Of a stretch of 64,000 nucleotides of DNA, positions 1-64,000 are shown piece after piece. Below the pieces are notes generated by a model that worked only from the letters and a program-made list of their open reading frames with translations, searched no databases and was not told the origin of the DNA. How positions within the stretch are numbered: position 1 is the stretch's first letter; each line of letters opens with the position of its first letter. The translations under genes and the position numbers were made by a program. The DNA is from Phyto melanocephala (taxonomy: Eukaryota > Arthropoda > Insecta > Diptera > Rhinophoridae): assembly GCA_941918925.1 (NCBI GenBank), contig OW799237.1:112324515-112388514 (forward strand), read 5' to 3'.

Positions 1-1794
1 AAACTTTACAAATTAAAATATTGTTTGAACATTTTTAAAACGGTGTATCTACACATTTGTACATCTGATAACAACGACTATAAGATTGTTTTTACTCTGA
101 TATATTTTTTTAAATATAATGATATTTGAATAAAAATTAAAATAAGTAGGTAAACCAACAACTTCAAAATAAGAAACACTTAAAAGTTTTTACAGACAAA
201 GAAGTTTTAATAATAGTTAATTAAAGATATGTACATATATGTATGTATGTATCTTCATATTTTATATACATATCTCTAAAAAATACTATCATAGTTCAAC
301 AAACTTCAATAAAAGATAAGTTTTATACACGGCAACACTGTCGAACATATTTAATATAAAATACCACTCAAATTAAAAACATACAAATATACATTGAGAG
401 AAATAAAAAGAAAATATATGAAATATGGCAACATAGCATTTAATGTTGATTATTTACATTACTTTAGCGCTGCCACCCCAACAGATTACACACATATATT
501 CTCACTCATTCATGCAGAGACAACAACAAAGAAACTCAAAATATCAGAAACAAGAAAAAAATCAACACCTACAAACACTCAATGGTGTCCACTATTTTAT
601 TTCCACAATGTGGACTAATTGTAAAAGAGAATGATTTAGCGTTGTCAACTCGGTGATTTTATCACTTTTTTTGTGTTTTTTTAAATTTTTGACGCGCAAA
701 ATTTTCGACAGTGACACCACATACTAAACTTAATTTTTTCTTAAAAAGGTGAAAATAATATTAAAAAAATAATACGCAAAAACATTTCATTTTACAATTT
801 CAAAGAGCAACAATTGAAATACATTTTTACATAGATAGCAATGTTCATATTGATAGCAACTTAATTTATAGTTTAAAGTGTTATGGTCAGTTGTATAAAG
901 AATAATATATGTATCTATAGACCTATAATTCTACCTTCGATGGAAATTAAACCTCAATTTCATTTTCAGTTGTAAAACAAGATATTTTAGAGGGCAACTC
1001 GAAACTAATAGCTGTAAAATAGTGATTATATTGATAACTGTGAAGTTAAAGAATTTTAAAAATTTTTTTAATTTATTTATTTTTTATAAATTTTTTGTAA
1101 GTAAGTTTTGTAAGTTTTTTCGAGGCCTTATGCTCCTAACAGGAGGGAGGGGAACTTGTTATATTTTTGTTAAAAATTTTATAACTTTATGTAGTAAATA
1201 GGTATCTATAAGCAGAAATTATAAACTCAGTGCCTTTTTTTGAAATTAAGGCGTTTTTTTCGGTTTTGGTGCTTTCTAAATTTTAAAAGTTGACAACGCT
1301 GCATTTAACAGTTTAGAAAAATGTACCTGCAATGCAGTGTTACCATCGCAAGAAATTTAAAATAACCCAATTTACGTGATATAACACCGAACATCAATTG
1401 AAATTCGAAATTTTCCAAAAACATGACCTTACGATGTCCTATAGTGTGTAACGTAATTTAATTTATCCACACCTGGTCAATAATATTAATTTGCACAAGC
1501 AAATTTTATATTTTTCTAGTCAAGCGCTTTCATTTAATACTCTTATTGACCCTCCAATGTTTTCTAGAAGTTGAAACAAATATGTACATATTTTCGTTTG
1601 TAAATTTTAGAAAAAAAAACTATTCAGTTTCAAATCGATTTGTTAGTTTTTCTCATAAAACATTTACGAGTTTACACCTTAAGAAGCTTAAGAAACCTTA
1701 TATATTTTAACTTTACAGATAAGTTGCCGATTTGTTCAAATTGTTTACGAAAAATCCTTGAAGCATGGCATTTCTATGAGCTGAAAAATTTTTT
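1..1794. other. AT-rich non-coding stretch
   Basis: No reading frame here looks like protein and I recognise no RNA gene. The stretch holds poly-A and poly-T runs and a short TATG microsatellite near 238-252. It may be intron or intergenic DNA. Confidence 0.6.
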
Positions 1795-2125
1795 ATTTTT
1801 GTGGGAAAAACATAGGCAGCCATATTTTTTGCTCATATCTCAGTAAGTTATGGAGCGATTATACTAGATTCCAATAGCGATTGATATATATATATATATA
1901 TATATATGTATATTTCCATATATTTCCACACTATTGAAGACCTCAATGTGAGTCCGTGTAACACGTTCTTTAAGTTGTTTTCAGGTAAAACACGGACAGA
2001 TGAACAACGCCCAACCAAACTCCCTATTAATAAGTTCTCAGATACTACATATGTACTTCATGGGGTCGGGAAATAGTAATTACAAACGGAACGACAAAAT
2101 ACACTTGGTACCACAGGTGAGAATT
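1795..2125 (+). mobile_element. Decayed Helentron-like fragment
   Basis: Blocks seen in the better copies recur here in the same order but damaged. They are the 'gctcatatctcag..agttatgg' block near 1,830, the 'atggggtcggg.aa' block near 2,060, the 'acaaacggaa.gacaaa' block near 2,085 and a trailing 'accacaggtga'. A (TA)n run at 1,887-1,907 interrupts it. The opening end is missing, so this is an old copy. Confidence 0.5.
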
Positions 2126-4438
2126 AAAAAAAATTTAAATAATTAAGATTGGATAAGAGTTTTTGAGCCACCCTTTTCTGTACATAAAAAGGGGCAAGAT
2201 TAAAAGATATCCCTCTTACTTGATTGCATCTACATATATATGTATGTACATCGGTATTTAAAAAAATATTATGTTTAAATTTTATATTTTACAGTCGTGT
2301 TTTTTATTTGCAGGTTAAGCCAAATGACACCAAGCGGTTTAAAAATTAAATAGCTTTTTCGTTTGTTTTATTTTTTTTTAGATTTAATATGTGATTAACA
2401 CCTGGAGAATAAATAATGGAAAGATTCACAATTACAACACTGAACCAGAATAAAAGAATTCAATTATTTTAACTCAAATAGCATTACGCCTATATTTTAA
2501 AGTCAGACTTTCGCCCTCTAAAGCAATTATTTGTTGCATAGTCACTAACTAACGCCACTTACAGGCACCGTAAAAGCAACACGAAAATATTGGACGTGTA
2601 GAGCAAAGGCTTTCGCCTCAACTAGAAATGGCTCGTCACTACGGGTCATTTAAAAAAATATTACTGTTATTCAAATATATGATGCAACCTGCAGATCATT
2701 GGCAACATCCATGGTACAATCATCAGGTAGCCTCAGTTCTGCAACAACAAAATTCTACATGCATTTTGTTGGTGGAAAACGACGACTGAAATGTCAAAAA
2801 GCAAATGTGTGTGTTGTTTTTTGGTGGAGAATATATACTACATACATACACAATATACATATACACACACATAAAAAAAATTTAACATTTTAGTTAAACC
2901 TTAAGGTAGAGAAAAAAATCAGCTGTTTTAGTGAGGCTGCCTGATGATTGTACCATAGCAACATCTAAAAAATTTCAACAGTATACCGTAAATGAAAACG
3001 ACTTTATAAAGAATCTGATAACGAATGATTAAGCTCATTTCTATTTGAATGGCTTTGTTAATAAGAACTGTAGGTTCTGGGTTTTGGGTAATCTAAGAAC
3101 CATATTCTTCAACGACAATTGCCACCCCTTTAAGTGTACAGTATGGTGTACCTATGAAAAATCTTTAGGCCTTACATACGTCTTCAAAAATTAAGATGGA
3201 AGTACCAGGACATAATGGCACTTTTAAACCAAATTTTTAAAGAGCGAATAATATCGAAAAATTCGGATATAAATAGGCCAAATTTGTCATCATTTATAAT
3301 CTTAAAAATTAATGAAAAAAATATATAAACGAATAGAATATTACACCCCATAAACACTTTTGGCCCACCCTTTATAAGGAGACGGTGATAGTCCAGCTGA
3401 TTACAGAGTTTACCTCTTAGCAGTTGTTGCTATAAGACTATATAAATATTGATAAGCATTCAATTTACTATGTATATCGCTGGTATAAAATGGCAAACTT
3501 CATAGGTAGAAAATTTAAACAAAAAAAAAAAAACAAAAACTATTTTGAACTGATAACACCTCGTTTATAAATGCATCTTGATAGAATGAAACATATGGAA
3601 GGAATATGTGTAGTACGTATTTATTTATACGGTATGTACGAAATGTGATACGATATTTTTATCATATTTAAGATGTTGTTTAAACAAAAAATACATATTA
3701 ACATATCTACTATGTATGTGCGTTGAAAAATACTTTCCCTTAAGCATAAGATTTAAGTTATGAAAAGTTTTTTAAAAACGATAAAAAAAAAATTTCCAAA
3801 AATGTTTCTTTTATAATTTATCAAAGTTTTTAAAACTTATCAAAAATTGCCTATAAATAAAAATTGCATTCAATATTGTTTTGGACACAGTGTTGTGACA
3901 AAATCGCCTTAAATGTTTGAAATGTAATAGCTAAAGCTTGTTTTTATGGTGCTTTGTGTGAGTGCGTGAAATTTCGAAACCATTAACAATCTTATATTAT
4001 TTAGTGTTTTGCCATATAATTTTGCATTGCATACATATATGTAGATACATGCATTAGTACATTTGTCCTCACTAAAAATAGCGAAGTTGATGCATTTGTA
4101 GTTTTCTTTTTTTGGTACAATTAACAACCGAGAAGTACAAATTTAAAATTTACACAGATTGGATTTTGAACTTTAATAAATTAAATTTTCCAATAAGAAC
4201 GAGTCAATGTTAAAATAATCTTACAAATAAATTATGTAAAAAAACTATCTACCACATGATGTGCGAAATATGACATTGTGCATTTATCCGCAGAAATTTT
4301 GCATTGTAACTAGGTTCGGAGAGGTCTGAATTTTATTGCTGTAAGGCAATTCACTACAGACAGATCGAAAAATGGTGAGCGAACTGTAATAGCTATCTAT
4401 GATAAAAAACCAACCAGAGTTAAATACTTCCGTCTACC
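2126..4438. other. Non-coding, nothing recognised
   Basis: AT-rich DNA with short microsatellites and no supported gene. The longest frames (about 64-72 codons) have low-complexity composition and no family motif. Confidence 0.5.
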
Positions 4439-4566
4439 AGGGGCCAAAATACGGCATTCGATCACGATCGATATTTTTACTTGAAAGATCTTGTTCGCTG
4501 TGGTATAGAGATTCTAATAAGAATTTTCAAATTTCGATCACTTTCGTATGCCGTAATTTGCCCCCA
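4439..4566 (+). repeat. Palindromic MITE-like repeat, copy 1
   Basis: A ~128-bp unit opens with GGGGCCAAAATACGGCATTCG and closes with the near inverse complement ending in GTAATTTGCCCCC, so the ends form imperfect inverted repeats of ~20 bp. A second copy lies inverted at 27,657-27,786, aligned along its full length including the centre (TTCGCTGTG.. and TCTAATAAGAATTTTCAAA). This marks a dispersed non-autonomous DNA element. No coding capacity. Confidence 0.6.
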
Positions 4567-5660
4567 GATCACAATACTGCTTTATAGGAGATGGAATTAT
4601 GGCCATTAGGGAAGGCTATAAATGGATGAAGGAGAGTGATAACGAAGCCCGGAATGTCCTGCAATGCAAGAATGAAATAAACTCTCATGCAAATTGTAAA
4701 CGTCTAGAGATAAAGAAAGTTACCACTTAACTCTATTTAAAAAAAATTTAGTTTTCCACCATAGTACGACCATTGTTGTTTTGCTAGTCCGTAGTATAGA
4801 TGTGTTACCAACACCTGTGGCTAGGGCAAAGGAGAATCCTGGTCCTCGTACATAATTAGATTAGGCAGACGCAAATGCCTATGCAGCGCATGAGTCTATT
4901 GAAGGTGGTGCAGGAAATGCATTGCACATTGTTAGCGATTGAATTTATGTACAATGGGAGCATGGATGTTGACATCAGTATCTTTACTAATGGGGCATAG
5001 AAGAATCCTGGACCTCGTACTTAAAGAGGTTAGGGAGATTTGAATCGTGTTAGACGTTTTTGGCGGTGAATGTTTTGGACGACCTCAGTCTAACGAAGAT
5101 TCTGATGATTTCGATGAAATTGTTTTTTTTAACTCAGATTAAACGCCTGTAGTGGCACACACAGCCTCAGTGTAGAAAAGGATAACCATAAAATCACTGG
5201 GGACCGACGGGGTTATAAAAGGAATCTGAAATAGTATTCCTCTGCTTCGATATTCACCTAACACATACATAATAATACGTTTATATTGTTTAAATCTTAT
5301 CAAAAAAGAAATTGGTTATTACCTATTAGTAGCGCTCGCCGTTGGTAGTGATGGTGAAGTAACAGAAGTTTTTAACAACTAACGTTTTAAGAGTATTATA
5401 CCACTCAGTTAAATCTGAGCCAAAGTTTTATTCCAAAAAGTAAGTTAATTAAATTGAACATGCCTGTATTTTAAGTGGAATAAATTTTTTTGAAATTGTC
5501 ATTGTAGTGTTGTTGTTTTTTAAAAAAATGCTAAGACAATTCCAAACATTTTAAATCCATTCGAAAAACAGAACAAAAAAAAAACAAAGTAATTGTACAA
5601 AGGTTAGAATGGAATGCTGTATGGCTGTTTTTTTATATGTGAATTCACTCACAGAGATGA
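4567..5660. other. Non-coding with a weak ~170-bp-spaced repeat
   Basis: No gene recognised. Similar strings of the type 'gaatcctgg.cctcgtac.ta' occur near 4,830 and 4,998, suggesting an old tandem duplication. Confidence 0.35.
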
Positions 5661-5661
5661 A

Positions 5662-5663
<2 letters not shown>

Positions 5664-5727
<64 letters not shown>

Positions 5728-5729
5728 TA
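5664..5729 (-). repeat. (TAA)n tail of the LINE
   Basis: An uninterrupted ATT/TTA trinucleotide array lies directly beyond the downstream end of the minus-strand LINE. Read on the element's strand it is (TAA)n, the tail expected at the 3' end of some I/Jockey-type non-LTR retrotransposons. Confidence 0.7.
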
Positions 5730-5811
5730 TTAGTAGTATTTGAAATACTTTTTAATTACATATATAATAAAAATTAAATAATTACTAAATAATTTTAATA
5801 TCAAAACTTTT

Positions 5812-6186
5812 TTAAAAGCTGTAATTATTAACATTTCTTATAAAAGTTACAATTTTTCTTCTAAAAACATTGTAATTAATTTCATTCTTAATATCATTTG
5901 GCATTATGTTGTAAATTCTTAATCCTTTATAAAATAAAGATCTTTGCATAGCGCTGGTATAATAACATTGTAGTCTGAAATCATTCGAGTTCCGTAGACC
6001 ATATGGTTGAGCATCTCCAACATATCTTAATTGTTCTATCAGGTACTCAGGTGCATTTCCCATTTTCATCTTCTGTATAAAGTTGATTGTGTTGTACTGC
6101 AGTCTTTGGCGTATGTTCAACCACTTTAGAGTGTCAAGCATAAACCTTATTGACGTAAATCTGTTGCATTTAAGTATCGAGCGCAT
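5812..6186 (-). pseudogene. C-terminal part of the LINE ORF2 in a shifted frame
   Basis: A 124-codon frame follows the broken RT and carries the Arg/Tyr/Asn-rich tail often seen after insect LINE RT domains (RLQYNTINFIQKMKMG.., PYGLRNSNDFRL..). It ends about 80 bp before the (TAA)n tail. Similarity to other LINE tails is from general recognition only. Confidence 0.6.
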
Positions 6187-6333
6187 TGCTTTATTTTGTA
6201 ATTTTTGGAGCCTAGTTATCTGTTGATCTGAGCAGCATGTGTCAACTGTACTGACCCGTATTCGAAATGTGGTTTTAAAATCGAATTATATATGTTTATT
6301 GCTGTGATAATTGACACTTTGTTTCTTAAACGT

Positions 6334-7830
6334 TTAAAAAATCCAATTTTTTTTACCAATTTTTTTACAAATGTATTCTATATGTTCTTTGAAATTTAAG
6401 TGTTTATCTATTATTAAGCCTAAATATTTTATATTATTTACTTTCTCTATTGTTACATTATTTATCTTAAAATTTAAGTTATTTTCCATATTTATTTCCA
6501 TCAGTTTAGTCTTATTTTCATTTAATTTTAGTTTGTTCATCTTTAACCATTTATTGATGTTATCCATATCAATTTCTAGATTACTGTGACAAATCTCATC
6601 AGTCGCATCTTCTGTAAAAATCAGAGTATCATCAGCATAGAGTACTATTTCGCATTTTACCAATACTTTTTCCATATCATTTATATATATAATGAATAGT
6701 AGAGCTCCCAAGATTGATCCTTGAGGAACTCCATAATCATTTTCTACCATCGTTGATTTTATGTTGTTAACTTTTGTCATTTGTTTTCTATTAGTTAAGT
6801 AGGACTGAAACCATTGTAGTTCAATATCTTGAATACCATATTTATATAGCTTATTCAATAGAATGTCTCGATCAATTGTTTCAAATGCTTTTTTAAAATC
6901 AAGGAATATGACAGCTATTTTATTATCCTTCTTTATATTTTTCCATCTGTTTATAACATAGTTTATTGCAGTTTCACACGAATATTTTTTCCTGAAGCCT
7001 GATTGATATTTTGATAATTGTTTGTGTTTTTCCATGTATTCTCCAAGTTGGTTTTTTACTACCTTTTCAATAATTTTTTCACATGTTTTCAGGGTGTTAA
7101 TTGGTCGGTATTCTTCACAATTTAATGTATTCTTTACTTTTTCAACAGGTGTAATCATCGACTCCTTCCAATTGTTAGGAAATATTCCAGTTTCGAGTGA
7201 TTTGTTTATTATCTTAAGTAATTTCCATCCCAAAATAACCCAATTGTCTAATATCAATTTTGTATTTATTTTATTATAATCAGGTTTTTTCTTTATGTTC
7301 CTACATATATTCTTTAGTTCCTGTATATTTATTGCACGGAATTTAAATCTAAAATCTCCCACAGATATGTTGTCTTCATATTGCACATAATTTATTGAAT
7401 TCCTGATTTCTTTAATACTACTTATAAAATAACGGTTAAAATTCTCAGCTATTTGCAGCGTATCTTTATATTCAATTTGTCCAAATATCACAGATTTAAT
7501 TTCATTCTTTGGTTTCTTTAGTACTAGGTCCTTTATTTTACACCACATTTCCTTCTGGTTACTTGTATTAGAAATTTTATTATTTATATATCTATTTTTT
7601 TCATTTTCAACTTTTACTTTATATGTATTTCGTATTATTTTATAATCGTTCCATGCCTGGTCTGTATTCTCATTAATTGCTTGCTGGTATTTAAAAACTT
7701 TTTCTCTTTTCAAAATTCTGAGTTCATTATTATACCAGTTATTACGCCTTCCTTTAAGTTTCCTCTTGAAAATAAATTTACTTATTGCATCCTCAAAAAT
7801 TGTGTCAAAATTGTGGACATATAAATTCAA
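6334..7830 (-). pseudogene. LINE reverse transcriptase (broken ORF2)
   Basis: This 498-codon frame is the reverse transcriptase part of a LINE ORF2, which would copy element RNA at a nicked chromosomal target. Visible motifs in order are EEYRPIN (~239-245), SGFRKKYSCETA (~277-288), palm motif A with the first catalytic Asp in FLDFKKAF (~309-316), motif B GVPQGSILG (~367-375) and motif C YADD (~398-401). The upstream linker has a WYNNELR-like segment (~32-38), typical just after the endonuclease domain, but the endonuclease itself is absent. The frame ends early in the sequence ICKKIGKKNWIF and the protein resumes in another frame downstream. The catalytic residues are intact, but the copy as a whole is broken and not mobile by itself. 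Confidence 0.85.
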
Positions 7831-7870
7831 ATCATTTATTATATCATCTTGTAATACATATTAAATTCAT

Positions 7871-10195
7871 TAAAATGATTTTTGTACTTTTTTTACTTTA
7901 CTTAACGTTATTCATTCTATTTTATGTTTTATTAAACAAAATTCAACGTATTAAAAAATAGTACGTACTAGCAAAGCGAATGAAACGGCCAGTACTTACA
8001 TGTGCAAAAATAAAATGAGAAAAAGATGGAAAATCACACGAACAATAATGCAATAGATCATTTCACAGAATTTGAAAGTGTGTTCAGAACGAGATAAGTT
8101 TGTTCAAAATTTACTACTCAGGCGGCTAGAAACGGATTAATTAAACTGCATGACATAACACTGTCCATTCTGATTAATAGTGTCTTTAGTTTAATTTTCT
8201 AAATATGAACAAGAATCTTTAAACATAAGTTATTCAAGAAAATCTTTGAATAAATTGTTCTCTAGTTTGATAATAAAGTTTTAATACTTAAATGTGCTAT
8301 TTGAACGTGTAACTTATCATCGCGATTTGACATCAATGAGTAAATATAAAACAATAGACCTGACAGGTGCCACTAAACTGTCAAACTCAAGCTGTAGTTA
8401 TTCGCTCTTTACACATTAAAGAAACAACGAAAGTAGGCGTATTACAAAGAGTACAAAGAACATTAAATGTCATAAAAGTGTCGCTTCTAGTTCTCTACCC
8501 AGCACGACAACAAACACAAATTAATCCTTAAAACAAATTTCTGAAACTTAATGTCTATATGCCGCCATTAATTTTCTGTAGATGTTAAAAAGTGTATATC
8601 ACTTGCAAAACAAAAAATACTACAATGGAAAAATGTGAACATTTTATAAATTAAGTTCAATACACTTTGTATACAACTTTTAAAAAGTTCAATTTGAAAC
8701 TTGCCATCTTTAATCTGTACAAATTTTTAATAGAATTCTACGTTATAAATCAAAATTACAACTTTTTGCAGCTCGCCCATACGAAAACGATTAGTGTCAT
8801 TCAAGTCATCACAATCTTGTGACAGTTTTTAAAGTAAATTACGAGAGCAAAAAACAAAATGGAAATATATATCACAAATTCCTGATAAACTAATACAATT
8901 TGAAACATCAATAATGTAGACACATCATATTTGGTTTTGTACTTTCCACAAATACACAATTGTAACTGTATAGGAGGACTCGTGACTATCTACTGCAAAA
9001 AGAACAAAAACAGCAAAAAAGCAATATAAAACTTTAATACTTTTCGAAGAGTGTCTATTTAACTGACTGACTGGCAGTATAACTTAAAGCCAGTCATCCA
9101 GACAAACAGTCGAAATGACGAAGACCGACCATAATTTTTGTTTGTCTGCAGCATATAAATTTTACAACGTAAATATGTACTTACTCGCATACGACACAAA
9201 CAAACACTTCAACTTGGCAATGCCTCCATCCATGTCGACGATGTAGCCATAGAATAAAGAGAAACACAAGAAAACCAAAAAAATATATATGGAAAAGGAA
9301 AGAAAATATGTATGTCTTCACGTAAGGGTAAGATAGAAAATGTAATTTTCGTAATTTTTCCAAGCCACTTTGGCAGGCAAAATAATAAGTTTGTTTTAGT
9401 CCTGGTGATCAAAGTCAGGTCCAGTTATTTATTAAAGAAACTTTTTTTTTCTAAATTTCTTGCAGCCCTATTCAAAAATATACACCCTACCCTTCTCTTT
9501 TTTTTTTTTTTTGATTTTAGGGTAGAAAACAGAAGTTTCACCCTTTGTTTTCATGCTATCATGTACTTATGTATGTGTTTTTATCCTTTGAAAACAAGTT
9601 CCCACTTTTTATACTGGTCATATAACACCTAAGGTTATATATAATTCAATGTTAAATCGTTCCAATATGTATTCGATATGTTAAGCAATCAAGAGGGCAG
9701 TTAATGTATAATATGGGATAGTAGCAATACAGTACCGTGAAATTTAGTAGTAGCTCAGGAACAAAATGTTATTTTTTCTAAAATCCCACGATGCTCAACG
9801 TACGTGTCCTCATACCAGCCACAATTGCATGGGTTCTTACAGCGGTAGAAAATTAGCAATGTGATTGACAACCAGTCGGTTATAAAATACACGCGGCAAA
9901 TGTACGTTGACTCTAAACTTGTTTCCAAAGTACTTAAAAGCCTAATGCGGCTCTAAAAACGCGGTAATACTGATGTGGGTTAGGGAAGATGTAAGCACAG
10001 CTGGGAATAACGCGAATTCCATTGGTAAAGATCGAAAGCTGAAGAAGGAAGCCACGTTTGGACAGGCACGCAAGCAGAAGGGCTGTGAAGTTGCTAGGAT
10101 TTAATTAGGGGTAACCTGAGCTGCCATACTGCATTGTTAACATATATTTCAAACATCGTTTGCATAATTTAAAATCGGAGTTGATGTGTTGTATT
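7871..10195. other. Non-coding, nothing recognised
   Basis: AT-rich DNA without a supported gene. Frames around 9,180-9,630 overlap one another on both strands and include homopolymer runs, so I do not call them. Confidence 0.5.
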
Positions 10196-10199
10196 TTTT

Positions 10200-10470
10200 A
10201 AGACACCAAACTTCAAACAAAAGGAATCTGGTTCGAATCCCGGCAAAGACAACAAAATTGCAGCACGGTGTTCTTGTGTTAGTTCAGAAGCTTTAAACCC
10301 TTCTAGACAAATCCATCAAAAAAGAAAATCTCCCTAATGTTCTAACTTCGCCCCAGGCATCAATGCAAGTTCAGTATAACATGAACGTTCAGGAAGCACC
10401 CTTCAGCCAATGCGAAGCAACAACAGATGGTAGCCCCATCATCCTGGTACAGGCAACAGTAGGTCATCTT
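10200..10470 (+). repeat. tRNA-derived SINE remnant (family 2)
   Basis: Starts near a B-box-like 'ggttcgaatcccggcaaag' and ends with a block 'aacaacagatggtagcccc' shared with 20,180-20,215. The A-box half is degraded. It probably belongs to the same family as the fragments at 14.8 and 20.1 kb. Confidence 0.45.
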
Positions 10471-10857
10471 CTAAGATAAAAAAAATTAACGAAAAGCAAA
10501 CAAAAGAAATGCTTTGTGAAGGCCCTATAATACTAAGAAAAGTAAAGGTTAACGACGTCTGCAGGAAGTGCCTAGAGGAGGCAAAGAGGTCAGATTTCAT
10601 AAAATACAAGTTCTAGGACAGGCGCAGATCTAGCTTGCGCGTTTGGAAGGGCGTATTTTTTATAGTAGATAAATTTAATATGCTTTTTTTTCCTTTTCCT
10701 TTGATTCACGCTTAAGCTAGAATGACCTTAGTCGAAAACAAATACTGAGGATTACAAAGAAATCCGTGATGCGGAAGGTTGAATCAACGAGTCCGTCGAT
10801 ATCAGTTGAGAGACATCCGTTTGGGAATAAGATTTTATAAAAGATTATCTTACAGCA

Positions 10858-11070
10858 GGGTGAAACGGTGGACTAGTCAGTAGTGTGCTGGTCTGCTAGT
10901 TTGGGGGTTGTGGGTTCGATTCCCGCCAGAGACTCTGGACTGGTCTGCTTCTCTTTCTCTTCTATTCTAACTATTTATTTTCTTCTCTCTATTACGTCAC
11001 AATTGACCGTAATGGTCTCCAAGTGAGGGTGTGAGGGTAACTTTGCCCCAGCCTTACCTACCTACCTACC
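10858..11070 (+). mobile_element. tRNA-derived SINE with 13-bp target duplication
   Basis: The 213-bp body has a tRNA-like head with an A-box-like stretch (near 10,868-10,882) and a good B box GGTTCGATTCC at 10,913-10,923. An unrelated body follows and the tail is a short (CCTA)n array at 11,055-11,070. The 13-bp sequence TTATCTTACAGCA occurs immediately before (10,845-10,857) and after (11,071-11,083), a perfect target-site duplication marking retroposition. A decayed relative lies at 14,380-14,573. Confidence 0.85.
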
Positions 11071-11083
11071 TTATCTTACAGCA

Positions 11084-12534
11084 AGATCTTGACGATAAAA
11101 TTCGAAATAGTCTGTAATATGCCCTATCTAAACGGCATAATATATTTTGAATGAATTTTGATCCCAAATTGGTTTTAAGGAGTGTGCACAGATAACTTAC
11201 CGACTTGTTTATGTTTAATGTTTATTTTATTAACACAAAATATTAGAAATTTTACAATAATAAAATATAATAAAAGTCGTTAACGCGTAAAGCAGAAAAA
11301 CATTACAGGTAATACATACATATATCAGCAGTCTTAAACCATGGAGCAATATTCAGTATTTACTTTCCCATTATTTTGGATGAAACAGCAGTTTGGAATA
11401 CAAACGTAGCAATTACGAAAAAACTATGTATGACTAATCTACGAAACGCACGCAATAAGGCAACAAACATAATTTGTATATCCTACAAAACACTTAATAA
11501 ACACATTTTCTATGGACATATAAAGCGTGATTGACCCTCGTACACATCTAATAGTTTCTTCTCTCTCCGCTACACATAACTTCGTGTATTCCTTTTTTGA
11601 CGTAAAATGTAGACCAGACTAGGCAGACAGAGAAAAATCGAATCAAAGCATGATAAAGCAAAATTAAAGTAATTGATGCCGGTTTATGATATTGCCAAAT
11701 TAGACAGAAGAATTGTAACACAAGAACAACTATTGTACTTAAAGCAAAAAATGAAAAATAAAAAAAACGACAACAAAAACATACTATAAATTGAAACTAC
11801 ATACAACCAACTGCAATATCATTCAAATGATTGTCGACATATTATGGACAACTTTTATGCTACGACGACTGCTTTGGGGCCATTAAGTGTCCAACACTTA
11901 AAAACAAAAGTCCAAAAAATGAAAACAATAACAACAAATATGCTGGGTGTTTCTTTCCTGTTCCGGTCTTTGTTCATACTTTATTTTACTGGGTTTGATT
12001 TTGGATCTTATGCCATTATAATTTTGAGTCGCAGACATAACGAAGAACAAAAAAAAAAGCAAAATTGTACACATGTTGTTCTTAATAATATTTTTTGGCT
12101 GCCTAACTGCTGTTGTCAATGTTGTAATGTTTGCGGTTGTCCAAAATACAGCACAACGCTATTTACTATGTGGATATGTGTGTATGCATGTGTGTTTGCA
12201 TATGTGTATGCATGTGTGTATGTATAGATGTATGTATACCAACAACTTGGCCAACTTTTAATTCTAGTTTTCGTCTTTCGTTTTGTTTTTTCCTTAATAA
12301 AATATTTTTTTTTATTCAAAACAATTCAACTTTCTCTCTTTTTATAATGACGACTTTAAACGAGAGCAATCTGAAAAGAGTTTTAAAATGTCTTCAATAG
12401 ACTTAAAAATTTAGTAGGGTTTTAATTAAGCTGTCATACGATTGCAAGATTTATTAATTCTATTATCAATTTGGCACTGTTAAATGGATCGACCTAGCCG
12501 GAGAGCGTAAATTAAAAAACCAAGAGATAAGATA
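11084..12534. other. Non-coding with TGTATG-type microsatellite
   Basis: No supported gene. Overlapping frames at 11,844-12,400 on both strands are driven by the TG/TA/CA-rich microsatellite at about 12,165-12,240. Confidence 0.5.
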
Positions 12535-12791
12535 GACCTCAGAATTGTGGTTGCTTTCAAGCAGTATGAAGCATTGCTCCTATCCTAATAAAACCACATG
12601 TTCTTCGTCCTAATTTGTCCAGTTGAGGTATGAGTTGAGGTATGATTGCGCTCGCCGTCAGCAGTATAAGTTATAAAAAATTACAGCTAAAAGAGACCTC
12701 ATAATTGTGGTTGTAGGTGGAGCAGTATGCAGCATTGCTCTTATCCTAATTAAACCACATGTTCTCATTCCTAATTTGTCCAGTAGAGGTA
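12535..12791 (+). repeat. Local direct duplication, ~96-bp units
   Basis: Units at 12,535-12,630 and 12,695-12,791 both run from GACCTCA.AATTGTGGTTG to CCTAATTTGTCCAGT.GAGGTA. They differ at a minority of positions and are separated by ~64 bp. No protein or RNA is recognised in it. Confidence 0.7.
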
Positions 12792-12827
12792 CGGGAAAAT
12801 CATTGCGTTCGGGGTTCACAACAACAG

Positions 12828-13229
12828 TTAAAAAAAAAAGAAAAAAAAACAAGGCCCAATTACTCCTCCAATGTAACCTTGAGAAGGCTCTCGTATTTTT
12901 TTCTTAATTTCATATCTACAGAGATGGAATAGGGTCGCGTCACTTATGATAATTTTCGATAAAATTTTGTCTTCCTCGTGGGCATGCTTCGGAATGGAGA
13001 ATACCAACTCATGTCGACTTGTATTGCGTATCTGTTTGCTATCGAAACAGAACTGACATTTACCGCTATTAACAAATATTATAGCATCTTCCGATAAGGC
13101 AATGACTTGCTCCAGCTTGTGATTAGGCACATTTTTAAATCTAAGGAGGAAAAAATCTACTGCTTTAACAAAAAAATCTCTGTTAATGTGCTTTACAAAT
13201 CGGTGAAATTTTTGGTTCATATTCTTCAT
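12828..13229 (-). CDS. Unassigned 133-codon frame
   Basis: The frame begins MKNMNQKFHRFVKHINRDFF and has a mixed, globular-looking composition for about 110 residues before degenerating into a poly-Phe end over a poly-A run on the plus strand. I see no signal peptide, membrane segment or known motif beyond a CQFC pair near residue 58. It could be an exon, a decayed retro-copy or chance. The end of the frame is certainly not a natural C-terminus. Confidence 0.2.
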   Translation of the reverse strand: MKNMNQKFHRFVKHINRDFFVKAVDFFLLRFKNVPNHKLEQVIALSEDAIIFVNSGKCQFCFDSKQIRNTSRHELVFSIPKHAHEEDKILSKIIISDATLFHLCRYEIKKKIREPSQGYIGGVIGPCFFFFFF

Positions 13230-14379
13230 ATTAAAAACTCAAATAAATCGGTTAAGAAGATAAACGTGGTGCTGGTTGTACAACACTGTGTACGTACGTA
13301 CTCGTTTTATTAGAAGTTGTCAACAATTCAGAAATGCTACTAGATTTGGAAACGACAACGGAACTTCCAATAGAACTGAGTGTCTTGATTTCCTATGGAA
13401 GTATCTCTGGGGAAAAAATAAGTAAGATCGTGAGTAAATATAAAGGCGTTGCTCTTAAAAGTCGTGTGATATTTTAAGCAAGTTTTGTTTGGGAAATTTG
13501 AATTGATTTCAATATTGAATAACTCTCGAACATAAAAAATCGCTTAAGAGTTTTAATGCCGAAAAAAAAACGTTCCACTCATATTCTGAACAACCTTATC
13601 AGTCGGCCCATTTTACCATTGTGGTTGTGCGTCTATATTAAAGGGATTAATAGCTTTTAACGTGTTTTTCTTATTAATTTACTACAATGAAAGAAGAAAT
13701 AAGAAGGAAAAGATATGGTCAGTTAGTTGGTTAGAAAATGAAGTTGGTGTAAAGATTCATTTAATAAGACGCCTACTCAATGTAGATATTTTTTTTTTAT
13801 TTATAGCTTGTGGCATTTAGCAGCCCACAATTTTTCATTTGTGTCTTTCATGGGCACATTTCATATATTTTTGTCATTTCTTTTTGCGTCTTTCTTGGTC
13901 TTTCTTGGATTTGTTCATTCAACACTTATTGTATTTAAGCGGCTCTTTTCTTTTTGTTTGAGTTGTTCATAAGATTCGTTTTGATAAATTTTTAAATATT
14001 GGTTTTATTTATTAGAATGGTAAAAAACGGAAAACTGTTTTTGTTTCGTATCTACACTTGACAATATTAACAGATGGTACAACTACAAAGTGTTTTTTTT
14101 TTTGTGTGGTTCTGTTTTCCGACAGGGATTTAACTGGTATGCGGTTGTCAGATCTGGTTTCTTTCTTATTTAAACATTGAATGACTGTGGAACACATTGT
14201 CTGTCACTACCTGAGGCTATAGAATCACAGGTTTAAGTGGTTATGTTATGGTTAGATTCCACGATGAGTTGGGTGAAGTTTCGGAATGCAAACTGGGGAA
14301 TATCATCGCATTCATTATGGGAGTCGGGTGGCTGGTGAACATGCGACAAGGGCACGTAGAGAAACTGTATTTCTTTCTT

Positions 14380-14573
14380 ATTTTCTATATCCTACTAACT
14401 ACTTCTTATTTTCTTATTAACTATATCTTTAGGAGCTCTCTCTCTCTCACTCTTTTTCTAATCAATTCTCTATCTTTCTTGTATAAATGGAAACACAATG
14501 GACCATATTGGTCTCCGAGTGTGGGTGTTGGAGTTGGCTCTTGCTTCCTGCATACCCCTTTCCTACCTACCTA
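14380..14573 (+). repeat. SINE remnant related to the copy at 10.86 kb
   Basis: Shares the pyrimidine-rich stretch (CTCTCTCTCAC..), the block 'aatgga.catattggtctcc.agtg.gggtg' and the terminal CCTACCTACCTA with the SINE at 10,858-11,070. The tRNA-like head is unrecognisable. Confidence 0.6.
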
Positions 14574-14774
14574 AACACGAATGAGCAAGCCATCCACATC
14601 ACTCTTTATCGCGCTTTATAAAATGGTAAAATTATTGGTTTAAAGTTCTTAAAAATGAGTCTGGCTGTTGTATAGACGTAGTTACCAGTGATTTGGTACC
14701 CCAATGGAATAAGGTTTTAAGTAATAGACTAACTGAAAGAAATATTTATCGGTGGCTATATTTCTTAAATTTGA

Positions 14775-14850
14775 ATATGGCGTAGTGAAGTGGTTAGAGT
14801 GCTCAATTCAAAACCGATGAACCCTGGTTTAAATACCGGCAGAGAAAAAA
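14775..14850 (+). repeat. tRNA-derived SINE head (family 2)
   Basis: 'atggcgtagtgaagtggtta' matches the opening at 20,055 (tggcgtagtaaagtg) and resembles an RNA polymerase III A box. It is followed after a tRNA-like distance by a decayed B box 'ctggtttaaataccggcag'. Confidence 0.5.
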
Positions 14851-16040
14851 ATTTAAGTGTTAGTCGAGTTTTTAATTTAGAGGCTCCTTAAACAAATCGA
14901 CGCTAAAATAAAAGAATTTTAGTAACGATCACCTCACTTCCTGGCAAAGAACAGTCAGCAACACATAAACGGCATAATATTAACAATTTATCGAACCGCA
15001 TTTTTAACCTATTTACGCCCTCTGTGCCAATTTGGGAACACTTCACTATCTGAGGTTTATTACAAGGTAGTTGGCTTTTTTCAATATATATTTTGCATTA
15101 TTGATTAGCTAAAAGTTCAGACATTGTATACAATATCAAAAAATGTAATTTTATTACTGGATTTTATTAAAAAAATCTTTTAGGTTTCACTATAAAGTCA
15201 GCTGTAGAGGTTTGGTATGGTTTTCTGATTATTTCTTTTAATTCAAATAGCATATCGCTATAACTATGAATTTGTTAATGAATTGAATAAATTACAAAAC
15301 ATTCATTGTGATAAATCAAAATTAGATGATTGATATGCCAATTTTGGTATAAGAATCCTATGCTTTGTGCTCTGTAATGTACAACTACATTGATACAACA
15401 TTGTTGAGAGGCGAAGCACGCAAAAAGCGTAGAATGCGTGCCGTGGACTTTCAGCTTAATAGTTCAGTTAGAAGATTTGTATTCTTTTACTTTACAGCTC
15501 TCAGTATCGAGAAGTTATTACAAATTACTGTTGCCAATAAGATGACTGATTAGTGGCCAATTTGTACTAAAACTTTTTAGAAATAATCCTAAAGGCATAT
15601 CATAATCATTTATTGCAAAGAACAAATATGACTGAAAATCATTCGGCAGCTGAAAAATGTATATTTTTGGGTTAATATATAGAAAAAAAATCAGGGGCCT
15701 AATGGACCGATTTTACTTGGCTCCAATACCAATTATTCTTTATTATTTTGACTAGACCTAATTGATGCCATATACGATTATGTCCAACATAAATGCACTT
15801 CAAAATTGTAGCACGCACAGTAAAACAAACCAACCAGTCTATATGTATGTATGTACGATATAAAATACATATTCACAGTTAATTATGCTTGATGGACACA
15901 AGGAAACATGCCTATTAGGGAAATCGCCACTCTTATCGACTACCAAATGTTGCTTTCAACAGACCCCCGAACAGACGTACATCGCTCAATCGAATTCGCA
16001 TAAAGTTTTAGAAAATATATAATAAATGTGATTGCAAACG

Positions 16041-16110
16041 AATATAATAGAAATTACAAACGGAATGACAGAGCTGTAGAGTCTTGACACCACTGGTGAA
16101 GGGTATACAA
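16041..16110 (+). repeat. Helentron-like 3' end fragment
   Basis: Contains 'agaaattacaaacggaatga', then 'ccactggtgaagggtata', the same terminal block as the better copies at 39.0 and 41.9 kb. Confidence 0.6.
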
Positions 16111-16387
16111 AAGAAAAAAGAACGTTTTTTACACAGCCATTACGGTTGACAAAATAATTAGTTTAATAAAAAAAGATCACTTAACAGGTGTCTGTAAATA
16201 CCAACGCGTTAGGCGTAAATGAAATACAAAATATATTCAATCTTCATACTTAAGAGAAATGCAAATGAAAGTAAAGGTTCCGCCATCTAACGTTATTTTT
16301 TTCAACTAGTGCTTATTTCGTTAATGGCAGCACTTAGCTCATGTCTGATTTGACAGATAATTAGTTTTATCCTTCCGCTGAACGAAT

Positions 16388-16790
16388 ATGGTTGTGTATA
16401 CGCTTGAACAACGCTGGGATATATTGCGACATTACTTTGGCCGATTTTGCCAAAAAAAAAAATCATCTTTTCCGATAAAGCTCATTTTTATGTTGGCGGG
16501 TATGTAAACAAGCAAAATTGTCGCATTTAGAGCACAGAAAACCCGCACGCATACATTTAAAAGCCGATACACCCAAAACGAGTCACTGTTTGGTGTGGAT
16601 TTTGGTCTAGAGGCATAATTGGGCCATTTTTCTCCGAAAATGAGCAAGGAGTGGCCGTAGTCAATGGCGATCGTTATCGGGCCATGTTGAACGAATTTTT
16701 GTTTACAAAAATTGAAGAGGATGATATTGGCAACATTTAGTTTCAACAGGACGGCGCTACGTGCCACACAGTCGAAGCTATACTTTTTTA
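16388..16790 (+). pseudogene. Internally deleted mariner-type transposase
   Basis: The N-terminus begins at the ATG at 16,388 (MVVYTLEQRW..). After about 18 residues it jumps to the catalytic core, with IIFSDKAHF (second-half start), GYVNKQNCRI, RVTVWCGFWSRGIIGPFF, and FQQDGATCHT containing the second catalytic Asp. The middle ~130 residues and the C-terminus are missing, and stop codons interrupt the frame. The pattern fits the Tc1/mariner superfamily with the conserved GATCH block. The flank near 16,820-16,833 (ggcggacccttt) may be the element's end. Non-functional copy. Confidence 0.8.
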
Positions 16791-16833
16791 TATCATTTTC
16801 AAAAAAATAAAAGTTATTTGGCGGACCCTTTAT

Positions 16834-18384
16834 TAGAGGCTTAAACGTATGGCAGATACGAAAACGGGTTTAACAAAAGGCCAATTGTCTAGAATCTAAA
16901 CTGAAAGTAAAAATTCCTCGGGGATATGGAGCTTTAGGTACTTAATTAAGCCTGTTTGGAGAGTTGATTTGATAGTTGTGGTTTTGGCACAAATCGCGAA
17001 GATACAGCAATGCTTAATGTGGTGTTGCATTGCACTACAAGTTGTTAACAAACACTAGGAGTTTAGGTTAAACTTAAACTTCTAAGCAAGAGTATGAAAT
17101 CATTTTCAGGAAAACGAGTATTTTGAACCTATATATTTAAGTCTTGTAGCTACTCACTGAAATCTATCTAAGTACCCTTAAGGCAGCTAATGCAGGCATG
17201 TTTTATACATCTGACTTGGTAAATTGGCATCCATATGCAATTGTTTAGGTCTGCCAAAATTGTTATTTAACACTTAAACGCCGCTGACTGTTGTTTTCTG
17301 GCATCAGAGATTTCTGCCAACAGATGATGTCAGGTGTTTTGTCAGAACAAATTAGAGCACGCTTTAATTGAAATGTTGTCAGATGACTTAGCACATGTGT
17401 TTTACAGAAGTTATATTTTAATGCTAACACACGACATGTATGTCTTTAGCAGTTCGGAATTTTACAAGTCAGATGTTAAAAACATACCGTGTATTAGCTG
17501 CTTACGTAAAATGCTTGTGATATTAATATCGCGTGACTCAAGCTAGTGGTCATTTAGATGAACAATTTTATTGAAAAAATTTTATCTTCAAAATGTTATA
17601 CCTAAGACTTTAAAAAAATTTTAATTTTGCAGTAATAAGACTGATCTTAAGATTGCTTCTGAATGAAAGTTATACACGAGTTGTTTTTTTTTTACCAGGC
17701 TTTAGGTGCCCTCTCACATTTCATCTTAATTGCTTTGTACATCCGTGGTATTAGTTTACCTTTCTTCATTTATCAATCAAATTCATCATCATCATCATTA
17801 AAACACTATAAAATATAATATTTATTAGAGTTTATTGTTCTTGGTATTTTGTTTAATCTATTTTACTTTTTTTTTATTTTTAATGTTGTACTTTTCTTTT
17901 AAATATTCATTACGCGTAATATTCTATTAATTTTTTATTACTCAATACTTTCTTTTCTACCTTCTCATTTAACTGCAAATGAAAGCAAAGAAAAAGAAGA
18001 AAAAAAAAGAATTATTGTAAACGTTGTTAATATCCATCTATCTATTGGATTCGTTGCTGTGACTTTGTGTTGCTTTCATTCTATGTCTAGTCATTGTTGT
18101 TTGTTGTCATATTGGTGAGCTTTAGGATGCCCGTGGGTGAGTGAGTGCACTGTGTGTCCACAGACAGCTTATTTTGTACCATCCGCTTTTTAAATGACGG
18201 TCGTTTTGTTGGTCTTTCTTTTACCTCCTGCTTTTCATATTACTGTTACTACGTTTCATTTTAATTTCGCTTATTCTTTTATGTTCGTGACAAGATGTTA
18301 TCAATTGTGTTTGTATACATTTAGTGGGCAGATATGGAAAATCCAATCTTAAACTGCACTTTTTCAATAGTAAAAGTAAAAAAA
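16834..18384. other. Non-coding, nothing recognised
   Basis: AT-rich DNA with poly-T and (TCA)n-like runs near 17,780-17,800. No supported gene. Confidence 0.45.
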
Positions 18385-18386
18385 TG

Positions 18387-19432
18387 CTAAAGGGTGATTT
18401 TTTGCTGTTTAGTTTTTTAGTGTATAAAACCATTTATGACATCTGGCAATACCAGAAATGTAAAGTGTGCCATTTTACCATCAATTGACTAACACGCAAC
18501 GCTTGAAAATCATTGAATTTGCCAAGCCGTATGCGAAGACTGCGTACCGAGGGGAATTTTGCTGCTGTTAAACAGTGTCAATGTTGATCGCAATAAATAT
18601 GTCAATTCGTTGGCGTTGTCAACAAAAGGACTCGTGTTATGCAACCAGCTGGAAGATTTTATATAAGGACCTCGGTATGATACAGCTGCTGCAAGAGCAT
18701 TATGTACCACAACGTCGTTTGTTTAGTGAATGAGCCTTTGGAAAGTTGAATGATGATCCATTTTTCTATCAAAAATTTATATTCATCGACAAAGCTAATT
18801 TTTGGCTTAATGGGTACATCAAAAAACAGAATTGCTGAATTTAGTGTAAAGAGCGGTCAGAGGTTGTTTAAGAGCTGTGAAAGCTCGCTAAAAGATGCTG
18901 CGTAAGGTGAGGTTTATGATCCAGGGGCATCTTTGAACCGTAGTTCTTTAATTACGTTGAAAATATTAACGTAATATTCAAATAAACAACGTACCATGCG
19001 ATGAAAATCAACTCTCTCTCTCTCTTTATAAAAATGGAAATATTGTACTAGGTGGACATGTGGTTTCAACTATACGGTACCACATGCAACACGACAAGCG
19101 TTACCCTGGACATATTGAGAGACAAATTCAGTTAGCAATGAATCGCACTTTTTAGAGCAGTCCATGGTCTGCCAAGATTTTGTGATTTAACGCCACTAGA
19201 CTATTTAATGTGGGAATACTTAAACTTTCTCGTGTACAGGGACAAGAAACCCACAATTCCAACCTTAAAAGACAACATTGCAGCTGTGAAATGGGAATTG
19301 CATGGGAAACATTTACATGAAATAATCTTTAAGAAGCGAATGGCAGGCATTTGTTCAAAGCCCAAAATAAAAATTTTGTTTACTTTTGCAAATTGTTTAC
19401 TTTTTTTAAATTTACAAAACTCAAACGTTTAA
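18387..19432 (+). pseudogene. Heavily decayed mariner-type transposon
   Basis: Starts with 'agggtgatttttt', a terminus common in this mariner group. Translated pieces in several frames keep the family order: KDLGM (~18,665), FIDKANFWLNGYIKKQNC (~18,785), a degraded GTTCNT in place of GATCHT (~19,085), and CDLTPLDYLMW (~19,185) near the C-terminus. Stops and frameshifts are frequent. Related to the copies at 16.4 and 25.6 kb but more diverged. Confidence 0.75.
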
Positions 19433-20054
19433 ATAATCATCCAGTATGATATTTTTGTAAGTGTGCTAAGGGGGAAATATTTGTGAATCTTAAATATAGA
19501 TTAAAAATTTTTTGAAAAAATCCACAACGCGCTACTAGACATTTGAAACGATGTGAACGGAATATGTAAAGTCCCTCTCTAGGATGATTAAAGAAAAATA
19601 TTAAGCACTTGGTAGCCTAATCTAAAAGGAACTAAAAATTTCAATTTGCCATCTCTGATAGCCACTCACTCTTTTCTCCTCGGACCATCTTCAGTACTCT
19701 AGAGATGTGTGCATGCAAGTGCTAACACATTGAAGCTGTGTGAAAGTAAATACATATATCTGATGTGTAGTACATTTAGTTATTAAAGAATGTCATTAAC
19801 ATTTTGGTTTCGTCGTTGACAATTGTTTTCTTCTTTTACTGCAGTTCTTCCGATTGGTTATTACATTTAATGGTTTTTTATTTGTATTATGTTTCCAATA
19901 CAAAGTTCTTGGTTGATTGTAATGAAATCGACGAAACACGTAAATATTAAAAACGCACCAGCGGAGTGTGGCAAGTAATCCAAAAAGTCATTTAAAATCA
20001 TGTATTAATAATGGATAATTATTTATGGCAAATTTTGGACCAGATATAGCTACA

Positions 20055-20230
20055 TAGTGGCGTAGTAAAGTGCTTGCCTATAAAATCAAGCACACCAAGT
20101 TCGATCCCAGTCAGAGAATGGAAAAGCCACTACCGCCTGGGAATAAAATACACGCAAATAACCGAAGGTCATTGTTTCTAGGCAACACAGATGGCAGCCC
20201 CATTATCTTAGGACCTGCTACCAGACCAAT
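20055..20230 (+). repeat. tRNA-derived SINE (family 2)
   Basis: The head 'tggcgtagtaaagtgcttgc' and the B-box-like 'gttcgatccca' at 20,099-20,109 are spaced as in a tRNA promoter. The body ends with 'aacacagatggcagcccc', shared with 10,415-10,440. Frames through it are not genes. Confidence 0.6.
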
Positions 20231-20632
20231 CATCTACTTAACTGAAACGACAACAGACTGACGAAACAAATGCAAGGCAAAAATAACAATATAACGCGCA
20301 ATGCAATGTAGATGCGAAAACAACTGCGAAAAATCGTGTAAGATGGAGGTGCTTTGTGAAAGCCATATGCTGCCAAGAGGGGTAACAAAAGGAGGAAAAC
20401 AAAATAGTAGCAGCGCTTTGTTCATCGGCATTTAGAACATCTGTTGGTTGTGTTTGTTTTCATGTGAAACTGGCCCTTCACAAATTACTCTAGGGAAATG
20501 GAACGAGGCGACTAATTGGCATCATTGTGGCAACGTCTTGCTGAAGCCAAAGTTCACTGATCTCAGCATTTACCAATTCTGAGCACAAAAAATCGATTAT
20601 CATCGATCATCAATCGACAATCGTTGTTGTTG

Positions 20633-20700
20633 TTGTAAACAATAACACTACAATGGCAATTCCAAGTAATTTAATTTCACTTGGAATACAGAACACAGGC
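20633..20700 (+). repeat. Half of a hairpin MITE (relative of 63.6 kb)
   Basis: The string 'aattcc.agtaatttaatttcact.ggaat.cagaaca.aggc' matches one arm of the palindromic unit at 63,645-63,759. Only one arm is clearly kept. Confidence 0.5.
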
Positions 20701-20829
20701 GAATGACTGCATTTCCTTGCTTCAAAAAAAAATGTAGACCAGTGATGCCAACTGGTCACAAAGCGCACAATGCAGTCACTTTCTTTAAATGTAACGGTTT
20801 TTCGAGGAATGTGAGTCAAATATAGTAGT

Positions 20830-21046
20830 TAAGGCTTTGACCACTTTAACCCCCACAATATTGGTATCAAATAAAAGAGCTTGACCAGTACAATGTAGTA
20901 AACTTTAAAAAGTGTTAAATCTAAGGTGGCGTTTAAAACAAAATGGCGAAATAAATTACAATATGGGTAGCAAGTGAAAGGGCTGACTAGTCGAAGGGTG
21001 TTATCAGATTTAGCACAACCGAATATAGCGCTCTTACTTGTTTTCT
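20830..21046 (-). mobile_element. Helentron-like element, minisatellite-bearing variant
   Basis: On the minus strand it opens with CAAGTAAGAGCGCTATATTCGG and a variant of the TCGG..CCGA hairpin. It continues with a '(g)ggct.gac.agt' tract and one unit of the ~95-bp repeat also seen at 23.5 and 45.8 kb (agagcttgaccagta ... aaacaaaatggcg). Confidence 0.55.
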
Positions 21047-22829
21047 GTTTTTCTCCCTTACGGGCTGCTACCTTTTTCTGCAACACGTATGTAAGTGGAA
21101 GGAATAAATAATCTGTTGCTGGTAGGAATGAAATAAATGCTTATTAATTGTAAAAAAAAAGAGAAGCGCTCTGGGAGACAGGTAAGCGCAAAGTAGACGG
21201 TTAATGCAGAGCTATTTGGTAATGGAGTTTTTCTTTGTGGGAATATATACAAAAACGATATCGTCTTTAGTTTAGGAGTTTTTCTAGACCTAACCTAAAT
21301 TTGAAAATGTTTTATACTTCAGATTTGGTGGTGAACTTGGAAAAGGCTTGTTTAAAAACCCAATATTAAAATATTAAGATTAAAAAGTGACAGATATTGT
21401 AGTAATAATATTTATTGCTTTATTTATATCAAGGCATATACATTCATCCGGTAATTGCAGTTCGGAGAGAATTATTTTGTTTATTTTTTTTATATATGAA
21501 GTTTGATATTTGAAATAAATTACAAAAGAAGGAAATTGTTTTTTATTGATGTATTTTGACAGTTGAAATTTAAAATAAGTTTTGAAAAAAATCAAGAGTA
21601 CCTTATGAATAAATAAGCCTTGGTTTATATATAAATATTTAACCTGACCTCGTATACACACTTACGTGAAAAAAGCTACATTGTAAAGAGAAATACTGTT
21701 AGATAGTCACTCCTGCCATTATTGAATTGTATTTAAGAGTTTATTTTTATTGTTTTTGCTATCAATGTTGCGTTGGCGTTGCCCATAATTAAGTTTTAAT
21801 GTAACTATTATTATTATTATTATTTCTCATTATTATTATTATTGTTGGTGTTGTTGATGTCGATATTGCAAGTGATGGGTTTTATAAACAGTAGTTAAGC
21901 TTTTCTTTTATCTCATTGAACTGTAATTAAAATTTAATTAAGCAATAACTGATGGATATTACAGAAAGAAGAGAAGAAACAATTTTTTTTTTTGGTAAAA
22001 TTAAATCATATTCAAGTATTTAGAGTAAATATTCAATCGCATGTCTCGATTTAATTTGCCGAAAGGCTCTAATATGTATGCAGAATTATGTTAATAAATA
22101 TTGTATAATGAACAAACGTTTATTAAAATATTTATGTACTTGTTTTGCTGAATATTTGAGCAAGTCAATTACAAAACGTCATAACAATTTATTGATTTTG
22201 CATTTTACCATTTAGAATTTTATTTGCAGATACGAGTACTACAAGGGAACTGTGGTATGATTCAAAAGTGTGTTAATTTAAGGACTTATATAATTAGGCA
22301 GCTGCCTTGCAACAAAAATCAAAAATAATGTGTGCCGTAAATTGTTGTGTAATAACAATTCGCGTGACTAGCAATTATTTATGTATGAACATTCATCCTA
22401 TTGACTTATAAGCATTTGCATGAATAGCACATTTGACCATGTTGCCGCATACTAAATACCAATAAAGTAGGCTGAGATATGAACAAAAAAACCCATAACT
22501 TATTTTACAGTCCTTTGATAATTTTTAGATTAGTTTCGTTATTATTTATTTATAAGTAATGGCTCTAGGACTATGTGTAAAAAATTTAAGACAAAGCGGT
22601 CACTAAATGATTCTCCTAAACTCCCTATTAATGTTTAGTCCCATTAGCGACACCAAATTGCGAGCTGTTGTCTCAAAACTTATTGCAAAGAAAATCTAGC
22701 AAATGGCTTCTAAATTAACTGAGATATAAGCACCAAATTACAACAGTCTCGGTACCTTACCTTAAATGTACAAAAAAAATTTTTCTTTAATACAGATTTT
22801 CAATATGGGTGTCAAAAAGGGATTCATAT
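21047..22829. other. Non-coding with (TTA)n microsatellites
   Basis: TTA arrays lie at about 21,808-21,845. No gene supported; the 93-codon minus frame at 21,380-21,661 is Ile/Tyr/Lys-rich with no motif. Confidence 0.45.
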
Positions 22830-23490
22830 TATATGAAAAACGTACATACATATACAAAAACATCCCATTGTCAAATTATTAATTTACTTATACATTTAAA
22901 AAAAAAAAAAATTAAAAAAAAATAAAAAAATATTAAAAAAAAATAATAAAAATATAAATAATAAATAAAAAATAAAAAAAATAAAATAAAAAAATTAAAA
23001 AAAAAAAATTTTAAAAATATTAGAAAAAAAAAATAAAAATATATACATAAAATAAAAAATTAAAATAAAATTTTTTTTTTTTTTACTTAGCTGAAATTCG
23101 ATGCCACGTTTTTACTCTAACCAGTGTACCACGTTTGTATGTACATATGTATGTTGTTGTTGTTGTGAAAAAAAAACGATGTGGTCGTGGCTTTTTGCTC
23201 ATATCTTAGTTCTTTATGTACCGATGTTTCTGATTTTCGATACCGATCTACCCCCAAATATTTTTGATATTTTAATACCTCAGCCGGGTCCAGGCGATGT
23301 CGTGGGCGGCTTCAAAAAGTTGATTTTAACATACACACGGACAGACCGACAAAGCTTAATCGACTCCCCCATTCATAAGCTTTCAAAAAATATATACTTT
23401 ATGGGGTCGGAAATGAAAATTGTAGAAATTTCACACGGCATGACAAACCTATATATACCCTCTTTCATTGTGTAAAGGGCTTAAAAATAT
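22830..23490 (+). mobile_element. Helentron-like element H1, 5'-truncated
   Basis: Lacks the opening hairpin, but from 'cgtacatacatat..' onward keeps the full order of blocks: a long A-rich tract (22,890-23,080), 'tcgatgccacgttt', 'gtggtcgtgg.tttttgctca', short CGGACAGAC-type repeats, 'tatactttatggggtcggaa' and a terminal ACCC..AAAGGG hairpin. The frame at 23,101-23,475 is just a reading of this non-coding repeat. Confidence 0.7.
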
Positions 23491-23522
23491 GTGGGTGAAG
23501 TTTTCTCCTTCAACGCTCACTG

Positions 23523-23620
23523 TATTGATATCAAATGATAGAGCTTGACAAGTAGAATTCAGTTAGTTGTAAACAAACTAAAAATCCAAGATGGAGTTTG
23601 AAACAAAATGGCTTACAACA
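23523..23620 (+). repeat. Single unit of the ~95-bp dispersed minisatellite
   Basis: Runs 'caaatgatagagcttgacaa' to 'gaaacaaaatggc', matching the units at 20.85 kb and in the array at 45.8 kb. It lies next to the end of H1, as if belonging to a composite element. Confidence 0.5.
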
Positions 23621-23818
23621 TTAAATCTAAGTTGTAGGCTACGCCACAATGAGGCCATTATTAATATATTTTGAGACACCTACTTATGTACTATGTACAC
23701 AATAAAAGGGTAAAAGTTAAAAAAGATTCCACAACAATAGCTTGAATGTCGCAAGACCCCCAAGTGCGAGTGCGGATAAGTAAGCGTGGTTCTAAATTTA
23801 ACCAACTCGTGTATAAAA

Positions 23819-23971
23819 TTTTGTAAGAAAAAATCGTTAAAAATTCATTTTTCTGATAAAAAAAATGTTACAATAATGCTACAATTCGAACGGGTATTTT
23901 GTAAGAAAAAATCGTTAAAAATTCATTTTTCTGATAAAAATATTACAATAGTGCTACCATTCGAACGGGTT
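23819..23971 (+). repeat. Perfect-phase tandem duplication, ~76-bp unit
   Basis: Two adjacent copies, each running TTTTGTAAGAAAAAATCG to ATTCGAACGGGT and differing at a few bases. No gene in it. Confidence 0.8.
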
Positions 23972-24762
23972 TATGTTCTATTCTAAAAATACATGCAAGA
24001 GTGGAAACAGTTACCATTTTCTTTTCCAAGCATGTTGTACAAATAATAGGCTAGACTGTATGAAATCTTACCACCAATTATATTTCAGTGTAATCAAAGT
24101 ATCCTTTTTTTTTACAGCTGTGTTATGTAAATAATTTTGAATCGCTACATATACATTAATGTCCAGTGTAAAATCAAGAAATTTTTTTCTTCCAATGAAA
24201 CAAAAAAAATGGACAACTTTGTATGGGTTTTTATTTATTGCAACATTTTTTTTAGAAAGGAAAACACCAGCGGATAGCTGGTTAAATCAAACAAAGTCAA
24301 TCATACAAATCTGAAGCATTCAAAAATTCTATATCGAAAAAAAAACTTGGTTTTGATTTAACAAAAATATTGAAGACTTTCATAGATAAGGGTGCATATT
24401 TATGTGCTTGTAGTTGCATATCAACATTTTTGTGAAGGGTACATTAAGATTTGGCATAGCCTAATATATATTTTATCAAAATTTTGCTTTTTAAATATAC
24501 ATACTTACATATGTATAAGTATTTGAATTTTTAAAATTGATAACAAATATGTATGTAAATCTCCAAGTTGTATTCATAGTGTATAAAAGAATATCATTTT
24601 ATAATTGGTTGGTACTCCCTGTAAAACATACACATACATAGGTATTTAGTACCTACAACGTTTATGTGCAACAATGACAATAATGATAGACAGAGAAAGA
24701 AACAGGTGTTAAAAATGAAGTTAAAAAAAAAACAAAAACAAAAAAACAATACATAAACTTAC
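23972..24762. other. Non-coding, with an old Helentron end
   Basis: AT-rich DNA. At 24,433-24,475 there is a worn reverse copy of the opening hairpin and 'tatacccttc' of the Helentron family. If the exon at 24,763 is real, this is its first intron. Confidence 0.45.
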
Positions 24763-25050
24763 CTCATCTTTAGCGCTAGCAGCTAATATTAATAATCCAA
24801 ATAGAACAGCAGTCCATAGCCATTTATTAAGACCATAAAAGGATGGCAATGATTTTGTTGCTGTTGCCGTTGTTGTAGATGATGATGACGATAATGTTGA
24901 TGACAATGATATACCGCTATGGTATTGCATTTGACAATGTTGTGCTGGACGATGACACTTGGTCGTCAATCTGTTAGCTGAGTTATATGTTGCTAGCAAC
25001 GATGATTTAGTATTACTACAGGTTGACAACATGTTTATCTCTTTTTGCAT
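24763..25050 (-). CDS. Likely first coding exon of an unidentified secreted/membrane protein (partial)
   Basis: The frame reads 96 codons and ends exactly on a strong donor, GATGAG|GTAAGT, in phase 0. It starts with a Ser/Thr/Ala-rich stretch (~50-70, with runs of Ser and Thr). A hydrophobic segment of ~17 residues (LWTAVLFGLLILAASA, ~77-92) followed by Lys-Asp-Glu looks like a signal peptide cleaved after ASA. The long region before it means the true start could be one of the internal Met codons (residues 7 or 41). The rest of the gene would lie at lower coordinates, but I find no matching second exon in the window, so it may leave it. I cannot name the product. Composition and donor make chance less likely, but this is unproven. 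Confidence 0.5.
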
Positions 25051-25059
25051 AAGATTTTG

Positions 25060-25617
25060 TGGATAATAAGAGTAATTTTGTAGATAATTTATTATTTTAT
25101 TTACTTATATATTATTAAGATTTTTATTATTGTATATATGTAGGTATATATTTTTATATACATGTACATATATGTATTTATGGTAGAAATGGGCACAACT
25201 TGTTTTAACTACCAAGGAGAACAACACGAAATAAAAATTTTCAAAACACTTTTAGTAAATGATTTTTAAACGATTTCAATTAAGTTCATCACTTTTTTTT
25301 TAATTTTAATTATTTTTATTATTATTTTTTTATTATTTTTTTTTTTCACATATAATTATAACAAAAAAAAAAAACAACAGCACGAATTTTATTAAACTGA
25401 AATTAGAAAAAGAGAGCAAGGAAATAAATAATTTTATTAGAAATGTGTTATACTTATTTGTTAAGGCAAGTGTTTTTTATTTGTTGGTGTTTTTTTAAAA
25501 CTTTTATAGAATTCTCTACCAGTCATGTATAGAATTTTAATTCATAAAATACTACCTATAACACAAATGTAAAATATACCTAATTTGGTGAAAATTTAAA
25601 TTTTTTTTTTAATTACA
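25060..25617. other. Non-coding, AT-rich
   Basis: Poly-A and poly-T tracts with no gene. If the exon at 24,763-25,050 is genuine, part of this would be its 5' leader or promoter. Confidence 0.4.
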
Positions 25618-26200
25618 TCGGGTGATTCATCGTGAGGTTTGATGATAAGTAGGCTTTTTTAACAGATCACACATGACTCATATCAAACAGCTGTGTCATT
25701 TTTGTTTAGTTTCATGGAGAGACTAACCCCAGCATTGTGAAAAATTCAAATCCGGTTTTTTATCGTAAAATATTTAGAGATGAAGCAAGGCGGCTTCTGA
25801 TATGTTAATAAACTAAACTATATTTCTTCAAAATTAGAATGTTACTGTGGAAGGACTATGTGCAGCCTAAAATTCAAACACATGGTCTTGTTAAACTCTG
25901 TTTTAACAATACGGCGCTACGAGATATACATCACGCAACCCTATTGAGATATCATATTGGTGATCAGTTTCTACGGTAAATTAGCCCTAAATCGTGCGAT
26001 ATCACACCTTAAGACTATTTTCTTCGAGTATATGTAAAGTTTGCGATCTTTAGGAATATTCTATCTACAATTAACTCTTTGGAATTGAACATTGCTATAG
26101 TTAAACGGAGTCATCCAAAATTGAGCTTTCCGAATGGACCACCGCAGACGTAGTCGTGTTCAAGATTTACATGATATCATTTTCAAACACTAAATACCAT
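25618..26200 (+). pseudogene. Decayed mariner-type transposon, third copy
   Basis: Begins at 'gggtgattcatcgtgagg', the family terminus. Fragments in several frames include DYFLRVYVKF and INSLELNIAIVK near the C-terminus, where the family has a DYFLWGYVK-like block. Most of the catalytic core is unreadable. Non-functional. Confidence 0.65.
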
Positions 26201-26316
26201 AAATTTGTCTTTAAACCGATATTACACATTTTATATTAATTTTTAAATTTGTGTGTTTTATTTTTTATTATAAATCAAACATCATGATGATTAACCCGAA
26301 AGTTTTTAAATAGAAT

Positions 26317-27088
26317 AAGTAAGAGTGCTATATTCGGCCGTGCCGAATCTTATATACCCTTCACAACGTGTAGTCATGCAATAACAGTAGTTTGTATCAC
26401 CATTCATCTCATATGCAATACGTAAATACATATATAAAAATATCCCATTGTAAAATTATAAATTTACGTAAGTATGTATGTATGCTAAAAAAAAAAACAA
26501 AATTAAAAAAAAAACAAAAAAAAATTTAAAAAAAAAATTTTAAAAAAATAATTAATAAAAATAATAAATATAAAACAAAAAAAAATAAAAAAAATTTAAA
26601 AAAAAAAAAGAATTTAAAAAAAAAAATAATAAAAATATAAATAATATATAAAATAAAAAAAATATAAAAAAAAAAAAAAAAATTTTGGCTCAGCTGGGAT
26701 TCGATTCCATGTTTACTCTAACCAGTATACATGTTTGTATGTATGTATGTTGTTCTTGTAATGTTGTTTTTGTGAAAAAAAAATCGAGGTGGTCGTGGTT
26801 TTTTGCTCATATCTCAGTTGTTTATGTACCGATGTTTCTGATTTTCAATACCGATCTACTCCCGAATTTTTGATATTTTAATACCTCACCCGGGTCCAGG
26901 CGATATCGGGGGGCTTCTAAAAGTTGATTTCAACATACACACGGACAGACGGACAGAGCTTAATCGACTCCCCTATTCATAAGCTTTCAGAAAATATATA
27001 CTTTATGGGGTCGGAAATGAAAATTGTAGAAAGTTCACACGGAATGACAAACCTATATATACCATTTTTCACTGTGTGAAGGGTATAA
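26317..27088 (+). mobile_element. Helentron-like element H2, full length
   Basis: Opens with AAGTAAGAGTGCTATATTCGG and the hairpin ATTCGGC-CGT-GCCGAAT, then 'atatacccttcacaacgtgt', an A-rich tract (26,490-26,690), GGACAGACGGACAG repeats, 'actttatggggtcggaaatg', and ends with ACCATTTTTCACTGTGTGAAGGGTATA. No terminal inverted repeats and no transposase: a non-autonomous member of what I take to be the DINE-1/Helentron group. Confidence 0.75.
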
Positions 27089-27656
27089 AAAAATTAGACA
27101 ATGCTAAAGAAATAATAAAAAAAAAATTGTTTTTATTAATAATTAATTATTGTAAAAATAATTCTTTTGACAACATTATTAACAGAGTTATGAGAATTTT
27201 CAAATAGTTTTGTAAAAATTAATATCTGATTAATTAAGAAAAGAAACTACCTAATAATATAACAGTCTTAGGGAAAGCTGTTTATAAAAACTATCATATC
27301 AACTTAAAAGTTAAAAGAAATACTAAAACAATAACTTTATATGGCGGAACTGTTAATTAATGAAATGAAAAAAAATAGGTCCTTTCTTAAAAAAAAAGAC
27401 CCTCAGTGATTGTTCAGCAGTTAGTTCTCTTCAGTACATAAGTACGTAGGAACCTTATTTCTTATCAACTAAAAATTTAAAGAAGCAATTAGGGCACCAA
27501 CCAACCAGGGACCGAATTACCTCCCTAGGCCCCAGGGCAATTTATTGGAAAAACAGAATTCTAAGAAAATTTTTTTTCTATTACTTTATTATTTTTTTTT
27601 CTTGAAAAATGTAAGACCATAAGACTTTCACATGCAGTAAATCTAACTTAAATACA
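27089..27656. other. Non-coding, nothing recognised
   Basis: AT-rich with no supported gene or repeat. Confidence 0.4.
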
Positions 27657-27786
27657 GGGGACATATTACGGCATTCGAACGTGATTGAAGTTTGAAAATT
27701 CTTATTAGAACCTCTATACCTACAGCACAGCGAACTCGATCGTTCGAGTAAAATTTCGATTGTGATCGAAAGCCTTAATTTGGCCC
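27657..27786 (-). repeat. Palindromic MITE-like repeat, copy 2
   Basis: Inverted copy of the unit at 4,439-4,566. Ends are GGGGACATATTACGGCATTCG and the near complement CTTAATTTGGCCCT. The centre carries the shared TTCTTATTAGAA and CAGCGAAC strings. Confidence 0.6.
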
Positions 27787-28130
27787 TAGTTTTTTTGAGG
27801 GGCTTACAAAAACTCAAAAATTAAAATTTAACATTTCTAACAAGAAAACTCTTAATAAATATAATGTTATTTGCAGTGTTACCATAAAAAAAACTAAATA
27901 ATTAAATACCTATGACATTTAAAGTAAACAAGACTAAATTAAAAGTGCGAATTTAGCATATGTGAAAACTTTTAATACCTACTTATGTTATAGGTAGGTA
28001 TTAGGATGACATTTGCTTTCTGATCTAACGTATAATTTTTTACGTTATATTTTTTTACCTGAAGGCTTTATAGGAACCTATTACCATAAAAAATAATTAA
28101 AACTATTTTATAACAAGTTACACTAACAAT

Positions 28131-28738
28131 AGGTTCGTTCGAGAACTCACAAATTTGTACGAATTTGTACAAATTTTTACTGCATTTTACGAAATTGCGT
28201 TCGTTTACACAAATTTGTAGTAAATGAGAGCACAAATAGAGAGCGAAAAGTGACAGTTCCTGACTGAGTATTTGCAAATTTTTACTACAGAAATTTATTG
28301 CAGTAAGATTTAGCAAAACCAAAAAATATATGATTCAAAAGGTAAACAAACAAAAGTAAGCAAACAAAAAGTATACAATTTGTGAAAAAAATATTAACAA
28401 AAAGGAAAATCCAACCAAAAGTGCAAATATTATTAATTTAAATTGTTTGTGAAATAAAGTTAGTTAACAATGTCTACATATGAAAGAATGGAACTGCCTG
28501 AATCTGGCGCAGGTATACATACTTAAATACATATGTGCACATATGTATGTACATAGTTCCCACTAAACATCACAATATTTATTTGCAATCAGCTGTTGCT
28601 TCAATCTTACGAATTTTTACAAATGTCTGTTCGAGTACTTTTTTGGACAAATTCTCTTTTTGAGAGTTAAATTTTCAATTTACTAAATAATTACTCATTT
28701 ACTACAAAGTGCAGTAAAAGTACTCGAACGAACCTAAT
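28131..28738 (+). mobile_element. Inverted-repeat element with an exon-like interior
   Basis: The ends are imperfect inverted repeats. Left starts TAGGTTCGTTCGAG; right is the complement CTCGAACGAACCTA, with further matching inner blocks (TTTTACTGCA and TTTGTAGTAAATGAG). Inside, after an A-rich leader-like stretch, an ATG at 28,470 opens a 14-codon frame (MSTYERMELPESGA) ending on a possible donor GCAG|GTATAC at 28,512. This may be the first exon of a lost transposase. Target duplication is unclear (possibly AATA). Confidence 0.6.
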
Positions 28739-30857
28739 ATTTATATTCATACTTTGTTAATATTATGATCAATCTAATCTTTCTTTCCAGTCGAGTTTTT
28801 CAATTTACAGCCAAGAAAATAAATATTGTGAACATTTGCTTTTGACACAACGATGACACTGTTATCTTAAAACATAAAATATGTTTGTGGTAGCATGCAG
28901 CCTACGTCAAAGATATCAATTTAAGTTAATTTTAACAAGCAATATAAAAAAGAAACTTAAAGAAAACAACTAAATAAAACGTGTGGTGGTAGTGTAATAT
29001 AAATTTCAAAGTCCCATATTGAGTCGAAAGTTATAAAGTGCAACGGTAACACTGGAGGTGTGTACAAAATGAGTTGAAAGCAAAACAAAAACAGAATAAA
29101 AAGAAACAATATAATAAAAATACAAAATGACAAAATAAATGTGGGGAAAATGATGAATGTCTGTAAAAAAAATTTAAACGACAAAATTAACAATTATGTA
29201 CATTTAAATAAATCGATGTAATAATTATTTAAGAAAAATAGGTACATGGTAGGTATATATGTAGGTATTTGTTTTCTTTGTGTACCTTTTTTCAATAAGT
29301 TATATATTGCAGATGAAGGTTTTTGTTACTACTAGTTAAACACAATGTTTTTTTGACTTTTTAATATAATTTTTTTTAATAAAATTAAATCATAATAGTA
29401 TTTTTTTCTAATTGCGTTAAAACACGATTAATTTTCATCAGCACACAAAGCGTCAAGTTTTGGTAAAAGAGAATTGGATTGTTTATATTTTAAACCGTTT
29501 AGGAAAAAAATTTTTTTTTAACAGACCGGAATAAATTTACACAATTTTATTATTTATTTCTTAATTAAAAAAAACACAATTTTTTAGTTAATTTGATTTT
29601 GTCTGATGTTTACATTTAATTTTGAGAAAAGGGTACAGCCGAGTAAAACAAACACACAGAAAAATATTATGCCTGTATTTTAATTATATTTCTCTATTTG
29701 ACTCTTCTTTTACTTTCCCATACACACGCTCGCACACAAAAATACATACAATTTTTTATTTTATGCTCATCAGGCATCCACTGATTATTTTAATTATTTT
29801 TCAACTTCTTTTCTCGTTTTTTTTTTTATGTACACCTAAAGAATAATTGTAATTTAAATTATATTGTATTGGAAATTAAAATTTGAAGAAAAGACACAAA
29901 CACACTTTGTTATTTGAATTTATATTGTGTGGGTATTCAGGTTGTGTGCTGTTCCTGTTATTTTTCTTTTATGTATAATTGGTTTTTTTAATTCACACCG
30001 ACGACGTTTGAAGTTCCTCCGTTAAACGTTAACTTGCGATCCGTACTACTCAACTTGTTCGAAAGCACTCATTTAATTTGCTATAAATTTTGTTTTGTGT
30101 TCTGTTTGGGGGGATATGTCTCATATTTTTTGTGTTTTTTATTTATCTTATCGTCTTTGTTTTCGTGCTTTATTCTAATGTTTGACAGTTTCTCCTAATT
30201 CAACTCAAATTGATTGGAATGTCCAATTCCAAAATACTCTGTGGATTCTGGAAATGATGTAAGAGAAAAAGGTCTGTTTCTCTTTGAATTTGTTTGAAAA
30301 GTAGTTGCCAGATTTTATGTTTAAATTAGTAATAAATAATCTAGGTTTTGTATTATTTGTTACATGGCAATCGCAGTGGAGAGAGAATTTTTGATGATAT
30401 TTTTTTGCGTATGAAATTCTATGAAGAATTAAGTGAAAATAGTTTTTTATCTATTGATTATGACAGCTTAAAATAAGTGAATAAAAACTAATCAGCTGAC
30501 GAAACAAGATGGCCTGATGAATAAATTTGCCTTGTTTATGTAATTAAAGCAGTGCCCTATAACAACTAAAAAAATTAACACATATATATTAAATTATTTA
30601 TAAAAATAGTAAAGAATGATAGAAATAGTTTTGTACCAATAATTTTAATTCGTATGCTTGTGACATTTATTTCAAAAATAAAGCTGAACGTACAACTGTT
30701 GAACCTATGCTGGTTTAACCCATGGCAAACTTACATAATAGTTCTATATTCTAAGTAAATAACAGTATAATTTTAGATAGCAGTAACCTAAAAGTCACTA
30801 CTTCGACTCTACTGGAAACAATGATAAATTTGTTAAAAACAATTACATTATCTTGGA

Positions 30858-30934
<77 letters not shown>

Positions 30935-32090
30935 ATATTTAATTTTAAATTTAACTATGGAAATTATCCTTTTTTTATTTCCTTTTTTATATGGAGTTTT
31001 TCAATTCTTGGATTTGAAATCTCCTCAGCAAGTTAATCAGCTGGGCTGATGTATTATATTCGATGATTTTCAGCATATTTAGTTACTTTCAAAAATTGTT
31101 TGACGGGTGTTTGTTTTTGTTTCCGTTTCCATGTGGAAATTGCAACCAGTTTCGCTATTTTTTTAAGTAAATGGCTTTGGACTAACATAAAGTTTTGTCA
31201 ATATCTCCGTTGGTAGACTTGGGTCTACTATCATTTTTGATGTTTTATTTCATATTTGTTCTGATTCCGATATATTTTTTTGAACGTTGTTTTATTTTAA
31301 TTTTGTTATATTTTTTCAATGTTTTGATCGTAAATAAATAAAAAAATAAAAAATATGAGATGAAAAAATGAGATTGCTTGTAAGTCATTTTCTTAGTAGG
31401 CACACACTTTGCAACATGTTTATACAACCAGTTATTTTCTGTTTTTGATTTCATAGTGTGTAGTCATGATTATGGTTTCATTTCTTGTTGCAATCTATGT
31501 TTCGAAAACATCAAATTAACTAATTTCATTGATGTTTGTGTATATCGTTGTTTAGTATTTAGTTTATTAATATAATCAACTGTAAAAAACTTAAATGATT
31601 TGAAAAAAAAATAGAAAGTGGCGATAAATAAAATGATTTGTTTGATTATATAAAAACATTTTTACAAAAGTTTGTATTCCGCGATGTTCAATTGGAATAC
31701 AAGGTAAAGAAATAATGTTGCATTTATGGTTAATTTGTTGGTTGCAGTGCGTGTTGAAAAATATGCAACGCCCCTAAAAACAAACACCGCTGATGATGTA
31801 TCAAAACGGTTATCAATTGATTCAGTATTCATATTTACAAACCGTTTTCAAATGAAAAATACTATCAAAATAAAAAAATAAAAAAAAACATGTTAATTTA
31901 TCTATTAAATGAAGAAAATACGAGGTTTAATAGGAGTTAAATTTTCTTATATCTATAAAAAAAGTAATTGAATAAGAATTCTTGTTTGTTTTGTTATTAT
32001 TATGTGCGCATCACTAAAATTGTTAATACAAAACAAGCGAATTTAATATGGTATAAAATTACTTGTTTTTAGTATCTAAAAAATATAAAT
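28739..32090. other. Long non-coding stretch with (TA)n microsatellite
   Basis: No gene supported. A (TA)n array lies at 30,860-30,931. A GC-richer patch at about 29,995-30,062 stands out from the AT-rich surroundings (see findings). Confidence 0.45.
30860..30931. repeat. (TA)n microsatellite
   Basis: About 36 perfect TA dinucleotides. The frame that reads through it as Ile-Tyr repeats is an artefact. Confidence 0.95.
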
Positions 32091-33769
32091 ATGGAGAAAA
32101 GGGATGATTGTAAACGGAAACGATCAGAAAACTTTTGCGAAAAGGATAAAGTAAGTACTCTTTCAATTAAATTATTGGTTTAGAAATTATTTTTTAAATA
32201 TTTTCTAGACGCTACTAAAGGAACTCATTAAAAATCGAGTGAACCAGATTGAAAACAAGAATACAGATGCTAACACGAACAATATAAAAAAAAAAGCTTG
32301 GCTAGAAGTTGTACAGAGGTACGTCTTTTTCTATATAAGTATGTCATTAACCTACATCACATTGTTTTAATATTTTTTTAGTTACAACAACTTGTGCATA
32401 GGTGGCCAAAGGACAATGGTTCAGTTGAAATCACAGTGGACGGCAATAAAAATTATTGCAAGAAAGCATGCTGGGGAACACCGTAAGAAAGTTTCTAAAA
32501 CCGGCGGAGGGTGTTCACAACCTGAAGATATATCGGTTAGCAGTAATGACATATCAGCTTGGCTACCGAATGATTCCGTTGTGGACCCGAACGAATTCGA
32601 TTCAGAACCTATGTTAAAAGAGGAGAGCGTTGAGGTACAGTTCTATTGGGCAAATATTTGATAAGTTATCTTGCTTTAGTTGTTTTTGTAAAATAATTAT
32701 TTCTCAATGTTTCATTATTATATTTTTTGAACTATTATTTCTTTAGTTAATTGATGAAACTTCAAAAACTACAAATTCTGAAATTGAGGAAAAAAATGAC
32801 GAATCGCAAATTGAAAGTAAAATGAATATATCGGGAGAAATCCCAAAGTCACATTTCAAATTAAAAAAGGTTTGTATTTATCAACAAACATATTCAATTT
32901 TGTGTTCTTAACAAATAATATTGGTATTTTATAGAAAATGCCTGCAAAAATGAGAAATATTACAACCGACAGTATAAGGAAACTAACTGAATTTGACATT
33001 GAGTGCAGAAATGAATTACATGAGCTTCAAATAGAGGCAGAGAAAAAACGGATTAGAAATCTCGATAGAGAATATGACCTTATAGAGGCTAAAATAAAAT
33101 TTTACGAAAGTAAACCTCTAGGTACGTATGAATGTATAAATTATGTAGCAAATAACAATTAATTAACGTAATAAAATCAAAATTTAGTGTAAATACAATT
33201 TCCACCTCTATGTAACAAAACTCTTTGATTAAAATATAAAACGTTATACCGCATTCTAAATATTTACAAATGATGATAAATATTATTTGTGATTATTTTT
33301 TTGTATAATCTGACTTCATCAGAAGATAATAAATATAGTCAGTTGGTCATTAATGTATATTACAAATATTCTTACTGAACACCTAAAGCTCTAAAAACTA
33401 TTGTAAGCATATAATAAAATTAAAAGGGCAATTTAAAAAACCTTTGTTTTCTTATAATTTAAAATAAAAAACAGAGATTTGCTTTAAAGAAATAAATGAC
33501 ATTGAAAAGTAACTCAAAATTCTTGATATTTTTTTTTTAATTTTTAAGGAGCTGCATATTTTGATGGCTATAATAATAAAACCTTTCTGGATGAGGTTTG
33601 TCGTGGCTTAAAAGTTGTTAGGAATCGACATAAAAAAAATCACCAATTTCGGAATCATGAACAAGCTGGAGCTGCAGAAGAAGTAGAGGATTCTGATTTG
33701 GAAGAAAGAGAAGGATTTGAAGTATTGCCGAGTGATTTTATAAAAAAGGAAGAATTAATATGTGATTAA
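32091..33769 (+). CDS. Gene A: zeste/MSANTD-type Myb protein joined to a DUF4806-type terminal exon
   Basis: Six exons by splice sites and phase: 32,091-32,150; 32,209-32,318; 32,382-32,634; 32,747-32,869; 32,935-33,121; 33,549-33,769, giving ~317 aa. Exons 1-3 encode a Myb/SANT-like domain of the zeste/MSANTD group: basic start, LLKELIKNRVNQIENK, a central KKKAWLEVV, QLKSQWTAIKIIARK, and the TGGG motif that commonly follows. It is presumably a nuclear DNA-binding protein. Exon 5 is a charged coiled coil (ELHELQIEAEKKRIRNLDRE). The last exon (YFDGYNNKTFLDE..GLKVVRNRHKKN, ending FIKKEELICD) is clearly homologous to the terminal exon of gene C, has the same 221-nt length, and joins in phase 1. 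Introns 1-4 are 58-112 nt while intron 5 is 427 nt. Reading through exon 5 instead stops at 33,162. AATAAA lies at 33,828. The fusion transcript is inferred, not proven. Confidence 0.7.
33170..33175 (+). terminator. Possible proximal polyadenylation signal of gene A
   Basis: An AATAAA lies 8 nt after the stop codon reached if the exon 5 donor is not used. It would give a shorter protein ending YECINYVANNN that lacks the DUF4806-type tail. Confidence 0.35.
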
Positions 33770-33827
33770 GTACTTTTACATTGCAAAATTTTTTATATAG
33801 TATTTTATGTATATGTAAGTTTTCTTA

Positions 33828-33833
33828 AATAAA
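33828..33833 (+). terminator. Polyadenylation signal of gene A (distal)
   Basis: AATAAA about 60 nt after the stop codon at 33,767-33,769. Confidence 0.6.
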
Positions 33834-33921
33834 AAAAATCGACATGTAGAATTGTTTTTTAACTGTAAGATAAAAAACAAGTAACAGTGCTATATTCGGC
33901 CGTGCCGAATCTTATATACCC

Positions 33922-34126
33922 TGTTAGCAGAATAATAACAACACGATGTTTTATTAAACAGAAAAAATGTTTATTGAACAATTGAAAAATGTGAAGTGAA
34001 GTAAATTTATAAAAATTTTATATATACATATGTATGTAGAACAAATTATATATCAATGTATATATGATTAAATTTAACAAACACAGTTGAAAATATTTAA
34101 AGTGTAAATCGTATTTTTCTTTAACA
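33922..34126 (-). repeat. copia 3' LTR
   Basis: 205 bp, TGTTAGC..TTAACA on the plus strand. It appears identical to the other LTR. The polypurine tract lies immediately inside it. Confidence 0.95.
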
Positions 34127-34144
34127 CCCCCTTTCGATTAAACT

Positions 34145-37100
34145 TTAAATCAATCCAATCAATTCTCGAAAATATTTTATTTTTGTTGCTTGCAAAGGCT
34201 TAGTTAGTATATCAGCTTCCATTTCTTCTGTAGGACAGTATATAAAACTAAGAATATTTTTTTCTGTTAAGTCGCGCATGAAATTATATTTAGTTTCAAC
34301 ATGTTTTGTTCTTCTACTAAATTTCTCATTCTGAGTTAGTTTTAAACAGCTCTGATTGTCCTCATAGATTACTACTGGACTTATAATTTTAATTTCAAAA
34401 TCATTCAGTAATCGTCGTAACCAAATTGCTTCTTGAGATGCTTCACTTAAAGAAATATACTCTGCTTCTGTTGACGATAAAGACACACATTCTTGTTTTC
34501 TGCAACACCATGAAATACAAGATCCATTGTACTTAAAAAGAAAACCACTATTTGATTTACGATCAGTTTGGCACTGAGCCCAATCAGCATCAGCAAATCC
34601 ATATAAACCTTTACTATTGTTACAGGCAAGCTTAAATTTTAAATGTTTTGTTCCGCTTAAGTATTTGATTAAACGTTTAATTTCTTCCCAATCTCTATAC
34701 GTTGGTTTGCTTACTTTACGACTCAAAATTGAAACCGCTGTTGATATATCAGGACGCGTATTTATACTTAAATACAACAAACTTCCAATTAATTGATGAT
34801 ATTTCTCATTAGACGGCATAATAACACTTTCAGAATTATCCTTCAAATAACCAACATCCATTGGTATTTTAGAAAATTTTCCATTTACAACTCCTGCATT
34901 TTCAATAATTTTATTTATGTATTTTTCTTGACTAATGGTGAAATAACTATCAATTCCCCTTTCAATTTTTATTCCTAAATAAAAATTGATGTCTCCTGAA
35001 TCTGATATTTCAAAATTAGATTTTATAATTGTGTTTACAAATTCCTGCTGCTTCTCAGATTTCGTTGCAACAAGTATATCATCCACATAAATTAAAATAA
35101 ATAACCATTCACCATTTATGAAATATTTCAAAATACATGTATCAGCAAGTCCTTTTTGAAAACCAATATTAAGAAATACGTTTACTAGTTTTTCATTCCA
35201 ACATTTTGCAGATTGCTTAAGACCATATATACCTTTTTTTAACTTACAGCATTTGTTATTTTCTATTTCAAAACCTATAGGTTGTTTCATGTATATATCT
35301 TCATTCAAAATCCCATAGAGGAAAGCTGATTTGATGTCATATTGTTTTACAATCATTTGTTTTTCGCCAGCTAATCTCAAAAACATTCGAAATGTTGTTT
35401 GTCTTACTACTGGAGAAAAAACTTCATCGTAGTCTACACCAAACTTCTGACTGTAACCTTGTGCAACAAGTCTTGCTTTGTATTTTACCACATTATCATT
35501 TGCATCTGTTTTTATTTTAAATACCCATTTACATCCTATTGGTTTTCGACCTTCAGGAATATCGACCAAATCCCAAGTGTTATTTTGTTTTAACGAATTC
35601 AATTCATCTTTCATAGCATTTATCCATTGCTCTTTGTCTTTCCTGGTTAGAACCTCATTGAACGTTTTTGGTTCATTTACTTCTTTTGTTAATATTACTT
35701 GAAACCTTTCAGGTATTTTACCCTTTGTAGATCTGGTTGACCTTCTTAAATTTTGTGTAGTTTGATTAATATGTTTTTCTTCTAGAAGGGGTTTATTCAA
35801 AATTACATCTGATTCCAGTAAACTTGGCCTTTCATTCGATTCTGTATCAAAAAATTCATCTTCATAATTGTCATCATTATTTGCATTTTCATCATTATTT
35901 GCATTTTCATCATTATTTGCATTTTCATCATTATTTGCATTTTGTTGTAAAGGACTATGATTTTGATTATCTGAAACCGGTGTGTCATCATATGAAAATA
36001 AATTAATAAAAATATTATTGTTGTCTAAACTATTTTTATTCCGAACGCTTTCATGTAATATTTTATAATCGCGACTGATAGTAATTTTATTTGAGTTTTT
36101 GTCTAAGAAGCGCAATCCTTTTGATTCTTCAGAGTAACCAACGAAAATTAGATATTTTGCTTTTTCATCCAGCTTCTTTCTTTTATTTTTCGGAATATGT
36201 ACCAGCGATAAGGATCCAAAAATCTCAAAATTTAGCCATTGTGAATACTTGCCTTCCCAAACATCAATTGGTTTCTTATGTTTTGATTTTGTCATTAAAT
36301 GATTTTGAATAAAAGCTGCCGTAGTCACAGCCTCACCCCAATAACATTTTTCCAGATTTGCATCTAATAACATGCAACGCACCATTTCAACAAGATATCT
36401 GTTACGTCGTTCTGCTACTCCATTTTGCTCAGGTGTATAAGGAGTGGTAAATTGTTGTTTTATACCCTTACTTTTACAGAAATCTGCAAATTTCAACCCT
36501 ATGTATTCACCTCCTCGATCTGATCTTATTATTTTGGGGTATTTGCCAAACTTAGTAAAAACCATCTCAGAAAATTCTTTCATTTTATTAAAAACTTCAG
36601 ATTTGTGGGCAATTAAATATATTTTTATATACTTACTAAAGTCGTCAATAAAAGTAACAAAAAAACGTTTGCCACTTGGAGTTTGAATATCCATTGGTCC
36701 GCATACATCACTATGAATGAGATCCAATACACCATTAGACTGTTGGTTTGTAGATTTCGGAAAAACTTTTCTACACAATTTTCCTCGTACACAAATTTCA
36801 CATATATCATCACAGCTGCAATTATCGACATTCTTGACATTCTTTAACATTTGTTTTACTACATCAATTTCTCGATGGCCAAAAATACGATGCCAGTAAT
36901 GAACACATCTCTTTACTATCATTGCATGTTGTTTCATTGGTTCACTAGCTGTAGCTTTTATTTTATATAATCCTTTTGTCATCACTGCCGTAGCCAAAAT
37001 TTCATTATTTTTCAAAATTTCGCATACATTATCATAAAAAATTACTTTCAAACCTTTTTCAGTTAACTTTTTAACCGATAACAAATTGCTTTCAATACTT

Positions 37101-38116
37101 GGTACGTAAAGAACTTCTTTTACCAATATCGTTTGATTCAACCCTCTACCATTTAGAATATTTACTTCACAAATGCCTTTTCCATATGCCTTTAATTCAT
37201 ATCCATTTGCTACAGTAATCATGGTTACAACTTTTTCATCCAAAGTTTTGAAGTATTTTTTCGTATTGCAAATATGACTAGTAGCACCGGAATCAACATA
37301 CCAATAATTTTCTTTGCTTTCATCACTAATACAAAAACATATTTCTTCTGCATTGTTTGTAGAACTTTCAGCAACAATATTTGTTTTATTTTTCTTTTTT
37401 AAAAAATTTTGATATTCTTGGCAGTTTTTACGAATATGGCCCGTTTTTTGACAAAAATAACATACTAAATTATTAAAAACGTTAACTTTTCTTTCAGAAT
37501 AAACTTTTACTTTCAGAGCTGAATCTTCAACATATTTCTTTTGGTTTCTTCTCTTCGATTCTTCAATTAATTTTTCTTTTACAACTTTTAACGACGGCAC
37601 ACCATTACTGCTTGCTTCTAGCGTTGTCACTAAAACGTCATAAGATTCTGGTAAACTTCTAAGTATAATTGCGACTTCCCATTTTTCACTCAAAACTTCA
37701 CCCATACTTGAAAGTTTCTTTAATTCAATTTGAATATCGTTTAAATGGCGCTCCATATCACCATACTCATCGAGCTGCATTTTGCATAAATTTTTCATTA
37801 TAAAGATGCATTCACTAAAAGAAAAAGTTACAAATTGTTGTTTTAATAGCTGCCATGCTTCTTTTGCTGACGTAGCTTCATCGATTATGTAAAATAGGTC
37901 ATCATCTATCATCAAAAAAATTGAGGCTCTAGCTGATTCATCTTTTCGAATCCATTGTAAGTCTCGCTGCTGAGGTATTTCATCTCTTACTACACACCAG
38001 GTATCTTCTCTTATTAAAACACACTCAGCCTTACGTTTCCAAACAAAATAGTTATCACGGTTTAGTTTCTCAAAAGATGATTTAAAATCTTGAGTCATCT
38101 TTCTTTCTGGGCCCAT
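34145..38116 (-). CDS. copia Gag-Pol polyprotein
   Basis: A 1,323-aa single frame. Gag lies at ~1-235 (UBN2-type capsid region) with zinc knuckle C-x2-C-x4-H-x4-C at 219-232. Aspartic protease active site DSGATS is at 275-280. Integrase zinc-binding H409/H414/C439/C442 is followed by the catalytic core with D~469, D533 (SDRGGEY) and E569, so DD35E. A short acidic linker has three-and-a-bit copies of ANNDEN (~727-748). Reverse transcriptase spans ~848-1060 with YVDD at 1010-1013, then RNase H (DADWAQ, SSTEAEY, YEDNQS). Order Gag-PR-IN-RT-RH is that of Ty1/copia elements. No internal stops or frameshifts. The first ATG (38,116) is only 4 nt inside the LTR, within the primer binding site; the next in frame is six codons on (38,098). 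Several short frames on the opposite strand are shadows. Confidence 0.95.
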   Translation of the reverse strand: MGPERKMTQDFKSSFEKLNRDNYFVWKRKAECVLIREDTWCVVRDEIPQQRDLQWIRKDESARASIFLMIDDDLFYIIDEATSAKEAWQLLKQQFVTFSFSECIFIMKNLCKMQLDEYGDMERHLNDIQIELKKLSSMGEVLSEKWEVAIILRSLPESYDVLVTTLEASSNGVPSLKVVKEKLIEESKRRNQKKYVEDSALKVKVYSERKVNVFNNLVCYFCQKTGHIRKNCQEYQNFLKKKNKTNIVAESSTNNAEEICFCISDESKENYWYVDSGATSHICNTKKYFKTLDEKVVTMITVANGYELKAYGKGICEVNILNGRGLNQTILVKEVLYVPSIESNLLSVKKLTEKGLKVIFYDNVCEILKNNEILATAVMTKGLYKIKATASEPMKQHAMIVKRCVHYWHRIFGHREIDVVKQMLKNVKNVDNCSCDDICEICVRGKLCRKVFPKSTNQQSNGVLDLIHSDVCGPMDIQTPSGKRFFVTFIDDFSKYIKIYLIAHKSEVFNKMKEFSEMVFTKFGKYPKIIRSDRGGEYIGLKFADFCKSKGIKQQFTTPYTPEQNGVAERRNRYLVEMVRCMLLDANLEKCYWGEAVTTAAFIQNHLMTKSKHKKPIDVWEGKYSQWLNFEIFGSLSLVHIPKNKRKKLDEKAKYLIFVGYSEESKGLRFLDKNSNKITISRDYKILHESVRNKNSLDNNNIFINLFSYDDTPVSDNQNHSPLQQNANNDENANNDENANNDENANNDDNYEDEFFDTESNERPSLLESDVILNKPLLEEKHINQTTQNLRRSTRSTKGKIPERFQVILTKEVNEPKTFNEVLTRKDKEQWINAMKDELNSLKQNNTWDLVDIPEGRKPIGCKWVFKIKTDANDNVVKYKARLVAQGYSQKFGVDYDEVFSPVVRQTTFRMFLRLAGEKQMIVKQYDIKSAFLYGILNEDIYMKQPIGFEIENNKCCKLKKGIYGLKQSAKCWNEKLVNVFLNIGFQKGLADTCILKYFINGEWLFILIYVDDILVATKSEKQQEFVNTIIKSNFEISDSGDINFYLGIKIERGIDSYFTISQEKYINKIIENAGVVNGKFSKIPMDVGYLKDNSESVIMPSNEKYHQLIGSLLYLSINTRPDISTAVSILSRKVSKPTYRDWEEIKRLIKYLSGTKHLKFKLACNNSKGLYGFADADWAQCQTDRKSNSGFLFKYNGSCISWCCRKQECVSLSSTEAEYISLSEASQEAIWLRRLLNDFEIKIISPVVIYEDNQSCLKLTQNEKFSRRTKHVETKYNFMRDLTEKNILSFIYCPTEEMEADILTKPLQATKIKYFRELIGLI

Positions 38117-38120
38117 AACC
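38107..38120 (-). promoter_or_regulatory. copia primer binding site
   Basis: GGTTATGGGCCCAG directly abuts the 5' LTR on the element's strand and complements the internal CTGGGCCCATAACC of initiator tRNA-Met. The polyprotein's first ATG lies inside it. Confidence 0.85.
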
Positions 38121-38325
38121 TGTTAGCAGAATAATAACAACACGATGTTTTATTAAACAGAAAAAATGTTTATTGAACAATTGAAAAATGTGAAGTGAAG
38201 TAAATTTATAAAAATTTTATATATACATATGTATGTAGAACAAATTATATATCAATGTATATATGATTAAATTTAACAAACACAGTTGAAAATATTTAAA
38301 GTGTAAATCGTATTTTTCTTTAACA
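38121..38325 (-). repeat. copia 5' LTR (promoter-bearing)
   Basis: 205 bp, same sequence as the partner LTR. It should hold the element's promoter and polyadenylation signals. Followed on the outside by the TACCC target duplicate. Confidence 0.95.
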
Positions 38326-39070
38326 TACCCTTCACAACGTGTAGTCATGCAATAACAATTGTTTGTATCACCATTCATCCTATATAAAATACGTGCATAC
38401 GTACACGTTAGAATAAATGTGGCATCGAATCCCAGCTGATCAAAAAAAATTTTATTTTATTTTATTTAATATATTATTTATATTTTATTATTTTTTTTAA
38501 ATTTTTTCAAAAATTTTTTTAGAAAAATTTTTAAAAAATTTTTTTAAATTTTTTTTTAAATTTTTTTAAAATTTTTTTTTTGTAGTTTTTTTTTATTATT
38601 TTTTTCTTATTTTTAATATTTTTTTTTTTTGTAATTTTTTTTGTTTGGTATGTTTTTTACATGTATCTATGTATGTATGTTGTTGTTGTAATTGTGAAAA
38701 AAAACGAGGTGGTCGTGGTTTTTTGCTCATATCTCAGAAAGTTATGGGGCGATTGTGCTGAATTTCAATAGCGATTCATTCCTGGATATTTCCAAGAGAT
38801 TGATACCATATACAGATCTGAGGAACATATAGTTGCTTCTAAAAGTTGATTTCAACCAACACACGGACAGACGGGCAGACGGATAGACGGACAGACGGTC
38901 AGGGCTTAATCGACTCCTCTATTCATAAGCTTTCAGAAAATATATACTTTATGGGGTCGGAAATGAAAATTGTAGAAATTACAAACGGAATGACAAAGCT
39001 ATATATACCCTTGTACACCATAGGTGAAGGGTATAAAAATCAATTTTAACAGTTTTTTTTAAATTGGGCT

Positions 39071-39139
39071 AAAAACTATGTAATATATTATAATTGGCCT
39101 TTGTGGCTTTATATTACGGAATTGGAATAAATAAATAAA
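39071..39139 (+). repeat. LINE 3' end fragment with (AAATA)n tail
   Basis: 'ctatgtaatatattataatt', 'ggcctttgtggctttatatt', then 'acggaattggaataaataaa'. The same tail recurs at 57,345-57,405 and, in reverse, near 46,440-46,560 and 56,375-56,500. These are short 5'-truncated ends of one LINE family unrelated to the TAA-tailed one at 5.7 kb. Confidence 0.6.
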
Positions 39140-39338
39140 ATATATACGAAAAATAGAATAACGTGGTTAACAAAAATACATTTTCAACAACTTCAATAAA
39201 AATATTTATATTTTTCAATTAAAAACAAATTGCATTAACTTTTTACAAAACTTTTATAAAAAGTGATATTTACATTAAAAAAAAAACGCTTAATAACCTC
39301 CTTTGTAAGTCGCTAATATAATAAAGATTGTAAGTCAT

Positions 39339-40239
39339 CTAATCAAAATATATTTCTTCAGTTTTTTCAAGTTCAGTTTTTTCTTGTTCCTCGCGTAATA
39401 ATTGTTTTTGTCTGGCTCGACAATTGTTTTTATGGCAACGATTTTTAACCACTCTTAGGGTACGTCTCAACTCCTCTAGAAACATTTGCGATGTGTAATC
39501 ATCATCCTTGCGTTTGGCCACTATTAAAAGAAACAACAAAATATACTAAGGCGTGAACATTTAAAAATCGTATTGAATTTGTTATTTACAGTGTAATACG
39601 TCTAACGTTTTAGGAAAACTCAATAGTCGTGTTTTATTGAAATGACCGTCTACATTCGATTCCATAATTATGTTATCAGACAAAACATTAACGATGTTTT
39701 TCGTAAAACCCTGGGGTGACAACAGACTTTTCATTATACTGACCTTAAAAAAATAATTTTAATACCTATTATTTTAAATAAACTCCATCTTATGAAAACA
39801 GTATTGGTAAAAACTAAAGGCATTCAATATCTAAGGAATAGAATTTCTGTTTAATATTAAATGCAGTTATTTGTTCCCAGCTTTTATCACTCACAATATG
39901 AGTTTTATTATCATTGTTAATTTCTGTTTCAAATTTTTTCAAATCTTCAACGTTTTCCAAAGGAAAGCGTCTTGAAAATTCATAAGTTTGCTGGTCATAA
40001 TTGGAAAGTGGTTGAATACGTTCTGTTTCTATTGTTTCGTCTAGATTTCCATTTTGTTTCGACAGCAAACTAATAATTAGCTCATTTTGTTGTATTACAG
40101 TCTCTGAAACAAACACATCATACAGATAATAAAATCTTTTTAGTGAATTTAAACAGTTACCTTTAAGATCTTTAACTTCATTTCTCAAATAGCTAGTTTC
40201 AATTATTAATTGTTTAATTCTTTCATTGACACTACACAT
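39339..40239 (-). CDS. Gene B: DUF4806-type protein
   Basis: Four exons on the minus strand: 40,161-40,239 (79 nt), 39,895-40,103 (209 nt), 39,590-39,743 (154 nt), 39,339-39,520 (182 nt), giving ~207 aa. Splice phases are 1, 0, 1, matching genes C and D. Exon 1 (MCSVNERIKQL..LRNEVKDLK) is coiled-coil-like. Exon 2 carries ETVIQQNELIISLLSKQ, then the start of the conserved domain, SRRFPLENVEDLKKFE. Exon 3 holds LLSPQGFTKNIVNVLSDN and the signature NVDGHFNKTRLL. Exon 4 has MFLEELRRTLRVVKNRCHKN and ends EKTEEIYFD. The domain order fits the DUF4806 family of arthropod proteins, of unknown biochemical function, perhaps nuclear. Closest in plan and opening residues to gene D. The family name is recognition by eye. 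Confidence 0.75.
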
Positions 40240-40744
40240 TTTTTTGTACTCTTTAGCTGCTTGTACGTATGTATGTATACTAAAATTCGTTTAGTTTTTT
40301 TTTTGCTTGTCAGCATGAGATGTCTCGCAGTGGGGAATACATTACAACATGATGACAGCTTATATGTAGGAAAGAAAATAGATGAATGTCAGCAGGTGGT
40401 TAATGTTAAATTTATCATCTCTATAAATTATCGATATGTATTTCTTTTGTACACAGTAAGAAAACTGATTTATTTTATATGTATATTAAATATCCAAATT
40501 TTTTAAATTCTGGGGGCCATTGAGCCCCCAGAATGGTGTTGTTATGCCAATGCATAAAAAAACATTGTTTAATTTTGTTCTGCATATTAAATTTATATGT
40601 TATATACACACAATTTTTTTCTTTGTTTATATTTTTTTACAGCTAGTTCAAAAAAACGCGATAATTTGTTATCAGAACTTAGAATAATAGTAAATTTTTC
40701 TAGGTTCGCAGCAAGATTTAAAAATTAACCAAGATGTAATTACT
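40240..40744. other. Upstream region of gene B, with a GC-rich hairpin
   Basis: AT-rich spacer. At 40,507-40,534 an 11-bp perfect inverted repeat around a 6-nt loop (ATTCTGGGGGC..GCCCCCAGAAT) stands out by its GC content. Confidence 0.45.
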
Positions 40745-42105
40745 AATAGTCTTTTACACTTGTTCATCTAAGCGGAATGCTTGGAAGATGTTGAAAATGA
40801 AAAAAAACTTGTTTATAGCCTTTTTACACTTGCTCACATCTTTCATCAAATTAACAAGATGTTAACATCTTCCCATATGAATTGTACGTGTTTGTGTGTC
40901 AACATTTCTCAACATCTTTCGATTATTTTAGTGTCTTCACTAAAAAAAAAATATTGTCGCACAAAAATGGCATCACTAGAAAAAAATTACAAGTGCCATA
41001 AACAAAAAAATATAGCTACGAGTGGACTTGATATATGCCGTATAAAATATCTTAATTATCTTCATTCTCCAACAAAATCTGCATATTGTAATAATAATTG
41101 CTCTCCAAGGACAATAATAAATACAACAAGTAACAGTGCTATATTCGGCCGTGCCGAATCTTATATACCCTTCACAACGTGTAGTCATGCAATAACAATT
41201 GTTTGTATAACCATTCATCTCATATAAAATACGTACATACATATGTATATACTGGTTAGACTAAATGTGGCATCGAATCCCAGCTGAGCCAAAAAAATTT
41301 TATCTTATTTTATTTAGATATTATTTATATTTTATTATTTTTTTAAATATTTTTTTTTAATTTTTTTAAAAAATTTTTTTACAAAAATTTTTAAAAAATT
41401 TTTTTACAAAAATTTTTAAAAAATTTTTTTACAAAAATTTTTAAAAAATTTTTTGAAATTTTTTTTTTTAATTTTTTTAATATTTTTTTTTTTGGAATAT
41501 TTTTTATTATTTTTTTTTATTTTTAATATATTTTTTTTTTGTAATTTTTTTTTTTTTGGCATGTTTTTTGCATGTATGTATGTATGTTGTTGTTGTAATT
41601 GTGTAAAAAAACGAGGTGGTCGTGGTTTTTTGCTCATATCTCAGAAAGTTATGGGGCGATTGTGCTGAATTTCAATAGCGATTCATTCCTGGATATTTCC
41701 AAGAGATTGATACCATATACAGATCTGAGGAACATATAGTTGCTTCTAAAAGTTGATTTCAACCAACACACGGACAGACGGGCAGACGGACAGACGGTCA
41801 GGGCTTAATCGACTTCTCTATTCATAAGCTTTCAGAAAATATATACTTTATGGGGTCGGAAATAAAAATTGTAGAAATTACAAACGGAATGACAAAGCTA
41901 TATATACCCTTGTGCACCACAGGTGAAGGGTATAATAATAAAGAATTTTTAAATCCATTTTTTTTAATTTTTATATGCGCAAACATGTAAAACAAATATT
42001 ATGACAGATGAAGGATGAAAGATGTTGCAAATGTAAACAAGTTTTTTTTTCATTTTCAACATCTTCCACGCATTCCGCTAAGATGTAAGTGTAAAAAGGC
42101 TATTA
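40745..42105. repeat. Long inverted-repeat (fold-back) structure enclosing a Helentron
   Basis: The left arm (40,745-40,815: AATAGTCTTTTACACTTG.., AGCGGAATGC, TGGAAGATGTTGAAAATG) and the right arm (42,032-42,105) are inverted complements over ~72 bp with few mismatches. The interior holds a second, partial copy of the arm start (near 40,817) and Helentron H4. This is probably a MITE or fold-back transposon with long terminal inverted repeats that later received H4. Confidence 0.6.
41126..41938 (+). mobile_element. Helentron-like element H4, full length
   Basis: Has all family blocks: opening CAAGTAACAGTGCTATATTC with the TTCGGC..GCCGAA hairpin, 'catcgaatcccagctgagcc' before a T-rich tract (41,290-41,560), 'aacgaggtggtcgtgg', ACGGACAGACGGGCAGACGG repeats, 'atggggtcggaaataaaaat', and the final ACCCTTGTGCACCACAGGTGAAGGGT hairpin. 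No protein. Confidence 0.75.
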
Positions 42106-42195
42106 ACGATGTTAAAAACTCATTTTGTTCCACTCAACATATTTCGATTATTAAAGTGTCTTCACTAAAAAAAAATTGCTGTAAAAAAATACATG

Positions 42196-42594
42196 GGCCC
42201 CTTTCGCATTAGGCAACTATAATTGCGCAAGTATAATTTTAACTTTTATTTATTTTCTTTTGAACTTGCTTTTATGTTCACATTGAGCAACTTGGTTGCT
42301 CAATTTCTTCCAGTTTTTTCCAACTTCTCATCATTTTTAAATATTTGATACACTTATAAACAAATAAAATTTTCACAAACACAAAATTACACAACACACC
42401 GAAGAAGAAATAAAAGACAATGTCAAAAACAAATAAATATTCCAAAACAAGAATGACAGCTAAAACAGAATTGCCAAGTACAAGAAAGTCTGTACTCAAA
42501 TCTCGGCAACTCTTTCCCCTTTACACCGACCTTTCCTCTCACACCAACAAGCACAAGAATTGCGCAATTATAGTTGCCTAATGCGAAAGGGGCC
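42196..42594. mobile_element. MITE with 35-bp perfect terminal inverted repeats
   Basis: The left end GGCCCCTTTCGCATTAGGCA.. and right end ..TGCCTAATGCGAAAGGGGCC are perfect inverted complements over 35 bp, continuing through ACTATAATTGCGCAA. The 399-bp unit has no long frame. It interrupts a host sequence (cactaaaaaaaa..catcact.gaaaa..ataagtg) present uninterrupted at about 40,933-41,002. Superfamily uncertain; the target duplication is not clean. Confidence 0.8.
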
Positions 42595-42631
42595 ATACCA
42601 TCACTTGAAAAGAATTATAAGTGAAAAAAAA

Positions 42632-43296
42632 ACAAGTAACAGTGTTATATTCGGCCGTGCCGAATCTTATATACCCTTCACAAAGTGTAGTCATGCAATA
42701 ACAATTGTTTGTATCACCATTTATCTCATATAAAATACGTACATATGTATATACTGGTTAGAATAAATGTGGCATCGAATCCCAGCTGAGCCTAAAAAAT
42801 TTTATTTTATTTGATATATTATTTATATTTCATTTTTTTATATATTTTTTTTAATATTTTTTAAAAAAATTTTTTTATTTTTTTTTTTGTAATTTTTTTA
42901 TTTTTTTTTAATATATTTTTTTTTTGTAATTTTGTTTTTTTTTTATATGTTTTTTACATGCATGTATGTATGTATGTTGTTGTTGTAATTGTGTAAAAAA
43001 AACGAGGTGGTCGGGGTTTTTTGCTTATATCTCAGAAAGTTATGGGGCGATTGTGCGATTCATTCCTGGATATTTCCAAGAGATTGATACCATATACAGA
43101 TCTGAGGAACATATAGTTGCTTCTAAAAGTTGATTTCAACCAACACACGGACAGACGGGCAGACGGACAGGGCTTAATCGACTCCTCTATTCATAATCTT
43201 TCAGAAAATATAGACTTTATGGGATTGGAAATGAAAATTGTAGAAATTACAAACGGATTGACAAAGCTATATATACCCTTGTGCACCACAGGTGAA
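42632..43296 (+). mobile_element. Helentron-like element H5, 3' end slightly truncated
   Basis: Opens CAAGTAACAGTGTTATATTC with the usual hairpin and carries the T-rich tract, the CGGACAGACGGGCAGACGG repeats and the terminal ACCCTTGTGCACCACAGGTGAA. The final GGGTATA is replaced by 'tatatatttat'. Frames inside it are artefacts. Confidence 0.7.
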
Positions 43297-43862
43297 TATA
43301 TATTTATTTATTATGGAATATTTCCCATAATTTTTTTCTTCGGTGTTTCGCTTCTTGGTGTGCAAGTAATTTGAAATTTAAATTAAAAACGTCACAAATT
43401 AAACGTTTAAAATATTTAAAAATAAAACAACAAAAAATATTTTAGTGAAAACATTTTATTTAAAAGCGTTAATCAAAATCAATTATATTATGTCAAATTG
43501 TAAGAAAATAAAAGCTTAACACAGAAAAATCGCCAAAGAAATTGTCGTCTGAAAACATGAAAGCAAGTTCAAAAGAAAATATGAAAAAAGTTGGGCAATT
43601 AAAATCGTCGTGTGTGACCTTCGACTTACGGAATTGAAATAAACAAGTGCCGTCCCTGATACAAACACATATCTAACACATAAACTTACCAAATTGTCAT
43701 CACGAACAAATAAAAAACAAGCACCAAAGAATCAATTTTCTTCAATAAATGACATTTCTTGTTAAACATCTTAAATTCTTTGCATATTTAGATATACACA
43801 TATACTTATTATATTAAAATAATATATGTACATATTTTAAATCTAAAAAAAAAATTTTAAAA
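43297..43862. other. Upstream region of gene C
   Basis: AT-rich. A short LINE-tail-like 'cttacggaattgaaataaac' lies at 43,624-43,643. The promoter of gene C should be here but no TATA/Inr pair is convincing. Confidence 0.4.
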
Positions 43863-44800
43863 ATGGATTTAAATGAAAAAGTTGAACAACTGGTGAAAAT
43901 AACGACGGCCTTAAAAAATGAAGTTAACGAACTGAAAGGCAAAGATTTAAATACAAGGCTCAGTGAATTGGAAGAAGAAAAGGATGGTTTAAAAAATGAT
44001 ATTCTCGATTTACGACGTAAGAACAAGTTTCACGTATATATTTACGTACATACACATATTTTTCAAATTAAATTGGTTTTATTTTTGTAAAGAATGTTTA
44101 ATGCAACAGAGTGAAAAGATTCTATCGTTAATTCGACTACAAAACGATAAACTAGTCGAAACCATAGAGGCGGATAAGCTGACACCACAACTGGTATTTA
44201 CTAGAAAAATTTCAGAATATTCAAAATTATTTCCCATTAAATCTGTTAAAGAATTGGATGAATTAGAAGAGTTAATCAATGACAACAATGTGAATGAATT
44301 GGTAATTGTTTTAATGTTATAATAAGATTAATGTTTTTCTAACGAATAAATTTTTTAGGTGGCCATAGTTCACCAATTGCTAGAACCTCATGGCATTGTA
44401 AAAAATATTGTTGACGTTTTGTCTATTGATTGTATAATGGAATGTAATGTCGATGGCCACCACGGCAAGAGACGCTTGTTAAATAATCAGAAATTCATGG
44501 ATTTACTTTATCGTAAGTTGTAGAACAACTCATGTTGATTACCATTTGTAAAAAACTAAACATTTCCTAACTACTATAGAAGCTACATATTATGATGGCT
44601 ATAGTCAAAAATGTTTTTTGGAGAATATACGTCGCGGCTTTAAAATGGTTAAAAATCGTCATAATAAAAACCTGTGTCGACACCGTCAAATTCAGCGCCA
44701 GCAGCAAGAGCAGTTAAGAACTGATGATCCATCTCCAGTTGATGAATTTGAAATTTTACCAGAGGAGTTTATAAAAGTAGAGGAAATATATTTTGATTAG
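43863..44800 (+). CDS. Gene C: DUF4806-type protein
   Basis: Four exons: 43,863-44,016 (154 nt), 44,093-44,301 (209 nt), 44,359-44,512 (154 nt), 44,580-44,800 (221 nt), giving ~245 aa. Introns are 76, 57 and 67 nt, phases 1, 0, 1 as in B and D. Exon 1 is 75 nt longer than in B and D and encodes a longer coiled coil (KVEQLVKITTALKNEVNELK, then LEEEKDGLKND). Exon 2: QQSEKILSLIRLQNDKLVETIEA and FPIKSVKELDELEELI. Exon 3: LLEPHGIVKNIVDVLS and NVDGHHGKRRLL. Exon 4: YYDGYSQKCFLENIRRG, MVKNRHNKN, a Gln/Arg-rich stretch, and the tail FEILPEEFIKVEEIYFD. The last exon matches that of gene A best. Probably a nuclear or scaffolding protein; function unknown. Confidence 0.75.
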
Positions 44801-47294
44801 CACTACAAATGTACAATTTAGTATTAATATTTTAATTTTATTTATATGGATGGTAGTATAAAGTCACTCTAGGCCAATTAATATATGTATATTACAAGGC
44901 AGAAAAAAGTGAATACATTATGTATATTTGTTTTTAATTTTTAATCAATTGCCAAGATTTACAAATGAATAGAAAATATACCAACAATGAATTTTTTATG
45001 TGTAAAAAGATACTTCTCGTCGACCAGAATGTAGTTTTTCTTTAATTTAAGTCTTGATGTGTGTAAAAAAAAGAAAAGCTGCTAAGTCCTCACGGAAAAA
45101 TTTTTGCAAGAAAAACTGCTAAATCTAGTACATTATTAGTTCAGTGTTTATTACTAACTCAATAAATACGGTTTTTATTTTTTTAGATTGTAGTCATACA
45201 TGAAGAAAACCATAAAATAAACCAACTATATTTTTAATTTTTTTCTCAAGCTACAAATATTAAAATTAAGAAGTTTTTTGTCCATCCTGTAAAATTTGCT
45301 GAAAGAGAGTTAGCAGGTTTGCATATTAAGCCGACGATATACATACATATATTCAGGCATGTCACAGAGATAAATTTCGTACGAAAGTGAAATTGAATTA
45401 GAATTTTGATTTCTTAAAAAAAAGCTAAACAAAAATTCCAACGACTTTTTATTTCTTAAGTGAAATTTTTGTAGACATTCCTATTAACATTATTTATATA
45501 AAACAGCTCTAGCTGTGCAAATTTTTAATTGAGAATTGCTTATACGAAATTAAAACCATTTCGATCGGATTGTGTGACAAGCCTGATTTTTTAAATATGT
45601 CAAATTTTTTAATCCCCTAATTAAGTTTGGATATGCTAAAGACACCAGAACAAAAGTATCCTCAAAATTTTTGGCGAGAAAAACTGACAAAACGTTTTGA
45701 AACTAACTGAGGTTTAAGCACAAAAATACAAATGCTTCGGTGTTTTTTCTTAAATTTACGACCGAAAAACGTTGTTTTTAGCTTTTTGACAACAGAAAGA
45801 AGCTATAAGGGTATTTATTAAAAGAAAGGGCTTGACTAGCAGAATATAATACAATTTAAAATCCAAAATGATAGCCACTACAAAATGGCGTGCACTTATT
45901 TCATATATGGGTCATCTCCAGTAATTAAAGATAAACCCATTTCAACCACTTAATATTGTAACCAAACGAAAGGACTTTGCCAGTAAAATACAGTAAACAA
46001 TGAAAAAGTTAAAATCCAAGACGACGTCTGAAACAAAATGGCGGAAAACCAGATGAAAGGGCTTGACGAGTAAAATACAGTTTACTGTGTGCAAATTTAA
46101 AATCAAATATGACGTTCGAAATAATATAGAAAATGGCGTATCTCATAAAATCTTAAACTTACCCTAAAATACGATGTGGGGATTACACCCACATATGTAT
46201 GTACATGATGATAAGGGTATTATCAAAAAATGTCGAATATGTCATTCTTACTTGTTTTTTTAATCTATTTTTTTACATGTCTCCAATTACTGATATTTTA
46301 AGCATTTAATGCAACTAAGATGATGCTTTGGTTTTTTTTAATTTATAGTTTGATTAACAAATTAATATATCAAGACACTAAACCAACAAAAAACAAATAT
46401 ATAATAAAAACTCGTATTCTGATGATGCTACACATAACTAAATTTATTTATTTATTTAAAGAAATAAAAAGTCTCCATATGCCAATTAAAATATATTACA
46501 TAGTAAAAATGCTAAGCATTAATATTATAAAAATTATCTAAAAGATAAATACTTAACATAAATGTCCATAAATTTTAGAAATATCAAAAGTTCTTAAAAA
46601 TTAAACTATTGTTATACATAGGTATATGCGCATATGTGTTTGCAAATAAATTTAATAAAAACAATATATGTGGGACACATGCTAGCTAAAGACTAAAACG
46701 AAAGGAGAGTAACACATTTCTACGAATTCCAAAATTTTTTCCATATTGATTGAAATCAATATTTTATTTTCCCGACATAATTGTTCCATACAAAAATACT
46801 TGTCCGTTTCAAGACACACTTTTTGATAAACAATATTGGAAAAATTATATTAAAGATTACATAAAGTTTTAATTTCAAGTTTTCTTACAAGTTAAGTTGT
46901 GTTTATGTGTTTTAGTTTTGTGACGTTCAAGATAGAAATCCTGTTTTTAAACTCTTTGTGTACTATTAGATTGCATTTATATATATATATTGTCCGCACA
47001 CAATGCTTAGAATAAAGTATCTCAAAATTGTTTATTAAAATAAATATCCTTATCGACTTTTGTTCTAACGTTTAGTAATTATTATAGTACATAAATTGGC
47101 GAATTCACAAGTTGTCTTTAGTGTCTGTCGTATTGCCATAATTTCAATCCTTTTTAAAATTTTTTAAAATTTATGACTCATGACAATGTGACACCCAAAT
47201 ATAAACACAACTTAACTATGCCTACAAGCTATTTGTACAAATATTTACAAGTGTTTCAAAAAGACATTTTCATTAATTATTTCTTTAAAGAAAA
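44801..47294. other. Spacer between genes C and D with repeat fragments
   Basis: Contains LINE-tail fragments (around 44,850-44,900 and, in reverse, 46,440-46,560) and the minisatellite-bearing element listed separately. No gene is supported; the plus frames at 46,320-46,541 and 47,173-47,406 show no motif, and the latter is antisense to gene D. Confidence 0.45.
45790..46258 (-). mobile_element. Helentron-like variant with a ~95-bp degenerate tandem array
   Basis: On the minus strand it opens with CAAGTAAGAATGACATATTC. On the plus strand it shows about three degenerate units, each with 'gaaa.gg.cttgac.ag.a.aatacagt', 'aaatccaa.atgacg' and 'gaaa.aaaatgg'. Single units also occur at 20.85 and 23.5 kb. 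Confidence 0.5.
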
Positions 47295-48183
47295 TTATTT
47301 ATCAATTTCCTCGGTTTTTACCATAAACTTTTCAACAGTTTGCCTCAGTTCTTCTTGTTCCTTCTGCTCACGCAATTTTTGTCTAGCCTGGCAATTGTTT
47401 TTATGAATACGATTCTTAACCATTCGCAATGAACGTCGAAGATCATGTAAAAATAGTACTGAAGTATATAAATCGTTATCCTTGCGACTGGCTTCTATGT
47501 AAGAAAGTAAACAAGCCAATAAATTTAAATATGAGTTCATAATAACTTCTGAAAATACTTACGAAATATAATATCTATAGTTTTGGGAAAATTTAATAGT
47601 CTTTTTTTATTGTGATAGCCATCAACATTTATTTCCATAATTAATTTTTCAGACAGGATATTTGCAATGCCCTTTACTAGGCCTTTAGGAGTTAATAAAG
47701 CATTAACTAAAGTGATCTATTAAAATATGTGAAAAAAAAGAAAATTTCTAGTGGAAATTCATTTTGTTATAGGTACCAAAATATTTTTAAAAAATGTTTT
47801 TTTCATTCAAAAGCTTGTAATGAAATCATACTTACAATATGTTCTTCATTTTTATCATTTATTTCCTGTTCAAATTTTTTTAAATCATCCATATTTTTCA
47901 AAGGGAAACATCTTGAGAACTCAGATATCTGTTTGCCATAGAAAACTTTTGGTTCTGCTTCAATGGTCTCTTGTAGTATACCCGTTTGTTTGGACAATAG
48001 ACTTATAATCAGTTCGTTTTGCTGAAATAACGCCTCTGTAATGGGATGTATAAGTAAAAAGTAACTAATATACCTTTATTAATTTATTAGATTAATGAAA
48101 TTACCTTTTAAATCTTTGACTTGATTTCTTAAATCTATAGTTTCTCTTTTTAATATTTCAATTCTTTCGTTTACACTGCACAT
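47295..48183 (-). CDS. Gene D: DUF4806-type protein
   Basis: Four minus-strand exons: 48,105-48,183 (79 nt), 47,836-48,035 (200 nt), 47,563-47,716 (154 nt), 47,295-47,494 (200 nt), giving ~210 aa. Introns are 69, 119 and 68 nt, phases 1, 0, 1. Exon 1, MCSVNERIEIL..LRNQVKDLK, nearly repeats the start of gene B. Exon 2: QQNELIISLLSKQTG, ETIEAEPKVFYGKQISEFS, RCFPLKNMDDLKKFEQEI. Exon 3: LLTPKGLVKGIANILSEKL, NVDGYHNKKRLLNFPKTID. Exon 4: LFLHDLRRSLRMVKNRIHKN, then a Glu/Gln/Lys-rich coil ending VKTEEIDK. Its likeness to B suggests a duplication. Function unknown. Confidence 0.75.
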
Positions 48184-49042
48184 TGTATTAGTTTTTTTCT
48201 TATAATTTTGTTTTTTTAACTATTTTTCACTGATTCATTGTATGTATACATATATGAAAATGTTTTGTGTTTACATGAAATGTCTCTTAAAGTAGAATTC
48301 ATTATTTGACAACTACTATTTGGCATAAAAATGTAAGGAGAAGAGATGCTAGCATAACGATATGTACACATATCTTTTGTCATCTTTACTTACTATCTTT
48401 CGATAACTGTTTACCAATTGAAGTTTTATGTATGTATGAATAAATGAAATAGGGGTTAAGCGGATGTTTTTTTTTTTCAAATAAAAACCTTCGAAATTGT
48501 ATGTAAAAAAATTAAGTTTTGAAAATGATATTTTATATATTTATTCCTACATAGTATGTATGTTTAACGTTTCACCCAGCGTTTACACCTGACAACCTAT
48601 TTACTTTAATCTCATAAGAATTCATAATTTCCTGACTTTATAGCGAAATTGTGGGTTTTTATTTCTTTATACTTATCGTTGGTAACAAGTAGAAAAGGCC
48701 CTAACTCATATAATTGTAACGTTACAGGATAATTAAACACGTTATATAAATTGCATTATCATAATGTAACTTCTTTTATCAAATTGTTATTTTTGATACT
48801 ATTGCATTAATTTTTGTGTTGAGGTGTAATTTGAGTGGGCACATTACGAGCTGAGATATGAGCAAAAGAACACGACTCTGTTTTTTTTTAAACTCAGTCA
48901 GAATTTGCAGCTTTTATTTACCTTCTTGAAACGTTTGTTACTTATATGGATGTACATATGTATATATAATATGTACTTTTAGCAACATTTATAGTAAATC
49001 TTTGTTTAATTGGTCAATTATCGACAAAGATATTGGGAATAT
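48184..49042. other. Upstream region of gene D
   Basis: AT-rich, no gene or clear repeat recognised. Confidence 0.4.
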
Positions 49043-49172
49043 AGTAAGAGTGCTATATTCGGCCGTGTCGAATCTTATATACCCTTCACAACGTGTAGTC
49101 ATGCAATAACAATAGTTTGTATCACCATTCATCTCATATGAAATACGTACATACATACACACATATATAAAA
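49043..49172 (+). mobile_element. Helentron-like element H6, 5' end only
   Basis: Carries the opening hairpin block and ~130 bp up to 'gaaatacgtacatacatac', then is directly followed by a second opening block (H7). Confidence 0.7.
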
Positions 49173-49173
49173 T

Positions 49174-49966
49174 AAGTAAGAGCGCTATATTCGGCCGTGC
49201 CGAATCTTATATACCCTTCACAACGTGTAGTCATGCAATAACAGTGGTTTGTGTCACCATTCATCCCATATGAAATACGTACATACATATAAAAACATAC
49301 ATATATAAAAACGTCCCATTGTAAAATTAAAAATTCACGTATGTATGTTAAAAAAACAAAAAAAAAAAAAATTTTTTAAAATTTAAAAAAAAATTTAAAA
49401 AAAAACATTAAAAAAAATTATTATGTATATAATATATATAAAACAAAAAAAAATAAAAAAAAAATAATAAAAATAAAATAATAAAAAATAATAATAAAAA
49501 TATAAATAATATATTAAATAAAAAATAAAAAAAAAAATTAAAAAAAAAATAAAATAAATTAAAAAAAAAATTAAAAAAAATTTTTTTTTGGCTCTGGGAT
49601 TCGATGTCACGTTTTCTCTAACCAGTATACACGTTTGTATGTTTTGTTATGTATGGGTTTTTGCTCATATCTCAGTTGTTTATGTACCGATGTTTCTGAT
49701 TTTCAATACCGATCTACTCCCGAATATTTCTGATATTTTAATACTTTACCCGGGTCCAACCTATGTCGGGGGGCTTCAAAAAGTTGATTTCAACATACAC
49801 ACGGACAGACGGTCAGACGGACAGGCTGACAGAGCTTAATCGACTCCCCTATTCATAAGCTTTCAGAAAATATATACTTTATGGGGTCGGAAATGAAAAT
49901 TGTAGAAATTTCACACGGAATGACAAACCTATATATACCCTTTTTCACTGTGTGAAGGGTATAATA
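49174..49966 (+). mobile_element. Helentron-like element H7, full length
   Basis: Begins AAGTAAGAGCGCTATATTCGG and ends TTTTTCACTGTGTGAAGGGTATA. It has an A-rich tract (49,350-49,590), ACGGACAGACGG repeats and 'tatggggtcggaaatg'. Its sequence groups it with H1, H2 and H8. Confidence 0.75.
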
Positions 49967-50554
49967 ATCACATTGTAAAATTATAAATTTACGTATGTAT
50001 ATATGTGACAGTGCATAGAGAAAGGGACCTAAGGTTAAAAACAGGTTTTGTTCAGGAGAGCCATTTTAAAGATTAAATGATTTTTCTATTTTTTTAAATT
50101 GTTCATAAGGAAAAAAATAAATTTTTTGTAGTTTCGTAAAATAAAGTTATTTTGTTAATTTAGTAGGGGAAAAAATGAAAATAAATAAATTTTACCGTTA
50201 GATCCCTTTCTATTTGCGCTTAGAATCGTCGACTTCACTTTTATAAAACGCGCATATCTCTGGGAGGGAACCCTTTTAGGGCATGGGATCGGTCTCATTC
50301 GATGCTCAGATGTTGTCCACATAAAAAAAAAGTGAAAATTGTTTTTTTACCCTTAGTAAAAAAAAAATTAAAAAAATATAAATATATAAAACAAAAAAAA
50401 AAATGTTGATTTCAACATACACATAAGCTTTCAGAGTTTACGTATGTATGTTTCAAAATTAATATAAAAAAATAAAATAAATACTTTAGAAAATAAATTT
50501 AAGTCGTAATAAATAATTAAAAAAAAAAAATAAATTGTTAGAATAAAGGTATAT
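49967..50554. other. Non-coding, AT-rich
   Basis: No gene. A 20-bp Helentron-like scrap ('gatttcaacatacaca', then 'aagctttcaga') lies near 50,405-50,440. Confidence 0.4.
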
Positions 50555-51392
50555 TTTTAGCTAAAAAATCATTTACTACTACACCAGTTTTTATTGAAAT
50601 GGAGAAAATGCCATATGAAAATGAGAAATTGAAAGTGAGAAAATTCCAAATAAAATTAAGAAAATTCGAAGTGAAATTAAAAGAATTCTAAATGAATTCA
50701 GAAATTTTAATTTGAAAATAAGAAAATGTAATTATAAAAAATTTTATTTAATTTATAATAACACATTTACATTACAATATTATCGTGTAGTAAAAAAATT
50801 AAAAGCTCCAATGCAGACTGGTAAAACGTTGTAGTGTGCTGTATAGCTCTACTGCAATCTTCGGAGTAATACATGTTTTTATAGCATTAATAACCTCTTC
50901 TAAAAAGGCAAGCCTCTGCTCTCATACACTTGGGGGACTCACGTTCGGTACATTTATCTTTGCTTTAACATTACTTTTGATTTTGGACCAAATACTTTCA
51001 ATTGGGTTAAGCTTTGGTGAGCAGGGATCAATCGTAAGTGTGGCTGGAGTGTTTATAAAAAAAAAGTTGATTGATTTTTAAATACATACATACTTATGTA
51101 TATATTTTTTCTCAATTTCATATGGAAATTTCTCAATTTCAAATTAAAATTTCTTTATTTCATTGTGAATTTTCTCAATTTCATTTAGAATTTTCTTAAT
51201 TTCTTAATTTCTTAATTTTCTTAATTAATTGAAATTCTCATTTTTATTTGGAATTTTCGCAATTACAACTTGACATTCTCATTTTCATTTGGAATTTTCT
51301 CAATTTCAAATTGAAATTCTTAATTTCAATTGGAATTTTCTCAATTTCAATGAAAAATGGTGTAGTTTTCTTATTGCAATCTGTAGCTAAAC
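50555..51392 (-). mobile_element. Fold-back transposon with Tc1/IS630-type remnant
   Basis: The arms are inverted copies. Left is 50,555-50,735 and right is 51,103-51,392, sharing TAGCTA, ACTACACCA and an array of degenerate ~20-bp units of the type AATTTCAATTGGAATTTTCTC. Between them a minus-strand frame decays from a transposase C-terminus (next entry). This is probably a shortened Tc1/mariner-superfamily element with satellite-like terminal arms. Confidence 0.65.
50815..51060 (-). pseudogene. C-terminal fragment of a Tc1/IS630-type DDE transposase
   Basis: The minus strand reads TPATLTIDPCSPKLNPIE, then SIWSKIKSNVKAKI. The S-P-x-L-N-P-I-E block holds the third acidic catalytic residue in this superfamily. 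After one stop codon, EQRLAFLEEVINAIKTCI follows. The domain's first two Asp residues are absent. The 81-codon plus-strand frame here is its antisense shadow. Confidence 0.7.
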
Positions 51393-51701
51393 ATATGCAC
51401 ATATTTATGAAGTTTTTACATAAATACATAATTCCACCATGTATTTAACAATGTTTACATAATGAAAAGTTAGCCAGTGTACCAAAAAATTTTTAAATTA
51501 TTCATTTCAATTTTCTCTGGAATAAAAAATAAAAAAATTCTGAAAATTTTGAAAAAAAATGATAAGAAATTTTTAACAGTGCTTATGTTTAAAGGCATAA
51601 ATAAGCTCCTGTGTGTTCAAATTAAAAAATGTTCTGCAAATTATTAAAATAACTATTTTTATTTTTCTTTCCTATGTAATTATAATCGGATACTTCGTTT
51701 T

Positions 51702-52524
51702 TATACCCTTCACACAGTGAAAAAGGGTATATATAGGTTTGTCATTCCGTGTGAAATTTCTACAATTTTCATTTCCGACCCCATAAAGTATATATTTTCT
51801 GAAAGCTTATGAATAGGGGAGTCGATTAAGCGCTGTCAGTCTGTCCGTCTGACCGTCTGTCCGTGTGTATGTTGAAATCAACTTTTTGAAGCCCCCCGAC
51901 ATCGCTTGGACTCGGGTGAGGTATTAAAATATCAGAAATATTCGGGAGTAGATCGCTATTGAAAATCAGAAACATCGGTACATAAACAACTGAGATATGA
52001 GCAAAAACCCACGACCACCTCGATTTTTTTTTCACAAAAGCAACATTACAACAACAACATACATACATACAAACGTGTATACTGGTTAGAGAAAACGTGG
52101 CATCAAATCCCAGCTGAGCCAAAAAAAATTTTTTTTTAATTTTTTTAAAATTTTTTTTTTTATTTTTTTTTTTATTTTTTTTTTTTTTATTTTTTATTTA
52201 ATATATTATTTATATTTTTATTATTTTTTTTTTAATTTTTTTTTTATTTTTTTTTTGTTTTATATATATTATATACATAATAAATTTTTAAAAAATTTTT
52301 TTTTTAAATTTTTTTTTTAAAATTTTTTTTTTTTTTGTTTTTTTTTAACATTCATACGTGAATTTATAATTTTACAATGGGACGTTTTTATATATGTATG
52401 TTTTTATATTTATGTACGTATTTCATATGGGATGAATGGTGACACAAACCACTGTTATTGCATGAATTCACGTTGTGAAGGGTATATAAGATTCGGCACG
52501 GCCGAATATAGCGCTCTTACTTGT
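51702..52524 (-). mobile_element. Helentron-like element H8, full length, reverse orientation
   Basis: Reading on the minus strand it opens CAAGTAAGAGCGCTATATTCGG, then hairpin, T/A-rich tract (52,125-52,350), GGACAGACGG repeats and 'tatggggtcggaaatgaaaa'. It ends ACCCTTTTTCACTGTGTGAAGGGTATAA. Its opening end stops 22 bp from the kappaB-like site of the peptide gene downstream. Confidence 0.75.
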
Positions 52525-52546
52525 TGATACTATTAACCTTTACTTA

Positions 52547-52556
52547 AGGAATCCCC
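52547..52556 (-). promoter_or_regulatory. Relish-type kappaB site
   Basis: The minus strand reads GGGGATTCCT, a full match to the IMD/Relish-preferred form GGGGATTYYT known in flies. It lies about 160 bp upstream of the expected transcription start of the peptide gene at 52,776. A 10-bp match can arise by chance. Confidence 0.5.
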
Positions 52557-52627
52557 TTTTAAATGTATAGGTATAATTCTTATAAATCTTAACGTACTAG
52601 GTACATATGTATGTAGAATATATTTTT

Positions 52628-52635
52628 CTTATCAG
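52628..52635 (-). promoter_or_regulatory. GATA site upstream of the peptide gene
   Basis: The minus strand reads CTGATAAG, a match to WGATAR, in the same orientation as the kappaB site 72 bp away. Linked kappaB and GATA sites are a known layout in fat-body immune genes of Drosophila. Confidence 0.4.
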
Positions 52636-52679
52636 TTTTCATTTTTATTATGGTACTTCACCGAAAGTTGTTGCGTAGG

Positions 52680-52718
52680 TATATAAAACAAAATTTCAGT
52701 TAATATTAAGACACAGTT
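52680..52718 (+). promoter_or_regulatory. TATA box and Initiator of the peptide gene
   Basis: TATATAAAA at 52,680-52,688, then an Initiator-like ACAGTT with its A at 52,715, ~33 nt after the TATAAAA start. A TCAGTT at 52,696-52,701 fits the Inr consensus better but is too close to the TATA. The leader would be ~60 nt. Confidence 0.5.
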
Positions 52719-52775
52719 TTGTTTATATTTTTAATACGTTCAAGTTGCGAAGAGAATTTTTAAATATAAATCAAC

Positions 52776-52967
52776 ATGAAATTTGGTGCTTTTATTGGGT
52801 TGCTTGTGTCTTTAATTGCCTTTATTGGTAGCATTACTATAACAACTGCTTCTCGTGATGCTCGTCCAGTGCAGCCAAGATTTAATCCCCCACCACCAAA
52901 ACGTGAACGTCCAATAATCTATGATGCTCCTATTAGAAGACCTGGATTTAAAACTATGTATGCTTAG
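52776..52967 (+). CDS. Secreted Pro/Arg-rich peptide, candidate antimicrobial peptide
   Basis: A single 63-codon exon. Residues 1-~26 are a textbook signal peptide (MKFGAFIGLLVSLIAFIGS.. with a TTAS end). The remaining ~37 residues are proline-rich (9 Pro, with a PPPP run) and basic (7 Arg and 2 Lys against 3 acidic), with the segment ERPIIYDAPIRRPGF. No Cys. Size, charge and composition fit short insect proline-rich antimicrobial peptides (drosocin, metchnikowin or lebocin types), which act on bacteria or fungi after secretion into haemolymph. I cannot assign it to any one of these. A TATA promoter plus upstream kappaB and GATA sites supports an immune role. AATAAA at 53,308 and 53,356 could end the transcript. 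Alternatives are a neuropeptide or another small secreted peptide. Confidence 0.65.
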   Translation: MKFGAFIGLLVSLIAFIGSITITTASRDARPVQPRFNPPPPKRERPIIYDAPIRRPGFKTMYA

Positions 52968-53307
52968 AGCTTTTAAGTATAAATGGTTAGATAACTATAA
53001 TTTCACTATTTGCCAATATCTATAATAGCTATATTAATATAGTAAATATGTGTAGGTATTAACATGGTGTATAAGTGTACCCTGTGTATTAATAGGTATA
53101 TGTACTTGTTTAAAATTAATTTGAGTTAAATTTTAAAATTTTAAAGAAAATATGAATTTCAATTTTAATTAATATCGAGTAACCCAATACCTATAGATAC
53201 GAATATCTATTTATCTGCATATTTTATATATTTTACAATATAGGTATGTGTATATTTTTCATTACATATGATATTTACGTCTATTTTTCTAAAATCTGAA
53301 TAATTGT

Positions 53308-53361
53308 AATAAAAATTTTGTACATGTGAAAATAATTATTTGGGTGGTTTTTTTCAATAAA
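53308..53361 (+). terminator. Polyadenylation signals of the peptide gene
   Basis: AATAAA occurs at 53,308-53,313 and 53,356-53,361, ~340-390 nt after the stop codon. No closer canonical signal was noticed. Confidence 0.4.
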
Positions 53362-53531
53362 TATGATAGCATTAATATTAATAATACATTGTTGATTGAA
53401 ACCTTAATTATGTATTTTTTTTTATTGTATAAAATTAAATTTGGCCGACTATCTCTTACCTTCAGAAGCACTGTTCGTCATACTCCATTAGTCAAAAGCA
53501 TTTCTGTTTTGTATTAAAATTGGTCTTTCTA

Positions 53532-53537
53532 TTTATT
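53532..53537 (-). terminator. Polyadenylation signal of the ARL14EP-like gene
   Basis: AATAAA on the minus strand ~30 nt after the stop codon. Confidence 0.55.
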
Positions 53538-53567
53538 GCTAAAAACAGTTGTGATACAAATTAAAAA

Positions 53568-53816
53568 TCAATCAGATCTCTTCCACTCTAGCGGCTCATC
53601 TCGTTTAATTGACCGACAGAATGTTGAACATTTGTCACTGCCACAAGTTTCACACGGATACCAACAACCCGGACACATCGCGTTAGGACAGTCGCAGGGA
53701 TCTTTTTCTTCCTGTTTTTTACTTGCCATCCATTCGTGACCATCCTCGAGTTCTTTGCTACTTTTACCCGATGACCGTCCTCTGCGTTTTATGTCTTTCT
53801 TTTTTGAAGGATTCAT
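53568..53816 (-). CDS. ARL14EP-like (ARF7EP_C) small Cys-rich protein
   Basis: 82 aa in a single exon. The N-terminal 40 residues are basic and low complexity (KKKDIKRRGRSSGKSSKELE). The C-terminal half carries eight Cys at 41, 43, 48, 51, 55, 58, 63 and 67 in the pattern C-x-C-x4-C-x2-C-x3-C-x2-C-x4-C-x3-C, with CPGCWYPCETCGS. This is the arrangement of the ARF7 effector protein C-terminal domain (ARL14EP family), a likely zinc-binding fold. In vertebrates ARL14EP links ARL14 to myosin; the fly role is not known to me. It lies on the same strand as Orc4 and convergent with the peptide gene. Confidence 0.75.
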   Translation of the reverse strand: MNPSKKKDIKRRGRSSGKSSKELEDGHEWMASKKQEEKDPCDCPNAMCPGCWYPCETCGSDKCSTFCRSIKRDEPLEWKRSD

Positions 53817-54678
53817 TTTTGTGGAAATTTTATTTGCAATACGATTTTTGTGGCACCAATTTAGTAATTTGTATTAAAAAAACGTTATCGATTCTTTGTT
53901 TACAAATTGACTTACAGTGTTGCATTGTCCTAAAATGAACCGTTATTTAAGAGTTGCCCACGTAAAATTAATTTAAAAACTAAATAGGAAAGGTATTTGA
54001 CATATTTTTTAAAATATTGAAATTTTCTAGTATGTACTTATAATCAATTTCAATGTACATAAATCCAGCAGGGACTGAAAATAATAATTATTTATGACTT
54101 TTCAAAGAAGAAAATATCTGAAAATTACGTCAGGCACATCATTTTGATAAATTTTAATTCTATTTTTTTATATTAGCATTATTTTTTTATATTAAATGAA
54201 AAATGATTCTTCATTTTAACACATACATATGTATAAACAATACATGTAGACAAAACATGCATTTTTAAAACAAAATATTATAAAAAGTAATTAGCTGCTT
54301 TTTCTACTACACTTTGTAAATCAACACCCATTTGTCCTGGTATTCACAAATCTGGTTTTATTTATATTGTGGCTTATGGTTCAAAAAGATGATTTTGGAC
54401 AAAATATTTTGATAAAATTTGTTTTACAAAAGTTTGACTATTGAGAATTTGAGATAAAATGTATAAAATTTTTTATTTTGGCAAGAAACAGTTGAAAAAT
54501 TAAAACCGCATAATTAAGTGAACTCTAGTAGGTAGGTATATGGTAGATTTATTGGTCTGTTAAGACATTTTTATAAATATTGTTTAAATAAGCACTATTT
54601 TATTTATTAAAATATATAAATTAACAAATTAATCCAAATTAAAAGCAAAAAAAAAAAAATTGAAACAAAACAAAATAA
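53817..54678. other. Spacer between the ARL14EP-like gene and Orc4
   Basis: AT-rich. It contains the promoter side of the small gene and the 3' end of Orc4. TTTATT (AATAAA on the minus strand) occurs near 54,599-54,608. Confidence 0.45.
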
Positions 54679-56119
54679 CTAAATTAATGAACTTTGTGAC
54701 CACTGGTGTACTTCTGTAGGAAGAGCCTGATAACGTTGTACGGCCTGGTTGATTTGCGTATAGGTTAGAGCCAGCTTATGCATTTCAAACTCTTTTTGTA
54801 CTTTGCAGCTTGTTGATGCCAGCGGTAAGAGCAGCTCCACATTGCGTAAATGTTCGAAAGCTTTCAGAACAACCGCTCTTTCTATGCCCTGCATTGTTGA
54901 AGAAACTTTGGCAAATTTGGAAAACCTTGAAAATATTATTTCGAAATTAAAAGGATCTCTATCATAAATTTCCGAGTGATGTTTTATGGCTATAATTAAG
55001 CATAGTTCCAGAACAGATAACCCACATAAAAGTTCAATTTTATCGTCGGATTCGTAAGAGGCTGTAAGCTGAGCTATTTGATCCGGAGTTATTTGCGATT
55101 CTATATTTGCATCTGGTTGTATTTGAGCCACTAGGCGAAAAATGAAAGTTTTAAGAAGAGATTCACTAACATCAAAGTCAAATAGGGCCTGTAGTGACTT
55201 GTTAACTGCAGAATTTTTAAGCAAATTTTGTATATGTTTATTCCAATATTCGGTAATTTTTTTGTTAAATTTATATTTAGCAGGATTAAAATGATTACGA
55301 TGGAAGGTTAGCTCTTGGGAATTTAAATTTTTTAGACTGGCTACTCTTTCAGCATGTTCTTTAAGTTCTTTATCACTGGGTATGGTTAAGAGACCTGCAA
55401 AAAGAGAGACATATTCCGCAAAGTTTTCAGCATTTGGAAATATAAAAACTTGACGATGGGAAAAACGGGATTTAACTCTTTTCTCTAATAATTCTATAAC
55501 ATCCAGGCGACAAGTTACGCCCAAAATACAAATTGGCGCCTGAGCACTTTGCGAGACATCGAAAAGATTATAGAGCAACGTTTGATTGTGATGCGAACAA
55601 AACAAATCAAATTCTTCGAGTATAAAAACAACACTTTTGGACTTTTTGTTGCCCGCCTTAAGGCAGGCCAATAAAAAGGCCAAATTTTCTGAAAAGGAAC
55701 CAAACACTTTGCCATCGGTAGCATTTTCTAGTTGCATTTGTACAGTAGCCGATTTTAAAGCCAATCTGTCGTCGGTGTGGAGATTACCATCTAAGTGAAC
55801 GATTAAGGTATTGGTAATAAAGTCTTTATTTTTCATTAAATCAGCTAAAATGGCGTTAATAAGCTGTAATTTTTTATATAAACGTTATCAAAATAATTTT
55901 AACAAATAAATTGATAAATTTTTTTACCGTGGTTTTTCCTGAACCTCGAGGTCCTATTAAAAGTAGCGAATTTGACTCTCCCATTTCCGCTGTGCGTTTC
56001 AATAGTTGCTTAACATTTTCTCGCTCGTTTTCATGTCCCCGAAATGTGATAAAATCTCTTTGCAGACGTTCTTTTAGAAATTTACGTATTTTTAACAATT
56101 CTTCGCTATAATCAGGCAT
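54679..56119 (-). CDS. Orc4: Origin recognition complex subunit 4
   Basis: Two exons, 55,928-56,119 and 54,679-55,863, with a 64-nt intron (GTAAAA..TTACAG, phase 0), giving ~458 aa, close to the length of the Drosophila protein. ORC4 is an AAA+ subunit of the six-part complex that marks replication origins and loads MCM helicase in the nucleus. The Walker A GPRGSGKT is at 56-63, just before the exon junction, and the Walker B-like FILEEFD at ~144-150. IVHLDGNLHTDDRLALKS and QNLRFTL-like spacing follow the family, and CRLDVIELLEKRVKSRFSHR is the sensor/arginine-finger region. The C-terminal winged-helix part ends ..TEVHQWSQSSLI. The ATG at 56,119 is the family start. The second in-frame Met (55,836) lies inside exon 2 and would lose Walker A. 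The intact frame suggests a functional gene. Confidence 0.93.
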
Positions 56120-56221
56120 GATTTCAATTTGTTTTAATTGAAAATATTTTATTCCTTTTTAAACGGTTTGATGGGTTTGTTTACCTTGAACAGCTGTCAT
56201 CTTTATTTACTTTAAACGAAT

Positions 56222-56229
56222 GCGCCAAA
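56222..56229 (-). promoter_or_regulatory. E2F-like site upstream of Orc4
   Basis: The minus strand reads TTTGGCGC, a match to TTTSSCGC, ~103 bp upstream of the start codon. E2F control of replication genes is well known in flies. The site's activity here is inferred. Confidence 0.4.
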
Positions 56230-56864
56230 TGTAGTGGTGGCATTGTATGCGATAACTTAAAACAGGGTATTGTCTTTGAATTAATTGTAGAGTTGCCGAC
56301 TTTCTCAATCAATTTGTCGGCACTTAAAAGAATTAATTATATATAAAAACAATAAGGATTTTTTTTTGAAAATTTATTTATTTATTTATTTATTCAACGT
56401 AATATAAAGCCTCATTAGGCCAATTAAAATATATTACATAGTTAAATCCTGAACATTAATATTATAAAAATTATCTATTAATTATCTATTAATTACCAAA
56501 TTTAAATAAATCTTAAAATTGCAATACAAGTTTTAATATGTAATTTTGTTAGAAGTTTTTAATTTTGGTTTGTAAAACATTTAAATTTTTATATAATTAA
56601 AAAAAAAAAAAACAAATGTTATATAAATATTATAAAGTAAGGTTGTTTTTATTTTCTGTTACATTTGTAAGTATGAAAAAACTTTTTTTTTATTTTGTAC
56701 TGTTTTTAATATAAAATTACAAATGCATTTTTCTTTCTTTGGTCTAATAAATATTTGCAAATAATGATGGTTAACATTCTCCACCAATTATATTGATTAC
56801 CATCATACTCGTTCATCAAAATTAGCAGGAAATAGTTATAGTCAATTAATAAAATGTGTTTGTG
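56230..56864. other. Non-coding with a LINE tail in reverse
   Basis: The (AAATA)n-tailed LINE end lies at about 56,375-56,500 on the minus strand (..AATTGGCCTAATGAGGC..). No other feature. Confidence 0.5.
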
Positions 56865-56936
56865 GGGGATGTAGCTCAGTGGTAGAGCGCTCGCTTTGCA
56901 TGTGAGAGGCCCCGGGTTCGATCCCCGGCATCTCCA
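56865..56936 (+). tRNA. tRNA-Ala (anticodon TGC), copy 1
   Basis: A 72-nt cloverleaf: acceptor GGGGATG paired with CATCTCC plus discriminator A, D arm GCTC..GAGC, anticodon stem CTCGC/GTGAG around TTTGCAT (anticodon TGC at loop positions 34-36), T arm CCGGG/CCCGG with loop TTCGATC. A T run (TTTTT) a few bases downstream suits RNA polymerase III termination. No intron and no encoded CCA. Confidence 0.95.
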
Positions 56937-57630
56937 GTTATTTTTGTTTAATTTTTCATTTACATTGTTATATTGGTAAATTTTAGGAATATTATTGATT
57001 TTTGGCTTTTTACGTTTCCTGGCTAAGAATAAATTTAGTAATCTTCTTTTCGTTTGGTATATATAATTTTTTGAAAATTGAAGAACTGTCGTATTAAAAT
57101 CTGTAATACAAAAATACACATCGTAATTTAATTAATATTTTTCGACTTTTATTCATAACTAGTTAGACCCGGTCCGCATTGCTTGCTCTAACAATATTTT
57201 TGCATTGTATTTAATAAAAATAAATTCTGATATCGTTGTTAGTATTTATTGTTATAAGAGCAATTTTTTTTATATACCTACAGTAAGTTTAATAAAGTTT
57301 AGTATATTATATTTTTATTATAAGGCTATGCTTAGGCGTTTTCTAACTATGTAATATATTATAATTGGCCTTTGTGGCTTTATATTACGGAATTGAAATA
57401 AATAAATAATTAATATTTAATCGAACTTTTTTATTCTTAAATTTATTATAAATTATTTTTATTATGGTTCATTCTTTTTTCATATTATTCAACTTAATTT
57501 CTTAAATTGTAATCATTTTAAGAATATTGAAAAACTATTTAGATATTAGCCGAGTATATGTATTTTCGAACGTTTTTTAAGTTTTAGGGCAATTATCACA
57601 ACTTGTCGTTAGTTAAAGGTTGGATTTTTT
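56937..57630. other. Non-coding with a LINE tail
   Basis: The (AAATA)n-tailed LINE end lies at 57,345-57,405. The minus frame spanning 56,706-57,119 overlaps the tRNA gene and is not a gene. Confidence 0.5.
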
Positions 57631-57862
57631 GCTATTCATTTCCAAAAGATTGATACCATACACAGATCTGAAGAACATATAGTTGTTTCTAAAAGTTGAT
57701 TTCAACTAACACACGGACAGACGGTCAGGGCTTAATCGATTCCTCTATTCATAAGCTTTAAGAAAATATATACTTTATGGGGTCGGAAATGAAAATTGTA
57801 GAAAATACAAACGGAATGACAAAGCTATACATACATGTATACCCTTGTGAAGGGTATAAAAA
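57631..57862 (+). mobile_element. Helentron-like element H9, 3' part
   Basis: Keeps 'attgataccatacacagatc', ACACGGACAGACGG, 'actttatggggtcggaaatg' and a shortened terminal hairpin ACCCTTGTGAAGGGTATA. The 5' half is missing. Confidence 0.65.
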
Positions 57863-58187
57863 TGGATAAAAAATAGTAAGCAATGCCTTCAAAATCCTGC
57901 CTTTTAGTAACGGTAAGTTGTAATAATGGCCCTTAGGTAGTTTAATAATAGGAAAAAAATGAACCTGATTAAGCCAGAATGAAAATGATTTATAATAAAG
58001 TAATTTTCTTTTTGCATTTCAAGCAATTGTTAAAAGTCTTATGTTATACTGTTTGTTTTTTACTGAAAATTCACATTGAAAGAAGTTTATTAATAGTATA
58101 GTTAGCAATACATTTCAAATACAATTATGAACTAGCATTAATATAAACGTTAAGTTTATATACACTGTTTGCCAGCCGTCGATTGTA

Positions 58188-58259
58188 GGGGATGTAGCTC
58201 AGTGGTAGAGCGCTCGCTTTGCATGTGAGAGGCCCCGGGTTCAATCCCCGGCATCTCCA
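58188..58259 (+). tRNA. tRNA-Ala (anticodon TGC), copy 2
   Basis: Identical to the gene at 56,865 except that the T loop reads TTCAATC instead of TTCGATC, still within the normal pattern. Same strand, 1,323 bp apart. The flanks differ, so only the gene body is shared. A T run follows within 20 nt. Confidence 0.95.
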
Positions 58260-60981
58260 GTGAATAACTATTTTTTAAATTATTTGTTTTATGCAATGGA
58301 ACAATGTCATAGTTAGTTTTTATGATTTATTCAATTCAAAACCTGTTATAGTTTTAAGTCGTCGAATTTAACAACAGTTTGTTAACAATTCACTACTAAT
58401 ATTTTGCACAACACATTCAACAATTGTTTATATTTATTTAGACTGTGAGTTATTAATTAACTTTGTATAAACATATCAGAGATGGAAAACATATTCGTCG
58501 TTTTTTAAATATGTTGACGTAGATTTCTTATATCTACTGTGTTTGGTTGTGAGTTGAGCAATTGTTTTGGTTTGGTTTTTTTTACAATTACTCTGTTACA
58601 AAATAACAACCGAAAAATGCAAGTACATAAACATATACAAGTACAATCAATGCATCAGCTATGGTATACAATTTTGTAATAAAACATAAATGCGACTGAA
58701 AATTTTGAATTGTCTTGGCAAACCTACATTTCGTTTTAGCAAAATTGTGGTAAATTTAAATCCGGTGCTCTTGTTGGGCCACGGAATTATTAAAGTTTTA
58801 TAAAATGCGTGAAACTTAAAGTGGTTAAATATATTATATAAAACTGAATTTCAGTTGTCCATTAAAAGTATTTGTAAAAAAACAACATAAAATTAGCCTT
58901 TAAAACTGTTCAGCCAAACTTTCCGTTTAGTACTACGCAGTTGTAAAGAAATGTCAACGGAATTTTTAACATTTGTTATCTAATACAGCGAAGCAGAGTT
59001 ACAAAAAATATATTTTAAAACAAATTGTAGAAAAGGTTCATCCAAGATAAAAGAAAAAATCAAAAAACATTTGAGTTAAATAATATTTATATTTTTGGCG
59101 ACAAAAAAATAATACGCAAACTATTTTTTGATTCTGAAAAAATTTTTAATTTCAGATTCCAAATTTAATTTCAGACAACAAATTAAAAATATATAAAATG
59201 AAATTGTATTGTTATACAAAATAATTCAATGGAAATTACCAACAATAAGCATACGATACTACAAACACATACAAAAATAGCTCCAATAGTACAATACAAT
59301 TGGGGTTGTGAATTAAATGTCATTCGTATTTCGCCCTTCTCGAGCCGTACCATTTCTGGTTTAAATAAGAAAATTATTACAAAAGATACATTTAAAACAT
59401 TGTTTAAAAAATTTCAAATTTGTAAATCAAATAAGTATTTTCGGAGAAAATTCTCTGTCCTGCAGAGACAGAGAATTGGCACTTTTCGTATGGTGAGAAT
59501 ATGAAAAGATGATATGATATGCAAAAAAACACTTTTTGTTTCCCAGTTTAACAGATTGAGAATCAGTATTTATTAAATGCCTGTAAAGCGATTTGTCAGG
59601 TACTACCAGATATACTGCTGAGACAACCTCCGTTAAAACATGACAAATAAAATATTTAAGGAAGACTTCTAAAAGAATCAACGTTTGTTAGAAATAGAAC
59701 TAAGGAACTCAGGGCCAGTCGTTGACGAAAGAGTTGATAGATCAAATTAAAGAATTCTGAAAATTTTCTTGTATTGCTTGTACATCTTTCTTCTCTTTTT
59801 AAAGGAGGTAAGAAGTATGACTATCAGATTTTTAGAAGGGAGTTCGAAAGCCACCTAAAAGGCTTTTAAGGGAAGACAGGGTAGAATGTGTTTGCAAATC
59901 TAAAAAAGCTATAAATTCGCTTTCCAGGAGGCCTAAAATATTCAGCCCTTTTTTCGCCGTGGTGATACAAAATTTAAATATGTACATAGTACATATGTAA
60001 ATACATATTTATTGCAAACAACAATGCCATAAGAAATTCCAATGTTTTGATTTCACTCAAAATTCAGAACGGGGAAATTTAATTTACACAATTTACATGA
60101 TTTATTTTCATGTCAAAAATATATGTAAATATGTTAATTTGTTTATTGAAAAAAGTTTGTTTTAAATTCCCTATAACTAAAAAATCTGAGTAAGAGTTGT
60201 GTTGTTGTTGGTAGAAACGTGACGCCAGCTACATGAGAATGTATCTACGTACTATGTATGCAAATTCGTTAGATGAAATATGTATGTATGAACCTACATA
60301 GGTATTTATTAGTTTTGTTTTCGCTGAGTTAATAGCTATTAATTAGTCACCAAAGGTAGTATCAGCAAAGAAGAAACAGTTTTTGTGATGTCAGTAGGTT
60401 ATAAAAGATACACACATACATACATATGTATGTATTGGATCAAAAAATATACATGCTGTCATTTCAAAATTTAATTTCTTTTTTGATTTTTGGTATTTTC
60501 TATGAAGATATGTATGTATGTATTTTAAGTTTATTTCTTCCAAAATGTTTTGGTTTGGTGTATTAACGCAAAATTCCGGAGAACACTTCTTTCTCCATGG
60601 GTAAAAAAAAAGAAATAAACTAACAAAATAAAAAAAAAAACACAAATTTAGGGGAATTCCAATTTCGAATTTAAATGTAAATTTTTAAACACATACATAC
60701 ATATAAATGTTAGTAGGTATGTATTTAATTTTTATTCTAAATATTTTAAAACGCTTTTGCATTAATGTTAAATTTTTTTATTTGGGACTTGTAATTTTTT
60801 ATTATAAAATGAGTTTTTAACGATGTTTCTTTTTATTTTTTTTGGAAAAAATTAACTTGAATATTTCTGTAACTAAAGCACAACAGAAGAATAGATAGGT
60901 GTTTAAAGATTTCGTCACTATAGTAAAGTTTTAGTGTAGGTACATGTAGTTAGGCATTTAAGTTCATCCATTACTATTTAA
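58260..60981. other. Non-coding, nothing recognised
   Basis: No supported gene. Short TATG/TACA microsatellites occur near 60,270-60,435. A TATATAAAA..TTTCAGTT pair near 58,835-58,856 resembles a promoter but no credible frame follows. Confidence 0.45.
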
Positions 60982-62354
60982 CCCTTTCGGGACTACTGGG
61001 ACAAAACGTCCCAGCAATTCGTATTTTCTTTATTTTCAATGCATTTGCTTATCTAAATAGTCCCGAAAACAGATTTAAGTAGCCAATTTGAAATTTAAAC
61101 AAAAACATAAGGGTATATATCAGCGTACCCATGCTAGTTGATAAAGAATTTCATAACATCAGTGAAATTTGAACAGTTCTAATCGATAATTTGCTAAAAG
61201 TTCTCACAAAAGATTTGTAATTTACTAAAACTGTTTTGTTTTTTATAAAAAAGAATAAGATTTATTAAAATAAATTGGTTGGTGGCGTTTTGTGACCAAA
61301 AAATTTAAGTTATAGTTGATTTTGTAAAATTGGGATAAATAGTCCCAACACGTTTTTTACGTGGGATTAATTGTCCCAATACATATAACAGATGCCAAAA
61401 AGAAAACTAACTTGTGAAGATCTTGAGCGTATTGTGTGCGAAGAGTAAGACCCTGATGTCGATTTTGAGAATTCGGTGAGTGAGAATTTGACTGAGAGTT
61501 CCGATTACGACGAATCTAACTCAGAAACTGAGGATAATGTTAATGCACTTTGTGAACTCGATGGAAAAAATGACGAACGATAGCCAATTTTCCAGTGGGA
61601 TAAGTGTCATAAAAGTATCAGCGACTATAAAAGAATTATGGGAAGAGTTAAGTTAGCTGACCAGAAAACAACTGTTTATAATTTTAGCCGCATATCACAA
61701 AAAATTGTTGATGGTAAGCATGGTAAATTCGTGGATTGCTTATACTATATATAAGAAGCAAAAGTTATCGTTGAAAGACTTTTTGGTCCCTTTTGCTGAA
61801 CGTATGGTATTCGAAGAAAATAAATGGCAAGACAATGCCACGTCGCCAGGGGGGAAGAACTCCCAAGCGTCCAATAGCCTTCATGTTGGAGATCATTTGC
61901 CAGTAGAACAAGAGAAACGTTGTCTGCATTTGTTGCACTTCACTTGGTATTGAAAAGCGCACAAAGATAATATGCTTAGGCTGCAACAATGCTTTGTGCT
62001 ACAAATGTTTTGGACCCTTTCACAACTTATATTCGTAAATACATTACACCAATAATAAAATAACACAAATAAAAATAATTATTTTTTTAAAATATAAAAA
62101 TCATTTAATATTTTTTTATATAACTTAAATCAAATCGCCTATCATGAACACGTATTGGGACATAATGACCCAAGAAAAAAGATTATTGGGATCGTATGTC
62201 CGATCGTATTGGGATTACATGTCCCACGCTAAAAGGACGAATTCAGAATATTTGAGTATGCAGAAGGTAATTTTTTAACCATATCTCTTAGAATATACAA
62301 AAATTTCTATTAAAAATATATCGGTTTTCAAAATAAAACTCCGTCCCGAAAGGG
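60982..62354 (+). mobile_element. piggyBac-type element, internally deleted
   Basis: Flanked by TTAA on both sides (60,978-60,981 and 62,355-62,358), with perfect 12-bp terminal inverted repeats CCCTTTCGGGAC/GTCCCGAAAGGG. Total 1,373 bp. Interior holds fragments of a piggyBac-like transposase (next entry) and, near both ends, many GGGAC/GTCCC motifs in inverted pairs. TTAA targeting and CCC..GGG ends are the piggyBac hallmarks. Confidence 0.85.
61392..62038 (+). pseudogene. Remnant piggyBac transposase: N-terminus and Cys-rich C-terminus
   Basis: Starts MPKRKLTCEDLERIVCEE, stops at once, and continues as an acidic N-terminus (DVDFENSVSENL..). After a deletion the C-terminal part appears in another frame, with MVNSWIAYTIYKKQ and SLKDFLVPFAERMV. 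In a third frame the Cys-rich end is C-x2-C then C-x2-C-x5-C-x2-C-F-x3-H (GIEKRTKIICLGCNNALCYK region). The catalytic DDD core is missing. Non-autonomous. Confidence 0.75.
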
Positions 62355-62358
62355 TTAA

Positions 62359-63644
62359 AAGGGAATTTTGCACATTTATGATGCCTACTTTGATAATGCC
62401 GACTTAATTTATGTATACATACTTGATTCTAATTGTTGTTTTTCTTTTTTATTAAAAAATTTGTCAAATTTTATGAAAAAAAACCTGTTAAATTTAAAAT
62501 ATGATACTGGTTTTTTTTTAATATATAAGTGGCGCGACCGATGGCGTCAGATTCACAACACTTTCTTTAAAAGACAATTTAAAAAGAAATATGTATTCAT
62601 TTTTAATAAATAACATTTTGTGGTTTAATAATGAATAGAGTATAAACGCGCAATAATTTATCTTATTAGTTGTTTGATCTTTTAAAATTATTAATTTAAA
62701 TAAAAATGTGCGTCTGTGTTACTTCTTTGTCAAACTAAATATTTATCTTAAACTAGCGTGTGCCCGCGACTTCGTCTGCGTATTTATTTCAATGGAAGGT
62801 AGCCTGTGTTAATCTATTTATGTAACAAAAATCCAAACGTCCACTTTTATTATATTGGTAGGATTACATGCTTTGCTGTAGTTTTTAAGAACTTTTTTTT
62901 GTTCAATAATGAGAAGTGAATACAAGGCAGTGTGCCTAAAAAATTTTGTTTTTCGAATTTTTCTAAGTAGTTATCTCGAACTAAGAAAAAATAAAAAAGG
63001 GAATAGTAAATATATAATATTATTAAAATATTAACATATATGTATATTATGTATATTTAGCTATAAACCATCCTATTGATATCTACTAATTATTCTCCAC
63101 CGGTGCGAATTAGCAGTAGATATCCTGCTACTCAGCTTCCATAAATAAGACTAGATTGCCAGTTTTTGGTGTAAATGTTGTTTATAGTACTATATACAAT
63201 TGTATTAAATTTCACTACTGTAGCTTGGGTATTTTCCGAATTATATGTATTTCATTAAGAGAGAGAGAGAGGCTGCCACGCCCATTTTTGGTGGGATTGT
63301 CGACTCTACGAATTTATCAATATGTCCCGAAATATTAAATTTTACCGATTTGCCGGCCACTTTTTGCTATATTGAAAATGATTTTTTCGACACCTGATAA
63401 GCTTACCAACAAAAAAAAATGAAATTAGAAACTCTTGATCCAAGGTGAGACGTAAAATGTTTGGTCGCCATTAAAAATACTTTTTCTATTTTTTTGTACT
63501 TTTTTATTTTCTACGTTTATGAATCTATATTTTTGAAATTAGGGACATTGATCCAAGTTAAAATGAAAAATTCTACTTTTGGGCGAGCAAAAAGTTACTT
63601 TTTATAATTTTTATGCCATTTTTTGTAATTTGAAATATACATAC
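62359..63644. other. Non-coding with a TE fragment shared widely among insects
   Basis: At about 62,752-62,815 the string 'agcgtgtgcccgcgacttcg' followed by 'tctgcg' and 'gtagcctgtgttaatc' resembles a repeat common in moth and aphid genomes. The rest is AT-rich. A GCCACGCCCA-type scrap lies near 63,275. Confidence 0.4.
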
Positions 63645-63759
63645 GCCTATGTTTTCCAATCCGAGTAAAATTAAATCACTCGAAATTGCCATGACATTGT
63701 TGCTAAAAACAATAACAATTCCGAGTAATTTAATTTCACTCGGAATGCAGAACATAGGC
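63645..63759. repeat. Hairpin MITE
   Basis: A 115-bp near-palindrome: GCCTATGTT..CCGAGTAAAATTAAAT..CTCG.AATTG on one arm and its complement CAATTCCGAGTAATTTAATT..CTCGGAAT..AACATAGGC on the other. One arm of a relative occurs at 20,633-20,700. Confidence 0.65.
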
Positions 63760-64000
63760 TATAGAATTCTGAAATATTAACCTAATTTAAGTTAAAAAAT
63801 TATATAGGAGGACAAAATCTTATTTTTTTTATTTTTATTGTCATTTTTACATTTTCTAAATTTATCAACAAAAAAAAAAAAAAAAAAACAACATTAACCA
63901 TATAACAGCAAGAACACATTGAATAGAACAAATTCTAGAAAACTTGACTTTGAACTGTGAAAAATATACTTATAAGTACGTATATTAAATGATAATTTTT
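63760..64000. other. Non-coding, AT-rich end of the window
   Basis: Contains an 18-A run near 63,870. Nothing else recognised. Confidence 0.5.

What the first reader, a model, noticed from the sequence alone, without database searches (positions are those of the whole stretch)
52776..52967. Unassigned Pro/Arg-rich secreted peptide gene resembling an antimicrobial peptide
A signal peptide followed by a ~37-residue, Cys-free, +6-charged, 24% proline peptide with ERPIIYDAPIRRPGF. I do not recognise it as any named family, so it may be a lineage-specific immune peptide.
Basis: partly seen in the sequence, partly recalled or inferred. Interest (0 to 1): 0.75.

Follow-up and report, generated by a model that had tools for sequence, protein, structure and literature searches.

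The report
Blowfly version of immune peptide Paillotin
The stretch is a real small gene for a secreted fly immune peptide, but it is not new: it is the blowfly form of a peptide already known as Paillotin (IM18) in Drosophila and domesticin in house and blow flies.

Summary
52776-52967 (+) is an intact 63-codon, single-exon ORF with a hydrophobic leader and a Cys-free, +6, Pro/Arg-rich tail, with one convincing place in its 740-Mb genome. Words from its mature part occur in one held paper, which prints the Calliphora vicina 'domesticin-like peptide' of immune maggots. The two mature peptides differ at one of 38 residues (P to F); the printed sequence has the reported mass, 4442.2 Da. A profile of close relatives recovers a Musca 'antibacterial peptide' and drosophilid 'immune-induced peptide 18' (IM18), now named Paillotin. 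In Drosophila it is Imd/Relish-induced, secreted into haemolymph, and needed mainly against Providencia burhodogranariea. How it acts is unsettled: Musca domesticin was reported active in vitro, Drosophila Paillotin was not. Across 21 sequences the C-terminal ~20 residues are highly conserved, while the N-terminal half is proline-rich in the calyptrate-like set and mostly glycine-rich in drosophilids. Verdict: a new member of a known family; low interest.

The parts
52776..52967 (+). Paillotin/IM18/domesticin-family precursor gene (CDS with stop), 63 aa, single exon
52776..52850 (+). signal peptide region, residues 1-25; residues 24-25 (TA, 52845-52850) fit the XA dipeptidyl-peptidase motif described for Paillotin
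   Evidence: hydropathy; published C. vicina mature N-terminus SRDARP; XA/XP motif. The exact cleavage is inferred; direct signal-peptidase cleavage before Ser26 is not excluded
52851..52964 (+). mature peptide, 38 residues, SRDARPVQ...KTMYA, +6, 23.7% Pro, calculated average mass 4492.18 Da
52908..52964 (+). conserved C-terminal module RPIIYDAPIRRPGFKTMYA; the Phe before KTMYA is unique among 21 aligned sequences
52547..52556 (-). candidate NF-kappaB (Relish) site GGGGATTCCT in the non-repeat stretch upstream; inferred, not shown
   Evidence: 0 of 9 other AMP loci share it, and it does not fit the GGRDNNHHBS consensus used in the Paillotin paper
52629..52634 (-). GATA-type site TGATAA; weak, 70 such matches in the window
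52682..52688 (+). candidate TATA box TATAAAA; start site inferred by eye about 31 bases on, near 52713-52715
   Evidence: sequence only; 484 TATAWAW matches in the window
53308..53361 (+). two AATAAA polyadenylation signals, at 53308 and 53356

Best explanation
The ORF is a blowfly orthologue of Paillotin (IM18, CG33706), called domesticin in Musca and domesticin-like peptide in Calliphora vicina. Most likely course: bacterial peptidoglycan triggers the Imd pathway (general knowledge, recalled); Relish switches on the gene (shown in Drosophila, inferred here); a 63-residue precursor is secreted, the signal peptide and perhaps a TA dipeptide are removed, and a 38-residue linear cationic peptide accumulates in the haemolymph (shown for Drosophila and reported for C. 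vicina, inferred here). There it adds to the killing of some bacteria together with other immune peptides. I think that the conserved C-terminal module engages a specific bacterial target and that the Pro/Arg-rich N-terminal half helps uptake or adds direct activity; this last step is inference with no direct test.
For: Shown here: intact ORF, one convincing place in the genome; 37 of 38 mature residues identical to the C. vicina peptide printed in PMC5344439, whose sequence gives 4442.12 Da against the reported 4442.2; the profile recovers the Musca antibacterial peptide (E 7.5e-23) and nine drosophilid proteins, five of them named IM18 (E 5.8e-12 to 8.0e-4); alignment to a drosophilid IM18 is reached by 0 of 1000 shuffles. 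From papers: C. vicina fractions holding the peptide's mass (25-26) are scored active on E. coli, not S. aureus, biofilm; domesticin is up-regulated in infected Musca larvae, with MICs of 0.1 to 50 uM on 11 bacterial strains; Drosophila Paillotin induction is lost in Relish mutants and mutants are susceptible to P. burhodogranariea; the IM18 protein rises in haemolymph of infected flies.
Against: No expression data from this species. Drosophila Paillotin at 100 uM had no in vitro activity on P. burhodogranariea, alone or with cecropin A, and failed on E. coli and Ecc15, against the Musca MICs. The C. vicina activity belongs to HPLC fractions, is weak (64-66% of inactive fractions), and the paper both lists fraction 26 as active and says that fractions 22-27 showed no evidential activity on E. 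coli biofilm. The promoter evidence is thin: the Paillotin paper's Relish consensus matches only twice in the 500 bases upstream, both inside a repeat; I had seen the GGGGATTCCT site by eye before scanning nine motifs, and 0 of 9 other AMP loci of this genome carry it within 1000 bases upstream of the match. Nothing here shows a target of the C-terminal module.
Confidence: 0.88

Rival explanations
1. It works as a classical short insect proline-rich AMP (drosocin/apidaecin/oncocin type) that enters bacteria and stops the ribosome or DnaK.
For: 24% Pro, +6, no Cys. The C. vicina authors describe the species' proline/arginine-rich peptides as acting on intracellular targets.
Against: Against 10 listed PrAMPs, alignment scores are near those of shuffled sequences (14 to 884 of 1000 shuffles reach them; best Lser-PRP1, 14 of 1000), while a drosophilid IM18 is reached by 0 of 1000. 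Seven of the ten drosophilid-like members have a Pro-poor N-terminal half.
Confidence: 0.2
2. It is a host defence peptide without direct killing: it works by potentiating other peptides or by neutralising a bacterial factor.
For: No in vitro activity of Drosophila Paillotin alone or with cecropin A; its loss adds to reduced Drosocin, Diptericins and Attacins.
Against: Musca domesticin MICs down to 0.1-0.2 uM; weak activity of the C. vicina fractions.
Confidence: 0.35
3. Pseudogene or chance ORF.
For: Loss-of-function alleles segregate in wild Drosophila; the Phe before KTMYA is unusual.
Against: Full-length conserved frame and 37 of 38 mature residues as in C. vicina.
Confidence: 0.03

Closest known systems
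Calliphora vicina domesticin-like peptide (PMC5344439, Table 6)
   Same: 37 of 38 mature residues; the published N-terminus at SRDARP fits the predicted cleavage
   Different: P to F at one residue before KTMYA, so +50 Da; the genome here is probably not C. vicina, since the printed P-rich 3, cecropin and defensin 1 match at best at 78%, 90% and 95%
Musca domestica domesticin (GenBank KF514664 per PMC4138075; P0010, a Musca 'Antibacterial peptide', is probably this peptide, the accession was not checked)
   Same: whole-length homologue, Pro-rich N-terminal half, IYDTPIRRPGGQKTMYA end
   Different: 52-56% identical; two residues longer
Drosophila Paillotin / IM18 / CG33706 (PMC12419901)
   Same: precursor plan and C-terminal module in drosophilid IM18s; XA/XP dipeptide before SRD/SRH
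   Different: N-terminal half on average 23% Gly and 11% Pro in ten drosophilid-like sequences, against 0% Gly and 34% Pro in eleven calyptrate-like ones; in D. melanogaster annotated as sharing a transcript with CG10332
Lucilia sericata Lser-PRP1 to 4 and C. vicina P-rich 1-4
   Same: Pro-rich, immune-linked blowfly peptides
   Different: no clear sequence likeness to the four Lser-PRPs (14 to 375 of 1000 shuffles reach the score); the C. vicina P-rich homologue is a separate gene at G000:C5:8288718

Membership tests
Paillotin/IM18/domesticin | sequence homology over the precursor, strongest in the C-terminal domain | tested here: met
Paillotin/IM18/domesticin | signal peptide followed by an XA/XP dipeptide and a mature peptide | tested here: met
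   hydrophobic leader, TA then SRD; 'XA/XP'; cleavage itself not observed
Paillotin/IM18/domesticin | positive net charge | tested here: met
   +6; +3.89 in D. melanogaster
Paillotin/IM18/domesticin | Relish-type sites within about 200 bp of the start site | tested here: inconclusive
   one GGGGATTCCT; none by the GGRDNNHHBS consensus in the non-repeat stretch
Paillotin/IM18/domesticin | induction by infection through Imd; presence in haemolymph | not testable with these tools
   shown in D. melanogaster and reported for the C. vicina peptide, not for this genome
short insect PrAMPs (drosocin, apidaecin, oncocin types) | sequence similarity beyond composition | tested here: not met
   10 peptides tested, 14 to 884 of 1000 shuffles reach the score; the best (Lser-PRP1, 14 of 1000) is not notable among ten tests
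short insect PrAMPs (drosocin, apidaecin, oncocin types) | ribosome or DnaK as target | not testable with these tools
   needs binding and translation assays

The most novel reading that the evidence does not exclude
The family is a two-module peptide: a highly conserved C-terminal module (RP-x-IYDAPIRRPG..TMYA) that recognises one conserved target, and an exchangeable N-terminal half. In calyptrate flies that half became Pro/Arg-rich, which turned a helper peptide without killing power of its own (Drosophila) into a directly bactericidal one (Musca, Calliphora). This would explain the opposite in vitro results in print.
Probability: 0.2. Interest if true: 0.45.

Novelty: new member of a known kind. 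Interest (0 to 1): 0.17.

Why it matters
It removes a false novelty and gives the gene its name. It also joins two literatures: the held text of the Drosophila Paillotin paper has no occurrence of 'domesticin' or 'Musca', though the Musca paper had already noted the IM18 link. Setting the calyptrate forms beside Paillotin gives a direct test of why one set of authors sees killing and the other does not.

Tried and rejected
Pfam (E up to 1) and solved structures (E up to 10): no match for the peptide. Lser-PRP1-4 as the family: sequences do not match. An alignment search of the own genome is not accepted for this genome; I then searched it with the single Musca protein P0010. The earlier report of the C. 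vicina peptide that PMC5344439 cites (Yakovlev et al. 2016, seen only in a reference list) is not held. GGGGATTCCT in papers: 22 papers hold it, 15 listed, none of these by title about fly immunity; my recollection that it occurs in diptericin promoters stays unverified. Paper search for CG10332, CG33706 and CG2917 (12 papers, 10 listed): nothing on gene order in the listing, so conserved gene order with Drosophila was not tested. Promoter comparison with 9 other AMP loci (4 cecropin, 3 of 5 defensin matches, 1 P-rich, 1 diptericin): 0 of 9 have the site at up to 1 mismatch, and 2 of 9 have GGGRNNYYYY against 29% of random 1000-base stretches of the window, so it does not support the site; the cecropin and diptericin matches begin inside the query, so their 'upstream' may hold intron. 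No structure was predicted: a 38-residue Pro-rich linear peptide would give little.

Full report
Observation. The window encodes an intact 63-aa ORF at 52776-52967 on the + strand. The mature part, taken from Arg27, has 37 residues, 24.3% Pro, +6, no Cys; taken from Ser26 it has 38 residues and 23.7% Pro. It has one place in the 739.75-Mb, 9-contig genome at E <= 0.001; with the Musca relative as query the same place comes first (6.8e-15), and the only other is at E 0.57.

Identity. A full-text search for four short words of the mature part found one paper of 5.39 million: PMC5344439, of which I saw the outline and abstract, passages, the section on composition and the first part of the reference list. 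Its Table 6 prints the Calliphora vicina 'domesticin-like peptide', 38 residues, marked both as found in the mRNA data and as sequenced peptide (the latter citing an earlier paper that is not held). It differs from the window at one residue, P in place of F before KTMYA. The mass calculated from the printed sequence is 4442.12 Da and the mass reported is 4442.2; the window form would weigh 4492.18. A phmmer search gave 6 relatives, one of them named, an uncharacterised protein of Lucilia cuprina. A profile of these with the window gave 20 (the same 6 and 14 more): a Musca domestica 'Antibacterial peptide' (7.5e-23), nine named drosophilid proteins of which five carry the name immune-induced peptide 18 (5.8e-12 to 8.0e-4), and nine without a name from any source. 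IM18 has been renamed Paillotin (PMC12419901: outline, abstract, passages, the first of two parts of the results, the discussion and the in vitro section seen). The Musca paper (PMC4138075, passages only) already noted that domesticin resembles IM18.

Species. The genome is a blowfly or near kin. It is probably not C. vicina: printed C. vicina peptides match at best at 78% (P-rich 3), 83% (diptericin 2, in part), 90% (cecropin, in part) and 95% (defensin 1), and the assembly is 739.75 Mb against 706.5 Mb for C. vicina and 708 Mb for C. vomitoria in the abstracts listed. I could not name it.

Family anatomy. In the alignment of 21 sequences (window and P0001-P0020, none dropped) 10 columns are invariant and 7 nearly so; 12 of these 17 lie in the last 19 residues of the window peptide. 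The residue before KTMYA is Pro in 18 of the 20 relatives, Ser in P0004 and Gln in P0010; Phe is found in the window alone. The half before this stretch differs: 11 calyptrate-like sequences (the window, L. cuprina, Musca and 8 unnamed) have on average 34% Pro and 0% Gly, and 10 drosophilid-like ones (9 named, 1 unnamed) have 11% Pro and 23% Gly. The split is not clean: 3 of these 10 (P0016, P0018, P0020) hold 23-32% Pro as well as Gly. The groups were drawn by names and by likeness, not by a tree.

Regulation. An 828-base stretch, 51698-52525, is a repeat with many copies in the window and near other fetched loci. The gene's own promoter is therefore likely confined to about 52526-52713. It holds GGGGATTCCT on the minus strand at 52547-52556 (the only match in the window; with one mismatch allowed, shuffles give 1.01 on average; 7e-5 exact matches expected in 500 bases, both strands, by composition), a TGATAA and a TATAAAA. 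Against it: I had seen the site by eye before scanning nine motifs, the Relish consensus of the Paillotin paper has no match in that stretch, and 0 of 9 other AMP loci in this genome share the site. I count this as a hint.

Mechanism. In D. melanogaster Paillotin is induced by E. coli and M. luteus, and the induction is abolished in Relish mutants; three mutant alleles raise susceptibility to P. burhodogranariea, and overexpression rescues. The IM18 protein behaves alike in a haemolymph proteome (PMC12005426, passages). No killing of P. burhodogranariea was seen at 100 uM, alone or with cecropin A, and growth of Ecc15 and E. coli was not inhibited. Musca domesticin was reported with MICs from 0.1-0.2 uM (M. 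luteus) to 25-50 uM (S. typhimurium) and none on Neurospora. C. vicina fractions 25-26 reduced E. coli biofilm cell viability to 64-66% of inactive fractions, with no effect on S. aureus, and the paper's text is not uniform on whether this counts as activity. [quoted passage not shown] they are not of this family. The most likely working is thus an Imd-induced secreted helper peptide with some direct activity in calyptrates; the last part is inference.

Other PrAMPs. Against ten insect proline-rich peptides (sequences from passages of PMC11678341) the window's mature peptide scores about as shuffled sequences do (the best, Lser-PRP1, is reached by 14 of 1000 shuffles), while a drosophilid IM18 is reached by 0 of 1000. 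It is Pro-rich in make-up but, by sequence, a member of the IM18 family.

Verdict. Observation confirmed; immune peptide supported; 'unassigned, lineage-specific' refuted. A new member of a known family, of low interest. What remains worth testing is the disagreement on direct killing and the change of the N-terminal half.

Noticed in passing
window 51698-52525: An 828-base repeat lies directly upstream and ends 21 bases before the candidate kappaB site; it has many copies in the window (e.g. 26314-27091, 86%; 49654-49964, 97% over a part) and near other AMP loci of this genome.
   Followed up: partly
window 34145-38122 (-): An open 1325-aa copia-type polyprotein frame (RVT_2, copia gag, rve) flanked by 218-base direct repeats, 33916-34133 and 38115-38332, 99% alike: a young LTR retrotransposon by its looks.
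   Followed up: partly
window 6334-7860 (-): A 508-aa frame with a reverse transcriptase domain RVT_1, probably of a non-LTR element.
   Followed up: no
window 54679-56119 (-): ORC4 (origin recognition complex subunit 4): the frame at 54679-55836 matches ORC4_C; the 81-aa frame at 55874-56119 looks like its N-terminal exon, by eye.
   Followed up: partly
window 53568-53816 (-): 82-aa ARF7EP_C (ARF7/ARL14 effector-like) Cys-rich protein frame, convergent with the peptide gene.
   Followed up: no
window 56865-56936 and 58188-58259 (+): Two nearly identical tRNA-Ala (TGC) genes.
   Followed up: no
G000:C1:162486580-162507986, L007-L010: Cluster of at least four cecropin-like matches, each starting at residue 11 of the printed peptide, probably at an exon border.
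   Followed up: no
window 52947-52949 (residue 58): Phe before KTMYA, where the 20 relatives have Pro (18), Ser (1) or Gln (1); whether fixed or a variant is unknown.
   Followed up: no
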